Assembly: GCA_017795025.1 (NCBI GenBank)
Contig: CP051243.1
Span: forward strand, 744,001 to 808,000
Source: Flavobacteriales bacterium
GTDB lineage: Bacteria > Bacteroidota > Bacteroidia > Flavobacteriales > Schleiferiaceae
Length of the DNA: 64,000 bases
Reading direction: 5' to 3'
Part shown: one piece after another, positions 1-64,000 of the stretch
How the letters are laid out: each line of letters begins with the position of its first letter
Position numbering within the stretch: the first letter of the stretch is position 1
Notes under the pieces: generated by a model
What the model was told of the DNA's origin: nothing
The model's database searches: none
Seen by the model: the letters and a program-made list of their open reading frames with translations, nothing else
Program-made: the position numbers and the translations under genes

Positions 1-673
1 ACTGGGCCACATCACGATCGGTATAATAGCGGCCATTTTCGCAATAAATCTTGGAGCTGTCGCTGATGATAGTGGTAGGACCTAAGAAATAGGCGATATG
101 ACTTTCGCTATTGTAGTGCATGGTATCGGTAAAGATGCTGTAATCCGGATTCCGGAGCACCACCGAATCTTTAAAGCTAAAAGTCTTGGTATTGCTGTTG
201 TAATAGCCTTTTTCGCTCACTAAAGTATTCTCCTCGCTCGTAACGGTTCCTTTCGTGGTATAGTAAGCAATATTGGTATTTCGATCGAGGCGCAGGCGGT
301 CCGTAATCAAAACCATTTCCTGGTCTTGTAATTTTACTTCTTCGCCAGTAACTACGGCCTGACGGGTTTCCCCGGAATACTCGAGCCGATCGCCCCACAT
401 AAAGAGGGTATCCCCCTGATTAACCTTAATGTTACGAAAAGCGATGATGCGATTCTCCGCCCTAAAAAACCAAGCCGAATCGCTATCCATGATGGCGCCC
501 TCATGCTCAAATTGCACCTTGCCAATGAGACGGGTTTTGCCAATCTCCCGCGCAGCTTTTTGCTTAAGGGCCGTAAATTTAATCACCTTCTTTCCGCCGG
601 TAGATTGTGCCATTAGGCCGCTACCCAGCAGGATTAGGAGGAGTAGCGCTGTTTTAGATCGCCAATTCTTCAA
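1..673 (-). CDS. OstA/LptA-like lipopolysaccharide export protein (3' part cut by window edge)
   Basis: The minus-strand reading frame is open from about 673 to the window edge (about 224 codons) with no stop. Its N-terminus reads as a signal peptide (MKNWRSKTALLLLILLGSGL then MAQS) if the TTG at 671-673 is used; the first ATG (611-613) would cut that signal off, so TTG is preferred. The start lies inside the last codons of purA, suggesting translational coupling. The body is beta-rich, with recurring patterns such as AIMDSDSAWFF, DRLEYSG and VTSEENTLVSEKGYY, as in the OstA/LptA periplasmic bridge family that carries LPS to the outer membrane. The purA-then-OstA-like order is common in Bacteroidetes. 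The C-terminus is not visible. Confidence 0.8.
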   Translation of the reverse strand, partial: MKNWRSKTALLLLILLGSGLMAQSTGGKKVIKFTALKQKAAREIGKTRLIGKVQFEHEGAIMDSDSAWFFRAENRIIAFRNIKVNQGDTLFMWGDRLEYSGETRQAVVTGEEVKLQDQEMVLITDRLRLDRNTNIAYYTTKGTVTSEENTLVSEKGYYNSNTKTFSFKDSVVLRNPDYSIFTDTMHYNSESHIAYFLGPTTIISDSSKIYCENGRYYTDRDVAQ

Positions 674-1940
674 GCTCAATAGTTTGGGTACGATTAGGTC
701 CCACGGAAAGGATACTAATGGGAACCCCAATTTTTTCTTCCACATAAGCGAGGTAATCCTTTAAAGCTTGTGGAGCATTTTGGAGGTCTTCCAATTCGGT
801 AATATCTTCCTTCCAGCCGGGAAGCTCTTCGTAAACGGGCTCAATAAGGTTTTCGTCTAAGCTATAAGGAAGGTGCTCAATTTCCTCGCCTTGATAGCGG
901 TACTTGGTGCATACCTTAATGGTATCAAAGCCACTCAGTACATCGGCCTTCATCATAATAAGGTTGCTTACCCCATTAATGGAAACCGCATATTTTAAAG
1001 CGGGGATATCGAGCCAACCGCAACGACGCGGACGGCCGGTAGTAGCGCCAAATTCATGTCCTTTTTCTTGCAAGGCCGCACCAGTGTCATCAAATAATTC
1101 GGTAGGGAAGGGTCCCGAGCCCACTCGAGTACAGTAAGCTTTGAAAATACCGAATACCCGTTCAATGCGGGTGGGTGCAATTCCCAAACCGGTGCAACTT
1201 CCTGCGCAGGTAGTAGTGCTGGAAGTAACAAAAGGGTAGGAGCCAAAATCAATGTCTAATAGAGAGCCTTGGGCCCCTTCGGCTAAAACCTTTTTTCCTT
1301 GGGCCAAAGACTGGTGTAAGTAGTTTTCGGAGTCGATTAAACTAAGGTCCCGGATTTGATCTACCGCAGCAAACCAAGCCGATTCCATATTGGCCAATTC
1401 GGCTTCATAGTCAAATTCGTAATGTGAGAGCAATTGCTCATGCTTACCTTTAAGCGTATTGTAGCGCTCTTTAAAGTCGGATAGTTCGATATCACCAACC
1501 CGCAAACCATTACGACCGGTTTTATCCATATAAGTAGGTCCGATTCCCTTTAGGGTAGACCCTATCTTATTTTTGCCTTTAGCGGCTTCCGAGGCGGCGT
1601 CTAACATCCGGTGGGTTGGCAAAATTAAATGCGCCTTACGGGAAATGAGCAAAGCTTCTTTTACGTCTACTTTATGCTCTTTTAAAGCCTCAATTTCCTT
1701 CATGAAAATCACCGGATCAATCACCACACCATTACCCACCAGGTTTTTAATGCCCTTATGGAAAATCCCACTGGGGATGGTGTGCAAGACATGTTTGATG
1801 CCATCGAATTCTAAAGTGTGGCCGGCATTAGGTCCGCCCTGAAAACGAGCAATGATATCGTATTTACGGGTAAGAACATCTACAATCTTACCTTTCCCTT
1901 CATCGCCCCATTGTAGGCCTAATAGTACATCTACCTTCAT
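654..1940 (-). CDS. purA: Adenylosuccinate synthetase
   Basis: PurA joins aspartate to IMP using GTP, the first committed step from IMP to AMP in the cytoplasm. The 428-residue length is normal for the family. The GTP-binding loop WGDEGKGK sits at residues 11-18, the IMP-contacting GPTYMDKTGR near 135, TTGRPRRCGW near 300 and the C-terminal SVGPNRTQTI near 412. The ATG start puts the family-typical N-terminus (MKVDVLLGLQWGDEG) in place. It follows the Fur-like gene with only 23 bases between and its 3' end overlaps the lptA-like gene, so the three are probably cotranscribed from the promoter before fur. Confidence 0.98.
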   Translation of the reverse strand: MKVDVLLGLQWGDEGKGKIVDVLTRKYDIIARFQGGPNAGHTLEFDGIKHVLHTIPSGIFHKGIKNLVGNGVVIDPVIFMKEIEALKEHKVDVKEALLISRKAHLILPTHRMLDAASEAAKGKNKIGSTLKGIGPTYMDKTGRNGLRVGDIELSDFKERYNTLKGKHEQLLSHYEFDYEAELANMESAWFAAVDQIRDLSLIDSENYLHQSLAQGKKVLAEGAQGSLLDIDFGSYPFVTSSTTTCAGSCTGLGIAPTRIERVFGIFKAYCTRVGSGPFPTELFDDTGAALQEKGHEFGATTGRPRRCGWLDIPALKYAVSINGVSNLIMMKADVLSGFDTIKVCTKYRYQGEEIEHLPYSLDENLIEPVYEELPGWKEDITELEDLQNAPQALKDYLAYVEEKIGVPISILSVGPNRTQTIELEELAI

Positions 1941-1963
1941 GAAAAAAAGCTGCTTCTAAAGTC

Positions 1964-2431
1964 TTATTGATCGGTGGGTTCGGTGGTTTCTTCCTCCTTA
2001 TTGCTGCGGGTTCCGTACAAATAGAGGGAGTGCGAGTTAATGTCGATGCCGAAGATTTCGGCCACCGTATCCTTAATCTGCTGTAAGCGCGGATCACAGA
2101 ATTCTAAAACCTCACCGGTGTCGGTTAATATGATATGGTCGTGTTGTTTGTTGTAAAAGGACTTTTCGTAATAGGCCTGGTTTTGACCAAACTGATGTTT
2201 ACGAACCAGTTTAGAATCGAGTAGGAGCTCGATGGTATTGTACAGGGTTGCCCTCGATACGCGGTAATTCTTGTTCTTCATTAAGATGTACAAGGATTCA
2301 ATATCGAAGTGCTCTTCGTTCTCGTAAATTTCTTGCAAGATGGCATAACGCTCCGGCGTTTTCCGCTGCTTGTTCTTTTCCAGATATTCGGTAAATACCT
2401 GTTTTACCGTCTCAAATTCCTGTTCATTCAT
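1964..2431 (-). CDS. Fur-family transcriptional regulator
   Basis: A metal- or peroxide-sensing repressor of the Fur superfamily. The N-terminal winged helix spans about residues 15-85 ([12 protein letters not shown], then the recognition-helix motif [14 protein letters not shown]) and the C-terminal metal and dimer region begins at about residue 110 with [17 protein letters not shown]. Only one Cys is seen in the usual structural CxxC place, so a second zinc site is doubtful; Fur, Zur and PerR cannot be told apart. The frame is open to a TTG at 2443, but a good -7 element at 2449-2456 would put the transcript start near that TTG, so the ATG at 2431 (MNEQEFETV) is chosen, giving 155 residues. 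The gene lies between the (p)ppGpp enzyme and purA. Confidence 0.9.
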
Positions 2432-2448
2432 AAATGAAAACAAAGGGG

Positions 2449-2456
2449 CAAAGATA
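2449..2456 (-). promoter_or_regulatory. Bacteroidetes -7 promoter element before fur
   Basis: The minus strand reads TATCTTTG, an exact match to the Bacteroidetes -7 consensus TAnnTTTG. It lies in the gap between the relA/spoT stop and the fur start and predicts a transcript start near 2443, which supports the ATG at 2431. No clear -33 TTTG was found, so the call rests on the -7 box and its position. Confidence 0.5.
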
Positions 2457-2457
2457 G

Positions 2458-4701
2458 TTAATCTCTGTCAGCGAAGCGCCGTTCTACCGAACTAACTCCT
2501 TCAATCTGTCGCAATCGTTCAATAACCTTTTCGAGGTGGATTTTATCTTGAACCACCACCGTGATTAGTCCTTCAAAAATGCCTTCATCGCCAGCGATAT
2601 TAATGCTGCGGATATCGACATGGAGGTCATTCGAAATAATCTGAGTTACCTTGTTCACCAAGCCTACCGTATCAATCCCGCGGATCACCAAGACTGAAGA
2701 GTATTCTTTCTTTTTGTTGCTCACCCATTTGGCGCGTAAAATGCGCTGGGCAAAATTAGATTGGAGGTATACGCTATTGGGGCAATTTTTATGATGGAGT
2801 TTAATACCTTCGGTGGCGGTTATAAAGCCAAACACATCATCGCCGGGAATAGGATTGCAACATTTAGCAATTTTATAATCGAACTCCTGTTCATCGGGAC
2901 CAAACACAATGAACTTGGTATCACCGGTTTTTTCGCCACTTTCTTTTTCCTTTTTCCGGGTCTTACTTAAATTATTTTTACTGCGACCCACAATGCGCTT
3001 GCGCAGATAGGAGTAAAAGCCTTGATTTTGATCGCGCATAAATTCCTTTAACTGCGCATTATCAATAATCTTCATGCCCACCTTATAATACAGCTCGGTA
3101 CTATTTTTAAGGTTAAAGTACTTCACCATCTCATTGATGAGGTTCTTACTGGGCTTTACTTTGATGTACTTTAATTTACGTTCCAAGATCTCCTTACCAT
3201 CACCCGCAATTTCCTTACGCTCGCTCTTTAAACCGCTTTTAATATTATTACGGGCCTTACTGGTTACCACGTAGTTTAGCCAGTCTTCCTTGGGTTTTTG
3301 TTTCTGACTGGTGATAATCTCCACTTGATCTCCACTTTTAAGGCGATAGTTTAAAGGAACTAAGCGACCATTTACCTTGGCGCCTAAGGTTTTTAATCCT
3401 ACATCGGTATGAATGCTAAAGCTAAAGTCGAGGGGCGTGGCGCTGGAAGGCAAAATCATTAACTCCCCTTTAGGAGTAAAGATGTAGATCTCATCGGCCA
3501 TCAAGTTCATTTTGAACTCATCTACAAAATCTACTGCACTGCCCTCATTATTTTCAATCGCCTCGCGGATGCGATTAATCCATTCGTCTAATTTGGATTG
3601 ACCCGAGGAATCCTCCTTGTATTTCCAGTGGGCGGCGTAACCCCGCTCGGCCACTTCATCCATCCGCTTGGTGCGGATTTGTACTTCTACCCAATGCCCA
3701 TCGGGACCCATTACGGTGGTATGCAGACTTTCGTAGCCATTGGCCTTAGGAGCCGAAATCCAATCGCGCAAGCGCTCCGTATTTGGTCTAAAGTGATCGG
3801 TAACTATAGAGTAGACCCGCCAACAGTCGGATTTTTCCTTTTCGGGACTGGAGTTGACAATAATGCGGATGGCGAATTTGTCGTAGATCTCATCGAAGCC
3901 TACACCCTGACTGAGCATTTTTTTGCGAATGCTGTAAATGCTCTTGGTCCGCTCCTTAAGTTCATAATCAAACCCCTCTTCGTTGAGGTATTTCTTAATA
4001 AACTTACTGAAGTCTTGCAGGTAGCGATGGGCCTCGCTTTGAGAGCTTTTTAATCGCAACACAATATCGCGATACACTTCGGGCTCTGTATACTTTAAGC
4101 TTAAATCTTCGAGCTCGGTTTTAATATTGTATAAGCCAATTCGATGGGCCAGGGGTGCGTAGAGGTAGAGGGTTTCGGAAGCAATTTTGAGCTGCTTATG
4201 CTGGGGCATCGACTCCAAGGTGCGCATATTATGCAATCGGTCGGCCAGCTTAATTAAGATTACCCGAATATCATCCGAAAGGGTAAGCAGCATCTTCCGG
4301 AAGTTCTCCGCTTGCAAGGAAACCTCCATATCGAAGATGCCCGAGATCTTGGTAAGGCCGTCAATAATCTTGGCGATATCCTCATCAAATAGTCGTTCAA
4401 TATCCTCCAGGGTATAGTCGCTATCTTCTACCACATCGTGGATTAAGGCACTCGCCACCGATTTGGGTCCCAGGCCAATTTCCTCACTTACAATGCGAGC
4501 CACTTCAATTGGATGGTAGATATACGGTTCGCCCGATTTTCGGCGTACTTCCGCATGAGCGTCTTGGGCCAAGTTAAAAGCCCGCTTAATCAGGTCGCGG
4601 TCTTCCTTGTCCATGCGATCCTTCATGGATCGTAACAACTTCTGGAAACGGGATTTAATCTCCTTTTTTTCCGCTTCTATTTCTTCTTCGGTCATATTCA
4701 T
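2458..4701 (-). CDS. Bifunctional (p)ppGpp synthetase/hydrolase (RelA/SpoT family)
   Basis: Long-form RSH enzyme of 747 residues that makes and degrades the stringent-response alarmone. The domains in order are: an HD hydrolase domain at about 40-190, with intact HPIEVARI and [10 protein letters not shown] metal-site motifs; a synthetase domain at about 230-370, with [22 protein letters not shown] and GYESLHTTV; a TGS domain at about 395-460 ([11 protein letters not shown]); a Cys-containing helical/zinc-finger part ([11 protein letters not shown]); and a C-terminal ACT domain at about 665-740. The intact HD residues indicate that hydrolysis is retained, so this is the Rel/SpoT rather than the RelA type. 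The next gene downstream is fur, 14 to 26 bases away depending on the start used. Confidence 0.96.
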
Positions 4702-4781
4702 TCGTATGCCGAATTTATTTAAAAATTGCGGTAAACCTGCGGGATTCAGTCGAAGCTTTTCACAAGTTTTTAGGCAGGCAA

Positions 4782-5036
4782 TTAGCCGATATTTCTTTGG
4801 TTTTTAGATTTAAATCGCTTTACCGAATCGTCACTTAGCTTACGGTGTTTGGTTTTTCGCCCTTGCACGCGCTTACGCCACATCCGAAAGCTACTGGCTT
4901 TCATTTCCTTGCGCATTAATTGGATAACTTCCGCTTCGGCTAAGCCAAACTGGGCTTCAATCGCATCAAAGGGCGTGCGGTCTTCCCAAGCCATCTCAAT
5001 TACGCGATCTATTTGTTCGGGATTTAATGTAGACAT
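4782..5036 (-). CDS. Small TIGR03643/DUF2805 family protein
   Basis: 84-residue basic protein beginning MSTLNPEQIDRVIEMAWED. It matches the TIGR03643 (DUF2805) family by the pattern of EMAWEDRTPF, FGLAEAEVIQLMR and SFRMWRKRVQGRKTKH. The first half looks like a helix-turn-helix and the tail is Lys/Arg rich, suggesting nucleic-acid binding, but the family has no assigned function that I know of. It is divergent from the 5084 gene with a 47-base gap and sits upstream of the (p)ppGpp enzyme in the same direction, 80 bases away. Function is not inferred. Confidence 0.75.
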   Translation of the reverse strand: MSTLNPEQIDRVIEMAWEDRTPFDAIEAQFGLAEAEVIQLMRKEMKASSFRMWRKRVQGRKTKHRKLSDDSVKRFKSKNQRNIG

Positions 5037-5083
5037 GATTTGAAAACCGCGCTCAGAACGATTTTGTTTGCGACTTTTGCCAA

Positions 5084-5482
5084 ATGCTAAAAGACCTAAA
5101 CTTTGATCCTGTAACCGATGTACGGTTAGCCATTGCCAAAACGCCCGAAAAAACTGGGGAGTCTACTTTTTACCTCTACCTCATTAATGGAAAGCAAGAG
5201 GCTTTAAAGAATGTATTGGTAATGACCGAAGCGGCCGAAAACGAAGATGGTAGCGGCCGGAAGACCTCCAAGCTTCGTCACTTTATTGAGCATATTGATC
5301 CCATGCACAGCATTAAGGTAGAAACCGTAGACCCGGCGGTATTGGGCTTTTACAATCGCATCTGGCTTAGTTTTTACCTCGATGAGCAAATTTATGATTG
5401 TCGGTATACCATTAAGCCTTTCAAAGAATGGGAATTAGAACCTTTAGTGGATTTAGATCTTAAAGGAAGATTAGCCGAATAG
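5084..5482 (+). CDS. Conserved hypothetical protein, cytoplasmic
   Basis: 132-residue acidic protein with no signal peptide, membrane segment or recognised domain. The composition (STFYLYLINGKQEALKNVLV, then SFYLDEQIYDCRYTI) suggests a small beta-rich fold. The ATG at 5084 is the first in frame, in the divergent gap with the TIGR03643 gene. A lipoprotein gene follows 36 bases later on the same strand. I do not recognise the family, although the sequence looks like a real, codon-biased gene. Confidence 0.6.
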   Translation: MLKDLNFDPVTDVRLAIAKTPEKTGESTFYLYLINGKQEALKNVLVMTEAAENEDGSGRKTSKLRHFIEHIDPMHSIKVETVDPAVLGFYNRIWLSFYLDEQIYDCRYTIKPFKEWELEPLVDLDLKGRLAE

Positions 5483-5518
5483 GCAAACCATTAAGGGGGC
5501 ATAAACGTAGGTATTAAT

Positions 5519-6049
5519 ATGAGACCAACAATTTTAGTACTGCTACTAGCGATTTTATTAACGGGCTGCGATCGAGGAGATAGTAATGTAAGCTTTCGAA
5601 TGACCTACGAAAGTGAATACGAAATACCCAGCAGCACCGGCATCAATTTTCCCCTTACCATTCAATCGCCCCCGGTAAATAGCAATAGCACCACCGCTTT
5701 TCGCAATAACAATACTTCCGCCAATTTGGTGAATAGCGTAAGTATGGACTACGCCGAAATCGAGCTATTGGCGCCCCAGGATGGCGATTTCTCATTTTTA
5801 GAAAGCATCCGCATTTTAATTAATGCTGATGGTTTGGATGAGATTGAACTCGCCTCCCTCGATCCGGTGCCAGCGGGTCCTGCCCAAACCATCGTCTTAA
5901 ACACCAGCAAGGCCAACTTTAAAGATTACCTCACCAAACCCGAATTTGAGTTAAGCCTCGAAACGGTTAGTGATGAGTTTTTAACTCAGGATCACCGCCT
6001 AAAATTTAATTGCGAGTTTTTGGTTTCTGCAAATGTACTTGGCAACTAA
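5519..6049 (+). CDS. Predicted lipoprotein of unknown function
   Basis: 176 residues beginning MRPTILVLLLAILLTGCDRG: a short hydrophobic signal ending in a lipobox (LTGC) with Cys at residue 17, so a lipoprotein anchored to the inner or outer membrane. The mature part is Ser/Asn/Thr rich near the N-terminus and then beta-rich (SVSMDYAEIELLAPQDG). No known domain is recognised. It lies between the 5084 gene and mdh, with mdh carrying its own predicted promoter. Confidence 0.7.
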   Translation: MRPTILVLLLAILLTGCDRGDSNVSFRMTYESEYEIPSSTGINFPLTIQSPPVNSNSTTAFRNNNTSANLVNSVSMDYAEIELLAPQDGDFSFLESIRILINADGLDEIELASLDPVPAGPAQTIVLNTSKANFKDYLTKPEFELSLETVSDEFLTQDHRLKFNCEFLVSANVLGN

Positions 6050-6106
6050 AGCCAGATTTATTTGCTCTTTTCCATTGAATGATGCCCATTTTCGGGCCTT
6101 GCTTCT

Positions 6107-6114
6107 TAATTTTG
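6107..6114 (+). promoter_or_regulatory. Bacteroidetes -7 promoter element before mdh
   Basis: TAATTTTG is an exact match to TAnnTTTG, 35 bases before the mdh ATG. It predicts a 5' untranslated leader of roughly 28 bases. A -33 TTTG at the correct distance is not clear. Confidence 0.5.
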
Positions 6115-6148
6115 TGGACAGAATTTTAATCCTCAAATCTCAAAGAAT

Positions 6149-7069
6149 ATGAAAGTTACCGTTGTAGGTGCAGGTGCCGTTGGAGCAAGCTGTGCAGAAT
6201 ACATCGCCATGAAGGATTTTGCCTCCGAAGTGGTATTGGTAGACATTAAGGAAGGTTTTGCCGAAGGTAAGGCCATGGACCTAATGCAAACCGCCTCTTT
6301 AAATGGTTTTGATACTACCATCACCGGAAGCACTAACGATTACACCAAAACTGCGAACAGCGATGTAGCGGTAATCACCTCCGGCATTCCTCGTAAACCA
6401 GGAATGACGCGTGAAGAATTAATTAGCACCAATGCCGGTATCGTTAAAACTGTTGCCGAAAACCTAATTAAAGAATCACCAAACGTAATTATCATCGTGG
6501 TTTCCAATCCTATGGATACCATGACTTACCTTGCCCACCAAGCCACAGGCTTACCAAAGCACCGCATTATTGGTATGGGTGGAGCTTTAGATTCGGCTCG
6601 TTTTAAATACCGTTTAGCTGAAGCTACCGGCGCCCCCATTTCAGATATCGATGGAATGGTAATTGGCGGTCATAGCGACACCGGTATGATTCCTTTAACA
6701 CGTTTGGCTACCCGAAATAGTGTGCCTGTTTCTGCCTTTATTTCAGAGGAGCGCATGCAAGAAGTTAAGGAAGCCACTAAAGTTGGTGGAGCTACTTTAA
6801 CCAAATTATTAGGTACTTCGGCTTGGTATGCTCCCGGAGCAGCCGTTGCGGCTATGGTACATGCCATTGCCACCGATGCCCAAAAAATGTTCCCATGTTC
6901 TTGTCTCTTGGAAGGAGAATATGGCCTAAACGACATTTGTATTGGTGTACCTACTTTAATTGGTGCCAATGGAGTAGAAAAAATTGTGGAAATCGATTTG
7001 AACGATTCCGAGAAACAAGAGTTAATAAATTCAGCAGAGGCGGTTCGTAAAACTAACGGACTCCTCTAA
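6149..7069 (+). CDS. mdh: Malate dehydrogenase (NAD-dependent, LDH-like type)
   Basis: Oxidises malate to oxaloacetate with NAD in the TCA cycle. The 306-residue length fits the LDH-like bacterial MDH family. The Rossmann loop GAGAVG is at residues 7-12, with the NAD-selecting Asp about 20 residues later (VVLVDIKEG). GIPRKPGMTREEL carries the substrate-binding arginines, VSNPMDTMTY precedes the second Arg region, and GGHSDTGMIP carries the catalytic His. It is followed by a strong hairpin terminator, so it is probably transcribed alone from the element at 6107. Confidence 0.97.
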   Translation: MKVTVVGAGAVGASCAEYIAMKDFASEVVLVDIKEGFAEGKAMDLMQTASLNGFDTTITGSTNDYTKTANSDVAVITSGIPRKPGMTREELISTNAGIVKTVAENLIKESPNVIIIVVSNPMDTMTYLAHQATGLPKHRIIGMGGALDSARFKYRLAEATGAPISDIDGMVIGGHSDTGMIPLTRLATRNSVPVSAFISEERMQEVKEATKVGGATLTKLLGTSAWYAPGAAVAAMVHAIATDAQKMFPCSCLLEGEYGLNDICIGVPTLIGANGVEKIVEIDLNDSEKQELINSAEAVRKTNGLL

Positions 7070-7094
7070 AGGATATATTGGGTGATAGATTAAG

Positions 7095-7130
7095 AAAGCC
7101 CTCTGGCCAAATGGTCGGAGGGCTTTTTTT
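7095..7130 (+). terminator. Rho-independent terminator after mdh
   Basis: The arms AAAGCCCTC (7095-7103) and GAGGGCTTT (7118-7126) form a 9-bp stem around a 14-base loop, followed by a run of T to 7130. It closes the mdh transcript and lies 20 bases before the 3' end of the convergent GH13 gene. Confidence 0.85.
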
Positions 7131-7149
7131 ATACGCTCAGGGGCCTAGG

Positions 7150-8982
7150 CTAGGGGTTTAAAATAATCGCCGTACTGCGGGCCTTTAATTTTAGGCTTTC
7201 GCCTGATGGTTTTCCGTCCATTAAGTTGGTACCGGGGTTAATACCGAGCTCCAATAGATTTAGGTCTTGGGCTTTGCTAGCGTTGTTAATGACCACCGTG
7301 AGTTTTTCCTGCGCATTCCAACGTTCGAAGATGAATATATTTCGATCGTCATCAGCTAAAACCAGGCGGTATTCACCATCCGCTAATGCGGGATGTGCTC
7401 TGCGGATGGCAATCATCTTCTTATAAAAATCGCGCAGCTCCAAATTAGGGGCTACAGCGTCCGCTTGTTTTCGTTTGCTTTGATCGGGTAAATAAACTTC
7501 GTCCTCATAATTAATATCCGACCATAACATGGGTTTGCGATCATCGGGATCATTGCCACCCCACATGCCCACTTCATCGCCGTAGTAAATCATCGGAGCC
7601 CCTAAATAGGTAAACTGGAAACTCACAAAGAGCTTTTGGATTTCGAGCTCCTCAGAATTGGGTTTTCGCACCATATATTCGGGATTATCGGCTGCTTTGG
7701 AAAAGCCGAAATAATCACCCCAGTCACGGAAATTAACGCCACCCCGATTTACAATATGCGAGCCAATTCGGTTTACATCGTGCGAGCCAAAAAGATTTTG
7801 CATTCGGTAGGCGGTACGCGGATCGGGGAAAAATTCGCGCATCCGCTGCAGCTCGGCTTCAAACTCGCTGGGGCTGCGCTTATGTTTACCCTCTGGGTTA
7901 ATGAAAAACTCTGTACAGGTAAAAGCCCAGTTGTAATTCATCTCGGCATCAAACTCATCTCCCGAAAGGTAGGGCAGGGTTTCCTCTAAAGGGCTCACTA
8001 ATTCGGCGGTAATGTAGGCTTCGGGGTTTAAGGATTTAACGTGCAGGCGCCAATCCTTCCAAAACTTATGCTTTACACAAAAGGCCACGTCGAGGCGCCA
8101 ACCGTCGATACCAAATTCCGGACCGCGGCCCATCGGGTTCATCCAGCGGGCGGTAGCTGCAAAAACATAGTTGCGCGGACCTTCTACCAAGCCATTATCG
8201 TCTTCTTTAAATTCAGGTAAAGACTTTACGCCCCACCAACCTTCGTAATCAAATTCATTTTCTTCCGTTTCGGGATTGTCCCAAGACTTTATGCTAAACC
8301 AATCTTTATAGGGACTTTCGGCTTGGTTTTTACGCACATCTGCGAAAGCAAAACTGTTGTAACCCATGTGGTTAAACACCCCATCGAAAATGATGCGCAT
8401 ACCCCGCTTATGTACTTCTTCGATTAGTTGAAGGGCTAATAAATCGGCACTGGTCCAAACCCAAGACTCGGGGTCTAAAGGATTTTCCTTAGCGATTAAG
8501 GCGCGATCGCCTTCGGGGTCGGGACCAAAATTGGGATCCACATGGTGATAGGATTCCCCGTCGTATTTATGCAAACTAGGCGATTGAAAGATGGGGTTTA
8601 GGTAAATGGCGGTGATGCCTAAATCTTGCAGGTAGTCGAGTTGATTAATAATCCCTTGCAAATCTCCACCGTAACGACGGCGTAGGAGGTGCTTCCAAAG
8701 TTCCGGCTCTCCATTTGCTTTTTCGTAATCTTGAAGCTGATACCAATCGGAACCCCAGGGATGGACTTGCCAATACTGCGGCGGTTCTTGAGGGTCGGCA
8801 TAGGCTAGGTCTTTCATTTGAGGATCATTACTCGAATCTCCATTGCGAAAGCGCTCGGGAAAAATTTGATACCAAATGGCATGCTCGGCCCATTGGGGAC
8901 CACTTTGAGAGTAAATCATTAAAGGCATTAAAAGGGGAACGCAGGTCCTTAAGGCCTGCTTAAAAATGTTCGTTGGGTTCAT
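7150..8982 (-). CDS. Exported GH13 alpha-glucan hydrolase (neopullulanase/cyclomaltodextrinase-like)
   Basis: 610-residue alpha-amylase superfamily enzyme with an N-terminal signal peptide (cleavage likely after IYSQS, near residue 26), so it acts in the periplasm or at the cell surface. GH13 region I is DGVFNH at 200-205. The nucleophile Asp is D298 in GIDGWRLD, the acid/base Glu is E327 in ITAEL, and the transition-state Asp is D402 in GSHDVNR. A beta-sandwich C-terminal domain ends the protein. The WYQIFPERF start of the barrel resembles neopullulanase or maltogenic enzymes. No SusC/SusD pair or other starch genes are nearby, and no T9SS C-terminal domain is seen. Confidence 0.92.
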   Translation of the reverse strand: MNPTNIFKQALRTCVPLLMPLMIYSQSGPQWAEHAIWYQIFPERFRNGDSSNDPQMKDLAYADPQEPPQYWQVHPWGSDWYQLQDYEKANGEPELWKHLLRRRYGGDLQGIINQLDYLQDLGITAIYLNPIFQSPSLHKYDGESYHHVDPNFGPDPEGDRALIAKENPLDPESWVWTSADLLALQLIEEVHKRGMRIIFDGVFNHMGYNSFAFADVRKNQAESPYKDWFSIKSWDNPETEENEFDYEGWWGVKSLPEFKEDDNGLVEGPRNYVFAATARWMNPMGRGPEFGIDGWRLDVAFCVKHKFWKDWRLHVKSLNPEAYITAELVSPLEETLPYLSGDEFDAEMNYNWAFTCTEFFINPEGKHKRSPSEFEAELQRMREFFPDPRTAYRMQNLFGSHDVNRIGSHIVNRGGVNFRDWGDYFGFSKAADNPEYMVRKPNSEELEIQKLFVSFQFTYLGAPMIYYGDEVGMWGGNDPDDRKPMLWSDINYEDEVYLPDQSKRKQADAVAPNLELRDFYKKMIAIRRAHPALADGEYRLVLADDDRNIFIFERWNAQEKLTVVINNASKAQDLNLLELGINPGTNLMDGKPSGESLKLKARSTAIILNP

Positions 8983-9028
8983 CGATTGGCTTGCTATAGA
9001 AAGTGTAATTTAGGGCAAAAATTTAAGC

Positions 9029-9577
9029 ATGAAAGCGTTAAAATGGATTTTCATTAGCCTCTTAATCATTGTAGGATTAGCCTACGGAGGCTTTCAGTAC
9101 ATGAAGCATAATACTAAGAAAATGTCTCCCGAAGGAAATGTTTCCTTTGTAACGGAGCAGTACGATGTAAGCATCTTTTATAACCGACCTTCGGTACGCG
9201 GTCGTACCATTTTTGGCAATTTGGTGCCTTACAATGAGGTTTGGCGTACTGGGGCTAACGAGGCCACCACCTTTACCACTAAAACCGATTTAGAGATTGG
9301 GGGCCAAACCTTACCAGCGGGAACCTACACCCTGTGGACTATTCCCGGCGAACAAGAGTGGCAGTTTATTTGGAACTCCAAGGAATACCCCTGGGGAGTG
9401 AACTGGGAAAGTGAAGCTTCGCGAGAAGCGGAGTACGATGTACTAACTACCGCCGTTTACAAGGAGTATATTCCCAGTATTACCGAAACCATGACCATCA
9501 ATTTGGTGGAAGCTGGAGAAGGCTTTGAATTACAACTCGCCTGGGAAAACGTATTAGTTCGTGTACCGATAAAATAA
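9029..9577 (+). CDS. DUF2911 family membrane-anchored/exported protein
   Basis: 182 residues with an N-terminal hydrophobic segment (WIFISLLIIVGLAYGGFQYM) that acts as a signal anchor or uncleaved signal. The rest matches DUF2911: VSIFYNRPSVRGRTIFG, VPYNEVWRTGANEATTF, LPAGTYTLWTIPG and WGVNW are the hallmark motifs. Family function is unknown; members in Bacteroidetes are secreted. Only 3 bases separate it from the OmpA-like gene, and the DUF1569-like gene overlaps that in turn, so the three form one transcription unit. Confidence 0.88.
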   Translation: MKALKWIFISLLIIVGLAYGGFQYMKHNTKKMSPEGNVSFVTEQYDVSIFYNRPSVRGRTIFGNLVPYNEVWRTGANEATTFTTKTDLEIGGQTLPAGTYTLWTIPGEQEWQFIWNSKEYPWGVNWESEASREAEYDVLTTAVYKEYIPSITETMTINLVEAGEGFELQLAWENVLVRVPIK

Positions 9578-9580
9578 TTT

Positions 9581-10720
9581 ATGCTGCAACGGCAGGCCTT
9601 TTGGGCCCTTTTATTCAGTTTATTTTGGGTAACGCTTAGCGCGCAAAGCGACACTTTAATTACTTCGGAAGTGCGCTTTGCCTTAGATTCGGATCGCCTT
9701 TCGGCAGAAGCCAAGCAAAGGATTGATTCCCTATTAAAGGTGTACCCTTTAGTGCTTTTAAAGGAATTAAAACTTTACGGGCATACCGATAGCCTGGCAA
9801 AGATTGAATACAACCGTGATTTATCGAAGCGCCGCGTGCAAGCGGTATTACAGTATTTAGTGTTTAAAGGTTTAAACCCCATGCAGGTGCAAACCGACTT
9901 TTACGGAGAGGAGCGTCCGCGCTACTCCAATGCTCCGGATGAGCGCTATAAAAACCGTAGGGTGGAGCTCGAAATGCGGGTCGATCTTTCCTTATTACCC
10001 GATCAGGATACGAAGCTCACCGAACGGGAGCTAAAGTCGGGCGATAAACTGCGCCTGGCCAATTTAAACTTTGTGGGTAATCAAGCTATTCCCGTTTGGC
10101 AAAGCTTTGATGAGCTGCGAGATCTCTTATTGGTGATGAAGCAAAACCCGGATTTGGAAGTTTCGCTGCAAGGTCATGTTTGTTGCAGTAACGACTTTGA
10201 GCTTTCGGTGGCCAGAGCGCGTATGGTGTACAATTTTCTTATTGAAAACGGAATCTCCAAAGTGCGATTAGAGTATAAAGGTTTTGGCAACAAGGTGCCT
10301 CTTTACGATGAGGTGGATGAGGAGAGCAGGGCTTTAAATCGCAGGGTAGAAGTAGAGGTTTTATATAATTCTGAGGCACGCCAAGAGGCCGAACCCGAAG
10401 CACGTTTACGGGTGGAAGCCCCGGTAATGAGTGTGAAGTTTGTTGAAGGCAGTGCCCGTTTAACCCCAACGGGCGATTTTATGCTAAGCTTAATTGCTGA
10501 TATGCTTAAAGATTCGGAAGGACTGCGCTACGAGTTTATCGTATACAATAATATCGCAGACCCACGCCTAAGTGCCCAAAGAGGGGCCACCATCGAACGA
10601 ACCCTACGGCGAAAAGGAGTGCGCAATAAAGTATTTAAAGTAAGCAATGAAGGAAAGGTTCCTGGATTGCCTGATACCCCCGACCATAACTGGATTCGAA
10701 TTCGAATGATTGAAACATGA
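9581..10720 (+). CDS. OmpA-family protein with three OmpA-like modules
   Basis: 379 residues with a signal peptide cleaved near LSAQS (residue 23). Three OmpA/MotB-like modules follow one another: about 25-133 (SEVRFALDSDRL, LYGHTDSL, YNRDLSKRRV), about 155-262 (LNFVGNQAIP, LQGHVCCSND, SVARARMVYNFL, ALNRRVEVEV) and about 283-378 (VKFVEGSARLTPTG, SAQRGATIERTL, WIRIRMIE). Only the first keeps both the Asp and Arg usually needed to bind peptidoglycan. The second has Val-Cys-Cys in place of Thr-Asp, and the third lacks the GHTD loop. It probably links the cell envelope to peptidoglycan through module 1. Confidence 0.85.
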   Translation: MLQRQAFWALLFSLFWVTLSAQSDTLITSEVRFALDSDRLSAEAKQRIDSLLKVYPLVLLKELKLYGHTDSLAKIEYNRDLSKRRVQAVLQYLVFKGLNPMQVQTDFYGEERPRYSNAPDERYKNRRVELEMRVDLSLLPDQDTKLTERELKSGDKLRLANLNFVGNQAIPVWQSFDELRDLLLVMKQNPDLEVSLQGHVCCSNDFELSVARARMVYNFLIENGISKVRLEYKGFGNKVPLYDEVDEESRALNRRVEVEVLYNSEARQEAEPEARLRVEAPVMSVKFVEGSARLTPTGDFMLSLIADMLKDSEGLRYEFIVYNNIADPRLSAQRGATIERTLRRKGVRNKVFKVSNEGKVPGLPDTPDHNWIRIRMIET

Positions 10721-11169
10721 AAGATTTACAACGCTATTTTTTACTAGAATTACCGGTAAAGCTCAAGGCCCTAAAGCCCGATGCGGAGCGACAATTTGGG
10801 GAAATGGACATCATCCAGATGCTCGACCATTTACGTAAAAGCTATAAATGGGCCTACAGTGGGGTAAAAGCACGCACTACCATTCCCAAGGAATTAATTC
10901 CTAAGGCGCAAGCCTTTTTAGCCAGTGATAAAGAGTTTCGTCCGGGGGCCGCAATGCCAGCTCCCTTTCAGGCCATAGATAATATGGAAGGCGAGTTTGA
11001 AGAAATGAAATTGGAATTATTACGTGAAATGGTGGGCATGTTGGCCTATTTCGAGAACAATCCAAGGCATCAGCAGATTCACCCAGGATTTGGCAAACTC
11101 AATGTTTTACAGTGGTTGCAACTGGCAAAAAAGCATACCGAGCATCATTTACGGCAGTTCGGACTTTAA
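10717..11169 (+). CDS. DinB-like/DUF1569 family protein
   Basis: 150-residue, mostly helical protein overlapping the OmpA-like gene by 4 bases (ATGA), so probably translationally coupled. HLRKSYKWAYSG near residue 38 and the C-terminal GKLNVLQWLQLAKKHTEHHL place conserved His residues where DinB-type four-helix bundles bind a metal. This fits DUF1569 of the DinB superfamily. The biochemical role of this family is not established. A strong terminator follows. Confidence 0.75.
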   Translation: MKDLQRYFLLELPVKLKALKPDAERQFGEMDIIQMLDHLRKSYKWAYSGVKARTTIPKELIPKAQAFLASDKEFRPGAAMPAPFQAIDNMEGEFEEMKLELLREMVGMLAYFENNPRHQQIHPGFGKLNVLQWLQLAKKHTEHHLRQFGL

Positions 11170-11187
11170 GCCTTATTTCTTAAAATA

Positions 11188-11217
11188 GAAAACCCGCACC
11201 TTCACGGCGCGGGTTTT
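11188..11217. terminator. Terminator between the convergent DUF1569 and LruC genes
   Basis: Arms AAACCCGC and GCGGGTTT form a stem around the loop, with T residues after it on the plus strand and an A-rich stretch before it, which would be a T run on the minus strand. It can end transcription of both convergent genes, although the plus-strand T run is the cleaner one. Confidence 0.8.
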
Positions 11218-11241
11218 TCCATACTTTAATTATCCTAAAAT

Positions 11242-12963
11242 CTATAATCCTAAGAGGTCTACCACATCTCCTAAATTAGGCGTTTGGTACCAATCCGTAT
11301 TGCTCGCTCCGGCGCTTCCTGCCCAGAGGCTAAACTTCGGATAGGCGGTAATCATATCTACTTTCTCCAAGGGATGTTGGAAATTCTCGCCATCTAAAAC
11401 GATATCCATGGCCCAAGGAAGACCGTTTGCCGTTTTATAAGTTCCATTTACATCGTCACCGGTATTGTAAAGGCTTTGATCCGCGGCAGCGGTACCGGCA
11501 AAGCCAGGTAAGTGAATCTCCCGTCCACGCTCTTCGCGGTGGAAAATATAAAAGTCATTTAGGAAGGCTGCGCCATTGTTACTGGCAAAGTTGATGGTAA
11601 AGCGAATTGTATCGGGAGTGGCTATGAGTCCAGATTCAGTGTTGTTGTAATATTGAGAGCGTACATCATCGGGATCGCTAAATACAATGATTCCGTTCGT
11701 TACACTGGGATCTAGGCTAGCATTACCGCTCACACTGCTAATAATGGAGCTGTTGAAGTTCGCTTTGGTGGCATCTGTTAAGCGCAGGGCCAAGCCACTT
11801 TCAATTCCACCACCAAAAGCATCTAAGGCAATTTCGTATTCGGCACTTAACCATTCGCCATTGGCATCCTTAATTAGGGTAGACTTAATGTTCACCACCA
11901 TATCGTTAAAATCGTAGTCACCTTGTACGGGCCACATATCCTCGTAGGCAATGGTTTGTCGGCCCGCAACCGGGAAGTAGCTCAAATAGGCGCGGGTAGG
12001 ATCATTCGGGAAGTCATCTTCATCATCGGCCACACCATCCCCATCCGTATCGGTAATAGCGGCGGGATTACTTAAAAACACGTCATCCACCCAGGCATCG
12101 TCGTAAAGGTTAAATAAGGCCGACACGACCGTTGCCCCTTGGGGTACCACCATGGCAATAGTGCTATTTCCACTGCTAAAAGTTTCGTAAGAAGAGCTCA
12201 TACTGCTCGTAGTATTGGCATCGCTGTAGAAGAATAAATAGCCACGAACCAAACCATTTACCGAGCCTGCATGTAAGTAAATACTGTCGCCTGGCGTAAC
12301 GGTATGCAACTGCCAAAAATGCGTCCACCGGTTATCGTCCACCTTAAATACTTTAGATCCATTGCGGCTAGGTTGAGAATACTCACGATCGGTTACAATC
12401 CATTTGGCTTCATCGACTGTACCAGTGCCTGGGTGAAAGGCAAACCCAGCATTATCATTGGTAATGGTAGTCTCAAAATCAGCATTTCCAAATAAATTCG
12501 TTCCTGGGGGGCTGCCATTAAAGGCGCTTTGCTTTCCAAGGAATTTATTGGAGTTTAAATTCTGATTATTTAAAGGATCGGGTAAACTTAGTTGTTGACT
12601 TTCTTGCCAGTTTAAGGGCCAAGAATCGCCAGTGGCCGGAAGATAAAACTGGTATCCTTGCGCATCGGCTGGGGCTAAAAGCGAGAAGGCGGCTTTATTT
12701 TGGCCATTTAGTTTAGCTACGGCCAAGCGTTCATTATTGGCGTCCATCACCCAAAGTAAAGAACCGCTGAGGTCCATCGGAGCATTTTGGTGGGCAATCA
12801 CTTCTGCGGTAATTTGAACTTGCTTACTGGTGCTCCAATTAAAATTGGGGTCTACGCTTAAAGATTCGAAGGAGTCTGCTGGCGCAGGAGCCTCTTGTTG
12901 ATTGTCGTCGGTACAAGCGCTAAAAACCGCGCCTATAGCTAAAAGGAAGAAATACTTTTTCAT
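11242..12963 (-). CDS. LruC-domain lipoprotein
   Basis: 573-residue lipoprotein: MKKYFFLLAIGAVFSACTDD has the lipobox Cys at residue 17. After a beta-rich N-terminal half, DTDGDGVADDEDDFPNDPTR (near 307) is a calcium-binding type-3-repeat-like linker. It leads into an LruC domain marked by AYEDMWPVQGDYDFNDMVVN, a long beta region ending in HLPGF and the C-terminal YPKFSLWAGS. LruC was described in Leptospira and recurs in marine bacteria; the molecular function is unknown. An inverted repeat sits directly upstream, and the next gene upstream on the same strand is another lipoprotein (fasciclin). Confidence 0.82.
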   Translation of the reverse strand: MKKYFFLLAIGAVFSACTDDNQQEAPAPADSFESLSVDPNFNWSTSKQVQITAEVIAHQNAPMDLSGSLLWVMDANNERLAVAKLNGQNKAAFSLLAPADAQGYQFYLPATGDSWPLNWQESQQLSLPDPLNNQNLNSNKFLGKQSAFNGSPPGTNLFGNADFETTITNDNAGFAFHPGTGTVDEAKWIVTDREYSQPSRNGSKVFKVDDNRWTHFWQLHTVTPGDSIYLHAGSVNGLVRGYLFFYSDANTTSSMSSSYETFSSGNSTIAMVVPQGATVVSALFNLYDDAWVDDVFLSNPAAITDTDGDGVADDEDDFPNDPTRAYLSYFPVAGRQTIAYEDMWPVQGDYDFNDMVVNIKSTLIKDANGEWLSAEYEIALDAFGGGIESGLALRLTDATKANFNSSIISSVSGNASLDPSVTNGIIVFSDPDDVRSQYYNNTESGLIATPDTIRFTINFASNNGAAFLNDFYIFHREERGREIHLPGFAGTAAADQSLYNTGDDVNGTYKTANGLPWAMDIVLDGENFQHPLEKVDMITAYPKFSLWAGSAGASNTDWYQTPNLGDVVDLLGL

Positions 12964-12982
12964 GGCCTTGTTGTTTGATGAG

Positions 12983-13003
12983 ACTAAAGTGCAGGACTTT
13001 AGT
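12983..13003. promoter_or_regulatory. Perfect inverted repeat just upstream of the LruC gene
   Basis: ACTAAAGT and ACTTTAGT are separated by GCAGG, giving an 8-bp perfect dyad 20 bases before the LruC start codon. It could be an operator or a hairpin in the 5' leader. No regulator can be named from sequence. Confidence 0.4.
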
Positions 13004-13091
13004 TTACCTCACATGCAAATTTCGATTATTCGTAACAAAAAATAGATAAGTGGTATTGAAAATGAGGCATTTAAAAATAAGATTTTAGCAT

Positions 13092-13136
13092 AAAAAAAGC
13101 CGGAGCAAACCTCAAGAGAGAGGCACTCCGGCTTTT
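13092..13136 (-). terminator. Terminator downstream of the fasciclin gene
   Basis: GCCGGAG (13099-13105) pairs with CTCCGGC (13126-13132) around a 20-base loop. On the minus strand the stem is followed by seven T, so the strong direction is minus, ending the transcript that comes from the fasciclin gene or from the element at 13092-13190. On the plus side there are only four T. Confidence 0.75.
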
Positions 13137-13190
13137 CAACCAACCAAACAAAACTATTACTCCAAAGAATCCGGTAAGAACTACCGGTGT
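13092..13190 (-). ncRNA. Candidate small RNA or structured 3' UTR (hairpin-linker-terminator)
   Basis: On the minus strand a perfect 6-bp hairpin (CCGGTA/TACCGG around GTTCT, 13171-13187) is followed by an unstructured U-rich linker and then the terminator at 13092-13136. The linker contains TGTTTGGTTGGTTGAAAAGC, close to TGTTTAGTTAGAAAGC in the element at 26054-26185. The whole lies between the fasciclin stop and the LruC promoter region, so it may simply be a processed 3' UTR. A reading frame across it (13009-13200) runs straight through the terminator and is not believable. Confidence 0.35.
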
Positions 13191-13239
13191 CCTTCTTCAT
13201 TATATCTTAAAACTCTTTTAAAGAACGAATCGTATTTCC

Positions 13240-14202
13240 TTAAGGAAGATTTAACACTTCATCGATGATGTTCAAACTTCCGTTAAATGCGGTTATATCT
13301 GTTAGCAAAACCTGTGCCTCTTTTTGGTAACTGGCATTGGTTCTACTTAACATTAAATTTCCATTGTTCAGGCTTATTTGCAAGCCGGCTGTTTGCAGCT
13401 GACTTTGTAACACCGTTCCATTAATCGCTTGGATTTGATGGGTGCCACTAATCATATGGGCACTGATTAGGTTGGTTAACTCACTCACCCCATATTCACG
13501 CAGATAGCCATCTAAATCACCCACTCCCATACTTTGGAAATACCGATCAAAAGCATCATCATTAGGAGCGAAAATGGTATGTCGTGCTTGATCACTATTT
13601 AATAGGGGCGTCATATTGCACACTTGCAAGGCCCGGTCTAAAATGCTGAAGCTGCCACTGTGAGCTCTAATCAACTTCATTAAAGTAGAGGGCCGCTGCA
13701 CCTTATCGGTCAAGTGCAAATAGGAATCGCCTAAATCCACATCCTTTTGGATAATCCCCACCATTTGTCCATTAACTCTCAACAGACTTTTATCGCGCCA
13801 AACATGTTGAAAAACAGTATAGCCTTTAGCATTTTGAGCTAGAGTAGGCACAAAGGCCGAATGTATATTTTCGAATTTGGCGGCTTGAGGAATAATGTGG
13901 CTGCCAATCCAGGCATTGTAATACTCCTGGCCAATTTGTTCCTTCATGGCTGCAAAGTCGGCCAGCTCCAATTCCGCCAAGAAATCGTTTAAGGCAGCGT
14001 CGTTGGGTACTAGGAAAGTAAGTTGATGCCCTTCCAAGTCAAAATCCGAACAAGCGATCGCCTCGGCAAATAATTGGGCGCCATTAAGCTTGGCTATTTG
14101 CTCCGTAAGGGACAAATCCAACTGTTCTTGGTTGGGCTCTTCCTCCTTGGAGCAAGCAAAAACAATCAAAAGACTGCAGAGTATGACTAGTTTTCGCATC
14201 AT
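13240..14202 (-). CDS. Lipoprotein with two fasciclin (FAS1) domains
   Basis: 320 residues. The signal MMRKLVILCSLLIVFACSKEE has a lipobox Cys at residue 17 and is followed by a Glu-rich tether. Two FAS1-like domains follow: about 30-170 (LEGHQLTFLVPNDAALNDFL is the FAS1 H1-like strand) and about 175-320 (FSILDRALQVCNM, HTIFAPNDDAFDRYF, LISAHMISGTH and a final INIIDEVL-type strand, LNIIDEVLNLP). FAS1 domains mediate adhesion at the cell surface. The gene is divergent from the ABC ATPase. The second domain is the better match to the family; the first is diverged. Confidence 0.85.
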   Translation of the reverse strand: MMRKLVILCSLLIVFACSKEEEPNQEQLDLSLTEQIAKLNGAQLFAEAIACSDFDLEGHQLTFLVPNDAALNDFLAELELADFAAMKEQIGQEYYNAWIGSHIIPQAAKFENIHSAFVPTLAQNAKGYTVFQHVWRDKSLLRVNGQMVGIIQKDVDLGDSYLHLTDKVQRPSTLMKLIRAHSGSFSILDRALQVCNMTPLLNSDQARHTIFAPNDDAFDRYFQSMGVGDLDGYLREYGVSELTNLISAHMISGTHQIQAINGTVLQSQLQTAGLQISLNNGNLMLSRTNASYQKEAQVLLTDITAFNGSLNIIDEVLNLP

Positions 14203-14210
14203 TACCTTTG
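14203..14210 (+). promoter_or_regulatory. Candidate -7 promoter element for the ABC ATPase gene
   Basis: TACCTTTG matches TAnnTTTG exactly on the plus strand, immediately next to the start codon of the divergent fasciclin gene. The predicted transcript would have a leader of about 50 bases before the ATG at 14269. Confidence 0.4.
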
Positions 14211-14268
14211 GTGTTCATAATAGGTACGCATTGGGCAGCAAAAAGGTTTGGTAAGGCAAAGAATATTT

Positions 14269-15216
14269 ATGCAAAAATTACAGCTTAAAGGACTGGGCTT
14301 TGGTTATGAGGACCAGTTGGTTATCCGCAATCTACATTTAAAACTAAGCCCCGAAGCCCGCTTGGGAATTGTGGGTGCTAGTGGTTCGGGAAAATCCACT
14401 CTTTTAAAACTCATTGCGGGTCAATTATCGCCCGATACGGGTGCACTTTTTTTAGATGGCATTAACTACCAGGAGGAGCGCAATGAGCGCATGGATCAGC
14501 ATCCCCGGGTGGCGCTTATGGCGCAGGATTTTGACTTAGACCCCAACCTTACGGTAGATGAAAACATGGCTCGACACGGACGACATTTAGCGAGCAGTCG
14601 TTTACAACGCTACTTGGGAAAGGTGCATCGGGCTTTTTCTTTACGTACGGTGAAACAGCAAAGGGTTCATAGTTTATCGGGCGGGCAGAAGCAGCGGCTT
14701 GCTTTGGCCTGTGCCTTAATAAGCGATGCCGATCTTCTTTTATTGGATGAGCCTTTTAGTCAGCTCGATTATGCTTTAAAGCATCAAATTCTGGATTTCC
14801 TCGAATCGGAGGTTTGGGATAAGACTATTATCATGGTAGGTCATGAGCCTACGGATATCATGCGCTTTTGCCAAGAGGTAGCCGTTTTAAATAAGGGACG
14901 CATTCTGCAAAAGGGCAGGGTAGAAGAACTCTATCATTATCCCAAGAATGAAAAGGTGGGCCGTTTAACCGGCTTAATCAATGTTCTGAAGCCAGAGGAA
15001 CAAGCAGCAACTGGAATTGAGGAGTCTTTATTTAGGCCCTTGCATTGTCGTTTATACCCGGATGGGGACTGGCGCTTGAGCCATTTAGAATACCATGCCT
15101 TTGGACAGCTTGGCGTTTTGCAACATCCTTGCGGGGCTAAGGTAAAAGCTCAAATACCTATGGAAGGGGCCTTTAGCATTGGCAGTACTTGGCAGCTAAG
15201 CATAAAAAAACCCTGA
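14269..15216 (+). CDS. Orphan ABC transporter ATP-binding protein
   Basis: ATPase subunit of about 315 residues. Counting from the ATG, Walker A GASGSGKST is at about 36-44, the Q-loop region follows at about 80 (MAQDFDLD), the signature LSGGQKQRLALA is near 138-149, Walker B LLLLDEPFSQLD is near 158-169 and the H-loop VGHEP near 190. About 95 residues follow the ATPase core, as in PotA/FbpC-type import ATPases with a TOBE-like extension. A TTG seven codons upstream (14248) is possible, but the ATG gives the normal start (MQKLQLKGLGFGY). No permease or binding protein is encoded nearby, so its partner must be elsewhere. The stop codon lies inside the stem of the next terminator. Confidence 0.85.
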   Translation: MQKLQLKGLGFGYEDQLVIRNLHLKLSPEARLGIVGASGSGKSTLLKLIAGQLSPDTGALFLDGINYQEERNERMDQHPRVALMAQDFDLDPNLTVDENMARHGRHLASSRLQRYLGKVHRAFSLRTVKQQRVHSLSGGQKQRLALACALISDADLLLLDEPFSQLDYALKHQILDFLESEVWDKTIIMVGHEPTDIMRFCQEVAVLNKGRILQKGRVEELYHYPKNEKVGRLTGLINVLKPEEQAATGIEESLFRPLHCRLYPDGDWRLSHLEYHAFGQLGVLQHPCGAKVKAQIPMEGAFSIGSTWQLSIKKP

Positions 15217-15236
15217 CCGTTTTGGGTCAGGGTTCA
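15204..15236. terminator. Terminator between the convergent ABC ATPase and rplT genes
   Basis: AACCCTGACC (15209-15218) and GGTCAGGGTT (15225-15234) form a perfect 10-bp stem with a 6-base loop. Seven A at 15204-15210 become a T run for minus-strand transcripts, so the main use is to end the thrS-infC-rpmI-rplT operon. The TGA stop of the ABC gene is part of the stem. Confidence 0.85.
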
Positions 15237-15256
15237 ATATCAGAAACCAATTGGTT

Positions 15257-15604
15257 TTACTTCTTAACTCGATTTACAATCGCTTTGAAGGCCTCAGGAT
15301 GGTTCATGGCTAAATCAGCCAATACCTTGCGGTTCAACTCGATTCCTTCTTTTTTAAGCAATCCCATAAAAGCGGAATAAGATAAGCCGTGTTGACGGGC
15401 TCCGGCGTTAATACGCTGAATCCACAGGCTACGGAAATTCCGTTTTTTGTTACGACGGTCGCGATAGCTATAAGAAAGCCCTTTTTCAACGGCGTTTTTA
15501 GCTACGGTCCATACATTTTTACGACGACCAAAGTATCCTTTGGCCATTTTCATCACCTTTTTGCGACGAGCGCGTGATGCTACTGAATTTACTGATCTTG
15601 GCAT
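15257..15604 (-). CDS. rplT: 50S ribosomal protein L20
   Basis: 115-residue, strongly basic protein with the complete L20 pattern: [19 protein letters not shown] at the start, [36 protein letters not shown] in the long helix, and [17 protein letters not shown] at the C-terminus. It binds 23S rRNA early in 50S assembly and in several bacteria also represses the infC-rpmI-rplT operon. Last gene of the operon, directly before the terminator. Confidence 0.98.
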
Positions 15605-15628
15605 TTTACTTTAATTTTTTGTGCAAGG

Positions 15629-15641
15629 CGCTCCGCGAGCG
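15629..15641. other. Short hairpin in the rpmI-rplT spacer
   Basis: CGCTC and GAGCG flank CGC, a 5-bp stem with a 3-base loop; an overlapping alternative stem uses TCCGC/GCGGA. The rpmI-rplT spacer is 79 bases, long for this operon. L20 autoregulation uses RNA structures in such operons in other bacteria, but nothing here proves that role. Confidence 0.3.
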
Positions 15642-15683
15642 GAATCTTAGGGGCCTTACCCAGGGTTAATTAATAACTCTTAC

Positions 15684-15878
15684 TTAGATGGTAAGCTGCT
15701 TTTTAATGCTAGCTTCGTCAGCTTTGTCTACCAAACCTGACTGGGTAAGATTACGCTTTTGCTTGGTCTCCTTTTTAGTAAGGATGTGACTTTTAAAAGC
15801 GTGCTTTCTTTTGATTTTACCGGTACCGGTAAGCTTAAAACGCTTTTTGGCACTGGATTTTGTTTTCATTTTTGGCAT
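15684..15878 (-). CDS. rpmI: 50S ribosomal protein L35
   Basis: 64 residues, very basic, with the L35 signature [20 protein letters not shown] followed by [20 protein letters not shown]. The length is exactly that expected. It lies 30 bases after infC and 79 bases before rplT, the standard order. Confidence 0.97.
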
Positions 15879-15908
15879 AGCTCTTTCGCTTTATATCGGT
15901 TTCTGATA

Positions 15909-16466
15909 TTATTTCTTGGGCGCAATCATCATAATCATGCGCTTGCCTTCTAATTTGGGAAGGCTCTCCACTTTACCCAAGTCTTCAAGGTCCTGTGCTA
16001 AACGCAATAGGAGGATTTCTCCTTTGTCCTTAAAAACAATCGAACGTCCTTTAAAGAATACATAAGCCTTTAATTTGGCTCCTTCTTGTAGGAAGTTCTC
16101 GGCGTGCTTACGCTTAAACTCGTAATCGTGATCGTCGGTGTTGGGACCAAAACGAATCTCTTTAACCACGGTTTTTTGCGCCTTTTGGGCAATTTCCTTT
16201 TGCTTCTTCTTCTGGTCGTAGAGAAATTTCTTGTAATCAATGATTTTCGCTACCGGAGGATCCGCTTTCTCGGTGATAACCACTAGGTCTAAACCTTGGT
16301 CCATCGCCATCTTTAAAGCTTCCTTTGTGGAAAAGATACCCGGTGTTACATCTTCGCCAACCACCCTCAACTCAGGATAATTGATCTTCGCGTTAATCTT
16401 GTGTTTGTCCTCTTGAGGTTCCCTTCTCGGTCCTCTTCTTCTGTGGTGAAATCTCTTAGCCAGAAT
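15909..16466 (-). CDS. infC: Translation initiation factor IF-3, with non-AUG start
   Basis: IF-3 keeps the ribosomal subunits apart and checks start codon and initiator tRNA. The first in-frame ATG (16370) gives only 153 residues and starts inside the N-domain. Upstream, the frame continues through a basic stretch typical of Bacteroidetes IF-3 (LAKRFHHRRRGPRREPQEDK, then HKINAKINYPELRVVGEDV), bounded by an in-frame TAA. Between that stop and the basic stretch there is no ATG, GTG or TTG; the candidates are ATT (16464-16466) and CTG (16461-16463). ATT is chosen because infC uses AUU in E. coli for autoregulation. That gives 185 residues. The C-domain motifs FGPNTDDHDYEFKRKHAENF and KGRSIVFKDKG are intact. 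Confidence 0.9.
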   Translation of the reverse strand: MLAKRFHHRRRGPRREPQEDKHKINAKINYPELRVVGEDVTPGIFSTKEALKMAMDQGLDLVVITEKADPPVAKIIDYKKFLYDQKKKQKEIAQKAQKTVVKEIRFGPNTDDHDYEFKRKHAENFLQEGAKLKAYVFFKGRSIVFKDKGEILLLRLAQDLEDLGKVESLPKLEGKRMIMMIAPKK

Positions 16467-16490
16467 TAAATTATTTAGTTATACTTCAAA

Positions 16491-18431
16491 TTATACGTCA
16501 AACTCACCTATCTCGCTTGCTATCTGTGCGTCTACCATTTTAATGAAGGCTTCCAAGCTCATGCTTCCTAAGTCTTCACCGCCGTGTTTCCGCACCGACA
16601 CTGCGTTTTCCGCTGCTTCCTTCTCCCCAACAATTAGCATATAAGGGATTTTAGAGACCTCGGCATCCCGGATTTTACGTCCGGTTTTTTCAGCACGCTC
16701 GTCAACGAGGGCGCGAAGTTCGTAATTTTTAAGCAATCCTGAAACTTTCTGGGCATAATCCAGATATTTATCCGAAATCGGTAAAATCGCAATCTGACTG
16801 GGCATCAGCCATAAAGGGAAGTTTCCGCCGCAATGTTCCAGTAATACTGCCACAAAGCGCTCCATACTACCAAAGGGGGCACGGTGAATCATAACCGGAC
16901 GATGGTTCTCATTATCCGAACCTTTATACTCCAGTTCAAAGCGCTCTGGTAAATTGTAGTCTACCTGAATAGTACCTAACTGCCACTGACGTCCCAGGGC
17001 ATCCTTAACCATAAAGTCGAGCTTTGGTCCGTAAAAAGCAGCCTCGCCATACTCTACCACATAATCAAGTTCTTTCTCGATTACCGCTTCTTTAATGGCC
17101 TGCTCTGCTTTTTCCCAGTTGCTATCGCTACCGATATATTTCGAGCGATCCTCTTGATCTCTTAAGGAAACCTGAGCGGTAAAGCTTTGGAAGTCGAGGG
17201 TTTTAAAGATGTAGAGTACCAGGTCGATTACCTTTTTAAACTCATCTTTTAACTGTTCGGGAGTACAAAAGATATGCGCATCATCCTGGGTAAAGCCACG
17301 AACGCGAGTAAGGCCATGCAATTCGCCACTTTGCTCATAGCGATACACGGTACCAAACTCGGCAAAACGAATAGGTAGATCGCGATAGGAGCGAGGGGAT
17401 GATTTATAAATTTCGCAATGATGCGGACAGTTCATGGGCTTGAGCAAATACTCCTCATTCTCTTCGGGAGTATGAATAGGCTGAAAGCTGTCCTTACCGT
17501 ATTTAGCGTAATGTCCGCTAGTTACATAGAGTTCCTTATTACCAATATGCGGGGTGATTACCGGATCGTAACCTGCAGTTCGTTGTGCTTTTTTAAGGAA
17601 TTGTTCCAAGCGCTCGCGAAGTTCCGCACCTTTAGGTAACCATAAAGGAAGCCCTTGACCCACCTTTTGCGAAAAAGTAAAGAGTTCTAATTCCTTACCC
17701 AGTTTCCGGTGGTCTCGTTTTTTAGCTTCCTCCAATAACTCGAGGTATTCCTTAAGCATGGAGGCTTTGGGGAAGGAAATTCCATAAACCCGGGTAAGTT
17801 GAGGATTGTGCTCATTTCCACGCCAATAGGCCCCGGCAACATTCATAATTTTTACCGCTTTAATAAAGCCGGTATTCGGAATATGTCCGCCTCTACAGAG
17901 GTCGGTAAACTCGGCATGGTCGCAAAAAGTAATCGAGCCATCCTCCAAGTTTTCAATTAACTCGGTTTTAAATTCATTATCGGTGTAGCGCGCTAAGGCC
18001 TCTGCTTTGCTAACGGGATGTAGCTTAAACTCGGATTTCTGACGTGCATTTTCCAACATGCGTTGCTCCAGCTTCGCAAAATCGCCTTCCCCAAACTCAT
18101 GCCCATTAAAGTCGACATCGTAGTAAAAACCATTTTCGATGGCCGGACCAATGGTTAATTTAATTCCCGGGTACAATTGCTCTAAGCTTTGCGCTAATAG
18201 GTGAGCAGAAGAATGCCAAAAAGCTTGCTTACCTTCTGGGTTATCCCAAGTATAAAGCACGAGGTCGCCACCGCCCGGTAAAGGATCGCCAGCCTCCACC
18301 GTTTTACCATTAAGGCTAGCCGATAAAACATTGCGCGCCAGTCCGTGACTGATGCTTTTCGCTACATCTAAGGCCGAGCTTCCTTCTGGATACTCCTTTT
18401 TACTGCCGTCTGGTAAGGTAATTTCAATCAT
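16491..18431 (-). CDS. thrS: Threonyl-tRNA synthetase
   Basis: 646-residue class II synthetase that charges tRNA-Thr. An N-terminal TGS domain (1-60) is followed by the editing domain with [11 protein letters not shown] (about residue 73) and the catalytic core: [10 protein letters not shown] binding zinc, [20 protein letters not shown]-type motif 2 and [14 protein letters not shown] motif 3. A C-terminal anticodon-binding domain starts near residue 540. First gene of the thrS-infC-rpmI-rplT operon, with a promoter box 22 bases upstream of its start. Confidence 0.98.
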
Positions 18432-18453
18432 GATCCCTCGTTTTTTGGGCTGG

Positions 18454-18461
18454 CAAAGATA
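18454..18461 (-). promoter_or_regulatory. Bacteroidetes -7 promoter element before thrS
   Basis: Minus strand TATCTTTG matches TAnnTTTG exactly. The short leader (about 16-18 bases) contains GAGGGATC just before the ATG, one of the few purine-rich, Shine-Dalgarno-like spots seen in the window. It would drive the four-gene translation operon. Confidence 0.55.
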
Positions 18462-18493
18462 GTAAGCCTTTACGACAGATAAGGGATTTCCCG

Positions 18494-18916
18494 CTATTCA
18501 GGATAGATTTCTTGCATATGGTCGAAACTGGCTTTAATGAGCTCCTTTAAAACCGCTTCATCTACATCTTCTAATTTATTGATGTACAAACAGGATTTCC
18601 CGGTTTTAAACTTTCCTAAACGACTCAATAATTCAGAATAGCGATCAAAGCCGGTCATTATGTAAAGGGAAAACTTGCCCTTCCTGGGCGAAAAACCACC
18701 GCGCATCCAGGTGCCTTCGCGTCCGGTACTATAGCGGTACTGGTAATGACCGTAGCCAATGATACTGCCACCCCACATGCTGGGCTCCGAACCGCTTATG
18801 TCTTTAAAAATCTTCAGCAAATGATGTGCTTGTTCTTTTTGCTTTTCATTTTCGAGTTGGTTTATAAAACCCACCACAGAGGCGTCGTTCTCTTTTGTTT
18901 TTGGTTCTTGAGCCAT
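18494..18916 (-). CDS. DUF1801 domain protein
   Basis: 140-residue soluble protein matching DUF1801 (YdhG-like): [59 protein letters not shown] and a helical end. Members are small cytoplasmic proteins of unknown function. It is divergent from the menaquinone cluster and lies upstream of thrS in the same direction, but thrS has its own promoter. Confidence 0.88.
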
Positions 18917-18982
18917 ATTTACCTTCTATTTTAAATGGGCTTTTTTTAGATAGCCCTTACCTTCGTTGCGAAATTGCCAGCA

Positions 18983-19411
18983 ATGACAAAGAAAGAAATT
19001 CTTGAGGCCTTCAACAAGGGGAATAAAAATACCTTAATGGAGACGCTTAATATCGAATATACAGCGGTAAATTTAGATCCCCCGAGTTTAGAGGCGACCA
19101 TGCCCGTAAACCCATCCGTGCATCAGCCCATGGGACTTTTACACGGTGGAGCGAGTGCCGCTTTGGCGGAGAGTATTGGCAGTGCCGCCAGCTTTATGCT
19201 GATTGATCGTGAGAAGGAAGCGGTAGTAGGAATTGAGCTGAGCTGTAATCATTTGCGGAGTGTTCGCGAAGGAAGGGTGAAGGGTAAAGCCCGCATTCTT
19301 CATCAAGGTCGAACGACCCACCTTTGGGAAATTGAGATTCGCGATGAACAGGAGCGACTCATTTCGCATTGTAAATTGACCAATATGGTGATTTCTAAAA
19401 AGGCAAAGTAA
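18983..19411 (+). CDS. menI: Hotdog-fold thioesterase, likely 1,4-dihydroxy-2-naphthoyl-CoA hydrolase
   Basis: 142 residues from the ATG (a TTG three codons upstream is possible). LEATMPVNPSVHQPMGLLHG is followed by GASAALAESIGSAASF, then ELSCNHLRSVREGRVKGKA. This reads very like E. coli MenI (YdiI): LEATMPV, PFGLLHGGAS, LAESIGS and NHVRSAREGRV. The Glu in LAESIGS is the catalytic residue of this hotdog subgroup. It removes CoA from DHNA-CoA before prenylation by MenA. First gene of the menaquinone cluster; the next start codon directly follows its stop. Confidence 0.85.
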   Translation: MTKKEILEAFNKGNKNTLMETLNIEYTAVNLDPPSLEATMPVNPSVHQPMGLLHGGASAALAESIGSAASFMLIDREKEAVVGIELSCNHLRSVREGRVKGKARILHQGRTTHLWEIEIRDEQERLISHCKLTNMVISKKAK

Positions 19412-20377
19412 TTGGCGAGAGATTCGAGCATTTTTTTAGCCTACAGAGAGGCGGGGCAGCCCTTGCGCTTTTACCAGCCCGATCCAAGTTCGGAGGAGCA
19501 TTTTCATTTTTACGCTTTCGCAGATGGACTAAACTTGGACCTACCCATGAAAGCGGTGGCAAGCCCGCCCCATTTTACTTATCATTTTAATGGCCTAATC
19601 TCGGAGCCAAGTGAAGCAGCTCAAATTCGACTCTTAGAGGAAGCCATTTCCAAGCTCAAATCGGGAGCAGGGGAAAAGGTGGTGATCTCCCGACTAAAAC
19701 TGAGTTTAAATCCACCACAAGCCATAGAGGTTTTACATAACCTCGATCAATTGTATCCGCAGGCAACGGTCTATTTATTTAGTCATCCCGGGGCTGGTAC
19801 TTGGCTCGGAGCCAGTCCAGAGCAATTGCTTAAGGTGGAGGCAGGGCAGGTTTCTACCGCGAGCTTAGCGGGAACTCGTCTTTGGGAAGAGCGCCAAACC
19901 TTCACCGAAAAGGAGTTCGAAGAACAGGCGATTGTAAGTGAGGCCATTAATCAAAAGCTAGCACAATTTGGACTCCAGGCGCTCCATCTTTCAGAACGGC
20001 AAATTAAACAAGCGGGAAACTTAGCCCACCTCTTTACCGAAATTACCGGGCAATTAGCACCAGGTCAAGACCCTAAGCGCCTAGCCGCACTTTTACACCC
20101 CACACCGGCAGTAGGGGGCTTTCCGCAGGATTGGGCGCTAAACTTTATTAAACAAAAAGAGCTTTATCCACGTAGATATTATACGGGTTACTTTGGCTGG
20201 ACCCATCAGGCGAAAGCCGAAGCCCGATTTTGGGTAAACTTACGCTGTGCGCAGTACCTTAGCCCAAATACCTTGGGTATTTATGTAGGTGGCGGAATTA
20301 CGGCTCAAAGTGACGCTCAAGCGGAATGGGAAGAAACGGAAAACAAGGCCCAAACCATCCTAAAGGCCCTCAACTAA
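19412..20377 (+). CDS. menF: Isochorismate synthase (chorismate-binding family)
   Basis: 321 residues from a TTG placed right after the stop of the thioesterase gene. The chorismate-binding core is complete: KVVISRLKLSL, TWLGASPEQLLKVEAGQVST, SLAGTRLWEER, the metal-site HPTPAVGGFPQDWALNFIK and GIYVGGGITAQSDAQAEWEE. It converts chorismate to isochorismate, the entry into menaquinone synthesis. It is shorter than the E. coli enzyme because the N-terminal part is reduced, as usual in Bacteroidetes. EntC or other family members are possible by sequence alone, but the menD neighbour decides for menaquinone. Confidence 0.88.
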   Translation: MARDSSIFLAYREAGQPLRFYQPDPSSEEHFHFYAFADGLNLDLPMKAVASPPHFTYHFNGLISEPSEAAQIRLLEEAISKLKSGAGEKVVISRLKLSLNPPQAIEVLHNLDQLYPQATVYLFSHPGAGTWLGASPEQLLKVEAGQVSTASLAGTRLWEERQTFTEKEFEEQAIVSEAINQKLAQFGLQALHLSERQIKQAGNLAHLFTEITGQLAPGQDPKRLAALLHPTPAVGGFPQDWALNFIKQKELYPRRYYTGYFGWTHQAKAEARFWVNLRCAQYLSPNTLGIYVGGGITAQSDAQAEWEETENKAQTILKALN

Positions 20378-20381
20378 TTAT

Positions 20382-22055
20382 ATGGCGAAAACATCATCTT
20401 TATACAATGCCCGAATGTTGGCTCAGATATTAAAGGAGCATGATTGTCAACATTTAGTAGTGGCCCCCGGTAGTCGCAATGCCCCTTTAATTTACGCCTG
20501 CTCGGCTTTAGGCTTTAAAACGTATTCGATACCCGATGAACGAGCCGCGGCCTTTACTGCCATGGGGATGGCTTTGGAAGATGGCAAACCCGCAGCCGTA
20601 ATCTGCACCAGCGGATCGGCAGCAGCAAATTTTTTACCGGCAGTAACCGAGGCCTATCATCAAAAAGTTCCCTTAGTAGTGATTACCGCCGACCGTCCCA
20701 AAGAATGGATTGGTCAGGGCGCGGGACAAACCATAATGCAAGAAGGCATTTATGGTAAACATATTTTAGGAGAGGCCAATTTGATTCGCGAGCCACAAGA
20801 TGAACTAGCCAAGCAATACAATTTACGGATAAGTCAAGAGGCCTTGCTAAACCTAAATCGCGGTCCGGTACATATTAATGTGCCTTTCGATGAGCCCCTA
20901 TACGAGGAGTATAATGGTCCGGAAGAGAAATTTCGCATTATTCGCCGACCCGCTACGGAAAGGCATTTGAGTAGCACCGACTTTGATCAATTAAAGCATG
21001 ATTTTGAGGCCGCCGATCGGCCGATGATTTTGGTGGGGCAAATGGCGCCAGACCCCGCTTTAGAAGCTGCTTTGGCGGCTTTAATGGATAAACGGCCTTT
21101 TTTGTTGTTAAGTGAAACCCTTTCTAATTTAAATCATATCCCCGGGGTTCATAGCATAGATCGTATGGTGAATACCTTGGCGGAGAAGGAGGAAGCCTTT
21201 TTACAGCCGGACTTATTAATTAGCCTGGGGGGAGAGATTGTTAGTAAAAAGGTAAAAGCCTATCTCCGCAAGGGCGAATTTCCACATTGGCATTTTACGG
21301 AGGACGCCCTATTTAAGGATACCTTTCATAAGTTAACCCTTAACCTTGATTGTAAAGCCGCTTGGTTTTTCAATAGCTTGAGTGAAAGCGTTAAGCCTCG
21401 CAAAAGCACCTGGGTAAGAGAGGTCTTGCAATTAGAACGAAGCAAGGCGGCGGCCCATCAACGGTTTATAAAAGATGCCCCTTTCAGCGACTTAAAGGTT
21501 TATGCCGAAATAATTGAGCAATTACCCGCCGAGAGTATTTTACATTGTGCCAATAGTGCCGGGATTCGATATACCCAGTTATTTGATCATCGAGATGATG
21601 TGCGCCATTTTGCTAATCGAGGGACCAGTGGAATCGATGGCAGCACTTCCACGGCTATTGGACATGCTTCGGTAAGTGATGCGCCCGTAATACTCCTTAC
21701 CGGTGATGTTGCTTTTCAATACGACAATGCTGCTTTTTGGAACGACCGCTTACCGCAAAACTTAAAGGTGATTGTGGTTAACAATCAGGGCGGTAACATC
21801 TTCCGAATTATAAAGGGGCCCGAGCAAATTGAAGATTTCGAGCGTTTTCAGGAAACCGAGCATCGCTTGGATTTATCAGCCGTAGCTAAGATGTATCAGC
21901 TTGGTTACCATTGTATTTCGGAAGCTTCCGACTTAAAGGACGGGCTTCGTAGTTTTATGCAATCCGACGGCTTGGGAATATTGGAAATTCAAAGCCCTAA
22001 AATGGAAAGTCCGGAAGTTCTAAAATCGTACTTTGAGTACCTAAAATCGAATTAA
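20382..22055 (+). CDS. menD: 2-succinyl-5-enolpyruvyl-6-hydroxy-3-cyclohexene-1-carboxylate synthase
   Basis: 557-residue thiamine-diphosphate enzyme that joins isochorismate and 2-oxoglutarate. The N-terminal TPP domain has the MenD patterns VAPGSRNAPLIYA and SIPDERAAAFTAMGMA (catalytic Glu) and VICTSGSAAANFLPAV. The C-terminal part has GTSGIDGSTSTAIGHA, LLTGDVAFQYDNAAF and VVNNQGGNIF, which bind the diphosphate and Mg. It starts 4 bases after menF and its stop overlaps the next start (TAATG). Confidence 0.97.
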   Translation: MAKTSSLYNARMLAQILKEHDCQHLVVAPGSRNAPLIYACSALGFKTYSIPDERAAAFTAMGMALEDGKPAAVICTSGSAAANFLPAVTEAYHQKVPLVVITADRPKEWIGQGAGQTIMQEGIYGKHILGEANLIREPQDELAKQYNLRISQEALLNLNRGPVHINVPFDEPLYEEYNGPEEKFRIIRRPATERHLSSTDFDQLKHDFEAADRPMILVGQMAPDPALEAALAALMDKRPFLLLSETLSNLNHIPGVHSIDRMVNTLAEKEEAFLQPDLLISLGGEIVSKKVKAYLRKGEFPHWHFTEDALFKDTFHKLTLNLDCKAAWFFNSLSESVKPRKSTWVREVLQLERSKAAAHQRFIKDAPFSDLKVYAEIIEQLPAESILHCANSAGIRYTQLFDHRDDVRHFANRGTSGIDGSTSTAIGHASVSDAPVILLTGDVAFQYDNAAFWNDRLPQNLKVIVVNNQGGNIFRIIKGPEQIEDFERFQETEHRLDLSAVAKMYQLGYHCISEASDLKDGLRSFMQSDGLGILEIQSPKMESPEVLKSYFEYLKSN

Positions 22056-22558
22056 TGCTTTTAGAGAACCTGAAGATTGATCCTACCGATTTACCCCAAC
22101 TGGAGGCACGCGATTTTACCCCTTTGGAAAAGGACTATCTCTATTTCCGAATCACGGCCTGGTCCTTATTTTACCTCATGCTCAGTGGAGTAGGGGCCAT
22201 GCTGAGTCTTTTTGGACAAGTGCTCTTCACCTTTTGGCTTTATCCCTTATTAAGCCTTTGGGTATTGATGTTCATTTTTGAAAGAATTGGCTTCAAATAC
22301 CGCGGATATTGTATCCGAAGCTTAGATGTTTCTTTTCGCCGGGGCTGGCTTTTTCACCGTTTAACAACCGTTCCTCTAAATCGGGTGCAGCACTGTGAGT
22401 TTAATCAGGGTCCTTTAGGTCGCCTCTTCGATTTAGCCACCGTTAAGGTGTATACCGCCGGAGGGAATTCCAGCGATCTAGACATCCGCGGGCTGCGCAA
22501 GGAAGATGCGATTAAAGTGCGCGATCACATTATGGAATTGAGCAGTCGCCATGCCTAA
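22055..22558 (+). CDS. PH-domain membrane protein, YdbS-like
   Basis: 167 residues. Two hydrophobic helices lie at about 31-55 and 58-78 (AWSLFYLMLSGVGAMLSLFG, TFWLYPLLSLWVLMF). They are followed by a bacterial PH domain (bPH_2) with RSLDVSFRRGWLFHRLTTVP and LNRVQHCEFNQGPLGRLF. This is the YdbS-type partner that accompanies a longer YdbT-type protein, here the next gene, overlapping by 8 bases. Function in the envelope is not established. It is unusual to find the pair between menD and menA. Confidence 0.85.
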   Translation: MLLENLKIDPTDLPQLEARDFTPLEKDYLYFRITAWSLFYLMLSGVGAMLSLFGQVLFTFWLYPLLSLWVLMFIFERIGFKYRGYCIRSLDVSFRRGWLFHRLTTVPLNRVQHCEFNQGPLGRLFDLATVKVYTAGGNSSDLDIRGLRKEDAIKVRDHIMELSSRHA

Positions 22559-24053
22559 GCTTCAGCTTCATCAGCCGCAAAGGCAAGCACCTTTAGGGGT
22601 GATTATCATGTTTTTCCAAAACTTGCGCCGCGCTATAAACTTTGTATTGGCGGTGGTGGTCGTCAACTTTGGCCGCGATTTCTCCTGGCTGGGAATGGGG
22701 TACACTGAATGGGGAATCATTTTCGCTGCCTTCTTTTTAGTCTACAGCTTTTTGCAGTACCGCAAGTTTTACTTCTACGTAAGTGGCGACAATTTTGTGA
22801 TTGAGCGCGGGGTACTAAAACAGGAGAAAATAAACGTTCCCTTTGGAAGGATACAGTCGGTAAATACTAAGCAAAATGTAATTCAGCGACTCTTAAATTT
22901 AGTGGGACTGAAGATCGACACCGCGGGCAGTCAACAACAAGAAATCAATATTCCGGCTTTATCCAAGGCCTACGCTAAGGAGCTGCGCGATTATTTAATG
23001 GAGAAGCGCTATGAGCATTTGGAGGAAGCAGAGGAGAGTGAGGAAGAAATCAGTAGTTCTAATGTAGGGCAGCGAGAGCCTTTGTTACGGCTTTCCATTG
23101 CCGATTTATTTAAGGTGGGCTTTACCCAAAACCATTTGCGCTCGGGCTTAATACTCTTTGCTATTGTGAATGGCTACATCTGGGAGTTTGAAGAATACCT
23201 CATTAAACCCTTTGAGCCCTATTTGGAAGAAACGGCCCAAACCTTTGTGGGCAAAGGCTTTATTCTGTTTCCAATTGGTCTATTAGCCTTTGTTATTATC
23301 TCGGTGATTGCCTCCTTAATTACCACGGTTTTACGCTATTATAATTTTAGTTTTTACCTGGGCTCCGAAGGTTTGGATATCGAATCAGGTCTTTTAAATC
23401 GGAATAGCTACAATGTACCCTACGAGAAAATTCAGTATTTCTTTTGGGAGTCTAATCCCTTACGAAGAATCATTGGCTACCGCACCCTAAAGGTTAAGCA
23501 AGCGGGCAGTCAGGCGGTAAATGAACGCAAGCTTATTGGTATTCCTGGCTTAAAAGCCCGTGCCCTGTTGCGGATAATACAGATGCAGTATCCCGACCGA
23601 AAGAGCGGACGCTATACGTATTATCGGCCGCATCGTTTGCTTTTTATTCAAAGACTGGTTTGGTTGGCTTTGGTGCCAAGCTTGCTTTTATCGACGCTCC
23701 TTTATTTTCAAGATTTAGATTTAATCTTTTACATCCCCATTCCACTCTTTTTTGCCTTGGTGGTTTTCCTTTCCTACAAGTATTGGCGTAGTATTCGAAT
23801 TCGGGTAAATGCGGGCTATGTGGAAATTCAGAAGGGCTATGTATTTCCGAAACGGATTTTAGTGCCAAATTACAAGCTGCAGAATTTAAGCTTAAACCAA
23901 AGTTTTTTACAAGCTTGGCGCGGCCTAAAGAGCTTTCAATTTCATACTGCGGCAGGCACCTTATCCATTTCGCACCTGCCGGCTGAGGATTCGGAAAGCC
24001 TGTACAATTATTTGCTTTTTTGCATAGAGTCCAGTTCGGAGAAGTGGATGTAA
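22551..24053 (+). CDS. PH-domain membrane protein, YdbT-like
   Basis: 500 residues with three PH (bPH_2) units separated by paired membrane helices. The PH units begin near 78 (VSGDNFVIERGVLKQEKINV), 276 (LGSEGLDIESGLLNRNSYNV) and 416 (VNAGYVEIQKGYVFPKRILV). The hydrophobic pairs lie near 24-68, 202-263 and 368-408. Each PH unit has the typical PF.RIQSVNTKQN-type strand after a conserved Gly. Overlaps and probably acts with the YdbS-like protein. Its known relatives are of unknown function. Confidence 0.85.
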   Translation: MPKLQLHQPQRQAPLGVIIMFFQNLRRAINFVLAVVVVNFGRDFSWLGMGYTEWGIIFAAFFLVYSFLQYRKFYFYVSGDNFVIERGVLKQEKINVPFGRIQSVNTKQNVIQRLLNLVGLKIDTAGSQQQEINIPALSKAYAKELRDYLMEKRYEHLEEAEESEEEISSSNVGQREPLLRLSIADLFKVGFTQNHLRSGLILFAIVNGYIWEFEEYLIKPFEPYLEETAQTFVGKGFILFPIGLLAFVIISVIASLITTVLRYYNFSFYLGSEGLDIESGLLNRNSYNVPYEKIQYFFWESNPLRRIIGYRTLKVKQAGSQAVNERKLIGIPGLKARALLRIIQMQYPDRKSGRYTYYRPHRLLFIQRLVWLALVPSLLLSTLLYFQDLDLIFYIPIPLFFALVVFLSYKYWRSIRIRVNAGYVEIQKGYVFPKRILVPNYKLQNLSLNQSFLQAWRGLKSFQFHTAAGTLSISHLPAEDSESLYNYLLFCIESSSEKWM

Positions 24054-24063
24054 TTCTAAGGTC

Positions 24064-24071
24064 TATATTTG
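24064..24071 (+). promoter_or_regulatory. Bacteroidetes -7 promoter element before menA
   Basis: TATATTTG matches TAnnTTTG exactly and lies in the 37-base gap between the YdbT-like gene and menA. It suggests that menA-menC can be transcribed independently of menI-menF-menD. Confidence 0.45.
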
Positions 24072-24090
24072 CCTTGCAAAAAATTGGATA

Positions 24091-24987
24091 TTGGGGATAA
24101 AAGTTTGGATAGCGGCGGCTCGGTTAAGAACCTTGCCCTTAGCTTTTGCGAGCATTTTTTTAGGTTCTATGTTAGCCCTTAGTCGCGGCTACTTCGATTT
24201 CTGGATTTTCTTTCTGGCTTTGCTAACCACCTTATTTTATCAGGTACTTTCCAATTATGCGAACGACTATGGCGATGGTGTAAAAGGAACCGATAATAAC
24301 CGAGTGGGGGAAGCGCGAGCCATTGCCTCCGGTTTAATAAGCGCTCAAGATATGCGCAAGGCGGTTTGGCTTTTCACCGCTCTATCTATACTCTCCGGAA
24401 CCCTTTTGAGTTTTTACGCTTGCCGCGATTTGGGCCTATGGTATCAATTAGGTTTTACCGCTTTAGGTCTTTTAGCCACTTGGGCGGCCATCAGCTATAC
24501 GGTTGGCGATCGTGCCTACGGTTATTCGGGATTAGGTGATTTGTTTGTCCTCATTTTTTTCGGCTTTGTAGGCGTAGGAGGGTCTTTCTTCTTGCAAAGT
24601 GGAGATTGGGATAGCTATGTATTGTTGCCTGGCGCCAGTATCGGCTTTTTGGCCATGGCAGTTTTGAACCTTAATAATATGCGCGACCGAGAGGGCGATG
24701 CCCAAAGTGGAAAGAAAACCCTAGCCATTCGTTTGGGAGAGCGTGGGGCAAAGGCCTACCATACTTTATTGCTTGTTTTCGCCTTCGATTTAGCCTTCTT
24801 ATACAATCGTATTTATCCCAGTAGTTTCTGGCAAAATTTATACTTTTTAAGCTTACCTTTAATCCTACTCAACCTCCGAAAAGTGCTTAAAGCTCAAGGT
24901 CCAAAAGACTATGAGCCCTTACTTAAGCAACTTGCCTTAACAAGCCTGCTTTTTGCTTTGCTTTTCGGTTTGGGAAAAGTGCTATGA
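24091..24987 (+). CDS. menA: 1,4-dihydroxy-2-naphthoate polyprenyltransferase
   Basis: 298-residue UbiA-family membrane enzyme that attaches the isoprenoid tail to DHNA. The Asp-rich motif NDYGDGVKGTDNNR (near residue 55-70) and the second motif NNMRDREGDAQSGKKTLAIR (near 195-214) are both intact. About eight to nine hydrophobic helices follow the start MGIKVWIAAARLRTLPL. No ATG is available; TTG at 24091 is the family-consistent start. It overlaps menC by 4 bases (ATGA). Confidence 0.95.
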   Translation: MGIKVWIAAARLRTLPLAFASIFLGSMLALSRGYFDFWIFFLALLTTLFYQVLSNYANDYGDGVKGTDNNRVGEARAIASGLISAQDMRKAVWLFTALSILSGTLLSFYACRDLGLWYQLGFTALGLLATWAAISYTVGDRAYGYSGLGDLFVLIFFGFVGVGGSFFLQSGDWDSYVLLPGASIGFLAMAVLNLNNMRDREGDAQSGKKTLAIRLGERGAKAYHTLLLVFAFDLAFLYNRIYPSSFWQNLYFLSLPLILLNLRKVLKAQGPKDYEPLLKQLALTSLLFALLFGLGKVL

Positions 24988-26033
24988 AAGCATCCTGGAC
25001 CAAATATACCCTTAACCTTAAGCAACCTGCTGGCACTTCGCGAGGAGTGCTAAAGCAGAAGGATTCTTATTTTATCCGCTTAGATGGCGAGGGAAAAACT
25101 GGTTTAGGCGAATGCGGTTTGTTACGGGGTTTAAGTGCCGATGACCGGCCGGATTATGAAGAGCAATTAGATGCCCTTTGTGAGGATTTAGCGCTAACGG
25201 AAGTTCCACAGGATTTACTCCCGAAATTAGAAGAATGGCCTAGCATCCAAGCCGGCTTAGAAATGGCCTTACTCGACCTAGAGGCCGAAGAGCCACATGT
25301 TTTATTCCCCAGCGATTTTACCGATGGCTACGAGCGGCAAGCGATTAATGGCCTTATTTGGATGGGGGACCTCGATTTTATGCTGGCCCAATTGGAAGAG
25401 AAGATTGCCAAAGGCTTTTTGGTGATTAAGATGAAAATTGGGGCAATTGCAATTGAGGATGAACTTAGCATCCTCCGAAAAATTCGCGAGCGCTTTGGTC
25501 CGCATGAGCTGCAATTACGGGTAGATGCCAATGGTGCTTTTGACGCGAACAATGTACAGGGCATCTTAGATACTTTATACGATCTAAAAATTCACTCCAT
25601 AGAGCAACCTATCAAAAAAGGGAATTGGTCGTCGATGGCCAAGCTCTGCCAAAACCATCAAATGCCCATCGCTTTAGATGAGGAGCTCATTGGGATTTTT
25701 AAGCGGGAGGATAAAATCAAAATGCTCGATACTATTAAGCCACGTTACATCATTCTTAAGCCTTCCTTTTTAGGTGGTTTTAAGAAAAGCGAAGAGTGGA
25801 TTGATTTGGCCGAAGAAAGAGGTATCGGATGGTGGGTAACCTCCGCCTTAGAATCTAATTATGGTTTATCGGCTATCGCCCAATGGAATTATAACCTCTA
25901 TGGGCATTTAGCCTCTGGATTAGGTACGGGCTCCCTATATACCAATAACTTCGATTCACCCCTGCACTTAGTGCGCGGTACGATTGCTTTTGATCCGAAA
26001 TTAGAGTGGGATTTATCCAGTTTGGAATTCTAA
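24984..26033 (+). CDS. menC: o-Succinylbenzoate synthase
   Basis: 349-residue enolase-superfamily enzyme that dehydrates SHCHC to o-succinylbenzoate. The catalytic Lys is in KMKIG (near residue 151), and the metal ligands are in RVDANGAF (Asp near 178), SIEQPI (Glu near 207) and ALDEEL (Asp near 229). The second Lys is in ILKPSFLGGF. GLGTGSLYTNNF closes the active site. It overlaps menA and is followed by a 175-base gap before menE. Confidence 0.94.
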   Translation: MKASWTKYTLNLKQPAGTSRGVLKQKDSYFIRLDGEGKTGLGECGLLRGLSADDRPDYEEQLDALCEDLALTEVPQDLLPKLEEWPSIQAGLEMALLDLEAEEPHVLFPSDFTDGYERQAINGLIWMGDLDFMLAQLEEKIAKGFLVIKMKIGAIAIEDELSILRKIRERFGPHELQLRVDANGAFDANNVQGILDTLYDLKIHSIEQPIKKGNWSSMAKLCQNHQMPIALDEELIGIFKREDKIKMLDTIKPRYIILKPSFLGGFKKSEEWIDLAEERGIGWWVTSALESNYGLSAIAQWNYNLYGHLASGLGTGSLYTNNFDSPLHLVRGTIAFDPKLEWDLSSLEF

Positions 26034-26053
26034 GGAAACTTCCAAAATTTGGG

Positions 26054-26086
26054 AAAATAAAAAGCGCCGCAGGGAAACGGCGCTTT
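26054..26086 (-). terminator. Hairpin terminator, minus-strand orientation, between menC and menE
   Basis: AAAGCGCCG (26061-26069) pairs with CGGCGCTTT (26078-26086) around an 8-base loop. On the minus strand the stem is followed by TTTTTATTTT; on the plus strand only TTTCTAA follows. The stronger terminator direction is therefore opposite to the surrounding men genes, although it could also weaken plus-strand read-through into menE. Confidence 0.7.
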
Positions 26087-26185
26087 CTAACTAAACAGGG
26101 TACTAATGGTTGTTAAACCAATCTATAAGGAACTGTACAAGAGAAACGGCGGTCCTAGGAAAGAGGTTGGGTAAGCTGCCAAAAA
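26054..26185 (-). ncRNA. Candidate small RNA antisense to the men gene direction
   Basis: On the minus strand, a hairpin TGGTT/AACCA (26107-26120) is followed by a linker containing TGTTTAGTTAGAAAGC and a strong terminator. No minus-strand gene lies upstream for kilobases, so if the terminator is used in its stronger orientation it must belong to an independent transcript. The layout and linker resemble the element at 13092-13190. The 5' end is not defined: upstream there is a T-rich stretch but no exact TAnnTTTG box. Confidence 0.35.
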
Positions 26186-26208
26186 AAATGATAAAAAGTG
26201 TTAAGTAG

Positions 26209-27216
26209 TTGAAAATCAGTTCGAAAAAATATTGTTCCGCTGCCTATTTTTCCCAAGTTCAAGAATTATGGTCTTGGTACCAATCGGATTTACCCTATTT
26301 AGAAGTACAAACCTCCGGCACCACCGGTCGACCGAAAAAGATTCAAATTCCGCGCTCCGCATTATTGCATTCGGCGCAACTGAGTATCGACTTTTTTAAG
26401 CTTAACACAAATTCGCAAATATTACTTTGTTTACCCCTGGATAAGATTGGGGGAATCATGCTGGCCATTCGCGCTTTTCGGGCGGATGCTGAAATCACTC
26501 CGGTGGAGCCTCAAAGTAATCCCTTTGCCGCTTTAGGAGGAACTGCTCCATTTGACTTCGTTTCCTTGGTCCCCAATCAACTCGCCGCAACGGAAGCCCA
26601 CTGGTCGCAGCTTAAAACCATTTTAGTAGGAGGCGGACCCATTAACGAGGCGCTTCAAAATCGGTTGGTAAACAGTGGGCTCGACACCCAGGTTTATCAT
26701 TCCTATGCCAGCACCGAAACCATTTCGCATGTGGCCCTTAAGCGGATTTATCCTAATGGGGAATCTTATTATCGTGCCCTTGCCGGGGTGCGATTTAGGG
26801 TAAATGCCGATAACTGCTTAGTAATAGATGCCCCAGATTTGGAGGTGCATCAGCTTGAAACTAAGGATGTGGTGCAATTGGAGAATGAAAGTACCTTTAC
26901 TTGGCGCGGTCGTTTTGATAATGTAGTCCTGAGTGGCGGCTTAAAGTTGTATCCCGAAGAAATTGAAAAGAAGATTAGCTGGCCATTTCCTTTCTATTTA
27001 AGTGGTATGGAAGATGAAAAGCTGGGCGAACAATTGGTTTTGGTGATGCTCCAATCGGACTACAATGAAGACCTTCATGACCTACTTAAGGCGCAGCTAT
27101 CCGGTAAAGAACGACCAAAACAATTCGTATTGCTGCGGAAGATTCAGCGTACGGCCAATGGGAAAATTAAGCGCAACGAAAGCTTAGCCGAAAGCCGCAC
27201 TATTATTCCGGTATAG
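26209..27216 (+). CDS. menE: o-Succinylbenzoate-CoA ligase
   Basis: 335-residue, compact member of the AMP-forming acyl-CoA synthetase family. The ATP-binding loop SGTTGRPKKIQIPRSAL is near residue 39, the adenylate motif SYASTETISHVAL near 165, GRFDNVVLSGGLKLYPEEIE near 230, and the final catalytic Lys region RTANGKIKRNE is near 318. It activates o-succinylbenzoate for ring closure by MenB. The start is TTG; an ATG at 26188 in another frame stops at once. Its last 14 bases overlap the convergent BASS transporter gene. Confidence 0.9.
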   Translation: MKISSKKYCSAAYFSQVQELWSWYQSDLPYLEVQTSGTTGRPKKIQIPRSALLHSAQLSIDFFKLNTNSQILLCLPLDKIGGIMLAIRAFRADAEITPVEPQSNPFAALGGTAPFDFVSLVPNQLAATEAHWSQLKTILVGGGPINEALQNRLVNSGLDTQVYHSYASTETISHVALKRIYPNGESYYRALAGVRFRVNADNCLVIDAPDLEVHQLETKDVVQLENESTFTWRGRFDNVVLSGGLKLYPEEIEKKISWPFPFYLSGMEDEKLGEQLVLVMLQSDYNEDLHDLLKAQLSGKERPKQFVLLRKIQRTANGKIKRNESLAESRTIIPV

Positions 27217-28123
27217 GCAATGGCTCATTTGGTTTTTTACGGGACCAAAAGGAGGCCAGGCTTAGTCCCGAAATAATATGCCAAATCCCCCACCAGGCGG
27301 CGACTAAAGCCATTCCTCCCAGACCTTCGAAAAAAGCAAAAATCAAAACCAGGCCTAGTCCCGAATTTTGAATGCCCGTTTCAATAGCCAGGGTGCGTCG
27401 ATCACGCTGGGCCAAGTTTCCTAGGGTACCAACGGAAAATCCCAATCCCAAGGCCAGCAGATTGTGGGCAAAGACTAATCCAATCACCAAATGAATGTAA
27501 TCGAGGAATAAATCGAAGTTGTTACTGAAGGCGATGATTACAAAGCCAATAAAGATCAATATGGAGCCGATACGGAAAATGGGAGCCATGGCTACCGCCA
27601 CAGATTTATATCGATGTTGCACGCCAAGGCCAAGCAAAAGAGGCAGTAGAATGATCATAAAGACCGTTTTACTTACATCCCAAAAATCCAACTCAATACT
27701 TTGTAAGATGGCGGCGGTAGGCTCATATAAGGAGCCGTATAACTGAAAATTAAGCGGCGTTAATCCCAAGCTGAGGAAAGTAGCTACCGAGGTGAGTCCT
27801 ACCGATAAGGCCGTGTTACCTTTCGCCAAATGACTCATGAAGTTTGAGATATTACCGCCCGGACATGCGGCGACCAAAATCATCCCCAGAGCGATACTTG
27901 GGGCTGGTTTAAGAATTAAGATTAGCAGAAAACTAAAGAGGGGTAGAAGGATAAACTGACTCAATAAGCCCAATAGGGCCGACTTGGGGTTTTGCCATAA
28001 AATCTTAAAGTCGCTCAACTTGACTTCTAAGGCGATCCCAAACATGATAATCGCCAAGCAGATATTTAAAAGGAATAAAGAATCGCTGTTAAAGTTTAAT
28101 CGGATGGAATCGATGGACTGCAT
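27203..28123 (-). CDS. Bile acid:sodium symporter (BASS/SBF) family transporter
   Basis: About 306 residues with nine to ten hydrophobic helices. The family-typical start IRLNFNSDSLFLLNICLAII is followed by MFGIALEVKLSDF, then the sodium-site region VAACPGGNISNFMSHLAKGN and the second crossing ETGIQNSGLGLVLIFAFF. Substrates of bacterial BASS proteins are organic anions; the one used here cannot be told. The frame is open to a TTG at 28153, but the ATG at 28123 fits the family N-terminus better. Last gene of a five-gene minus-strand run. Confidence 0.88.
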   Translation of the reverse strand: MQSIDSIRLNFNSDSLFLLNICLAIIMFGIALEVKLSDFKILWQNPKSALLGLLSQFILLPLFSFLLILILKPAPSIALGMILVAACPGGNISNFMSHLAKGNTALSVGLTSVATFLSLGLTPLNFQLYGSLYEPTAAILQSIELDFWDVSKTVFMIILLPLLLGLGVQHRYKSVAVAMAPIFRIGSILIFIGFVIIAFSNNFDLFLDYIHLVIGLVFAHNLLALGLGFSVGTLGNLAQRDRRTLAIETGIQNSGLGLVLIFAFFEGLGGMALVAAWWGIWHIISGLSLASFWSRKKPNEPLPIPE

Positions 28124-28173
28124 GCTTGGGAATAAAAGTCCAAAATAGAACAAAGCCCACAGATGCGCAATAA

Positions 28174-28665
28174 TTAGGACTTGCTGAGCTTACGAGAGAT
28201 TTCAAAAACGGCTGGACAAAGGTTGGCATTACGCTCCGTGAGTTTTAAAATCTGATGCATTCGATTGCGATTGGTATGCGGGTAATCCCTGCAGGCCTTG
28301 GGGCGAACTTCGTAGATACTGCAATAATTGTCATCGCCTAAAAATGGGCAGGGGAGCTGATTCATAACCCAGTCACCATCCTCATCTACCTTAACAAAGC
28401 GGTCCATAAAGTCGCCCGCCTTGAGTTTTAGATGCTTAGCCATACGGTCGATATCCGCTTGCAACAAACGGGGTCCAGCCGTTTTACAGCAGTTGGCACA
28501 ACTTAGGCAGTCAAATTCGGCAAACACTTCCTCATGGGCATCGGCAAATTCTCGGTCCAAGAATTTCGCCTTGCGTTTGCTGAGTTCCTTAAAAATTCTT
28601 TTGGTTTCCTTTCGCTCTAATTTGGCTTTGGCCTTAAAAGCTTGCAGATCAAAATTATTTTCCAC
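28174..28665 (-). CDS. YkgJ-type cysteine cluster protein
   Basis: 163 residues from a GTG that overlaps the upstream glycosyltransferase gene. Two Cys clusters, CLSCANCC (near residue 53) and CPFLGDDNYCSIYEVRPKAC (near 105), match the YkgJ zinc- or iron-chelating family (formerly UPF0153). A Lys-rich helical N-terminus precedes them. The role is unknown. The position in an operon with a sugar-phosphate transferase is probably not functional evidence. Confidence 0.85.
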   Translation of the reverse strand: MENNFDLQAFKAKAKLERKETKRIFKELSKRKAKFLDREFADAHEEVFAEFDCLSCANCCKTAGPRLLQADIDRMAKHLKLKAGDFMDRFVKVDEDGDWVMNQLPCPFLGDDNYCSIYEVRPKACRDYPHTNRNRMHQILKLTERNANLCPAVFEISRKLSKS

Positions 28666-30073
28666 GACCCTGTAATACGATAATTACGGTATAGATAAGG
28701 ATTTTGATATCATTGAGCAAGGACATATTCTCAATGTAAATAACATCAAACTTAAGGCGCTCCACCATTTCCTCAACATTAGAAGCATAGCCAAACTTGA
28801 CCATTCCCCAGGAGGTGATGCCCGGCTTTACCTTTTGCAGGTAACGGTAGTGTGGGGCATTTTTGGAAATGAGTTCCATGTAGAACTTACGTTCGGGGCG
28901 TGGTCCTACAATGGACATATCGCCAATTAAAACATTGAAAAATTGGGGTAATTCATCTAAGCGATACTTGCGCATGATTCGGCCCCAAGGGGTAATACGA
29001 TCATCATTTTCGCTGCTCAGCTGCGGTCCGTTCTTTTCGGCATCCGTAACCATGGAACGGAACTTATACATGTAAAACTCCTTGCCATGAATGCCCACGC
29101 GCTTCTGTTTAAAGAAAATAGGTCCTTTGTCACTGAGTTTAGTAATCAAACCCACGATGATAAATAAGGGCGAGAGTATGATTAGGATGAGGAAAGAGGA
29201 TATAATGTCAAAAAGTCGTTTCAAAACCATTTGCCAAGGCGGCATTAATTGATGGTTAATCTCCACAAGGGGTATCGAGCGCATGGATTCCATTCGCACC
29301 TTGCCGGAGATAATGTCGTAAGTATCAGGAATCATCTTAATCTTTACGGGCGTTTCCTCTAAAAGGTTGAGTACTTCTTCCAATTTATGATGCTCGGAAG
29401 ATTCGATGGCGATGATTACTTCCTCTACTTGATGCTCCCGAATAAATTTGGGTAGGTCCAAGTGATTACCCAAATGCTCGAGGTTTTTTTCGAGTAAAAA
29501 ACGAATGTTGTTATCTACACTCACAAAACCCACAAAACGGTGTCCAGTATTGCGATTGGAGCTGCTTTCCAGTTTAGCGTAGAGTTCGGCAGCCTTGGCA
29601 TTACTACCAATCATTAAAGTGTTGAAGAATATTTTTCCGGCTCGGGTGCGATAGGCCGTACGAGTAGTAAGTAGGGTGCGGAAAAGAGCCGTAAAGAAGA
29701 AGTGACTGCTAAAATAAACCAAGAAGCCGCGGTAATAATCCGTGTAGCTCGAAACGGTATCATCTAAAATAAGGGCAAAGAAAATGAAGATACTACCGAG
29801 CAAACTGCTGTTGAAGGTGTAAAAGAGGTCCTTGAGGCGGGAGCGACGGTAGATATCGCGATAGAAATCGGTAATGTGGTAAACGGTTAGCCAGAAAACC
29901 GGAATCATAAAGAGTCCGATAAAATAGCTGGTGCTAAACTCTAAGTTACTTAAACCAAACTTCTCTGCTTCCACCACCAACTTCCGGAAAACGAATAGGG
30001 AGGTATAAGCTAGAATAGCGGCTAGGCCATCCCAAATCTGATATTTTAAGCTTTGTAACTGAGGCTTTTTCAC
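28655..30073 (-). CDS. Polyprenyl-phosphate glycosyl-1-phosphate transferase (WcaJ-like)
   Basis: 472 residues. Four to five N-terminal membrane helices (to about residue 130) are followed by a nucleotide-fold-like soluble region (about 150-265) and a C-terminal bacterial sugar transferase domain from about 275. That domain shows LFDIISSFLILIILSPLF, FFKQKRVGIHGKEFYMYKFR, the RKYRLDELPQFFNVLIGDMS stretch and VGPRPERKFY. It transfers a sugar-1-phosphate to undecaprenyl phosphate, the priming step for exopolysaccharide or capsule. No glycosyltransferases or Wzx/Wzy are nearby, so this is a detached priming gene. GTG start. Confidence 0.92.
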   Translation of the reverse strand: MKKPQLQSLKYQIWDGLAAILAYTSLFVFRKLVVEAEKFGLSNLEFSTSYFIGLFMIPVFWLTVYHITDFYRDIYRRSRLKDLFYTFNSSLLGSIFIFFALILDDTVSSYTDYYRGFLVYFSSHFFFTALFRTLLTTRTAYRTRAGKIFFNTLMIGSNAKAAELYAKLESSSNRNTGHRFVGFVSVDNNIRFLLEKNLEHLGNHLDLPKFIREHQVEEVIIAIESSEHHKLEEVLNLLEETPVKIKMIPDTYDIISGKVRMESMRSIPLVEINHQLMPPWQMVLKRLFDIISSFLILIILSPLFIIVGLITKLSDKGPIFFKQKRVGIHGKEFYMYKFRSMVTDAEKNGPQLSSENDDRITPWGRIMRKYRLDELPQFFNVLIGDMSIVGPRPERKFYMELISKNAPHYRYLQKVKPGITSWGMVKFGYASNVEEMVERLKFDVIYIENMSLLNDIKILIYTVIIVLQGRGK

Positions 30074-30990
30074 GGAATATAAACCAACTTTATATTGTCC
30101 AAGAAAATGCGAGCTTCGGGAAGGTTATCTGGTTTTTGTGCGCGAATAAGTACTTGATATCCGCTCGCTCCGGGGAAGGCCTGGAGCTCGGTAATCAGGT
30201 TAATATAGATTTTATTCCATTCTGATTTTGGCAATACGCCGGCGGTAACATCACTTCGATCACCGGTAGGGAGGTTGGCCACTAAGCCAAATCCTACTTG
30301 AGCATTGGTGCGATAGGTAATTTCCAAATACAAATTTTGGGTTCCAGGAGGAATGCTGTAGCTCACCACCGAATGCAAGTCAACTTGTGGGTTTTGGGCG
30401 TCTAAAACAATTAAACCAGATTCGGAGTTGGGTTCCGGCTGGTTAGCGCCATAGGCTTGAAAGCTGAAAATACTATCGGCATCATCAATTTTGATAAAGC
30501 CGGTATCGCTAAAGGCGGTTCTTTGAAAGTTAAGACCAGGATCATCGAAATCCTCTACAATTGTTACTTCATAAAAGTCTTTATAAGTAACTACTAAATC
30601 GTCTTCCGGAATGATTAGAGTATCTGGCGCACCACCGGTATTCTCATAGTCAAATTCTAAGTTGACCGGGGTAAGGGAGGTGTTAATGGATCTAAAGCTA
30701 CTGATGCCATTGGTACTAATGCCGGCAAGCAATCGGAGCTCATTCTTACCCTCTTTTGGAATTACGGGCAAAATAGCGGGTAATTCAAAGGCCCCAATAA
30801 TCTTATCGTTAAGGTAAACCCATACGGTGGAGAAATCGCTGTGTGCGGTGCCTTCTTCCGAATAATCGGTTTGCAGATGCATCCGATCAATTTTAAGATA
30901 GAGCGGACGCGCTGCTTCCTCTTGGTTACAGCCAAGAAAGAGGCTCAGTAGAATACTGAAAAGGAAGGACCGGTATAATAGTTTCGTCAT
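30070..30990 (-). CDS. Predicted lipoprotein of unknown function
   Basis: 306 residues. MTKLLYRSFLFSILLSLFLG leads to the lipobox Cys (residue 21). The mature part is beta-rich. The second half, after about residue 155 (TIVEDFDDPG), looks like a carbohydrate-binding-type jelly roll: LYLEITYRTNAQVGFGL, SEWNKIYINLI and ARIFLDNIKLVY. The first half contains a possible small Ig-like unit. Overlaps the glycosylphosphotransferase start by 4 bases, so the two are probably coupled, suggesting a polysaccharide-related role. Family not recognised. Confidence 0.65.
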   Translation of the reverse strand: MTKLLYRSFLFSILLSLFLGCNQEEAARPLYLKIDRMHLQTDYSEEGTAHSDFSTVWVYLNDKIIGAFELPAILPVIPKEGKNELRLLAGISTNGISSFRSINTSLTPVNLEFDYENTGGAPDTLIIPEDDLVVTYKDFYEVTIVEDFDDPGLNFQRTAFSDTGFIKIDDADSIFSFQAYGANQPEPNSESGLIVLDAQNPQVDLHSVVSYSIPPGTQNLYLEITYRTNAQVGFGLVANLPTGDRSDVTAGVLPKSEWNKIYINLITELQAFPGASGYQVLIRAQKPDNLPEARIFLDNIKLVYIP

Positions 30991-30999
30991 CTCTTGCTT

Positions 31000-31998
31000 T
31001 TACGCAATGAGGTTGAGGTTTAGTTTGATTTGGTCTAGAATATCGTGCGCCACTTTTAAGGCTCGATATCCATCGACTAGACTAACGCTCACTTCCTGCT
31101 TTTTATTGATTGCGGATGCAAAAGAATGTAATTCTTCTTGAATAGCGTTAATTGGCGGGCATTCCGGCTTCTCAAAATAGATCTGTTTTTGCTTTCCTTC
31201 TCCTAAATCCATGATCATGGCGTAGGGATCGTCGTGGTCCACTTCATTTTTCATGCGCACCAATTCACTTTCTTTCGCTAAGAAATCTACAGTGATATAG
31301 GCATCTCGCTGAAAGATGCGGGTCTTACGCATGTTTTTTAAAGAGATACGGCTGGCAGTTAAATTTGCCACACAGCCATTTTCAAATTCAAGTCGGGCAT
31401 TAGCAATATCTGGGCTGTCGCTTAAAACCGCTACGCCACTGGCGGAAATCTTTTTCACCTCACTCTTTACCGCATGCAATACAATATCTAAATCGTGAAT
31501 CATTAAATCCAAAACCACCGGGACATCGGTGCCCCGCGGATTAAACTCCGCCAAACGGTGCGTCTCAATAAACATTGGATTTTGAATCTGATCTTGCACA
31601 GCCGTATAGGCAGGGTTAAAGCGCTCCACATGGCCTACTTGCGCCTTGATGCCAGCTTCGGCACTTACCTTGATAAGATCTTCGGCCTGCGCTGGAGTTT
31701 CGGTTATCGGTTTTTCAATAAAAAAGTGCTTTCCTTTTTGCGCCACCATTAGCCCCAAATCATAGTGATTGAGAGTTGGGGTTACAATATCCACCACATC
31801 GACAGCATCAACAAGGGTTTCGATGGATTCGAAGGAAGGTAGGCCTAATTCTTCGCTTACTTTTTGCGCTCGTTCTTGATCGGGATCAAAAAAGCCTAGA
31901 AGTTCATAAACCTCTCCTAAATTTTTAATGCACTTCATGTGGATAGTGCCTAAATGACCCGCTCCTAAAACGCCAATACGCAATCTCGATTCATTCAT
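31000..31998 (-). CDS. Gfo/Idh/MocA-family NAD(P)-dependent oxidoreductase
   Basis: 332 residues. The Rossmann loop GAGHLGTIHMKCI is at residues 11-23. IVTPTLNHYDLG and the catalytic-Lys motif FFIEKPITETPAQA (near residue 93) follow, then GHVERFNPAY and the C-terminal sheet domain with LMIHDLDIVLHAV. Such enzymes oxidise or reduce sugar nucleotides or inositols. Because it starts an operon with a lipoprotein and a sugar-phosphate transferase, a role in making a nucleotide sugar for a surface glycan is plausible but unproven. The predicted mRNA begins almost at the ATG. Confidence 0.88.
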   Translation of the reverse strand: MNESRLRIGVLGAGHLGTIHMKCIKNLGEVYELLGFFDPDQERAQKVSEELGLPSFESIETLVDAVDVVDIVTPTLNHYDLGLMVAQKGKHFFIEKPITETPAQAEDLIKVSAEAGIKAQVGHVERFNPAYTAVQDQIQNPMFIETHRLAEFNPRGTDVPVVLDLMIHDLDIVLHAVKSEVKKISASGVAVLSDSPDIANARLEFENGCVANLTASRISLKNMRKTRIFQRDAYITVDFLAKESELVRMKNEVDHDDPYAMIMDLGEGKQKQIYFEKPECPPINAIQEELHSFASAINKKQEVSVSLVDGYRALKVAHDILDQIKLNLNLIA

Positions 31999-32003
31999 GG
32001 CGG

Positions 32004-32031
32004 CAAATTTACGGGATTGGCCTTGAGCAAA
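32004..32031 (-). promoter_or_regulatory. Promoter of the oxidoreductase operon (near-leaderless)
   Basis: On the minus strand a TTTG (32028-32031) is followed after 16 bases by TAAATTTG (32004-32011), matching the Bacteroidetes -33 and -7 elements. Only CCGCC separates the -7 element from the ATG, so the transcript should start at or next to the start codon. Confidence 0.6.
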
Positions 32032-32108
32032 GGAGATATCAGCCTTTAAGTGTTCACAAAATTCTGTTTATTTTTTCCTTCTCCTTAAATTTCTAGACTT
32101 CGAATTAG

Positions 32109-32116
32109 GAATTTTG
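32109..32116 (+). promoter_or_regulatory. Possible -7 element before pcm
   Basis: GAATTTTG differs from TAnnTTTG only at its first base and ends 4 bases before the pcm ATG, the same spacing as in the oxidoreductase, queE and tsaD cases. Confidence 0.35.
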
Positions 32117-32120
32117 TGCC

Positions 32121-32762
32121 ATGGCAGATTTGGCTCGTCACAGAGGAATGCGAAACAAGCTGGTTCGGCTCTTAATCGACAAGGGTATTCGCGATAAGGA
32201 AGTGCTCAAAGCAATTGGCGCCGTTCCTCGTCACCTCTTTATTGACAGCAGCTTTGAGGAGTTTGCCTATCAGGATAAAGCCTTTCCCATTGCTGCAGGA
32301 CAAACCATTTCGCAGCCTTATACAGTGGCCTTTCAAAGCGAGAAATTGGCATTAAAACCGGGTCAAAAAGTTTTAGAGGTAGGAACGGGCAGCGGATATC
32401 AGGCGGCGGTGCTGGCCCAGATGGGCATCAAGGTTTACAGCATTGAGCGACAAAAGGAGCTTTTCGACGCCACCAAACCGCTTCTCAGCAAACTGGGGTA
32501 TAAACTGTATATGAAATACGGTGATGGCTATGCGGGATTGCCAAACCATGCGCCATTTGATGGAATAATCGTTACAGCAGGAGCACCCGAAATTCCCAAA
32601 GCCCTATTAGAACAGCTAAAACCGGGCGGTAATTTAGTTATTCCGGTAGGCCGTGAGGTGCAAAAAATGAAGGTGGTAAAGCGTAAGTCCGAAACCGATT
32701 TTGAAGTGAAGGATTATGGCGACTTTCGTTTTGTGCCGATGCTTCACGATCGCAATGCCTAA
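32121..32762 (+). CDS. pcm: Protein-L-isoaspartate O-methyltransferase
   Basis: 213 residues. It methylates L-isoaspartyl residues in aged proteins so they can revert. AVPRHLFID and AGQTISQPYTVAF form the substrate site, VLEVGTGSGYQAAVLAQMG is the SAM-binding motif I, and PFDGIIVTAGAPEIP with LKPGGNLVIPVG give post-motif I to III. It stands alone between divergent and convergent genes, sharing its stop with the next one: TAA at 32760-32762 overlaps the minus-strand stop in the bases CTAA. Confidence 0.96.
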   Translation: MADLARHRGMRNKLVRLLIDKGIRDKEVLKAIGAVPRHLFIDSSFEEFAYQDKAFPIAAGQTISQPYTVAFQSEKLALKPGQKVLEVGTGSGYQAAVLAQMGIKVYSIERQKELFDATKPLLSKLGYKLYMKYGDGYAGLPNHAPFDGIIVTAGAPEIPKALLEQLKPGGNLVIPVGREVQKMKVVKRKSETDFEVKDYGDFRFVPMLHDRNA

Positions 32763-33268
32763 TAGGCTTCTTGCAGTTTATCGCCGTAAAAAACTAAGCC
32801 CCGACCATTGTAATAAAGTTCGTATTGAATTTCTACAAAGCTTTGAACCTCGTCGAGCTCATAATACATTTTAAGACTACAGGTGTATAGGTTTTTCCAT
32901 TTGGGATGTGGCCGATAATCAGCGAAAGCAAAGCTGAGGGAGCCTCCATTGCGAAGAAGCTCCCGATAGTGGCCGACCATTAAACCTAATTTTTGCTCGA
33001 AACTGGCCTTAAGCTCGGGGTAGGTTCGGTTCATCTCTACTTTCCATTCTTCCTTTTCATTGGCGGAAAGATCTTGATTGTCGATGAGGGCCCGCCAGGT
33101 TTTTACCCGGATATACTCCAAGTTAGGATAAGCGGCGGTGTCGCTTAGCAAGCTGTAAAAATCCTGAGCAAAGTTTTCGAAGTTGGCATCCGTTTGGGCG
33201 GAGACGCCAAGGCTTGATAAGCCTAAGATTAGGCTAAAAAGTACCTTTCGAATCTTAATTATCACCAT
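32759..33268 (-). CDS. Secreted protein of unknown function
   Basis: 169 residues with a signal peptide (KVLFSLILGLSSLGVSAQ, cleavage near residue 25). The mature part is helical, then ends in a strand-rich KMYYELDEVQSFVEIQYELY. No domain is recognised. Its first 14 bases overlap the AIM24-like gene, so the two are cotranscribed. Its stop interlocks with that of pcm. Confidence 0.7.
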   Translation of the reverse strand: MVIIKIRKVLFSLILGLSSLGVSAQTDANFENFAQDFYSLLSDTAAYPNLEYIRVKTWRALIDNQDLSANEKEEWKVEMNRTYPELKASFEQKLGLMVGHYRELLRNGGSLSFAFADYRPHPKWKNLYTCSLKMYYELDEVQSFVEIQYELYYNGRGLVFYGDKLQEAY

Positions 33269-34049
33269 CTAATAAATCTCCTAATCCTCCTAAAATACTG
33301 CCTTCACCTTTACGCTTTCCGCCCATTTTGGGGGCCGATGAAATGATTTTATCGGCTAAACGACTAAAGGGGAGGGATTGTATATAAACCTTACCGGGGC
33401 CACTTAATTGTGCATAGAAGAAGCCTTCGCCACCAAATAAACTATTTTTAATTCCCCCTACAAATTGAATATCGTAGTCTACGCTCGGCTGAAAGCCAAC
33501 TAAGCAACCCGTATCAACCCTAAGGCGTTCGCCAGCAAGCAATTCTTTTTCGATAATCGTCCCTCCTGCATGCAAGAAGGCCATCCCGTCGCCTTCCAGT
33601 TTTTGCATGATAAATCCTTCTCCGCCAAAGAGGCCAACGCCCAGTCTTTTTCGGAATTCTAGGCTTACGCTTACGCCTTTAGCGGCACAAAGGAAGGCAT
33701 CCTTCTGACAGATAATTTTACCGCCATTAAGACCCAAATCGAAAGGAATGATTTTCCCGGGATAAGGCGCAGCGAAATATACCTTTTGCTTGCCCAAGCC
33801 TGAATTACTGAAGGCGGTCATAAAAAGACCCTCTCCGGTTAAGGCGCGTTTTCCGGCATTCCAAACTTTACCTAAAAAGCTTTCATTTTCCCTAGAGCCA
33901 TCGCCAAAAATGGTATCCATTTCAATTCCCTGCTCCATCATCATCAAGCTGCCTGGCTCGGCAATAGCGGTTTCACCGGGATCTAGTTCGATTTCTACCG
34001 CCTGCATTTCTTCGCCAATAAGGCGGTAATCTATTTCATGTGCTTGCAT
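33255..34049 (-). CDS. AIM24/TIGR00266 family protein
   Basis: 264 residues with the beta-helix-like AIM24 pattern: LDPGETAIAEPGSLMMMEQG, ALTGEGLFMTAFSN, AAPYPGKIIPFDL and GGEGFIMQKLEGDGMAFLHAGGT-type strands ending in GPGKVYIQSLPFSRLADKI. The Gly-rich C-terminal tail (GGLGDLLDG) is common in bacterial members. Family function is unknown in bacteria. Its promoter box is 17 bases upstream. Confidence 0.9.
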   Translation of the reverse strand: MQAHEIDYRLIGEEMQAVEIELDPGETAIAEPGSLMMMEQGIEMDTIFGDGSRENESFLGKVWNAGKRALTGEGLFMTAFSNSGLGKQKVYFAAPYPGKIIPFDLGLNGGKIICQKDAFLCAAKGVSVSLEFRKRLGVGLFGGEGFIMQKLEGDGMAFLHAGGTIIEKELLAGERLRVDTGCLVGFQPSVDYDIQFVGGIKNSLFGGEGFFYAQLSGPGKVYIQSLPFSRLADKIISSAPKMGGKRKGEGSILGGLGDLLDGDN

Positions 34050-34065
34050 TGCAAAAAGTATTATT

Positions 34066-34073
34066 CAAAGGTA
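34066..34073 (-). promoter_or_regulatory. Bacteroidetes -7 promoter element before the AIM24-like gene
   Basis: Minus strand TACCTTTG matches TAnnTTTG exactly, 16 bases from the ATG at 34049, predicting a leader of about 10 bases. Confidence 0.5.
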
Positions 34074-34104
34074 TTAAAGATAGGTCTTGCTACTTGAGGA
34101 TTGA

Positions 34105-34455
34105 TTAGGACCTTTTTAATTGCAGGCGAAATTTAATCTGCCTTTCCTGCATTTGATTCGGGATAAAGATTTTCATGCCCGAAAACATTTTTTGCAATTG
34201 CACCTCAGTAAAGGCATTATTCGCCTCAATTGAGATTACCTCTACTTCATGATTGGTCCTAATTCTTAATTCCACCATAGCCGTTTCGGGAATCATAGTA
34301 CCTACTAGCGCTTCTGGCAGTTGCATTTGACTATTGATCTGCCGTATAGCGATTTGTTTGAAGGTTTGATTTTGAATGCGCACTTGCTTCTCCGTTAAAT
34401 CGCTACTGGGGCTGCCGCTTAATAGCAGGCTTAGGTAAATAATTAAAGTTTTCAT
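34105..34455 (-). CDS. Small exported protein, possibly TonB C-terminal-like
   Basis: 116 residues from the ATG at 34455, which gives a normal signal peptide (MKTLIIYLSLLLSGSPSSDL). The frame is open to an ATG at 34599, but the extra 48 residues look unlike a protein start. The mature part, TAMVELRIRTNHEVEVISIE followed by AFTEVQLQKMFSGMKIFIPN and QIKFRLQLK, has the strand-helix-strand layout of a TonB-type C-terminal domain but no transmembrane or proline-rich linker. Family assignment is tentative. Confidence 0.55.
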   Translation of the reverse strand: MKTLIIYLSLLLSGSPSSDLTEKQVRIQNQTFKQIAIRQINSQMQLPEALVGTMIPETAMVELRIRTNHEVEVISIEANNAFTEVQLQKMFSGMKIFIPNQMQERQIKFRLQLKRS

Positions 34456-34607
34456 TTTAGATGTTTTAGTTTTCAAGAAGGTTAGTAGCGATAGAAGTCT
34501 AAATATTACAGAGGAGGCCCTAATTTTAGGGAAGCTCGTCATTTCTTCGGGTGGATGAGAATTCTGTAGAGGGGCTATTTCCTGATAGTTTATCCACATG
34601 ATGGAAG

Positions 34608-34639
34608 TTTGTACACCCTTATTTTTAGGAATACTTTTG
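34608..34639 (+). promoter_or_regulatory. Promoter of queE (near-leaderless)
   Basis: TTTG (34608-34611), 20 bases, then TACTTTTG (34632-34639): a full -33/-7 Bacteroidetes promoter with ideal spacing. The -7 box ends 4 bases before the queE ATG, so the mRNA should start at or just next to the start codon. Confidence 0.7.
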
Positions 34640-34643
34640 CGGC

Positions 34644-35273
34644 ATGGATGCAGAAGTGAAAGAGCAGCTTGATCAAGGACTGATATTGCCGCTAATGGAG
34701 GAGTTTTACACCATTCAGGGTGAGGGCTTCCATACCGGAAAAGCGGCTTATTTTATTCGGGTTGGCGGTTGCGATGTTGGCTGCCATTGGTGTGATGTGA
34801 AGGAAAGCTGGAATGCCGAACTACACCCACCTACCAAAATCGATACGGTGGTGCGAAATGCAAAGGCCTATTCTAATACCGTGGTGATTACTGGTGGTGA
34901 ACCTTTAACTTGGAATATGGATCCTATTACCGAAGCCTTAAAGAGGGAGGGGCTGCAAGTGCATATTGAAACCTCGGGAGCTTATCCATTATCCGGCCAA
35001 TGGGATTGGATTTGCCTTTCGCCTAAGAAGACTGCTCCGCCAAAGCCCGAAATTTACCCAGCAGCGCACGAGCTTAAGGTCATTGTGTATAATAACCATG
35101 ATTTTAAATGGGCGGAAGAGCACGCCGCTAAAGTTGGTGAAGACTGCAAGCTATTTTTACAGCCCGAATGGAGTCGTCGTGAGGAAATGTTACCAAAGAT
35201 TGCCGATTATGTGATGGCCAATCCTAAGTGGCAGATTTCCCTGCAAAGCCATAAATATATTGGCTTACCTTAA
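34644..35273 (+). CDS. queE: 7-carboxy-7-deazaguanine synthase
   Basis: 209-residue radical SAM enzyme making CDG from 6-carboxytetrahydropterin for queuosine or 7-deazaguanine. The N-terminal MEEFYTIQGEGFHTGKAAYF is typical of QueE. The 4Fe-4S motif is CDVGCHWC (C-x3-C-x2-C, near residue 49), followed by TGGEPLTWN and HIETSGAYP. No other queuosine genes lie in the window. It ends in TTAA, shared with the stop of tag on the other strand. Confidence 0.92.
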   Translation: MDAEVKEQLDQGLILPLMEEFYTIQGEGFHTGKAAYFIRVGGCDVGCHWCDVKESWNAELHPPTKIDTVVRNAKAYSNTVVITGGEPLTWNMDPITEALKREGLQVHIETSGAYPLSGQWDWICLSPKKTAPPKPEIYPAAHELKVIVYNNHDFKWAEEHAAKVGEDCKLFLQPEWSRREEMLPKIADYVMANPKWQISLQSHKYIGLP

Positions 35274-35827
35274 AGACCGTAGTGCTCTTTAATTTCTGCT
35301 TTAGCTAGGAGATAGCAAGAACACTCCGGATCATGAGCACCTTCTTTAAATCCGCTGCTCATCAAAAATTCATTTACAATTTCGGGGCCCGTAAATTTGA
35401 AAATCTTACGGAAGCGTTTTACCCATTCTTCCAGCGGTAATTGTCCCTGTTGTAAAATCCAATTCTTAAAACTACCATGCTCTATTTGCAATTGAAGAAT
35501 TACTTGAGCATTATGAATGGCAGCCTTAATTTTTAATCGATTGCGGATGATACCAGCATCTGCCCTTAGTCTTTCTTCCTCTTCCCAACCAAAACCGGCT
35601 ACGGTCTTGACCTTGAAGTTGGCATAAGCCTTACGGAAGTTTTCCTGTTTTTTTAGAATGGTAATCCAACTCAGGCCCGCCTGATTAATCTCTAATATCA
35701 AGCGACCGAAGAGGGCATCGTCGTCTTCTAAAGGAAATCCGTATTGTTTATCGTGGTATTTCCGATGCAGGTTGTCAGGAGGCAAATCCTGCACATAAGC
35801 ACAATATGACTTAGGGTTTAAAGCCAT
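35270..35827 (-). CDS. tag: DNA-3-methyladenine glycosylase I
   Basis: 185 residues. It removes 3-methyladenine from alkylated DNA. The start (YCAYVQDLPPDNLHRKYHDK) and LFGRLILEINQAGLSWITIL show the TAG fold. The zinc-site residues Cys near residue 8 and the His/Cys in GAHDPECSCY near the C-terminus are present. TGPEIVNEFLMSSGF contains the usual C-terminal helix. It follows rho with one base of overlap (TAATG), so it is coupled to rho. Confidence 0.94.
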   Translation of the reverse strand: MALNPKSYCAYVQDLPPDNLHRKYHDKQYGFPLEDDDALFGRLILEINQAGLSWITILKKQENFRKAYANFKVKTVAGFGWEEEERLRADAGIIRNRLKIKAAIHNAQVILQLQIEHGSFKNWILQQGQLPLEEWVKRFRKIFKFTGPEIVNEFLMSSGFKEGAHDPECSCYLLAKAEIKEHYGL

Positions 35828-37557
35828 TAGCCATTCATACTGGCGAGGAACTCTGCGTTATCCTGGGTTTTATTCATACGGTCATAAAGGAACTCCATGG
35901 CCTCAACGGAAGTCATATCCGCCAAATGCCTGCGAAGAATGTACATTCTTTGCAATACATCGCGATCAAGGAGTAAATCTTCTTTACGGGTTCCGGAGCT
36001 CATAAGATCAATGGCTGGCCAAATACGACGGTTGGCAATGCGACGATCGAGCTGCATTTCCATGTTACCGGTACCCTTAAATTCTTCGAAAATAACTTCG
36101 TCCATTTTCGAACCGGTATCAATTAAAGCGGTAGCCAGGATGGTTAAAGAACCACCATTTTCAATTTTACGTGCGGCTCCAAAGAAACGCTTGGGCTTAT
36201 GTAAGGCATTGGCATCTACACCACCCGAAAGTACTTTTCCGGAAGCAGGTGAAACGGTATTGTAAGCTCTGGCAAGACGGGTAATCGAGTCTAAAAGAAT
36301 CACTACATCATGCCCACATTCGGTCATGCGTTTCGCTTTTTCCAAAACGATATTAGCGACTTTCACGTGGCGGTCGGCTGGTTCATCGAAGGTAGAGGCT
36401 ACTACTTCCGCGTTTACACTGCGGGCCATATCGGTAACTTCCTCTGGACGTTCGTCGATAAGTAGAATAATTAAGTAGCACTCAGGATGGTTGGCGGCAA
36501 TGGCGTTGGCCACCTCTTTTAGGAGCGTGGTTTTACCCGTTTTAGGTTGGGCTACTAATAGGCCACGTTGTCCTTTTCCGATGGGCGAGAATAAGTCAAT
36601 AATTCGAGTGGAAAGGGTTCCACGGCGGTTGGTAATATTAAATTTCTCCTGTGGGAAGAGGGGCGTTAAATGCTCAAAAGCTACGCGGTCGCGAATCCAA
36701 TCGGGCTCCCTACCGTTAATGCTATCTACCTTTACGAGCGGGAAGTATTTTTCGCCTTCTTTAGGCGGACGAATTTGTCCCTTCACGGTATCACCGGTGC
36801 GTAAACCAAATAGTTTTATTTGATTTTGACTGACGTAGATGTCATCCGGAGAGTTGAGGTAATTAAAATCGCTGGAGCGTAAGAAACCGTAGCCATCAGG
36901 CATCATTTCCAATACGCCTTCGCTTTTTACGATTCCATCAAAATCATATTCCTGTCGACGGTTACGTCCGTGATTTTGATTGTTTCCTTTATGATGGTTG
37001 CGATTGTTATCACGGTTGTTGTCACGATTGTTATCGCGATTGTTGTCCCGCTGATCATTGCGGTTATTATCGCGATTTTGCCCTCCTTTTCGGTCGTTGG
37101 AGTTTTGAGAATTCTTGTTCGAATCCTGATTTGAATTGTCGTTTTTCTCTGGACGTTTAGCGTCCTTGTCTTGATTACGACGATTGCGAGGGTTGGGTTT
37201 ATCCTCGCGAGGGTTTTGATCTGTTTTATCAGAGGCTTGCTCTCCTTTGTTATCGGTTCTCTTTCGGCCTCTGCGTGGCTTCTGTTGATCCTCTCCAGAT
37301 GTTTTATCATCCGGTTTTGAGGTCTCTTTCTCTGAATTTGACTTCGGACTCTTCTGGGCCTTAGGCGACTCAGCGTCTTCAGATTCGTTAAAAAGAGTAG
37401 GGGATTTTATGGCTTTTGGGTCTACCGCTTGTTTGTCGAGAATGGCATACACGAGGTCCATTTTCTTCATGGTTTTGTAGCGGGAGATTTTAGAAGCTTC
37501 TGCGATTTGACGCAATTCGGGCAACTTGAGTGCCTTCAATTGATTAATGTCGTACAT
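35827..37557 (-). CDS. rho: Transcription termination factor Rho, with disordered insert
   Basis: 576 residues, about 150 more than E. coli Rho. An N-terminal SAP-like Rho_N domain (1-45: [20 protein letters not shown]) is followed by a long charged, disordered region (about 65-200) rich in Asn, Arg, Asp, Lys and Gln, with tandem Asp-Asn-Asn-Arg repeats. Then comes the cold-shock RNA-binding domain ([20 protein letters not shown]) and the ATPase core. The P-loop [12 protein letters not shown] is near residue 340 and [13 protein letters not shown] follows; [11 protein letters not shown] is the Walker B/Q-loop region and SGTRKEDLL lies near the end. Such inserts are typical of Bacteroidetes Rho. 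Divergent from DUF4293. Confidence 0.97.
37001..37072. repeat. 12-bp tandem repeat inside rho
   Basis: Four tandem 12-base units (cgattgttatca-like) at 37001-37048, and a weaker copy at 37061-37072, encode the Asp-Asn-Asn-Arg repeats of the Rho insert on the minus strand. Units differ at two or three positions, mostly silent, so selection appears to keep the peptide. The repeat number could vary between strains by slippage without breaking the frame. Confidence 0.8.
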
Positions 37558-37742
37558 GTAATAAACAAGAAATGAAAGAAGATATACTTAAACAGAGAAG
37601 TGTGCTAATCTTGGGAATTTCCGGGAAGACTAGGTTGATAAGAAGTCTCAGAAATTTGGTATGGGCAATAATACAAAGATTTCAGTAAATGCAAAGGTGC
37701 TCGACTATTTTTTAGCAATTTTGAAGCCTCAAAAATTAAATC

Positions 37743-38147
37743 ATGATTCAGAGGATTCAATCGGTATATTTCTTCCTAAGCGCATTGATTGCAGGCGTTT
37801 TATCATTCTTCGTTTCCTTCTATGCCGGAAATGAAGGCCCGGTGATGTTGCATCAAGATCTCATCTTTATGCTCTTTTTCTTGGCTATTGCGGCCTTGTC
37901 CCTATTGGCCTTATTCTCTTATAAGAAGCGTCAAACTCAAGTGGTATATGGCCGTATCGCGATATTACTTTCCTTTGGCGTTTTTGGATTTATGCTTTAC
38001 CATTGGTATGCCGCCTATGAGGCCGATTCGAGTCGATTGGGGATAGGTGTATTTTTACCGCTAGCGGTAGTGGTGCTTTTGTCCATGGCTAACCGAGCGG
38101 TAATGAATGACGATGCTAAGATTCGCGCTGCAGATCGCTTTCGTTAA
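37743..38147 (+). CDS. DUF4293 family membrane protein
   Basis: 134 residues beginning MIQRIQSVYFFLSALIAGVL, which marks DUF4293. Four hydrophobic helices lie at about 8-28, 38-58, 70-90 and 103-122. Function is unknown. Its position divergent from rho is conserved across many Bacteroidetes genomes. A near-match -7 box CAATTTTG lies at 37721-37728. The stop interlocks with the phosphoesterase stop in TTAA. Confidence 0.88.
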   Translation: MIQRIQSVYFFLSALIAGVLSFFVSFYAGNEGPVMLHQDLIFMLFFLAIAALSLLALFSYKKRQTQVVYGRIAILLSFGVFGFMLYHWYAAYEADSSRLGIGVFLPLAVVVLLSMANRAVMNDDAKIRAADRFR

Positions 38148-38650
38148 TTTTTCTTTGGCCACCTTGGCCATTCTGCCACTTCCATATTTTTAAGGCGCCC
38201 TGCTTCTACCTCAAATTGAAGCAAGGTTCGCACCTGATGAAAGCCTTGAATTCCAATCGCTCCAGGATTCAGATGAAGATGTCCATACTTGGGATCACGC
38301 ATTACTTTTAGGATATGGCTATGGCCACAAATAAATAAATCGGGCCGCTCGTCTTCAATAAGCTTGCGGGCTCTTTGATTATAGCGATTGGGATATCCGG
38401 CGATATGGGTCATAAGTACCTTAAGTCCTTCCAGCTCAAAAATGGCGTTTAAGGGGAAAGTGCTGCGTAGCTCCGTGCCATCAATGTTGCCATAAACCGC
38501 TCTTAGAGGAGCAATCTCTTCTAATGTTTGAATAAGGGCCGGATTACCAATATCACCCGCATGCCAAATCTCATCGCTGCCTTGCAAATGTTTTAAGATG
38601 GGTGCTTCTATATGCGAATGACTATCGCTCAATAAACTAATTCGTGTCAC
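38144..38650 (-). CDS. YfcE/MJ0936-type metallophosphoesterase
   Basis: 168 residues with all calcineurin-like metal-binding motifs of the short YfcE family: SDSHSH near residue 8, WHAGDIGN near 29, YGNIDG near 53, MTHIAGYP near 80 and CGHSH near 109. The natural substrate is unknown; relatives act on phosphodiesters. Divergent from truA with a very short gap. Confidence 0.92.
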   Translation of the reverse strand: MTRISLLSDSHSHIEAPILKHLQGSDEIWHAGDIGNPALIQTLEEIAPLRAVYGNIDGTELRSTFPLNAIFELEGLKVLMTHIAGYPNRYNQRARKLIEDERPDLFICGHSHILKVMRDPKYGHLHLNPGAIGIQGFHQVRTLLQFEVEAGRLKNMEVAEWPRWPKKN

Positions 38651-38668
38651 GTGTAGCTTGTCTATTGA

Positions 38669-38676
38669 TACCTTTG
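38669..38676 (+). promoter_or_regulatory. Bacteroidetes -7 promoter element before truA
   Basis: TACCTTTG matches TAnnTTTG exactly. It lies downstream of the TTG at 38658, so that earlier start would not be in the transcript. This favours the TTG at 38694, which also matches the TruA family N-terminus. Confidence 0.55.
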
Positions 38677-38693
38677 CCGCAAAGAAACAGCTA

Positions 38694-39449
38694 TTGCGTT
38701 ACTTTCTAAAGCTTTCGTATCGAGGTACTACTTTTCACGGCTGGCAAATTCAACCGAATGCCCCTACCGTGCAGGAGCTTATCAATGAAAAATTGAGCCT
38801 CTTGCTTCGTAAGGATATCAATATCGTGGGAGCGGGAAGAACGGATACCGGGGTACATGCCAAAGAAATGTATGCTCATTTTGATTATGAATCGAGCCTT
38901 GATGATCGAGATAGCCTCTTAAATCGGCTCAATAAAATGCTGGCTCCCGATATTGTAATTGATGAGCTCTTGGAGGTGCAAGATGATGCACATGCGCGCT
39001 TTGACGCGATTGAAAGAGCCTACGAGTACCATATTCAGCGTAAGCGCAGTCCTTTTTCGGCCGACTTTGCTACGCCTTATTTTCTTCCCCTAGATATTGC
39101 GGCGATGCAAGAGGCGAGTAAGCAGCTTATTTTTAAAGGAGATTTTAGCTCATTTTCTAAATCAAAGACCCAAACCAAAACCAATATTTGCGAGCTTCGC
39201 GAAGCCTTTTGGGAAGAGAGAGAGGATAAGTTAATCTTCCACGTTAGGGCCGATCGTTTTTTACGCAACATGGTTCGCGCTATTGTGGGGAGCTTATTGG
39301 AAGTAGGAAAAGGGAAAATGAGTATTTCCGAATTTTCGGAGATGATTGCGGCCAAGAACCGCAGTATGGCTGGAGAGTCGGTTCCGGCTCAAGGACTTTA
39401 TTTAACGCGGGTAAAATACCCAAAGGAGATATTTAAGCATGGCAGATAG
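38694..39449 (+). CDS. truA: tRNA pseudouridine(38-40) synthase
   Basis: 251 residues from TTG at 38694 (MRYFLKLSYRGTTFHGWQIQ), the normal TruA start; the frame is open to a TTG at 38658. TruA isomerises uridines 38-40 in the anticodon arm. The catalytic Asp is in GAGRTDTGVHA (near residue 50), and the C-terminal RADRFLRNMVRAIVGSLLEV is the family signature. Its last 11 bases overlap the start of the MsbA-like gene. Confidence 0.95.
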   Translation: MRYFLKLSYRGTTFHGWQIQPNAPTVQELINEKLSLLLRKDINIVGAGRTDTGVHAKEMYAHFDYESSLDDRDSLLNRLNKMLAPDIVIDELLEVQDDAHARFDAIERAYEYHIQRKRSPFSADFATPYFLPLDIAAMQEASKQLIFKGDFSSFSKSKTQTKTNICELREAFWEEREDKLIFHVRADRFLRNMVRAIVGSLLEVGKGKMSISEFSEMIAAKNRSMAGESVPAQGLYLTRVKYPKEIFKHGR

Positions 39450-41274
39450 TGTAAGTGGAAAAGCTTTTGACCTTAGTTTACTAGGCAAAATATTACGTTA
39501 TGCCCGGCCTTATCGCGGTCTCTTCTACGGATCCCTTTTTTTAACCATTGCCTTGAGCGCTCTTTCTACCGCTCGCCCCTTGTTGATTCAATATTTGATT
39601 GACTCCTTTGTGATGCAATCCGATTTGCAAGGACTATGGGATTACACCTTGATTTTAACCGTTCTACTGGTTATTGAATCTGTAGTGCAATTTTTATTTA
39701 TTTACGGAGCTAACTATTTGGGCCAAAGTATTATTCGAGATTTAAGGGTTCAACTTTATGAGCACATCATCTCCTTCAAGCTCAAGTACTTTGATCAAAC
39801 CCCAATTGGAACATTGGTTACCCGTGCCGTTTCGGACATTGAGACCATAGCCGATATTTTCGCTCAGGGTATTTTGGTGATTTTTGGCGACTTACTCAAG
39901 ATTTTGGTGATGGTGAGTGCCATGTTCTATTTTTTCGATTTTCGAATGGTTTTAATTGCCTTATCGGTGGTGCCTGTGCTCTATTACGCCACTCGAATGT
40001 TTCAGCTAAAAATAAAATCAGCCTTTCAAGATGTGCGGACCCAAGTGGCAGAGCTTAATGCTTTTGTTCAGGAGCATATCAGCGGTATGAATGTGGTCCA
40101 AATCTTTAATCGTGAGAAAGTAGAATTAGACCGGTTTAAGTCGATAAACGCTAAACATCGCGAAGCGAATATTCGCTCCATTTGGTATTTCTCCATTTTC
40201 TTGCCGGTGATTGAAATCATGAGTGCCATTAGTATAGGCCTGGTGGTATGGTATGGAGGTTTAAAGGCTGCTGGACTTTCCGAAAAAATGAGTCTACAGC
40301 TATGGCTAGCCGATACTTACGGTTGGTTCTTGCGGGAAGGCATTCGTCAAATTAGTTTAGGGGAAATTACCGCGATTATCATTTTCGTGAATATGCTTTT
40401 CCGACCCTTACGTCAGTTGGCCGATCGCTTTAACACCTTGCAAATGGGAATGGTAAGCAGTGAGCGGGTCTTTAAAATCTTAAACACCAAAGACCGCATT
40501 GAAGATTCGGGAGAACTGGAACTGGAAAATGTAAAAGGTGAAATAGAATTTAAGAATGTAGTTTTTGGCTATAAGGAAGGGGAGCCTATCATAAAGGATC
40601 TAAGCTTTAAGGCAGAGCCAGGTAAAATGCTGGCCATTGTGGGAGCAACAGGGGCGGGTAAGTCCACCCTTATAAACCTGCTCGGGCGGTTCTACGAAAT
40701 TTGGTCTGGAGAAATTCTCTTAGATGGGGTTGACATCCGTAAAGTTAAACTCAGCAATTTAAGGGAGCACCTGGCGGTGGTATTGCAGGATGTATTTTTA
40801 TTTAGTGATAGTATCCGCAATAACATCACTTTAAATAAGGAAGTTACCCATGAAGAGGTAGCAGAAGCCGCCGCTTTTATTGGCGTGAGTGATTTTATTG
40901 AGAGCTTACCAGATCAATATGATTACGATGTAAAGGAAAGGGGCAATATGCTATCCGTGGGGCAGCGACAGCTCTTATCTTTTTTAAGGGCCTATGTTTC
41001 AGACCCTTCAGTTCTTGTTTTAGATGAGGCCACGAGCTCTATCGACACCCAAAGTGAGCAGCTTATTCAAAAGGCCATCGAAAAAATAACCGAAGGCCGA
41101 ACCTCAGTGGTTATCGCCCACCGCTTAGCAACAATTAAAGCGGCCGATAAAATTCTGGTGATGGATAAAGGTAGAGTGGTGGAGGAAGGAAAACACCAAG
41201 AGCTTTTAGATCAAAATGGCTACTATGCTAAATTGTATCAGATGCAATTTAAGTCGGAAGAAAGTAGCCTTTAA
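39439..41274 (+). CDS. ABC exporter, MsbA/lipid flippase-like (fused membrane and ATPase domains)
   Basis: 611 residues: six membrane helices (about 1-345) fused to an ATPase domain (about 365-611). Walker A is GATGAGKSTL near 409, the Q-loop VLQDVFLFSD near 453, the signature LSVGQRQLL near 513, Walker B VLVLDEATSSID near 532 and the switch His AHRLATI near 563. It is a half-transporter that works as a homodimer; lipid, LPS-precursor or drug export are all possible. A stretch around 275-300 (SLQLWLADTYGWFLREGIRQ) is a longer periplasmic or cytosolic loop than in E. coli MsbA. Confidence 0.92.
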   Translation: MADSVSGKAFDLSLLGKILRYARPYRGLFYGSLFLTIALSALSTARPLLIQYLIDSFVMQSDLQGLWDYTLILTVLLVIESVVQFLFIYGANYLGQSIIRDLRVQLYEHIISFKLKYFDQTPIGTLVTRAVSDIETIADIFAQGILVIFGDLLKILVMVSAMFYFFDFRMVLIALSVVPVLYYATRMFQLKIKSAFQDVRTQVAELNAFVQEHISGMNVVQIFNREKVELDRFKSINAKHREANIRSIWYFSIFLPVIEIMSAISIGLVVWYGGLKAAGLSEKMSLQLWLADTYGWFLREGIRQISLGEITAIIIFVNMLFRPLRQLADRFNTLQMGMVSSERVFKILNTKDRIEDSGELELENVKGEIEFKNVVFGYKEGEPIIKDLSFKAEPGKMLAIVGATGAGKSTLINLLGRFYEIWSGEILLDGVDIRKVKLSNLREHLAVVLQDVFLFSDSIRNNITLNKEVTHEEVAEAAAFIGVSDFIESLPDQYDYDVKERGNMLSVGQRQLLSFLRAYVSDPSVLVLDEATSSIDTQSEQLIQKAIEKITEGRTSVVIAHRLATIKAADKILVMDKGRVVEEGKHQELLDQNGYYAKLYQMQFKSEESSL

Positions 41275-41285
41275 AAACAGATGTT

Positions 41286-41636
41286 TTGGGAAAACGAGAC
41301 TACAATTCAGATTTAAACTTTGCTTTCTGGTTTCACCTCTTTATTACCATTTTAGCCTGGGTAGGTCCATTTCTTTTTTCTTGGTACCTGATGCTAACCG
41401 CCTATGCCATCGTAAGCTTACAGTTTATTTTCTTCGGACGATGCTTGCTAAATAAAAGTCACGGATTAAAGGATGAAAATAACGCCACCTTTTATTCGGT
41501 TTTATTCGACATGGCAGGGATTAAGCATAATCCGGCCAAACTAAAGTTCTGGGTTCGGAGGTTTTTCTATCCGGGCTTGGGTTTATTTACCCTCTTACTG
41601 CAATTGGTTTTAGGCTGGCAGCCTTTATTATTTTAA
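41286..41636 (+). CDS. Small membrane protein of unknown function
   Basis: 116 residues from a TTG 11 bases after the ABC exporter stop; an ATG at 41281 in another frame stops after 11 codons. Two N-terminal hydrophobic helices (AFWFHLFITILAWVGPFLFS, MLTAYAIVSLQFIFF) and one C-terminal helix (GLGLFTLLLQLVLGWQPLLF) surround a polar loop of about 40 residues. No family recognised. Probably cotranscribed with truA and the exporter. Stop codons interlock with the YeiH-like gene in TTAA. Confidence 0.65.
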   Translation: MGKRDYNSDLNFAFWFHLFITILAWVGPFLFSWYLMLTAYAIVSLQFIFFGRCLLNKSHGLKDENNATFYSVLFDMAGIKHNPAKLKFWVRRFFYPGLGLFTLLLQLVLGWQPLLF

Positions 41637-42553
41637 AAGGCTAAAATGGCCAAAAGGCTGGTGGTGCCTATAAATACCCATAGGCTTAGTCCAAGAACTA
41701 AGGCTCTCCATCCGGTTGCCTTAATCTTATCAATAGAAATACCCACACCAACCAAAAATAAGGTGGCGGTTAAAATCCTTCGGGCCACTTGTGTTACTCC
41801 GGAACTTAAGAGCTCTGGAATCTCAATAAATGTATTGAGTAGCATCGCGGCGATGAAAAGTAAAATGAAGTAAGGAAATTTCACTTTGCCTCCTTTGCGC
41901 ACAAAAAGGCTGGTTATTAAGGCTAATGGAATAATCCATAGGGCCCTTACCAGTTTCACGGTAGTCGCTACTTCTAAGGCTTCTTCTCCATAAGCTGCGG
42001 CGGCTCCAACTACCGAGCTGGTATCGTGAATGGCAATAGCGGCCCAAGTACCAAACTCCACTTGACTTAGACCCATCCAAAGACCAATCGCGGGGAAAAT
42101 TAGGAGGGCAATCGAGTTTAAGAGAAAGACCGTTCCGAGGGCCATACTAATGTCCTTTTCTTCAGCTTTAATGATGGGAGCAATGGCGGCAATGGCACTA
42201 CCTCCGCAAATGGCGGTGCCCGACGAAAGTAGATAGCTGCTGTTAAAATTGAGTTTTAAGACCTTCCCTAAAAAGTATCCTAATAGGAGGGTGGCCGCTA
42301 TCCCAAAGATGGTGAGGACTAAACCTTCTTGACTGCTTTGCAGCGCCTGATTCGCATTAATGCCAAATCCTAAACCAACTACCGCCGACTTTAAAGACCA
42401 ATTGATGGCGGATTTATTGTGTTGAGCAAAGGGATGCTTGAAAAACAATTGGAAGGCAAATCCCAGCACCATAGCCAAAGGAGGGCTAATTAATGTGCTA
42501 AGACTTAAAACCAGTAAGAGGAAAAATAAGAGGGAACTAAAATTGAGTTTCAA
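41633..42553 (-). CDS. YeiH/UPF0324 family membrane transporter (putative sulfate exporter)
   Basis: 306 residues, about ten hydrophobic helices, with the family motifs WSLKSAVVGLGFGINANQAL, LSSGTAICGGSAIAAIAPII and AIAIHDTSSVVGAAAAYGEE plus KLVRALWIIPLAL. UPF0324 members have been annotated as sulfate exporters, but direct evidence is thin. Start is TTG (42551-42553), with a promoter box 16 bases upstream. Confidence 0.9.
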   Translation of the reverse strand: MKLNFSSLLFFLLLVLSLSTLISPPLAMVLGFAFQLFFKHPFAQHNKSAINWSLKSAVVGLGFGINANQALQSSQEGLVLTIFGIAATLLLGYFLGKVLKLNFNSSYLLSSGTAICGGSAIAAIAPIIKAEEKDISMALGTVFLLNSIALLIFPAIGLWMGLSQVEFGTWAAIAIHDTSSVVGAAAAYGEEALEVATTVKLVRALWIIPLALITSLFVRKGGKVKFPYFILLFIAAMLLNTFIEIPELLSSGVTQVARRILTATLFLVGVGISIDKIKATGWRALVLGLSLWVFIGTTSLLAILAF

Positions 42554-42569
42554 GGTGGTTATTTGCTGG

Positions 42570-42577
42570 CAAAGGTA
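42570..42577 (-). promoter_or_regulatory. Bacteroidetes -7 promoter element before the YeiH-like gene
   Basis: Minus strand TACCTTTG matches TAnnTTTG exactly, 16 bases from the TTG start codon. Confidence 0.5.
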
Positions 42578-42631
42578 AGGTGAAGGGAAAAATAGGAAAG
42601 GTGACTTTAATCGCCGTAGGTTATAGAGAAT

Positions 42632-43270
42632 TTAAATCTTCTTCGATACGCCAATTCTTACTATCCCCAAAATATCAGGATTTCCCGTCCTTCCGACTAT
42701 TCCGTCCATATCATCGGAGAAGGTAGATCTAAAACCTAGCACCATATTGAAGGACCAATGTGGGTTTATCCTAACCTTATATCCTCCACCAATTTCGAGC
42801 AATGGGACAATAATGGTCCCGTTTACTAAATCCAAATTGAAGTTTGAACTACCAGTTAAATTGTTTTGCTGTAGTACTAAACCGGTTAAAAAATAGCCAT
42901 AAGGTCTAAATGGCTGATATAAATTTGCAAGGTTATGGGAAGAGTTTAAATAGATATTAAGTCCGCCTGTTGCACTGAAGTGATTTATGGAGCCACTCAT
43001 AAAGTTTATTTCTGGATCATTGTTTTGGATAAAGTCCGTATTTATCCATAAATAATCCAACTTTAAGGCAAATTCGAGACGTGGATTGGCAAATGGAAAG
43101 TCATACCCAATGCCAAGACCTAAGCCAAGGTCATCACTAATTAGATTACCGCCTGAAGCTTCACCCTGTATAACCATGGAATTTAGGTTATAATTCACAT
43201 AGTTTTGACTAAATAATAGGGAAGTGCTTAGTAAACAAGCTATTGCCGTTTTAATGAGTAATGATTTCAT
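42632..43270 (-). CDS. Outer-membrane beta-barrel protein
   Basis: 212 residues from the ATG at 43270 (MKSLLIKTAIACLLSTSLLF then SQ, a clean signal peptide); the ATG at 43279 is also possible, and the frame is open to 43387. A -7 box at 43301-43308 rules out the longest form. The mature protein alternates strand and turn (GLGLGIGYDFPFANPRLEFA, FRPYGYFLTGLVLQQNN, LEIGGGYKVRINPHWSFNMV) and ends in a strand GIVRIGVSKKI, as in small eight- to ten-strand porin-like barrels. Specific function unknown. Confidence 0.75.
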   Translation of the reverse strand: MKSLLIKTAIACLLSTSLLFSQNYVNYNLNSMVIQGEASGGNLISDDLGLGLGIGYDFPFANPRLEFALKLDYLWINTDFIQNNDPEINFMSGSINHFSATGGLNIYLNSSHNLANLYQPFRPYGYFLTGLVLQQNNLTGSSNFNLDLVNGTIIVPLLEIGGGYKVRINPHWSFNMVLGFRSTFSDDMDGIVGRTGNPDILGIVRIGVSKKI

Positions 43271-43300
43271 AGATTCCATTTTTGCAACCCTCCCTATGGG

Positions 43301-43308
43301 CAAATCTA
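43301..43308 (-). promoter_or_regulatory. Bacteroidetes -7 promoter element before the beta-barrel gene
   Basis: Minus strand TAGATTTG matches TAnnTTTG exactly. The predicted transcript start near 43294 lies inside the longest open frame and supports a start codon at 43279 or 43270. Confidence 0.5.
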
Positions 43309-43445
43309 AGAGAAATGACAGATTATTCCCTTTTGGAATATTAAAAAAGGGGGAATTATTTAATTGATAGAGGGATTTCCCTATCATTAATTCTCAACTG
43401 CTTACCGTAAAGTCCTTACTCTTAGGAATGCTGATAGAAGATTAT

Positions 43446-44369
43446 CTAGTTTTCCTTAGAATTATTATCCCCCTCTTGATTCATTTCTGCCACTTTATTA
43501 CCAACGGCAAAAGAGGCTACCAAATCATTTAACATATTACTTGCTGCATTTGGGCTGTTGGGTAAAAGAATCAAATTGCTGTTGGTTCCCTCACTTACTG
43601 CATGCAGGGTATCATAGTGTTGGGTGATTACAATCAAGGCAGATGCTTCTTGGGAGTTGATACCGACCTGATTAAGTACTTCCACTGATTCCTCCAAGCC
43701 CTTAGCAATTTCGCGTCGTTGATCGGCGATACCTTGTCCTTGTAGCCTTTTGCTTTCCGCTTCAGCAGTGGCTTTAGCAACAATGCGAATCCGCTCCGCT
43801 TCACCCTCGTATTCGGCGGCAGTTTTCTGACGTTCTGCAGCGTTAATGCGATTCATGGCGTTCTTCACCTCTTGGTCGGGATCAATATCGGTTACCAAGG
43901 CTTTGATTATACCATAGCCATAAGTGTTCATAGCTTCCTCCAATTCGCGTTTAATCGCAATGGCGATGTCATCTTTTTTCTCAAAAACATCATCTAAACG
44001 GAGCTTTGGCACTTCGGCTCGAACGGTATCAAATACATAACTGCGAATCTGCTCTTGAGGGTTATCCAATTTGTAAAAGGCATCGTAAACCGAATCCTTT
44101 AAAACCACAAATTGAACAGAGACTTTCATTTGAACAAAAACATCGTCCTTCGTTTTCGTTTCTACGATTACATCCAGCTGTTGGATTCTTAGGCTCATTC
44201 TTCCTGCCACTCGGTCGATAAATGGAATTAAAAAATTTAGTCCTGGAGAACGTACCGCAACATATCGACCAAAACGCTCCACAATGGCAACCTGCTGCTG
44301 TTTAACGATAAAGAGTCCGAAAAAGAGGATTAATACCAGTAAAACGCCTGGAATAATGTACTGTGCCAT
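43446..44369 (-). CDS. SPFH/band 7 (stomatin-like) membrane protein
   Basis: 307 residues. One N-terminal hydrophobic anchor (YIIPGVLLVLILFFGLFIV) is followed by the SPFH domain (VERFGRYVAVRSPGLNFLIP, IQQLDVIVETKTKDDVFVQM, VRAEVPKLRLDDVFEKKDDI) and a coiled-coil stretch (MNRINAAERQKTAAEYEGEA, then ERIRIVAKATAEAESKRLQG). This is the slipin/QmcA-like group that forms membrane-associated rings. The polar Asn/Glu tail ends MNQEGDNNSKEN. There is no NfeD-like partner next to it. Confidence 0.92.
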   Translation of the reverse strand: MAQYIIPGVLLVLILFFGLFIVKQQQVAIVERFGRYVAVRSPGLNFLIPFIDRVAGRMSLRIQQLDVIVETKTKDDVFVQMKVSVQFVVLKDSVYDAFYKLDNPQEQIRSYVFDTVRAEVPKLRLDDVFEKKDDIAIAIKRELEEAMNTYGYGIIKALVTDIDPDQEVKNAMNRINAAERQKTAAEYEGEAERIRIVAKATAEAESKRLQGQGIADQRREIAKGLEESVEVLNQVGINSQEASALIVITQHYDTLHAVSEGTNSNLILLPNSPNAASNMLNDLVASFAVGNKVAEMNQEGDNNSKEN

Positions 44370-44467
44370 GTGGTTTTGATTTTGGCCTGAAGTTACTAAA
44401 TCAAAACAGTGTCTCTAGCAGTAAGTACACTATTTTTTAAGGCTTAATAGAAAGAATACATTAGGCC

Positions 44468-45085
44468 TTACCGGAACTGAAAAATCCAATCATTAACGCC
44501 AGTAGTGCCAGTATATCCATCCCAATGGTCATTCCAACCGAAACGGGAATTAAGATCCACTTCTACAGCCCAATTATTATTGATATAAATTCGGTAACCT
44601 AGCTGTCCCATCAGCCAAAGAGAGCTCCCGGTGACCGGGAAAGTTTCTTCCGCGTTTTCTTGGTTCTTTATGATTGTTCCATAATTGTGCTGGTAGAACA
44701 ATGCACCGCTGTAAACACCTACAAATAATGCATCTTGATATATTTCTGGCTCATAGTTGTTGAGGCTTTGATCGAAATAATATCGAATTCCTAAAAGAGG
44801 AGAGATATGACGAGAATGAGCCTCAAATGAAATACCATTAACATTGTATTTCCGTCCTGTGATAATACTTACATCCGCCATTGCACTCAATTGCAATTGC
44901 TCATGATTTGCTAACCAGTAGTTATAGAAAACATAGGCCGAGAAGCCAGGTTCATTTACCCAATTTTCGGGATCATCCGTTTCTCCCCGATATATAGCGC
45001 TTTCCGCTCCATATCCGTAGGAATAATACTGAGCAAAAGATCCAAAAGAAAGAAGCAGAGCACAGGTCATTAAAATGGTGCGCAT
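44468..45085 (-). CDS. Exported, probably outer-membrane, beta-rich protein
   Basis: 205 residues. Signal peptide MRTILMTCALLLSFGSFAQ, with the typical Bacteroidetes cleavage at Ala-Gln. The mature part is Tyr/Trp/Asn rich with strand-turn repeats (SAYVFYNYWLANHEQLQLSA, SPLLGIRYYFDQ, QLGYRIYINNNWAVEVDLNS) and ends in FQFR, which suits a small outer-membrane barrel. No named family. Divergent from the J-domain gene. Confidence 0.7.
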   Translation of the reverse strand: MRTILMTCALLLSFGSFAQYYSYGYGAESAIYRGETDDPENWVNEPGFSAYVFYNYWLANHEQLQLSAMADVSIITGRKYNVNGISFEAHSRHISPLLGIRYYFDQSLNNYEPEIYQDALFVGVYSGALFYQHNYGTIIKNQENAEETFPVTGSSLWLMGQLGYRIYINNNWAVEVDLNSRFGWNDHWDGYTGTTGVNDWIFQFR

Positions 45086-45141
45086 CTTCCTTTTTCTTAA
45101 TATAGCAGTAAGTTAATTAGAATTGTTGATTTCCTCAACCT

Positions 45142-46062
45142 GTGAAGGAGTATTTTAAGGTCTTAGGTTTGGAAGAAGGGGCTAGCATCCATGCGGTGAA
45201 AAAGGCCTATCGGAAATTGGCTTTGCAGTATCACCCTGACCTTCAGTCGGGTAATGAGGAGCGCTTTAAAAAAATTGTAGAGGCCTACGAGATGATTAAG
45301 TCGCATCTCGAATCTACCTCGGAGCGGCGGAGCATGAATCCCGAGGATCTGGAACGATTCTATGACTTATTAAAAAAGGCGGCTGAGGAAAAAGCACGCA
45401 AGAAGGCTTTCGAAAGAGCAGCAAGGATTCGTAAGAAAAAACAAGAGGAGCAGGAGCGTTCGATGCGACTTGGCTTCTATTCTTTGATTGGGGTGGTGCT
45501 CTTTTCCATCCTTGCCTATTACAGCTACTTCTGGCATCGCGATTGGCAAATTTCTCGTAATCCTAAACAGGCAGTAGCAACTGTAGTGGGAATTGAAAGT
45601 CACCGTATGGTGTATACCTTCGAGGATGGAAATGAGAAATATCAAGAACGGGTTTACGCTCGCGGCTATGGCATTACCATGTTGGCTCAAAACGGGATGC
45701 CCCTTAGGTCGGGTGATCAGTTTATTGTTCACTTTCGTGAAGATGAACCGAAATATAATCGTGTGAATACCTATCAGGTTTCAAGTAAAACTTTAAACCG
45801 CTACTTTAATTTAGCCACAAATGCGATCCAGCGCTATTATGGCTTTTATGCAGAAAATCCGCGTAAAATAAGTCAACAAAAGGCGCGCTGCCTAAGCTTG
45901 ATGATTTACCGAGAATACGGTCTCGAAGGTCTAGTGAAATGTTACCACTTTGAAACCAACCCCTTAGATTACCTTTCTTACAATAGTATTACTTGGTCTT
46001 CCTTTTGGGAGGATGAGTCCTTGGATGACATTCGTGAAGCTTGCGAGCTTGATAGCATGTAG
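45142..46062 (+). CDS. Membrane-anchored J-domain protein
   Basis: 306 residues from a GTG start. The J domain is at residues 1-60 (YFKVLGLEEGASIHAVKKAY) with the HPD motif in YHPDLQSGN. A Lys/Arg/Glu-rich coiled segment (about 75-108) and a single membrane helix (about 111-132, LGFYSLIGVVLFSILAYYSY) follow, then about 170 residues of unknown fold. The first part of that region (VATVVGIESHRMVYTFEDGN, LRSGDQFIVHFREDEP) resembles a DUF3592-like strand unit. The J domain implies recruitment of DnaK to the inner membrane. It precedes hisS on the same strand. Confidence 0.82.
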   Translation: MKEYFKVLGLEEGASIHAVKKAYRKLALQYHPDLQSGNEERFKKIVEAYEMIKSHLESTSERRSMNPEDLERFYDLLKKAAEEKARKKAFERAARIRKKKQEEQERSMRLGFYSLIGVVLFSILAYYSYFWHRDWQISRNPKQAVATVVGIESHRMVYTFEDGNEKYQERVYARGYGITMLAQNGMPLRSGDQFIVHFREDEPKYNRVNTYQVSSKTLNRYFNLATNAIQRYYGFYAENPRKISQQKARCLSLMIYREYGLEGLVKCYHFETNPLDYLSYNSITWSSFWEDESLDDIREACELDSM

Positions 46063-46079
46063 GGCCGGGAATATTTGGC

Positions 46080-46087
46080 TAATTTTG
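46080..46087 (+). promoter_or_regulatory. Bacteroidetes -7 promoter element before hisS
   Basis: TAATTTTG matches TAnnTTTG exactly in the 41-base gap before hisS; the ATG follows 16 bases after the box. hisS-hutH may therefore be expressed apart from the J-domain gene. Confidence 0.5.
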
Positions 46088-46103
46088 CGCACAAATTTGC
46101 ACT

Positions 46104-47492
46104 ATGGCCTCTAAAGCATCCTTGCCGCGCGGTACCCGAGATTTTCTACCGGAAACCATGCTCAAAAGGGAGTATGTGATAAACATCCTAAAAGAAACTT
46201 TTCGTCAGTATGGTTTCAACCCTATCGAGACCCCGGCTTTAGAAAAACTGGAAACCTTAACCGGAAAATACGGTGAGGAAGGAGACCGCTTGATTTTCAA
46301 GGTTCTACCCAGAGGTGATAAATTCGAAAAAGCCTTTAAGGCTGAGAATGTAGATGCGGCTAAAGCCAAGCTAAACGGCAATTTAGAGGAAGCCCTTCGT
46401 TACGATTTAACTGTTCCTTTTGCGCGCTTCGTTGTGCAAAATCAAAATGAAATAGACCTGCCCTTTAAACGCTATCAAATCCAACCGGTTTGGCGAGCGG
46501 ATCGTCCATCAAAAGGTCGCTTCCGTGAGTTTTATCAATGTGATGCCGATGTAGTTGGCTCTTATTCCCTTTGGCAAGAACTTGATTTTATTACCATCTA
46601 TAAGTCTGTTTTCGAAAAGCTAGGCCTCGGGATTCGATTAAAAATGAATCACCGTAAGGTTTTACAAGGAATTACCGACAGCTTTGGATTGGCAGCGCAT
46701 TTCCAAGACTTTACCATGGCCCTCGATAAATTGGATAAAATTGGTTTGGATGGGGTACAGAAGGAAATGAGCGAACGTGGATTACCTCAGGCAGCATCGC
46801 AAGCCCTGCAGTTTGTTCACGATTTAAAGGGTAGTCATCAGGAGATTATAAAGGCTTTAAAAAGCCAAATTTCGGAGAGCGAGCAAGGTAAACTTGGAAT
46901 CGAAGATTTGGAATTTGTATTAAATACAAGTGCCGAGCTTGGCTTAGCCGATGTTATTGACCTCGACCTCACCCTAGCTCGTGGCTTAGATTATTATACC
47001 GGTGCTATTTTTGAAGTAAAGGCCGAGGGAGTTGATTTGGGCTCCATTGGTGGCGGTGGTCGCTATGATGACCTAACTGGAATATTCGGTTTAAAGAACC
47101 TCCCAGGAATTGGGATTTCCTTTGGTCTCGACCGTATCATTTTAGCCATGGAAGAAAAGGAGCTCTTCCCAGAAGTAAAACAGGCCACTACCGAAATATT
47201 ACTTTTGAACTTCGGCGTTAAGGAGGCCTTGTTTGCTTCCAAATTAGCCTTTCAACTGCGGGAATTAGGTATCAATACCGAATTGTATCCCGATGCCGCA
47301 AAAATCAAGAAGCAACTCGACTACGCAAATAAAAAAGGTATTCGCTATACCTTAATGATTGGTTCCAAGGAAATAGAAGAGGGAATGTTCACTTTAAAGG
47401 ACATGCATGAAGGGAGTCAGCAAAAACTTGGCGCAATCGAACTTTTAGAAGCTTTCAATCCCTCTCAAAACAATCTTCATGTCAAACATTAA
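46104..47492 (+). CDS. hisS: Histidyl-tRNA synthetase
   Basis: 462-residue class II enzyme. Motif 1 region GTRDFLPETM at the start, motif 2 FREFYQCDADVVGS near 150, the HisA motif LARGLDYYTGAIFE near 290 and motif 3 GIGISFGLDRIILAM near 330 are all present, and a C-terminal anticodon-binding domain starts near 365 (EILLLNFG). Its last 14 bases overlap the hutH start, so the two are cotranscribed. Confidence 0.97.
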   Translation: MASKASLPRGTRDFLPETMLKREYVINILKETFRQYGFNPIETPALEKLETLTGKYGEEGDRLIFKVLPRGDKFEKAFKAENVDAAKAKLNGNLEEALRYDLTVPFARFVVQNQNEIDLPFKRYQIQPVWRADRPSKGRFREFYQCDADVVGSYSLWQELDFITIYKSVFEKLGLGIRLKMNHRKVLQGITDSFGLAAHFQDFTMALDKLDKIGLDGVQKEMSERGLPQAASQALQFVHDLKGSHQEIIKALKSQISESEQGKLGIEDLEFVLNTSAELGLADVIDLDLTLARGLDYYTGAIFEVKAEGVDLGSIGGGGRYDDLTGIFGLKNLPGIGISFGLDRIILAMEEKELFPEVKQATTEILLLNFGVKEALFASKLAFQLRELGINTELYPDAAKIKKQLDYANKKGIRYTLMIGSKEIEEGMFTLKDMHEGSQQKLGAIELLEAFNPSQNNLHVKH

Positions 47493-48999
47493 AAACCCGC
47501 TAGACTTAAGGGCTGAACATTTAAGTTTAAAGAGCCTGCATAGACTATTAGACCAGAACCCAGAAATACGTCTTTCTGCAGAATCTAAAGCTAAAGTAGA
47601 GGCCTGCCGAAAGTATCTTAATGAAAAATTAGAAAGGGAAGAAGCCCCGATTTACGGAATAAACACGGGTTTTGGTTCGCTATGCAATGTAGCTATAGAA
47701 GGTAAAGACCTCGAGCGTTTGCAGGTTAACCTAGTGCGCTCCCATGCTTGTGGTTCGGGGCCCCGAATCGATTTAGGGCATGTACGGCTTATGTTACTTC
47801 TTAAGGCAAGGGGACTTTCTTATGGGCATAGCGGGGTTGATCCCAAGACGATTGATCAATTGCTTTTCTTTTACAATAATGAGATTTTACCAGAAGTATT
47901 TGAACAAGGATCCTTGGGAGCTTCTGGAGACCTTGCGCCACTTGCGCATATTAGCTTAGCCCTAATGGGCGAAGGGTCCGTGTACCATAATGGCGAATAC
48001 CGTCCGGCTAATGAGGTTTTGGCCCAATTTAAAAGGGAAGCTATAACCCTTCAATCCAAAGAGGGGATAGCCTTGCTTAATGGCACCCAGTTTATGCTTT
48101 CCCTGGGAATTAATGCCAGTTTTAAACTCCGCAAATTAGCTTGGTTTGCCGATCGAATTGCGGCCATTTCCCTGGAAGCATTTGATGGTCGTCCCGAACC
48201 ATTTGATCATTTAATCCACGATGTACGTCCTCATAGCGGTCAATCTCAAACCGCTCGTCAGATTCTCCAGCTTTTAGAAGGAAGCGAACTGATTGGACGT
48301 ACTAAAACCCACGTGCAAGACCCGTATTCCTTCCGTTGTATTCCTCAGGTTCACGGGGCGAGTAAGGATACTTTAAACTATGTGGAAGGAGTATTGGAAA
48401 CAGAACTCAATTCAGTAACCGATAACCCAACTATTTTCCCGGAGGAGGATAAAATTATTAGCGGCGGAAACTTTCATGGGCAGCCCCTCGCTATGGCTTT
48501 GGATTACCTTGCGCTAGCGGCGGCAGAATGGGCCAATATTTCCGAGCGAAGAACCTATTTGCTTATTTCGGGTCAGCGGGATTTACCGGCCTTTTTAGTG
48601 GCCAAACCGGGCTTAAATAGTGGGTTGATGATTACCCAGTATACGGCTGCTTCGGTTGTAAGTCAGAATAAACAATTATGTACTCCTGCTTCCGCAGATA
48701 GCATTGTTTCTTCTAATGGTCAGGAAGACCATGTAAGCATGGGGGCCAATGCGGCTACTAAACTGCAAAAGGTAGTAGATAACCTCCTTACCGTTTTAGC
48801 CATCGAGCTGATTACAGCCTCTCAGGCCTTGTTTTTCCGAAAAGAAAAGACCTCTCCCGAACTACAGAGTTTATTGGCAGCATTTAGAAACGAGGTACCC
48901 TTTATTGATGATGACCGCATTCTAAATATTGATATTCAGAAGGCAAGGGACTTCATGCTTAATTATAAAGTTGAAACGGAATTGCTCTACGACTTTTAG
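47479..48999 (+). CDS. hutH: Histidine ammonia-lyase
   Basis: 506 residues. The enzyme removes ammonia from histidine to give urocanate, the first step of histidine degradation. The MIO prosthetic group forms from Ala-Ser-Gly in GSLGASGDLAPLAH (near residue 145). The substrate-selecting His is in NLVRSHACGSG (near 82), which favours histidine over tyrosine or phenylalanine. YSFRCIPQVHGASKD and QEDHVSMGANAA complete the site. hutU, hutI and hutG are not in the window. Its TAG stop interlocks with the stop of the next gene. Confidence 0.94.
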   Translation: MSNIKNPLDLRAEHLSLKSLHRLLDQNPEIRLSAESKAKVEACRKYLNEKLEREEAPIYGINTGFGSLCNVAIEGKDLERLQVNLVRSHACGSGPRIDLGHVRLMLLLKARGLSYGHSGVDPKTIDQLLFFYNNEILPEVFEQGSLGASGDLAPLAHISLALMGEGSVYHNGEYRPANEVLAQFKREAITLQSKEGIALLNGTQFMLSLGINASFKLRKLAWFADRIAAISLEAFDGRPEPFDHLIHDVRPHSGQSQTARQILQLLEGSELIGRTKTHVQDPYSFRCIPQVHGASKDTLNYVEGVLETELNSVTDNPTIFPEEDKIISGGNFHGQPLAMALDYLALAAAEWANISERRTYLLISGQRDLPAFLVAKPGLNSGLMITQYTAASVVSQNKQLCTPASADSIVSSNGQEDHVSMGANAATKLQKVVDNLLTVLAIELITASQALFFRKEKTSPELQSLLAAFRNEVPFIDDDRILNIDIQKARDFMLNYKVETELLYDF

Positions 49000-51900
49000 C
49001 GAATAAGGCTTACGAAACCTGTGATCTTTTGATCTTGCTCGAGTAGGATATAGGTGTATACACCTCCTGGGGCAGGGGAGCCATTATAGTTGCCATCCCA
49101 AAAGTCATCATAAGGCCGATTGGTTTCATATACCAATGCGCCCCAGCGATTGAAAATTTGAAGGCGAGCACCGCTTTCACAGGGATCACCAAAAATTTGG
49201 AATTGATCATTCATGCCGTCTCCGTTAGGAGTAAAGGCATTGGGTGTAAATACCTCATTGCGAACTTGATCTACTTCAACGGTAAGAATCTCAGTAAATA
49301 CTTTTGAGCAGGTAGTATCAGTAACAGTAAGTACGATTTGCTTTGTACCCGGAGTGGTAAAGCGAATGGCCGGCGCCCGACCGGTATAAAACTGATCTTC
49401 AGTTTGCCACTGATAGTTTAAGCTGCCTCTGTCGCCACTTAATAGGATATCCACCTCTCCATTACTACAAGAGCTAATGTTCGCGCCTACTTCAGGGGCA
49501 ACCGAACTATCAATAAAACTAATGGTCTGGTAACTCGTATCAGAGCGCATACAGATGGTATCGTAGGCAATGAGCTCTACCTCGTAACTACCAAAGCTAG
49601 GGAACCTATGCCGTGGATTAGCCTTGTTACTGGAACTACCATCGCCAAAATTCCATTGGTAGGTGTCGGCAATAATGCTAAGGTTTTGAAATTGAGCCTC
49701 TAAATTTTGGTCACAACCGGTATAGTTTGTCATGAAGTTGGTTATCGGCTTGCGAGCCGCTCCATGTTCTACTTCTATTACCGCAGTATCTGAAATTCGG
49801 CAGGTGGTATCGTAGGCAATGAGCTGTATCGTATAAGAACCTAAATCTTGGTAAGTAACAACCGGATTGGCTAAAGTTGAGCTATCGCCATTGCCAAAGA
49901 ACCACTTATAATTGGTGGCATTGCTGGAGTTATTCAACAGATTTACAATCAAGCCATCACATAAACTATCTACGGAGGTGGTAAAGGAAATCTTAGCGTC
50001 TGCCGCTAGTATTTGATCAAAATCAAATTTAAATACCGCCATATTGCAACCAGGGGTACCGGAATTTACAGCATAAGCACCTGGGGTGGTCGGAAAGCTC
50101 TTATTATTACAATTAGAGCAAACAGCCTGATAGATGGTACCCTGTTTATTAAAGCGACTGGTACCGCCATCTACATGCTCATTGTCTTGCCCCCCTAGGT
50201 AGGAACCAAAAAGAAGATTACTCGCATTGTGATCTAAGATCATAAAGTAAAAATCACTGCCATCGGTGCTATTCTGATACGCGTCAGGCGTGAGGGGTAA
50301 ACCATTGGTATTGCCGTTTTGTGTTCCAGGGAAACCCACGACATTGGAAACACCATTCCATCCAGAGAAATAGATGTTCATGCATTGGTCAACCATAAAG
50401 GCACTGGGCACTAAGTCTTGCTTGTTTTGACCACTACCAATCATCGTTTGCCAGTGAAGAGTGCTTAAAGAGGAGTCCAGTTTGGCTAAGAACTGCCGCG
50501 AGCCTGGAGCCGAGTATGTGTTGGGACTAATAGCCAAGCTACCTTTAGTTTGTCCTACAACATAAACGTCACCACGGTAATCGAGGTCCAGCATAAAGGC
50601 CTGATCATCTTTATCTGTTCCGAAGCGGGTGCAATTCAATAGGTTTCCGGTACCTAAATCAAATGAAGCGATGTAGCCATCATCTTCACCAATGGGGTTT
50701 TCAGCATAGGAGCCGCTGGTCGTGGGTAAATCCGCGCCGACGGTAGTTCCACTTATAAATATCCGGTCAAATTGAACTTTTAGAGAGTAGCCTGTTTCTG
50801 CACCTAAGCCACCGAAATAGCGTCCCCAGTTGAGGTTTTTTAAGTCTGGACTAAAGACCCCAATCAAGGCGTCTTGCGAATTCTGATTCCGATCTAAAGA
50901 ATTAGCGCCGGTTAAGGGAACATCCATACTAAAGGTGTTGCTCACCACTAAGATGCTCCCATCTTCGGAAAGGTTCACCTCGCCTCGATAATGGTCACCG
51001 TAATTATGATAGATGTCCTTATTAAAGCCATCATTTGCAGAACCACCCCAAAAAGTGGAAGCCAGAAGGCTGGTGCCATTAGCACTAATCTTAGCAATAA
51101 AGATATCGGTACCTCGGTTGTAATCATTAAAGGCAAAAGAACTTTGGAAGGAGCCTCCCGCAAAAGTACTTTGAAAACAATCTGCAGTGGTTGGGAAGTC
51201 GGAAGATCCGGTGTTTCCCATAAGGATTAAGTTTCCTTGATCATCGCTAATTAAGGAGTGGACTACTTCAATATCACGACCCCCAAGGTAAGTGGCATAG
51301 AGTAAGGATTTGCCATCGGCACTAAACTTACTGATACTCACATCGACATTAAAAATACTATCTCCTGCGAAGCTAGGCTGAAAAACGCCATTGGTCGTAG
51401 GATAATTAGAACCAAAATTAACCCCCGCTCCGTACATGGTGCCATTCTCTCCATAGGTAGCGCTATTCCCGAAGTTTAAGTCTCCAGAACCAGAGAAGGT
51501 GGCAAACTCTAAAACCGGATCAATGACCAAAGGATATCCTTTTCGATACGCCTTTGCCTCAAAAAGCACGGTATCGCCACTTAATTTATAAGAGACCTTA
51601 AGGGGGCGTTTCTCGCCATCAATAATTTGATAGCTGTAAGGAATACGCTCAATCACAGTCCCAAAGGCGGTTTGAAGCTGTAAAGCTCCTTCTTTAATCG
51701 AAATTCCCTCTAAACCCTCATAAACCACTTTCAAATCTTGAAGGCTGGCGTTTGCATCTAAATGGATATCGTACTTCAGTAACTCTGCGTCTTCATAAAA
51801 ATGTAAATCTAGGCCTGGTAATAAGTCTTCGAGCTTTGTTTCTGTGTAAGATCCAACATTAGATTGCCAATGGTCGGGATTGTTTCCAAGAAAGTAATTT

Positions 51901-52217
51901 CTTGGGTATAAAGACTCGCCAACGGGTTGCCAAGTGTTGTTTGGCTGGGCGCCGATGTAATTTGCTTCAAAAGCTAAAGCCCTTTCGGGTAGATGATGGG
52001 GAGGATGAGCATGACCATGGTGTTGATGATCATCGGCTTCGAACAATAAAAACTTGTAACCTCCAGAGCGAAAGAAAACCGCTCCTTGCTTTAATTCGAG
52101 CTTAGTACTGAAGTCACCTTGCCATTGCCCCTTATTAGGAACAAACACAGCTTGACCATGGAGGAATGGTTCCCCGGCCAAACCCAAGATGAATAGAAAT
52201 GTTAACAGTACCCTCAC
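48996..52217 (-). CDS. Giant secreted protein: DUF7948, SBBP repeats, PKD domains, CHU_C sorting domain
   Basis: 1073 residues from a GTG, with a signal peptide (VLLTFLFILGLAGEPFLHGQ). A DUF7948-type N-terminal domain (about 22-240) includes a His-rich patch DDHQHHGHAHPPHH near residue 61. Beta-propeller-like SBBP repeats follow (about 245-720; examples TYLGGRDIEVVHSLISDDQG and DYRGDVYVVGQTKGS). Then come two to three PKD-like domains (KWFFGNGDSSTLANPVVTYQ, YQWNFGDGSSSNKANPRHRF). The last 85 residues (VFTPNAFTPNGDGMNDQFQI, NRWGALVYETN, GVYTYIL) are the gliding-motility C-terminal domain. That domain directs type IX secretion. A surface adhesin or matrix protein is likely. Confidence 0.9.
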   Translation of the reverse strand: MRVLLTFLFILGLAGEPFLHGQAVFVPNKGQWQGDFSTKLELKQGAVFFRSGGYKFLLFEADDHQHHGHAHPPHHLPERALAFEANYIGAQPNNTWQPVGESLYPRNYFLGNNPDHWQSNVGSYTETKLEDLLPGLDLHFYEDAELLKYDIHLDANASLQDLKVVYEGLEGISIKEGALQLQTAFGTVIERIPYSYQIIDGEKRPLKVSYKLSGDTVLFEAKAYRKGYPLVIDPVLEFATFSGSGDLNFGNSATYGENGTMYGAGVNFGSNYPTTNGVFQPSFAGDSIFNVDVSISKFSADGKSLLYATYLGGRDIEVVHSLISDDQGNLILMGNTGSSDFPTTADCFQSTFAGGSFQSSFAFNDYNRGTDIFIAKISANGTSLLASTFWGGSANDGFNKDIYHNYGDHYRGEVNLSEDGSILVVSNTFSMDVPLTGANSLDRNQNSQDALIGVFSPDLKNLNWGRYFGGLGAETGYSLKVQFDRIFISGTTVGADLPTTSGSYAENPIGEDDGYIASFDLGTGNLLNCTRFGTDKDDQAFMLDLDYRGDVYVVGQTKGSLAISPNTYSAPGSRQFLAKLDSSLSTLHWQTMIGSGQNKQDLVPSAFMVDQCMNIYFSGWNGVSNVVGFPGTQNGNTNGLPLTPDAYQNSTDGSDFYFMILDHNASNLLFGSYLGGQDNEHVDGGTSRFNKQGTIYQAVCSNCNNKSFPTTPGAYAVNSGTPGCNMAVFKFDFDQILAADAKISFTTSVDSLCDGLIVNLLNNSSNATNYKWFFGNGDSSTLANPVVTYQDLGSYTIQLIAYDTTCRISDTAVIEVEHGAARKPITNFMTNYTGCDQNLEAQFQNLSIIADTYQWNFGDGSSSNKANPRHRFPSFGSYEVELIAYDTICMRSDTSYQTISFIDSSVAPEVGANISSCSNGEVDILLSGDRGSLNYQWQTEDQFYTGRAPAIRFTTPGTKQIVLTVTDTTCSKVFTEILTVEVDQVRNEVFTPNAFTPNGDGMNDQFQIFGDPCESGARLQIFNRWGALVYETNRPYDDFWDGNYNGSPAPGGVYTYILLEQDQKITGFVSLIR

Positions 52218-52272
52218 AGTGGGTTTAAAAATAGAGAAAATTTTGATTCTTAAGGTCCTGACCTAATTTCAC

Positions 52273-53484
52273 TTATCCACCGTAACCCTCCATTGATGGA
52301 ACGATTAATTCGGCAAGGATGAAAGTCAATCGCTTTTGTGACTTCGTTGCTATTAAGAAATCACTGGCTCCTTTCTTTTTCAGCTTTAATTTTTGACTGA
52401 TTTTTTCGGGAGAATCGGGGAAGTTTCGACTGATTACTTGAAGCGACTTTCCCTTTAAGCTTGGGGCATAGGCCTTATTTACCGAATGAACTTTGAAGAT
52501 TCGACCCGGGTAGTTTTGATGGTATTTATTGGAGGTGAATAAATTGGAATTAGGATCGAGTTTGGCCAAGGAAAATTGACTTGCACAATAATCTTGTAGT
52601 CCCCCTTTTAAGATGCTTGCATTGGGAAGGTAAAGATACTCTTGCGGCTCAAGAATGTTAATATCAACATGGTCTGGAGGATAGCATTCCAAGCGCTCCA
52701 AGTGTAAATACCCCTGATTTAGACATCTAAAAAATGGCTTTTCATTCGAATTTTCGCGACTTAATAAAAAGCTAAGTTCTTTACACTCATTACGTTCTGA
52801 TAAGACCCATACTTCTTTGGTTTCTGGCAATAAGCTTAGGTATTCCGGAATGGAAATCATGGGGCTTAACTTAACCAAGACAAGGGGACTGCTGGCTAAA
52901 AGCTGCGATTTAATCGCTAAGATATTGGGCTGGTATTCCTCGGGACGGTAAAGGGGTTTTCGGTTTTCATCTCTGCGGGAGGGATCCAAATAAATCAAGT
53001 CAAAGCCTTCCGTGTTTTCCTTCAGGAAGTCTTCGGCCTTGGCTTGGACAAATCGAAGATCTTTTCCGGGTAAGGTTTGCTTTAAGTTAAAAGCCGCGAT
53101 TTCCGATAATTCTGGGTTAGGCTCCAGATGTAAGCCCTTTTGGTATTTTTCCATGAGCTGTTGGAAGTCGACCCCAAATCCCGCGCTGAGGTCGGCAAGC
53201 TTTTCCCCTTCAGGAAGGAGCTCAGCCTTCATTTTGGCAATAGCTTCACTGCTACTTTGTTCCAAGTTTTGCTTGGGTGGAAAAAGCAGATTATAGTTTT
53301 GGTAGTAAGTGGGTAGCTTCTTACGAATCGCTTGTCGCGATGCAATCTGTCCAATCAGAATTTTCCGTGCTTCGTCCTTTCCAAACTTAAATAGAAGCTT
53401 GCTCGTATCGAAGTCTAAATGTTTCTTAATAAAGGAAATAGCCTCTTCCGATTGAACTAGCTCCTTAAGTTGGGAGGTCTTCAT
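52273..53484 (-). CDS. SAM-dependent methyltransferase with THUMP-like domain
   Basis: 403 residues. An N-terminal helical region is followed by a class I methyltransferase fold with motif I LADLSAGFGVDFQQLM (near residue 95) and the diagnostic DLIYLDPSRRDENRKPLY (near 160). A ferredoxin-like/THUMP-like C-terminal part ends with ISRNFPDSPEKISQKLKLKK and DFLIATKSQ. Relatives such as P. gingivalis PG_1098 share this layout. The substrate is probably RNA, but is not established. It overlaps the AI-2E gene by 20 bases in the tsaD operon. Confidence 0.88.
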   Translation of the reverse strand: MKTSQLKELVQSEEAISFIKKHLDFDTSKLLFKFGKDEARKILIGQIASRQAIRKKLPTYYQNYNLLFPPKQNLEQSSSEAIAKMKAELLPEGEKLADLSAGFGVDFQQLMEKYQKGLHLEPNPELSEIAAFNLKQTLPGKDLRFVQAKAEDFLKENTEGFDLIYLDPSRRDENRKPLYRPEEYQPNILAIKSQLLASSPLVLVKLSPMISIPEYLSLLPETKEVWVLSERNECKELSFLLSRENSNEKPFFRCLNQGYLHLERLECYPPDHVDINILEPQEYLYLPNASILKGGLQDYCASQFSLAKLDPNSNLFTSNKYHQNYPGRIFKVHSVNKAYAPSLKGKSLQVISRNFPDSPEKISQKLKLKKKGASDFLIATKSQKRLTFILAELIVPSMEGYGG

Positions 53485-54589
53485 CGTTGAGGTCGTTTTG
53501 CGTTAACCATCGTACAAATTTGACCTGTGGGAAAAACTCTGCGGCCAAAAGTCGAATCACACTATAACTCGGCACCGCCACTATCATCCCTGATATTCCA
53601 GCCAAAGAGGCCGCGAAGGAAATCACTAAAAATATCTCCAGGGGGTGGGCTTTTATGGATCGTGAAAAAACCACCGGTTGAGTCACAAAATTATCCACCA
53701 ATTGCACCACCCCGAAAATCACCACAATCCATATAAAAGCGGTGCCCAGTTCCATACTTTGCATGGATATGCTTTGAGCCAGTCCCAGCACCAAACCGAA
53801 GGCGAAGCCAATTATGGGGCCCAGGTAGGGTATTACATTGATTAGGCCGGCGAAGAGGCCAATGACCATAGTATTGTGAAAACCAGCCAGTTTTAAGCCA
53901 ATGGAGACTAGGGTGGTGATGATAGTAACCTGTAAAACTAAACCTCCAAAATAGCGGGTTAAATTGCTGCGTAAACGAGGACTCACCTTATGCACACGGT
54001 CGTCGTATTGATCGGGGATTAGGGCTAAAATGATATTGCGGAAAAGGTAACGCTCGCGCAGGAAAAAGAAGGTGATAAAAATGATACTGAAAATGGCGAA
54101 GGCGGTATTACCTAAACTGCCAATTAAATTGGTAAAGGTGTCGCTTACATTCTCAAAATTAAGGGCCTCAATGATGCGAGCTCCAATCCGCGTTTCTTCA
54201 ATCTCAGTTCCACCACTAGTGGCCATGCCTAAGCTGCCTCGAATTTCGTTAAGCTCCGTTTGAATTTGGCCGTAAAGGGAGTTGTAGTCTATGTCGGCCA
54301 AAACTCTTAGCTCTTGGGCCAAGGCCGGTAGAAATAAGGTGAATAGGGAACCAAGGAGGGTAATCATTATCAGCAAAGTGATGGCTGCCGCTAAACTTCG
54401 ATTTAGCTTAAGTTTAGTCCAGCGTTCGCCACTTAAAAAATCAACAATGGGTTTACCGATAATCGAGATTACCCCAGAAATTAAAACATAGGTAATGGTA
54501 TAACGAACCTCCCAAATCATATAGGCTCCCCATACGATTAGGGCTAGGTAAAAAATACTCAGCAGAATCTGACGGGTAATCGTATTCAT
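53465..54589 (-). CDS. AI-2E (PerM) family transporter
   Basis: 374 residues with about seven hydrophobic helices: a tight N-terminal pair, a soluble mid-loop with periplasmic Glu/Thr-rich residues (about 105-155), and the conserved C-terminal set with FAGLINVIPYLGPIIGFAFG and VVQLVDNFVTQPVVF. Members export varied compounds or ions; the name AI-2 exporter does not prove substrate. Overlaps its neighbours on both sides (4 and 20 bases). Confidence 0.9.
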   Translation of the reverse strand: MNTITRQILLSIFYLALIVWGAYMIWEVRYTITYVLISGVISIIGKPIVDFLSGERWTKLKLNRSLAAAITLLIMITLLGSLFTLFLPALAQELRVLADIDYNSLYGQIQTELNEIRGSLGMATSGGTEIEETRIGARIIEALNFENVSDTFTNLIGSLGNTAFAIFSIIFITFFFLRERYLFRNIILALIPDQYDDRVHKVSPRLRSNLTRYFGGLVLQVTIITTLVSIGLKLAGFHNTMVIGLFAGLINVIPYLGPIIGFAFGLVLGLAQSISMQSMELGTAFIWIVVIFGVVQLVDNFVTQPVVFSRSIKAHPLEIFLVISFAASLAGISGMIVAVPSYSVIRLLAAEFFPQVKFVRWLTQNDLNDEDLPT

Positions 54590-55245
54590 AAAATGGAGCC
54601 GTTAAAAACGTAATGAATAATATTAGCTCCCATTTCGAGGGCTTCTCGGCGAATGGCTTCGGGGTCATTATGCACCTCTGAGTCCTCCCAACCATCACTT
54701 AAGTCCGATTCGAAGGTATATAATAAGGCGAGTCTTCCATCAATGAAAATTCCCCAAGCCTGTGCATTGTTACCATCGTGTTCATGAATTTTAGGTAAAC
54801 CTTGAGGGAAGGAGAAGGGCCCTTGAAAGATGGGATGATCTAAACTCAAAAGCTGCAAGGCATCCTCCCCAAAAATTCGCTGAAGCTCTGGCCTTATATA
54901 AGGGTCCATTCCGTAGTTGTCATCTATATGGATGAATCCTCCGGCCTCAAGGTAAGTCTTCAGGTTTTCAACTTCCTGAGCATCAAAGAGAATATTTCCA
55001 TGACCAGTAAGGTGCAAAAAGGGATAATCAAAAATGTCGCTAGAGCCAATTTCTACCGTGGCATAGTCAGGGTCCAGATTGGCATTTAATTCTGTATTAC
55101 AAAAGCTACTCAGATTGCTAAGGGCGCTGGGGTTTGCGTACCAATCGCCCCCACCACGGTATTTTACGAGTGCTAGTCGATCGGCCTGACCGAAGGCAAT
55201 GACACTCATAAATAGAAGAAAGGAAGCCAGACGAATTTTCAACAT
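54586..55245 (-). CDS. DUF4159 family exported protein
   Basis: 219 residues with a signal peptide (MLKIRLASFLLFMSVIAFGQ, cleavage at Gly-Gln/Ala). DUF4159 motifs: LVKYRGGGDWYANPSALSNL, DIFDYPFLHLTGHGNILFDA, LEAGGFIHIDDNYGMDPYIR and SLDHPIFQGPFSFPQGLPKI. The fold resembles a class I glutamine-amidotransferase-like domain without obvious catalytic Cys. In other bacteria DUF4159 genes sit near MoxR/BatA-type gene sets; here it sits in the tsaD operon. Confidence 0.9.
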   Translation of the reverse strand: MLKIRLASFLLFMSVIAFGQADRLALVKYRGGGDWYANPSALSNLSSFCNTELNANLDPDYATVEIGSSDIFDYPFLHLTGHGNILFDAQEVENLKTYLEAGGFIHIDDNYGMDPYIRPELQRIFGEDALQLLSLDHPIFQGPFSFPQGLPKIHEHDGNNAQAWGIFIDGRLALLYTFESDLSDGWEDSEVHNDPEAIRREALEMGANIIHYVFNGSIL

Positions 55246-55262
55246 CCCACAAAGTTAATCGA

Positions 55263-55964
55263 TTATTTGGCCCGCCCATTTTCGTAGTTCCATACGCTGC
55301 AAATATGCACACCTGCCGTTTCCGTGCGTAAAACCTCATTACCCAAATCGAGGTGTTTAAAGCCTTTAGATTTAGCCAGCTTTAATTCCGATTCGCTAAA
55401 ATCTCCTTCCGGACCTACTAATAGAAGGTGAGCTTCCTGAAAATGAAGTTCATGCAATTTTGTTTTGGGCTCCGAGATTAAGGAAGCCAAATAGGCATTC
55501 TTGGCTGGTTCTTGCTCTAAAAGGGATTTAAAGCTAATGGCCTCGCTTAAGTCTGGCAGTCGGCCTTTATGACTTTGCTTAAAAGCCGCTTCAATAATTC
55601 GCATTCCCCGCTCGCGCTTGTACACTTTGCGTTCGGAGTGCTCACATATGATGGGAATTATCCGGGCTATTCCTAGCTCGGTGGCCTTTTCTAAAAACCA
55701 TTCAAAGCGATCATTACTTTTGGTTGGGGCCATAGCAATGCTTAACAAACTTGGAGATTGGTACCTCCGTTTTTCCTTCACTTTAAAATGAAGATTGCGT
55801 TTGTCTTCATTGGCTAGCGCCGCCGTGTATACCCAGCCATCACCGTAGCTTATTGAAATGGAGTCGCCCGTTTTTAGGCGAAGTACGCGCAAGGCATGGT
55901 GACTATCATCGGCCGAAAGCCAGCCTTCGATTTCATTGCCTTTCGCGGCTAAAAAATGATTCAT
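55263..55964 (-). CDS. rsmE: 16S rRNA (uracil(1498)-N(3))-methyltransferase
   Basis: 233 residues, SPOUT superfamily. The N-terminal PUA-like part (DDSHHALRVLRLKTGDSISI) is followed by the knotted domain with APTKSNDRFEWFLEKATELG, ICEHSERKVYKRER and the SAM site LLVGPEGDFSESELKLAKSK, then LGNEVLRTETAGVHICSVWN. It methylates U1498 of 16S rRNA. Overlaps the tsaD stop by 4 bases (ATGA). Confidence 0.95.
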   Translation of the reverse strand: MNHFLAAKGNEIEGWLSADDSHHALRVLRLKTGDSISISYGDGWVYTAALANEDKRNLHFKVKEKRRYQSPSLLSIAMAPTKSNDRFEWFLEKATELGIARIIPIICEHSERKVYKRERGMRIIEAAFKQSHKGRLPDLSEAISFKSLLEQEPAKNAYLASLISEPKTKLHELHFQEAHLLLVGPEGDFSESELKLAKSKGFKHLDLGNEVLRTETAGVHICSVWNYENGRAK

Positions 55965-56980
55965 GCCTCAAGGGGTTTACGAGCGGAGGCGATGATGCTT
56001 AAATCGCTAAAATCCTCCTGTAGATATTTATAATAGCCGCTGATAGCGATCATGGCTCCATTATCGGTCGTAAACTGAAAAGAAGGAATGAACACCTTCC
56101 AGTTCCCCTTACTTTCCTCTTTTAATAAAGCCTCTCTTAAACCGCTATTTGCCGAAACACCACCGGCAATAGCAATGCGATTGATGCCTGTTTTTTGAGC
56201 GGCTAATTTTAGTTTATCCATAAGAATGGTGACAATGCTGTGTTGAATGGAAGCACATAAATGATCGAGCTCTCTATCTATAAACCCGGGGTCTTCCTTC
56301 ATTTGCTTTTGCAAAAAGTAGAGGATGCTGGTTTTAAGGCCGCTAAAGCTAAACTGAAAATCAGGCATTTTAGGTTTGGCAAATTCGAATTTAAGCGGAT
56401 CTCCTAATTGGGCTCTACGATCTATCTCAGGCCCTGCGGGATAGGCTAAGCCCATAATTTTTCCAGCTTTATCAAAAGCTTCCCCCGCAGCATCGTCGAT
56501 GGTACTTCCCAATAGATCCATGGAGTAGGGGGAATTAACCTGCACAATTTGAGTGTGTCCACCACTTACCGTGAGACATAAAAAAGGGAATTCGGGATTT
56601 TCCTGTCCATCTTCCTCTATCAAATGCGCCAATATATGCGCCCGCATGTGATTTACTTCTATTAATGGCTTGTTTAAAGCTAAGCTTAAGGATTTAGCAA
56701 AGCTGGTCCCTACTAATAGGGATCCGAGTAAACCTGGCCCGGAGGTAAAAGCAATACCAGAAAGGTTTTCCAGTTTAATATTGGCTTGTTTTAAGGCTGC
56801 TTCTACGGTAGGGATTATATTTTGCTGATGCGCTCGGGAAGCTAATTCTGGAACAACACCGCCATATTCCGCATGTATTTTCTGATTGGCCGTTACATTT
56901 GCAAGAATTTTGCGATTTTGGAGGATGGCGATGGAGGTATCGTCGCAACTGCTCTCAATTCCCATTATAGTAATATCCAT
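55961..56980 (-). CDS. tsaD: tRNA N6-adenosine threonylcarbamoyltransferase
   Basis: 339 residues from the ATG at 56980 (MDITIMGIESSCDDTSIAIL). The frame is open to an ATG at 56995, but a -7 promoter box at 56985-56992 falls between the two, so the shorter form is chosen. TsaD makes t6A37 in tRNAs reading ANN codons. Metal-site HMRAHILAHL, CLTVSGGHTQIV, DDAAGEAFDKAGKIMGLAYP and IAIAGGVSANSGLREAL are all present. First gene of a run with rsmE, DUF4159, AI-2E and the THUMP-like methyltransferase. Confidence 0.97.
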   Translation of the reverse strand: MDITIMGIESSCDDTSIAILQNRKILANVTANQKIHAEYGGVVPELASRAHQQNIIPTVEAALKQANIKLENLSGIAFTSGPGLLGSLLVGTSFAKSLSLALNKPLIEVNHMRAHILAHLIEEDGQENPEFPFLCLTVSGGHTQIVQVNSPYSMDLLGSTIDDAAGEAFDKAGKIMGLAYPAGPEIDRRAQLGDPLKFEFAKPKMPDFQFSFSGLKTSILYFLQKQMKEDPGFIDRELDHLCASIQHSIVTILMDKLKLAAQKTGINRIAIAGGVSANSGLREALLKEESKGNWKVFIPSFQFTTDNGAMIAISGYYKYLQEDFSDLSIIASARKPLEA

Positions 56981-56984
56981 AGCA

Positions 56985-56992
56985 CAAAGGTA
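56985..56992 (-). promoter_or_regulatory. Bacteroidetes -7 promoter element before tsaD (near-leaderless)
   Basis: Minus strand TACCTTTG matches TAnnTTTG exactly and ends 4 bases before the tsaD ATG (56980), so the mRNA is expected to start at the start codon. A TTTG at -33 is not seen. Confidence 0.5.
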
Positions 56993-57045
56993 CAATCAGA
57001 AGGCTGCTTAAAATAATCGTTAGAACATTCCTCTTAGGAATCCTA

Positions 57046-60000
57046 TTGCTCTTAATTCTGGCCGGAGTTTTTCTGATTCCGTCGGTGCAAATTTACGGAG
57101 CTAAAAAAGCCACGGCCTGGTTTAATCAACAATTTGATCAGCAGGCCAAGGTGGAGCGCTTTCAGTACCACTTCCCCAATGGCTTTTCTTTAGAAGAGGT
57201 ATTAGTGCCAGACCATAAAGGGGATACCTTATTTTACATTGGTTCCTTGGAATTTAGTTTTAAAGCTTGGTCGCAAACCGACCGGGCACTTTACCTAAAC
57301 AGCCTTAAGGCCAATGAGGCTTACTTTTACCTCTATACTCAGGAAGGCGACAGTTTGAGCAACCTAAAGGTTTTTATCGAATCCCTTAAGGGTGATAAGC
57401 CTCCTAAGCCAAACCAGTCGTTTAACGTGAGCGCCTCTCAAGTCAATTTATCGGACAGTCGTTTTTACTTAGAAAACCGAAACCTTCCCGAACGTATTCA
57501 ATTTCATTGGCGCAAGGCAGATGCAGACCTCAATGACTTTCTATTGGCGGGTCGTGATTTAAGTGCTCAGATTAACAGCCTTAATTTTAAGGATGGAGAT
57601 AAATTCGCGGTACAAAGCGGCTCGGGCCAGTTTTTATACGGTCCGAAAGGCTTAGTGGTACAGGACCTAGGCTTAACTACCGCACGTAGTAACCTTGCAG
57701 GTGGTTTTCATTTTATGATGGAGTCGCCATCGTACTACTCCCAGTTTGTGGATTCGGTGTATATGTCTGGGACCATCGAAAATGCCCACATTGCGGCTGA
57801 AGACATCCGCTATTTTAGTGATGCCTATCCTCGATTTCCAACCGCCTCCATTCGGGGCGACTTTGAAGGAACCGTTAACGACTTATACCTCAATAATTTT
57901 GAGCTTGAAGCTTATCAAAAAATGCAAGCCAGCGGGCAATTGCATTTAGTGGAAACTACTTCGGGCATCGACTTAAAGATGTATACTGATAAACTAAAAA
58001 TTCAAGCTAAGGCTTCAGAGGCGCGAAGTTTAATTGGCCTCTTTAAAGATACCATTCCCGAAATCTTAGATCGTACCGAGTTTATTGAGTGGCAGGGAAG
58101 TTTTAGCGGCGGTCTGTTCGACTTTAAAACCAAAAGTCAACTTATTACGAAGCTGGCCGATTTAAACTTAGACCTTGATATTCAAAACTTGCGCTCCCTT
58201 TCCAAGGTTGCCTATAAAGGAAAAGTTAAAGCTAACCGCTTAAATCTAAGGGCTATACTGCCTAAATATCAAGACTTAGGAACGGCTTCCTTAAACCTAA
58301 GTTTAGATGGAAAAGGAATTGATCCCACAAAGATGGAGAGTCGAATTTTAGGGCAAATTCAGCATTTCGACTTTAAGGGCTACCGTTACCGCAATATGCA
58401 GGTGAACGGCGAAATTGCAGAAGGGAATTTTAACGGTAAGTTTTTCATCAAAGATCCTAACCTTTCCCTCGATTTTGATGGTATTGCCAGCTTTGGTTCA
58501 GATACCTCTAAATATGATTTTAAGGCCAAGGTTGATTCCGCGAATCTGTACGCCATGAACTTGGTGAAAGACAGCTTGGCCCAATACCGTGGATCGGTAG
58601 ATATCGATTTTAAATATCTCGACACTGATCGCTGGGAAGGGAATATCGACTTTTTCGATTTACACTATCGCAACAGCAAAAAGACCTATGCTTTTAATGA
58701 TGTGAAAATCGAATCCTTAGGCCTCGATAGTCTTAAAGAGCTAAGCATTGCTTCCAATATGCTGGATGCTCAGCTTAAGGGCAGTTATAGCTATGGATCC
58801 TTATTTAAGCTATTCCAGCAAAAATTAGCACGCTATCAAACGCCTCAAGAATATCGTCCTGCCGAGGTGGATGGTCAAAATTTTGAATTTGACCTATGGG
58901 TAAAAGACGCTGCTGCATTGAGTCAGTCCCTCTTGGCCCAGTTGCTTATTGAGCCAGGCACCCATCTAAGGATTAGTAAAAGCCCTTTCGACGAGTTGTT
59001 AAGGGTAGACTTTAACTCGGAGGGAATCCGATATGGTCAGCACTTAATTGAGGGTTTAGATTTAAGCGTTTTATCGGGACAAGCCGATTTGTTTAACCTC
59101 ACCGCCAATTCCTACGCCATAGGGGAAGACCGACTGCAAATCGATAGTGTGCAGTTTGTGAATGTCTTTGCCGGAGATAGTATGAACTATCAATTGGATT
59201 TAATTTTACGCGATAGCATCGATAGTTACGGCAGCTTTGAAGGCTTAATTGCCATTTTGGATAGTCAGGCTTACCGCATGAATTGGGATCGTGGGGAATT
59301 TAATTTTGGAAGCCGTAGTTTTCAAGTAGATACTGGCTCTGTAATGCGCTTAGATAGTAATGGCTTTTCGATCGATTGGCTTAAAATTACTGGACCCTCC
59401 TTAAACCTTACCGCGGCCGGCTTTATTAGTCCCGATCCAAACCGAATCATGCGAATCGATATCGAGGGTTTAGACTTGGATTTTCTAAACTATCTACAGT
59501 TTAATGAGAAGGCCCGAGTAGAAGGTTTTATCGATGGGAATATTATCGCCACTCAGTTAGCTTCCAAGCCTAAATTTATTGCGGATGTTTATTTAGATAG
59601 TTTACGCCTTAATGAGGTGGCCCTAGGTCGAATGGAGTTAAGCAGTGACTATAACTACGGCGATGGAAAGATTTTTATTGATGCTTTACTTAAAAATAGG
59701 GCCTTAGAAACATTAAAGATTGGTGGTTATTATGATCATGAGGCTAAGGGGAGCATAGACCTTAAATTTGATTTTAATCGCTTTAATTTGGCGGCATTAG
59801 ACCCCTTTGCCGCGCCTGTGGCCGAAAACCTGAGGGGTTTGGCTAGTGGTAGCGTGAGCATGACCGGCCCCGCTAAAAAACCGGAGATAGATGGAGAATT
59901 CACCTTACCCAAAGCAGGCCTAACTATTTCCTTCCTTCAAACGGACTATAACTTAGTTGGCAGTCCTAAAGTGTATTTAAATAATGAGAGTATAAGCTTT

Positions 60001-61425
60001 CCCAACCTTAAACTTCGCGACGCTCGCGGGACCGGATTTTTGAATGGGGAAGTAAGGCATCGCGGCTTTAAAGACTTTTACATCGATTTACAAATTGATG
60101 CTCAGGAGATGCTGGTTTTAAATACCAGTGCCGATCGCGAAGATGCCTATTATGGGACCGCCTACGCCTCCGGTAACCTTAAAATCCAGGGCCCACCTTC
60201 TAGCGTTAAGGTTTACGCCGCGGTGAAGAGTGAAGATGGCACCAACTTTAACATTCCCATTGGTGGGGCTACCGAGGTAAAGCAAAGCGGCTATGTGAAT
60301 TTCCTGCCTCCTAAAAATGCAAGTCAAGGCTTACAAATCATGAAAACTGACTTCGATATAGATGAAGGCGTTTCCCTTGATTTTGATATGGATATCACCC
60401 CCGATGCTCTAGTGAGTATTATTTTAAATGAAAGTACTGGTAACCAACTCAATGGTAGAGGTAGTGGCTTTATTAATATGAAGCTGGAGCCCAATCAGGA
60501 CTTGGAACTGTATGGAACCTACACCATTGAGGATGGCCTCTATCGCTTCAATTTGGAGGGCTTGCTCGCCAAGAACTTCGAGGTGCAGCGCGGAGGAACC
60601 GTTTCATGGAATGGCGACCCTTACACTGCTAATCTCGACTTAACAGCGATTTACAGAACCAAAGCTAATCCCGGAATATTAACGGGAGAAACCAATGGTG
60701 CTTCTACTGCGGTAGATATTTACCTCTACATAGAAGGGGAGCTCACCAATCCTAATATTACCTTTTCGGTGGCTTTACCGCGGGCCACGTCTTCGATCCA
60801 GTCGATAGTAGCGAATCGCTTAAATACCGATCAGGCTGTAAATCAGCAGGTATTTAGTTTATTGGCTTTTAACAATTTTACCCCACCGAGTGATTTTCTT
60901 ATTGGTAGTGGTTCGGCTATCAATCAATGGGATATTATTGCGGGTCAGGCTGCCGCCTTTATTAACCGCTTTACGGCAGAGTATGATTACGAGGTTAGTC
61001 TTTCCTATCAACCCGCCACCCAAGGTCAAAATGCCCCTGCTGCAGGAAATAGTCAAGAAGAACTGGAAGTGGGTTTATCCAAAAATTTCTTTGAAGATCG
61101 CTTAACCGTTAACTCTTCGGTGGAAGTGCCTCTCAATGAAAACAATAGTAGCATCGCTGGTGATTTTGAATTGATTTACAAACTCACCGAGGACGGCCGA
61201 ATGCGGGCCAAGGCCTTTAATCGATCGGTGGATAACAATTTAAGTTATAGCATTGGACAACAACAGCTCTATCAGCAGGGCGTGGGGATCAATTTTAAGT
61301 TAGACTTTAATACCTACCAGGAATTATGGGCTCGTGCTCTAGGCAAAGGTAGAAGGGAGGAGGTCTCCGAGGAGGATTCGGAAGAAGACGAGCTAGAGGA
61401 TGAAGAAATAGATGAAGAGGATTAA
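57046..61425 (+). CDS. TamB-like translocation and assembly module protein
   Basis: 1459 residues from the TTG at 57046. One N-terminal hydrophobic anchor is followed by a very long series of short beta strands (AsmA/TamB-type repetitive groove). The C-terminal TamB domain (about 985-1425) carries GLASGSVSMTGPAKKPEIDG, GEVRHRGFKDFYIDLQIDAQ, GSGFINMKLEPNQDLELYGT, YTIEDGLYRFNLEGLLAKNF and the VALPRATSSIQSIVANRLNT helix. An acidic tail closes it. Such proteins bridge the inner and outer membranes for lipid transport or barrel assembly. The frame is open about 20 codons further upstream with LLKIIVRTFLLGIL, so the real start may be a non-standard codon near 57004. Divergent from tsaD. Confidence 0.88.
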   Translation: MLLILAGVFLIPSVQIYGAKKATAWFNQQFDQQAKVERFQYHFPNGFSLEEVLVPDHKGDTLFYIGSLEFSFKAWSQTDRALYLNSLKANEAYFYLYTQEGDSLSNLKVFIESLKGDKPPKPNQSFNVSASQVNLSDSRFYLENRNLPERIQFHWRKADADLNDFLLAGRDLSAQINSLNFKDGDKFAVQSGSGQFLYGPKGLVVQDLGLTTARSNLAGGFHFMMESPSYYSQFVDSVYMSGTIENAHIAAEDIRYFSDAYPRFPTASIRGDFEGTVNDLYLNNFELEAYQKMQASGQLHLVETTSGIDLKMYTDKLKIQAKASEARSLIGLFKDTIPEILDRTEFIEWQGSFSGGLFDFKTKSQLITKLADLNLDLDIQNLRSLSKVAYKGKVKANRLNLRAILPKYQDLGTASLNLSLDGKGIDPTKMESRILGQIQHFDFKGYRYRNMQVNGEIAEGNFNGKFFIKDPNLSLDFDGIASFGSDTSKYDFKAKVDSANLYAMNLVKDSLAQYRGSVDIDFKYLDTDRWEGNIDFFDLHYRNSKKTYAFNDVKIESLGLDSLKELSIASNMLDAQLKGSYSYGSLFKLFQQKLARYQTPQEYRPAEVDGQNFEFDLWVKDAAALSQSLLAQLLIEPGTHLRISKSPFDELLRVDFNSEGIRYGQHLIEGLDLSVLSGQADLFNLTANSYAIGEDRLQIDSVQFVNVFAGDSMNYQLDLILRDSIDSYGSFEGLIAILDSQAYRMNWDRGEFNFGSRSFQVDTGSVMRLDSNGFSIDWLKITGPSLNLTAAGFISPDPNRIMRIDIEGLDLDFLNYLQFNEKARVEGFIDGNIIATQLASKPKFIADVYLDSLRLNEVALGRMELSSDYNYGDGKIFIDALLKNRALETLKIGGYYDHEAKGSIDLKFDFNRFNLAALDPFAAPVAENLRGLASGSVSMTGPAKKPEIDGEFTLPKAGLTISFLQTDYNLVGSPKVYLNNESISFPNLKLRDARGTGFLNGEVRHRGFKDFYIDLQIDAQEMLVLNTSADREDAYYGTAYASGNLKIQGPPSSVKVYAAVKSEDGTNFNIPIGGATEVKQSGYVNFLPPKNASQGLQIMKTDFDIDEGVSLDFDMDITPDALVSIILNESTGNQLNGRGSGFINMKLEPNQDLELYGTYTIEDGLYRFNLEGLLAKNFEVQRGGTVSWNGDPYTANLDLTAIYRTKANPGILTGETNGASTAVDIYLYIEGELTNPNITFSVALPRATSSIQSIVANRLNTDQAVNQQVFSLLAFNNFTPPSDFLIGSGSAINQWDIIAGQAAAFINRFTAEYDYEVSLSYQPATQGQNAPAAGNSQEELEVGLSKNFFEDRLTVNSSVEVPLNENNSSIAGDFELIYKLTEDGRMRAKAFNRSVDNNLSYSIGQQQLYQQGVGINFKLDFNTYQELWARALGKGRREEVSEEDSEEDELEDEEIDEED

Positions 61426-61429
61426 TATC

Positions 61430-62392
61430 CTAGCGGTATTCGTTCTCTTTTTCGATTTGCAAATCCCTGGTTTTGCGATCAAGACTAAAGCGATAACCTT
61501 CTAAAGCAATAGCGGTGTTGGGGAAGGTCAGTTTTGCTTCTTCCAGAAGCTCCTGAAAGCTTTTATAGCGGACCGAAAAATGGCCGATAAGCAATTGTTT
61601 CGCCTTGCATATTTCGGCTATTTCTGCCGCCTGGGCAGCGGTACTATGCTGAGTTTGCTTGGCCCTTTGGGCATCTTTACTTAAAAAGGTTGCCTCGTGA
61701 TAAAAAAGGTCGGGCTCACTAAAATACCGGTGTAAATGCTTTACGGGAAGCGTATCGGTGCAATAGGCATAGGAAAATGGCGCGGGAGCTTCTAAGGTTA
61801 AATGCGCGTTGGGATATACCTTTCCTTTTTGATCATGCCAATCGGCCCCCGCCTTAATCTTTCGAATCTCAGCAACAGGAATGGAAAGCTCTTCTAGCAC
61901 ATCCTTACGCATTTTACGGGCAAGGGGCTTCTCTTCAAAATGAAAGCCAAAGCAGTCAACCCCATGTCTTAAAGGGAAGCTATGTACTTTAAGGTGTTCA
62001 CTTTCGTAGATGAGATCTTTACGCTCGGTATCTAAAACCTTAAAATGCAAGGGAAAACTGATATGGGCATCGGTGATGTCTAATTGCTGACGAATCGCTA
62101 CTTCCAGTTTTTTAGGTCCATAAAGGTAAAGGGGGGCATGGCGATCGAGTAGCTGCAGGGTAGACAATAGGGGCACCAATCCGTAAAAATGATCACCGTG
62201 TAAATGGCTAATCATTATGTGTTTTAAGCGACTAAAGCCAATGCGGTGCTGCCTTAATTTAACCTGAGTACCTTCTCCGCAATCGAGTAAAAAGTACTCC
62301 TTGCCAATTTGCAGGAATTGGGCTGATGGACTGCGGTCGCTAAGGGGAACAGCCGATGAAGATCCTAAGATGCTTAGGCTAAGTAGCTCCAT
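61430..62392 (-). CDS. rnz: Ribonuclease Z
   Basis: 320-residue metallo-beta-lactamase-fold tRNA 3' processing endonuclease. LLDCGEGTQVKLRQH, the zinc motif SHLHGDHFYGL (HxHxDH, near residue 62) and the His/Asp sites CTDTLPV, YHEATF and LLIGHFSVRY are intact. STAAQAAEIAEICKAKQLL is the family-typical C-terminal stretch. The ATG overlaps the pyrB stop (TAATG). It meets the TamB-like gene tail to tail with a gap of 4 bases. Confidence 0.95.
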   Translation of the reverse strand: MELLSLSILGSSSAVPLSDRSPSAQFLQIGKEYFLLDCGEGTQVKLRQHRIGFSRLKHIMISHLHGDHFYGLVPLLSTLQLLDRHAPLYLYGPKKLEVAIRQQLDITDAHISFPLHFKVLDTERKDLIYESEHLKVHSFPLRHGVDCFGFHFEEKPLARKMRKDVLEELSIPVAEIRKIKAGADWHDQKGKVYPNAHLTLEAPAPFSYAYCTDTLPVKHLHRYFSEPDLFYHEATFLSKDAQRAKQTQHSTAAQAAEIAEICKAKQLLIGHFSVRYKSFQELLEEAKLTFPNTAIALEGYRFSLDRKTRDLQIEKENEYR

Positions 62393-63333
62393 TAATTTTG
62401 GAAGCTGATTTTACGCTTAGCGGCTAAAAGGTAAAGAACCGCCATGCGAATAGCCACGCCGTTTTCTACCTGATTTAGGATAATACTTTGGTCACTATCA
62501 GCAACATCAGTGCTAATTTCTACCCCACGATTAATAGGTCCCGGGTGCATGACCACAATTTTGGATTTTAGGCTTTCCAGCAAGGCTCTATCGATACCAT
62601 AACGCTGGGCGTACTCGCGGATACTGGGGAAGTATTTTAAATCTTGGCGTTCATGCTGAACCCGCAGCATATTAGCGACATCACACCACTCGAGGCTTTT
62701 CTGTAAATCATGACTTACTCTAACGCCTAAAGAACCGATATGCTTGGGAATCAGGGTGCTGGGTCCGCAAACTTCAACTTCGGCGCCTAGCTTTTGCAGG
62801 CAGAGGATATTTGAGAGCGCCACCCTAGAATGCAGGATGTCGCCAACGATTACAATTTTCTTTCCCTTAACCTCGCCTAATTTTTCTTGAATAGAGAAGG
62901 AGTCGAGTAAAGCTTGAGTGGGATGCTCATGGGCGCCATCACCAGCGTTAATGATGGTGCTGTCCACATGTTGACTTAAAAAATAGGCGGCCCCGGGTTT
63001 AGGATGACGCATAACCACCATATCCACCTTCATGCTGAGGATATTGTTTACCGTATCAATTAGGGTTTCCCCTTTAGAAACGGAAGATGAGGCGGCTGAG
63101 AAGTTCACTACATCTGCTGAAAGGCGTTTTTCGGCTAATTCGAAAGAAAGCCTTGTACGGGTACTATTTTCGAAGAATAGGTTGGCAACGGTAATGTCGC
63201 GTAAACTGGGCACTTTTTTAATGGGGCGATTAATAACCTCTTTAAATTGTTGTGCCGTTTGAAAAATGAGTTTGATATCCTCAGCTTGGAGGTATTTGAT
63301 GCCTAGGAGGTGATCAACCGATAATTCACTCAT
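62392..63333 (-). CDS. pyrB: Aspartate carbamoyltransferase catalytic subunit
   Basis: 313 residues from the ATG at 63333 (MSELSVDHLLGIKYL); a TTG three codons upstream is open. It carbamoylates aspartate in pyrimidine synthesis. Carbamoyl-phosphate loop ENSTRTRLSFE near residue 52, the SASSSVSKGETLIDT lid near 80, VMRHP near 105, HEHPTQALLD near 132 and MHPGPINRGVEI near 265. No pyrI follows, so the enzyme is of the unregulated or differently assembled class. Overlaps pyrR by 8 bases and rnz by 1. Confidence 0.96.
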   Translation of the reverse strand: MSELSVDHLLGIKYLQAEDIKLIFQTAQQFKEVINRPIKKVPSLRDITVANLFFENSTRTRLSFELAEKRLSADVVNFSAASSSVSKGETLIDTVNNILSMKVDMVVMRHPKPGAAYFLSQHVDSTIINAGDGAHEHPTQALLDSFSIQEKLGEVKGKKIVIVGDILHSRVALSNILCLQKLGAEVEVCGPSTLIPKHIGSLGVRVSHDLQKSLEWCDVANMLRVQHERQDLKYFPSIREYAQRYGIDRALLESLKSKIVVMHPGPINRGVEISTDVADSDQSIILNQVENGVAIRMAVLYLLAAKRKISFQN

Positions 63334-63874
63334 GTTCCCCAATTTCTAAGTATACCGCATTTTCCTTAGCCTCAGGACCTTGCCATTCTACCGAAACACG
63401 ATCGCCATCTAAGCTATCTACTTGGCGGCCCACATAATCGGGCTGAATGGGTAATTCGCGACTAAAGCGACGGTCAATTAAGACCAGTAATTCAATTTCA
63501 GAGGGTCTGCCGAAAGACTGAATGGCATCCATCGCGGAGCGTACACTGCGACCGGTGAACAATACATCATCAACAAAAACCACTTTTTTGCCTTCTAATA
63601 GCACATCAATTTTGGTCATGCTGGGTTGCAAGGGCGCGTCTCTTCGGCGAAAATCATCCCTAAAAAAGGTGATGTCCAAGGTGCCATGGGCTAAATCCTT
63701 AACTCCTGAAGACTCTAATATGCCCACCAATTGATGCATTACATGAATGCCTCTGCTTTGTAAGCCAATGATTACCGTGTTTTTAAAATCACCGTGATTT
63801 TCAATTAGTTGTTGAGCTAACCGATTGAGGGTGATTTCGATACTACGGGCGTTCAGGAGTTTTTTTCTGTTCAT
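63326..63874 (-). CDS. pyrR: PyrR-type uracil phosphoribosyltransferase/regulator
   Basis: 182 residues. The PRPP loop VVFVDDVLFTGRSVRSAMDA near residue 95 and the start LLNARSIEITLNRLAQQLIE match PyrR. In Bacillus PyrR also binds pyr mRNA to cause attenuation; here the leader between promoter and ATG is only about 10-15 bases, too short for an attenuator, so it may act mainly as a phosphoribosyltransferase. Coupled to pyrB. Confidence 0.92.
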   Translation of the reverse strand: MNRKKLLNARSIEITLNRLAQQLIENHGDFKNTVIIGLQSRGIHVMHQLVGILESSGVKDLAHGTLDITFFRDDFRRRDAPLQPSMTKIDVLLEGKKVVFVDDVLFTGRSVRSAMDAIQSFGRPSEIELLVLIDRRFSRELPIQPDYVGRQVDSLDGDRVSVEWQGPEAKENAVYLEIGEHE

Positions 63875-63888
63875 AGCCTTTAATGCGT

Positions 63889-63896
63889 CAAAAGTA
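63889..63896 (-). promoter_or_regulatory. Bacteroidetes -7 promoter element before pyrR
   Basis: Minus strand TACTTTTG matches TAnnTTTG exactly in the 40-base gap between the ligase stop and pyrR, 14 bases before the ATG. It would start the pyrR-pyrB-rnz transcript. Confidence 0.55.
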
Positions 63897-63914
63897 CTAA
63901 TAATGGCTAAAGCC

Positions 63915-64000
63915 TTAATCGAAAACTTCGTCCCATTCTAAGCCATCGAAATTTCCGGAGCTCATCAGCAGTATGATGTCGAAATTCCCGTGCTCCGCTT
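63915..64000 (-). CDS. C-terminal end of an Mpl/MurC-type peptidoglycan ligase (5' part outside window)
   Basis: The last 28 codons before a TAA at 63915-63917 read AEHGNFDIILLMSSGNFDGL then EWDEVFD. This closely resembles the end of Mpl (UDP-N-acetylmuramate:L-alanyl-gamma-D-glutamyl-meso-diaminopimelate ligase), where LVMSNGGFGG precedes a short helical end. Mpl recycles murein peptides. Only the C-terminus is visible, so MurC and other Mur ligases remain possible. Confidence 0.65.
   Translation of the reverse strand, partial: AEHGNFDIILLMSSGNFDGLEWDEVFD

Follow-up and report, generated by a model that had tools for sequence, protein, structure and literature searches.

Translation starts other than AUG, GUG or UUG are a known feature of infC, the gene for initiation factor IF-3, for which AUU, AUC and AUA starts have been described. 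In E. coli, infC lies in the order thrS-infC-rpmI-rplT and starts with AUU downstream of a GGAGG-like stretch, and feedback of IF-3 on its own synthesis through this start has been documented (in passages of PMC5472188). Start codons outside the set AUG, GUG and UUG are subject to discrimination by IF3, according to a section of a review (PMC4611024), and part of a cryo-EM study describes CUG complexes as less stable than canonical ones (PMC11497404). Lineage-fixed non-canonical starts are also described for Streptomyces, where infC begins with AUC and its start is misannotated in most members (further passages of PMC5472188), and for Listeria, where it begins with AUT/ATT (in a portion of PMC13068326). 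In S. aureus, an AUA start has been mapped by profiling (in an excerpt of PMC13009471), and infC relies on an extended Shine-Dalgarno motif. In F. johnsoniae, A residues at -3, -6, -12 and -13 raise translation, a context described there genome-wide (in sections of PMC6847099), and the terms infC, AUU and non-AUG are absent from the main text of that paper.

We compared these systems with the infC locus of a Flavobacteriales bacterium, contained in a 64-kb stretch of DNA (hereafter the window). As in E. coli, IF-3 is encoded in the order thrS-infC-rpmI-rplT, and sequence comparison points to a start codon other than AUG, GUG or UUG. However, this codon is most likely CUG and not AUU, 77 of 79 leaders in the window's family contain no Shine-Dalgarno-like 4-mer, and the feedback described in E. 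coli would apply to this lineage by analogy. A Shine-Dalgarno sequence before the start, as found in the E. coli and S. aureus genes, is not a defining part of the regulation and is absent here; AUA, the S. aureus codon, is also the one found most often in the window's order once its own family is set aside. The Streptomyces and Listeria genes share with the window a non-canonical, lineage-fixed start but differ from it in codon, phylum and leader type, while the A positions reported in F. johnsoniae match those before infC here. What looks new is a family-wide CUG start of infC behind leaders that almost all lack Shine-Dalgarno-like sequence, AUA or AUC being the codons at this place in sister families. 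In the open-access literature, subscription papers lying mostly outside the search, we found no paper on infC with a CUG start, and nothing on a Bacteroidota infC with a CTG start codon. As a control, E. coli infC gives ATT when read in the same way.

The gene is single-copy in this 3.44-Mb single-contig genome (one genome-wide match to NCBIfam TIGR00168), and both IF3_N and IF3_C lie above the Pfam cut-off in its product. It closes on a TAA at 15911-15909 and is followed by two open reading frames that we take, from their sequences, to be rpmI and rplT (Table 1).

Table 1. Features of the infC locus (positions in the window).
Feature	Position	Strand	Remarks
infC (IF-3), read from CTG	15909..16463	minus	184 codons plus stop
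In-frame TAA bounding the open stretch	16479..16481	minus	
CTG, proposed start (CUG)	16461..16463	minus	family conservation, sole candidate, best context
ATT, start proposed in the earlier note	16464..16466	minus	directly before CTG, with its A at -3 of CTG
TTG, start in the mechanical ORF listing	16368..16370	minus	judged not to be the start
AAA, A-rich initiation box	16474..16476	minus	-13 to -11 of CTG
thrS	16491..18431	minus	upstream of infC, in the infC reading frame; ORF listing
rpmI (bL35), presumed	15684..15878	minus	downstream of infC; ORF listing
rplT (bL20), presumed	15257..15604	minus	downstream of infC; ORF listing
thrS-infC intergenic leader, 27 nt	16464..16490	minus	little predicted structure

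After the TAA at 16481-16479, the infC frame reads CTA AAT AAT TTA ATT CTG GCT AAG AGA TTT CAC CAC AGA AGA AGA. An earlier note on this DNA had stated that no ATG, GTG or TTG occurs in frame between this stop and position 16370, and that the open stretch so bounded holds ATT followed by CTG, and both statements agree with the codons as we read them, the next canonical codon being the TTG at 16370-16368. The same note had placed the basic N-terminus of IF-3 upstream of the first ATG; the upstream location holds, although the codon at 16370 is TTG and not ATG. Similarly, ordinary start rules do truncate the protein, but the 32 residues given for the loss apply only if counting starts from ATT, and 31 are lost from CTG, the product being of 153 aa from TTG (as in the mechanical ORF listing) versus 184 aa from CTG.

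The stretch upstream of this TTG looks translated, judging from the way it varies among relatives. Over codons 2-31, all pairs of seven same-genus genomes show 48, 46 and 263 differences on codon positions 1, 2 and 3, respectively; of the codon differences, 216 are synonymous and 85 non-synonymous. The long form of the protein covers IF3_N profile positions 1-69 of 70 (87.9 bits), and the form from TTG covers positions 11-69 (76.5 bits). The conserved basic N-terminus that the earlier note had recognized is real, and the N-terminal extensions in the family measure 15-26 residues with a mean net charge of +4.5 (78 loci). It is extremely improbable that translation starts instead at the canonical TTG, or at another downstream codon, and leaves the upstream stretch untranslated. 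The mechanical ORF listing does begin at 16370, and the shorter protein also exceeds the two Pfam cut-offs, but this start would leave the third-position bias upstream unaccounted for, would lose the first 10 IF3_N positions and has a poor context, and a TTG stands in this column in just two of 78 family members and in one of seven within the genus. We therefore rejected TTG 16370 as the infC start, as it is unconserved and lies downstream of a coding signal.

Comparison within the window's family, which we take to be the Schleiferiaceae, indicates that the infC start is most likely the CTG at 16463-16461, and not the preceding ATT. We searched 88 genomes of the family; infC was present in 83, of which 82 could be read, the 83rd (G078) being cut off by a contig edge. 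In 79 of these 82 loci, CTG is the codon adjoining the basic stretch on its upstream side (13 of the 79 had two fitting CTG codons, one of which was picked by hand-set rules), and ATT precedes it in only nine of the 79, which speaks against the AUU start put forward in the earlier note. When ATG, GTG, TTG, CTG, ATA, ATC and ATT are all considered from the stop to the IF3 core, 48 family loci have a sole candidate, which is CTG in 46, ATG in one and TTG in one; 63 of the 82 have no ATG, GTG or TTG at all in this interval, and in five of the 79 CTG loci the in-frame stop lies merely 1-2 codons before CTG. Codon usage points the same way. In the three nearest genera (g1-g3), the CTG column is uniform in all eight distinct full genes, whereas at least two codons occur in every one of the 11 other invariant Leu columns; over 78 genes of the family, all six Leu codons are found in each of five invariant Leu columns. 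In 96 genes of the window genome, 10% of the Leu codons are CTG. Within the window's genus alone (six distinct genes), one further Leu column out of 15 shows no variation either.

The family exceptions are L011 and L012, with ATG, and L021, with TTG. L021 carries TTG GCA CTA in the start region instead of CTG, which represents a switch to a canonical codon. In L011, L012 and L294 (Schleiferia type, two genera), IF-3 has a shortened N-terminus that begins at ATG (M-S-K-D), and the non-canonical start has been lost. The use of ATG by two family genera implies that a non-canonical infC start is dispensable. Among 80 named loci, CTG stands in an Owenweeksia MAG (L287), ATG in Schleiferia thermophila (L294) and ATA in Chryseobacterium loci such as L293. 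The Schleiferia leader is identical to the one of L012, a member of the window's family, and on this basis we assign the genus to that family.

Outside the family, the codon at the homologous place is a different one. Taking the first near-cognate codon before the Ala codon, we found ATA in 46, ATC in 12, CTG in two and no such codon in three of 63 distinct loci from other families of the order (64 rows, L224 repeating L077). A conserved ATT across Flavobacteriales, which the earlier note had proposed to look for, is therefore not what the order displays: the window's family has CTG, and ATA or ATC occurs in 58 of the 63 loci elsewhere. Canonical codons (ATG, GTG or TTG) occur outside the order: where a candidate precedes GCN, it is canonical at 12 of 39 loci from other orders of the class and at one of 21 from other classes, and 34 of 73 rows and 23 of 44 rows, respectively, have no candidate there. 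These class- and phylum-wide counts were obtained mechanically, by taking the first near-cognate ahead of GCN, and are indicative only. Flags for a TAA inside infC, raised in some genomes of other classes and in G400, proved to be the ordinary gene-end stop in the four loci read. Across the phylum, four non-canonical codons occupy homologous places (ATA, ATC, ATT and CTG) and, judged from these comparisons, it is the non-canonical character of the infC start that persists, and not the codon itself. On quick and weakly resolved IF3 trees, good for rough counts only, the start codon changed at least 11 times among 137 labelled rows of 140, with two changes between ATT and other codons within the family.

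The strongest argument for the register is that an A box lies at a constant distance from whichever codon is used. Relative to CTG, the family loci have A at -13 in 77, at -12 in 74 and at -3 in 66 of 78; relative to ATA or ATC, other families of the order have A at -13 in 51 and at -12 in 53 of 58. AA at -13/-12 is present in 74 of 79 infC leaders and in 43 of 178 genome ATG starts, and Shine-Dalgarno-like 4-mers (GGAG, GAGG, AGGA or AAGG, within 20 nt) in two of the 79 and 29 of the 178. We rejected the idea of an A box dedicated to infC, since AA at -13/-12 also occurs in rplT (14/15) and rpmI (14/29) leaders, and the box would rather mark strong starts in general. A context model built from the 178 ATG genes of the window genome ranks CTG (score 4.76) higher than 97% of true starts, ATT (1.36) higher than 54% and TTG 16370 (-1.53) higher than 17%; among random sites, 0.08% score at least as high as CTG and 9% at least as high as ATT. 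Two results of the same model count against CTG: the TTA at 16469 scores 4.10, close to CTG, and CTG outscores the codon preceding it in only 51 of 78 family loci.

The ATT deserves separate consideration. It precedes CTG in all nine loci of g1-g3 but is missing from the remaining 70 CTG loci of the family, and in g1-g3 it is as fixed as CTG itself, while nine invariant Ile columns all vary in codon, so that something must constrain it. The start may then have shifted one codon upstream in these genera, with AUU as initiator, CUG as codon 2 and regulation unchanged, and E. coli infC also begins with AUU. We nevertheless regard such a shift as quite unlikely: CTG stays fixed in these loci, where a plain Leu codon should vary, and the context of ATT is the poorer one in all nine. 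Moreover, the codon before the start is also fixed by lineage where initiation at it would be impossible, being ACA (29), ACT (14), ACC (13) or CCT elsewhere in the family and GCC at 29 loci from other families, so that the fixity of ATT needs no start function. ATT also fits the prevailing pattern (A or G at -3 in 55/58 and C or T at -2 in 56/58 outside the family; C or T at -2 in 76/78 inside it), and it can be explained as mere start context. Confined to three genera, in a poorer context and followed by a fixed CTG, ATT as leading start was demoted to a rival. Alternatively, AUU and CUG might both be used, as tandem weak starts yielding two proteins one residue apart. This would account for the fixation of both codons beyond synonymous expectation in the nine g1-g3 loci, and ATT CTG recurs before the basic N-terminus in two closely similar Flavobacteriales MAG loci (L295 and L317), whose nearest neighbours in the tree are rows from outside the family. 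Yet the two are mutually close (tree distance 0.05) and were counted as one case, to the disadvantage of tandem starts, which no data require and which a context favouring CTG makes very improbable. Only slightly less remote is a broader version in which AUU and CUG are both used and both read by IF-3, the A box replaces an extended Shine-Dalgarno motif, and the phylum keeps autocontrol while swapping the codon (AUA, AUC, AUU, CUG).

We consider the best explanation, with a probability of about 0.72, to be an infC gene started by CUG behind an A-rich, Shine-Dalgarno-free leader and limiting itself through IF-3. We infer that CUG is used in the cell, where the leader, with A at -13, -12, -11 and -3, would place the 30S subunit at this codon, perhaps assisted by ribosomes terminating thrS 27 nt upstream. 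Insertion of fMet opposite CUG would give the protein M-A-K-R-F-H-H-R-R-R... As CUG would not be freely passed by this IF-3, in the way that AUG, GUG and UUG are, plentiful IF-3 would lower its own synthesis and scarce IF-3 would raise it. An IF-3-sensitive start is the likeliest purpose of the non-canonical infC codon. It is unlikely, though less so than the shift to AUU, that CUG is the start and merely keeps expression low, with no IF-3 feedback. We found no Rfam match to a known regulatory RNA at gathering scores across the 64-kb window, and the strong A box suggests that a weak codon is partly compensated, both of which would suit low expression as the sole purpose. On the other hand, the codons found across the phylum (ATA, ATC, ATT and CTG) all belong to the class discriminated by E. 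coli IF-3, and in E. coli the feedback itself has been demonstrated, as part of PMC5472188 reports.

Such a self-limiting CUG start may also be coupled to thrS. With the C-terminal part of the window thrS as query, thrS could be located at 78 of 79 family loci, where it ends 11-42 nt upstream of infC. The intervening leader in the window is little structured: predicted folding around it gave a z of +1.60 over an 83-nt stretch. Neither Rfam, at gathering scores, nor folding gave any sign of a structured leader or a known regulatory RNA upstream of infC, such as the structured RNA leader of L20/L35 leader-controlled infC operons. Between 15000 and 18500, Rfam at E up to 1 returned only two weak sRNA matches, below gathering score and just after rplT (15202-15249, minus strand), which probably represent a terminator hairpin.

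CUG starts are very rare in bacterial genes, and part of a survey counts switches to CUG at two of 61,358 ancestral AUG starts (PMC5622118); here, one essential gene seems to keep CUG across a family of 19 genera. Neighbouring families with AUA or AUC at the homologous place provide natural codon swaps, which make it testable whether IF-3 feedback is the reason for keeping a poor start codon, in a phylum lacking Shine-Dalgarno starts. Gene callers limited to ATG, GTG and TTG will remove the basic IF-3 N-terminus in such genomes.

Finally, the thrS stop region of the window (16491-16481) contains an apparent 12-base tandem duplication, TTTGACGTATAA followed by TTTGAAGTATAA, by which thrS ends four codons earlier than in the genus-mate L002 and the gap to CTG amounts to 27 versus 15 nt.
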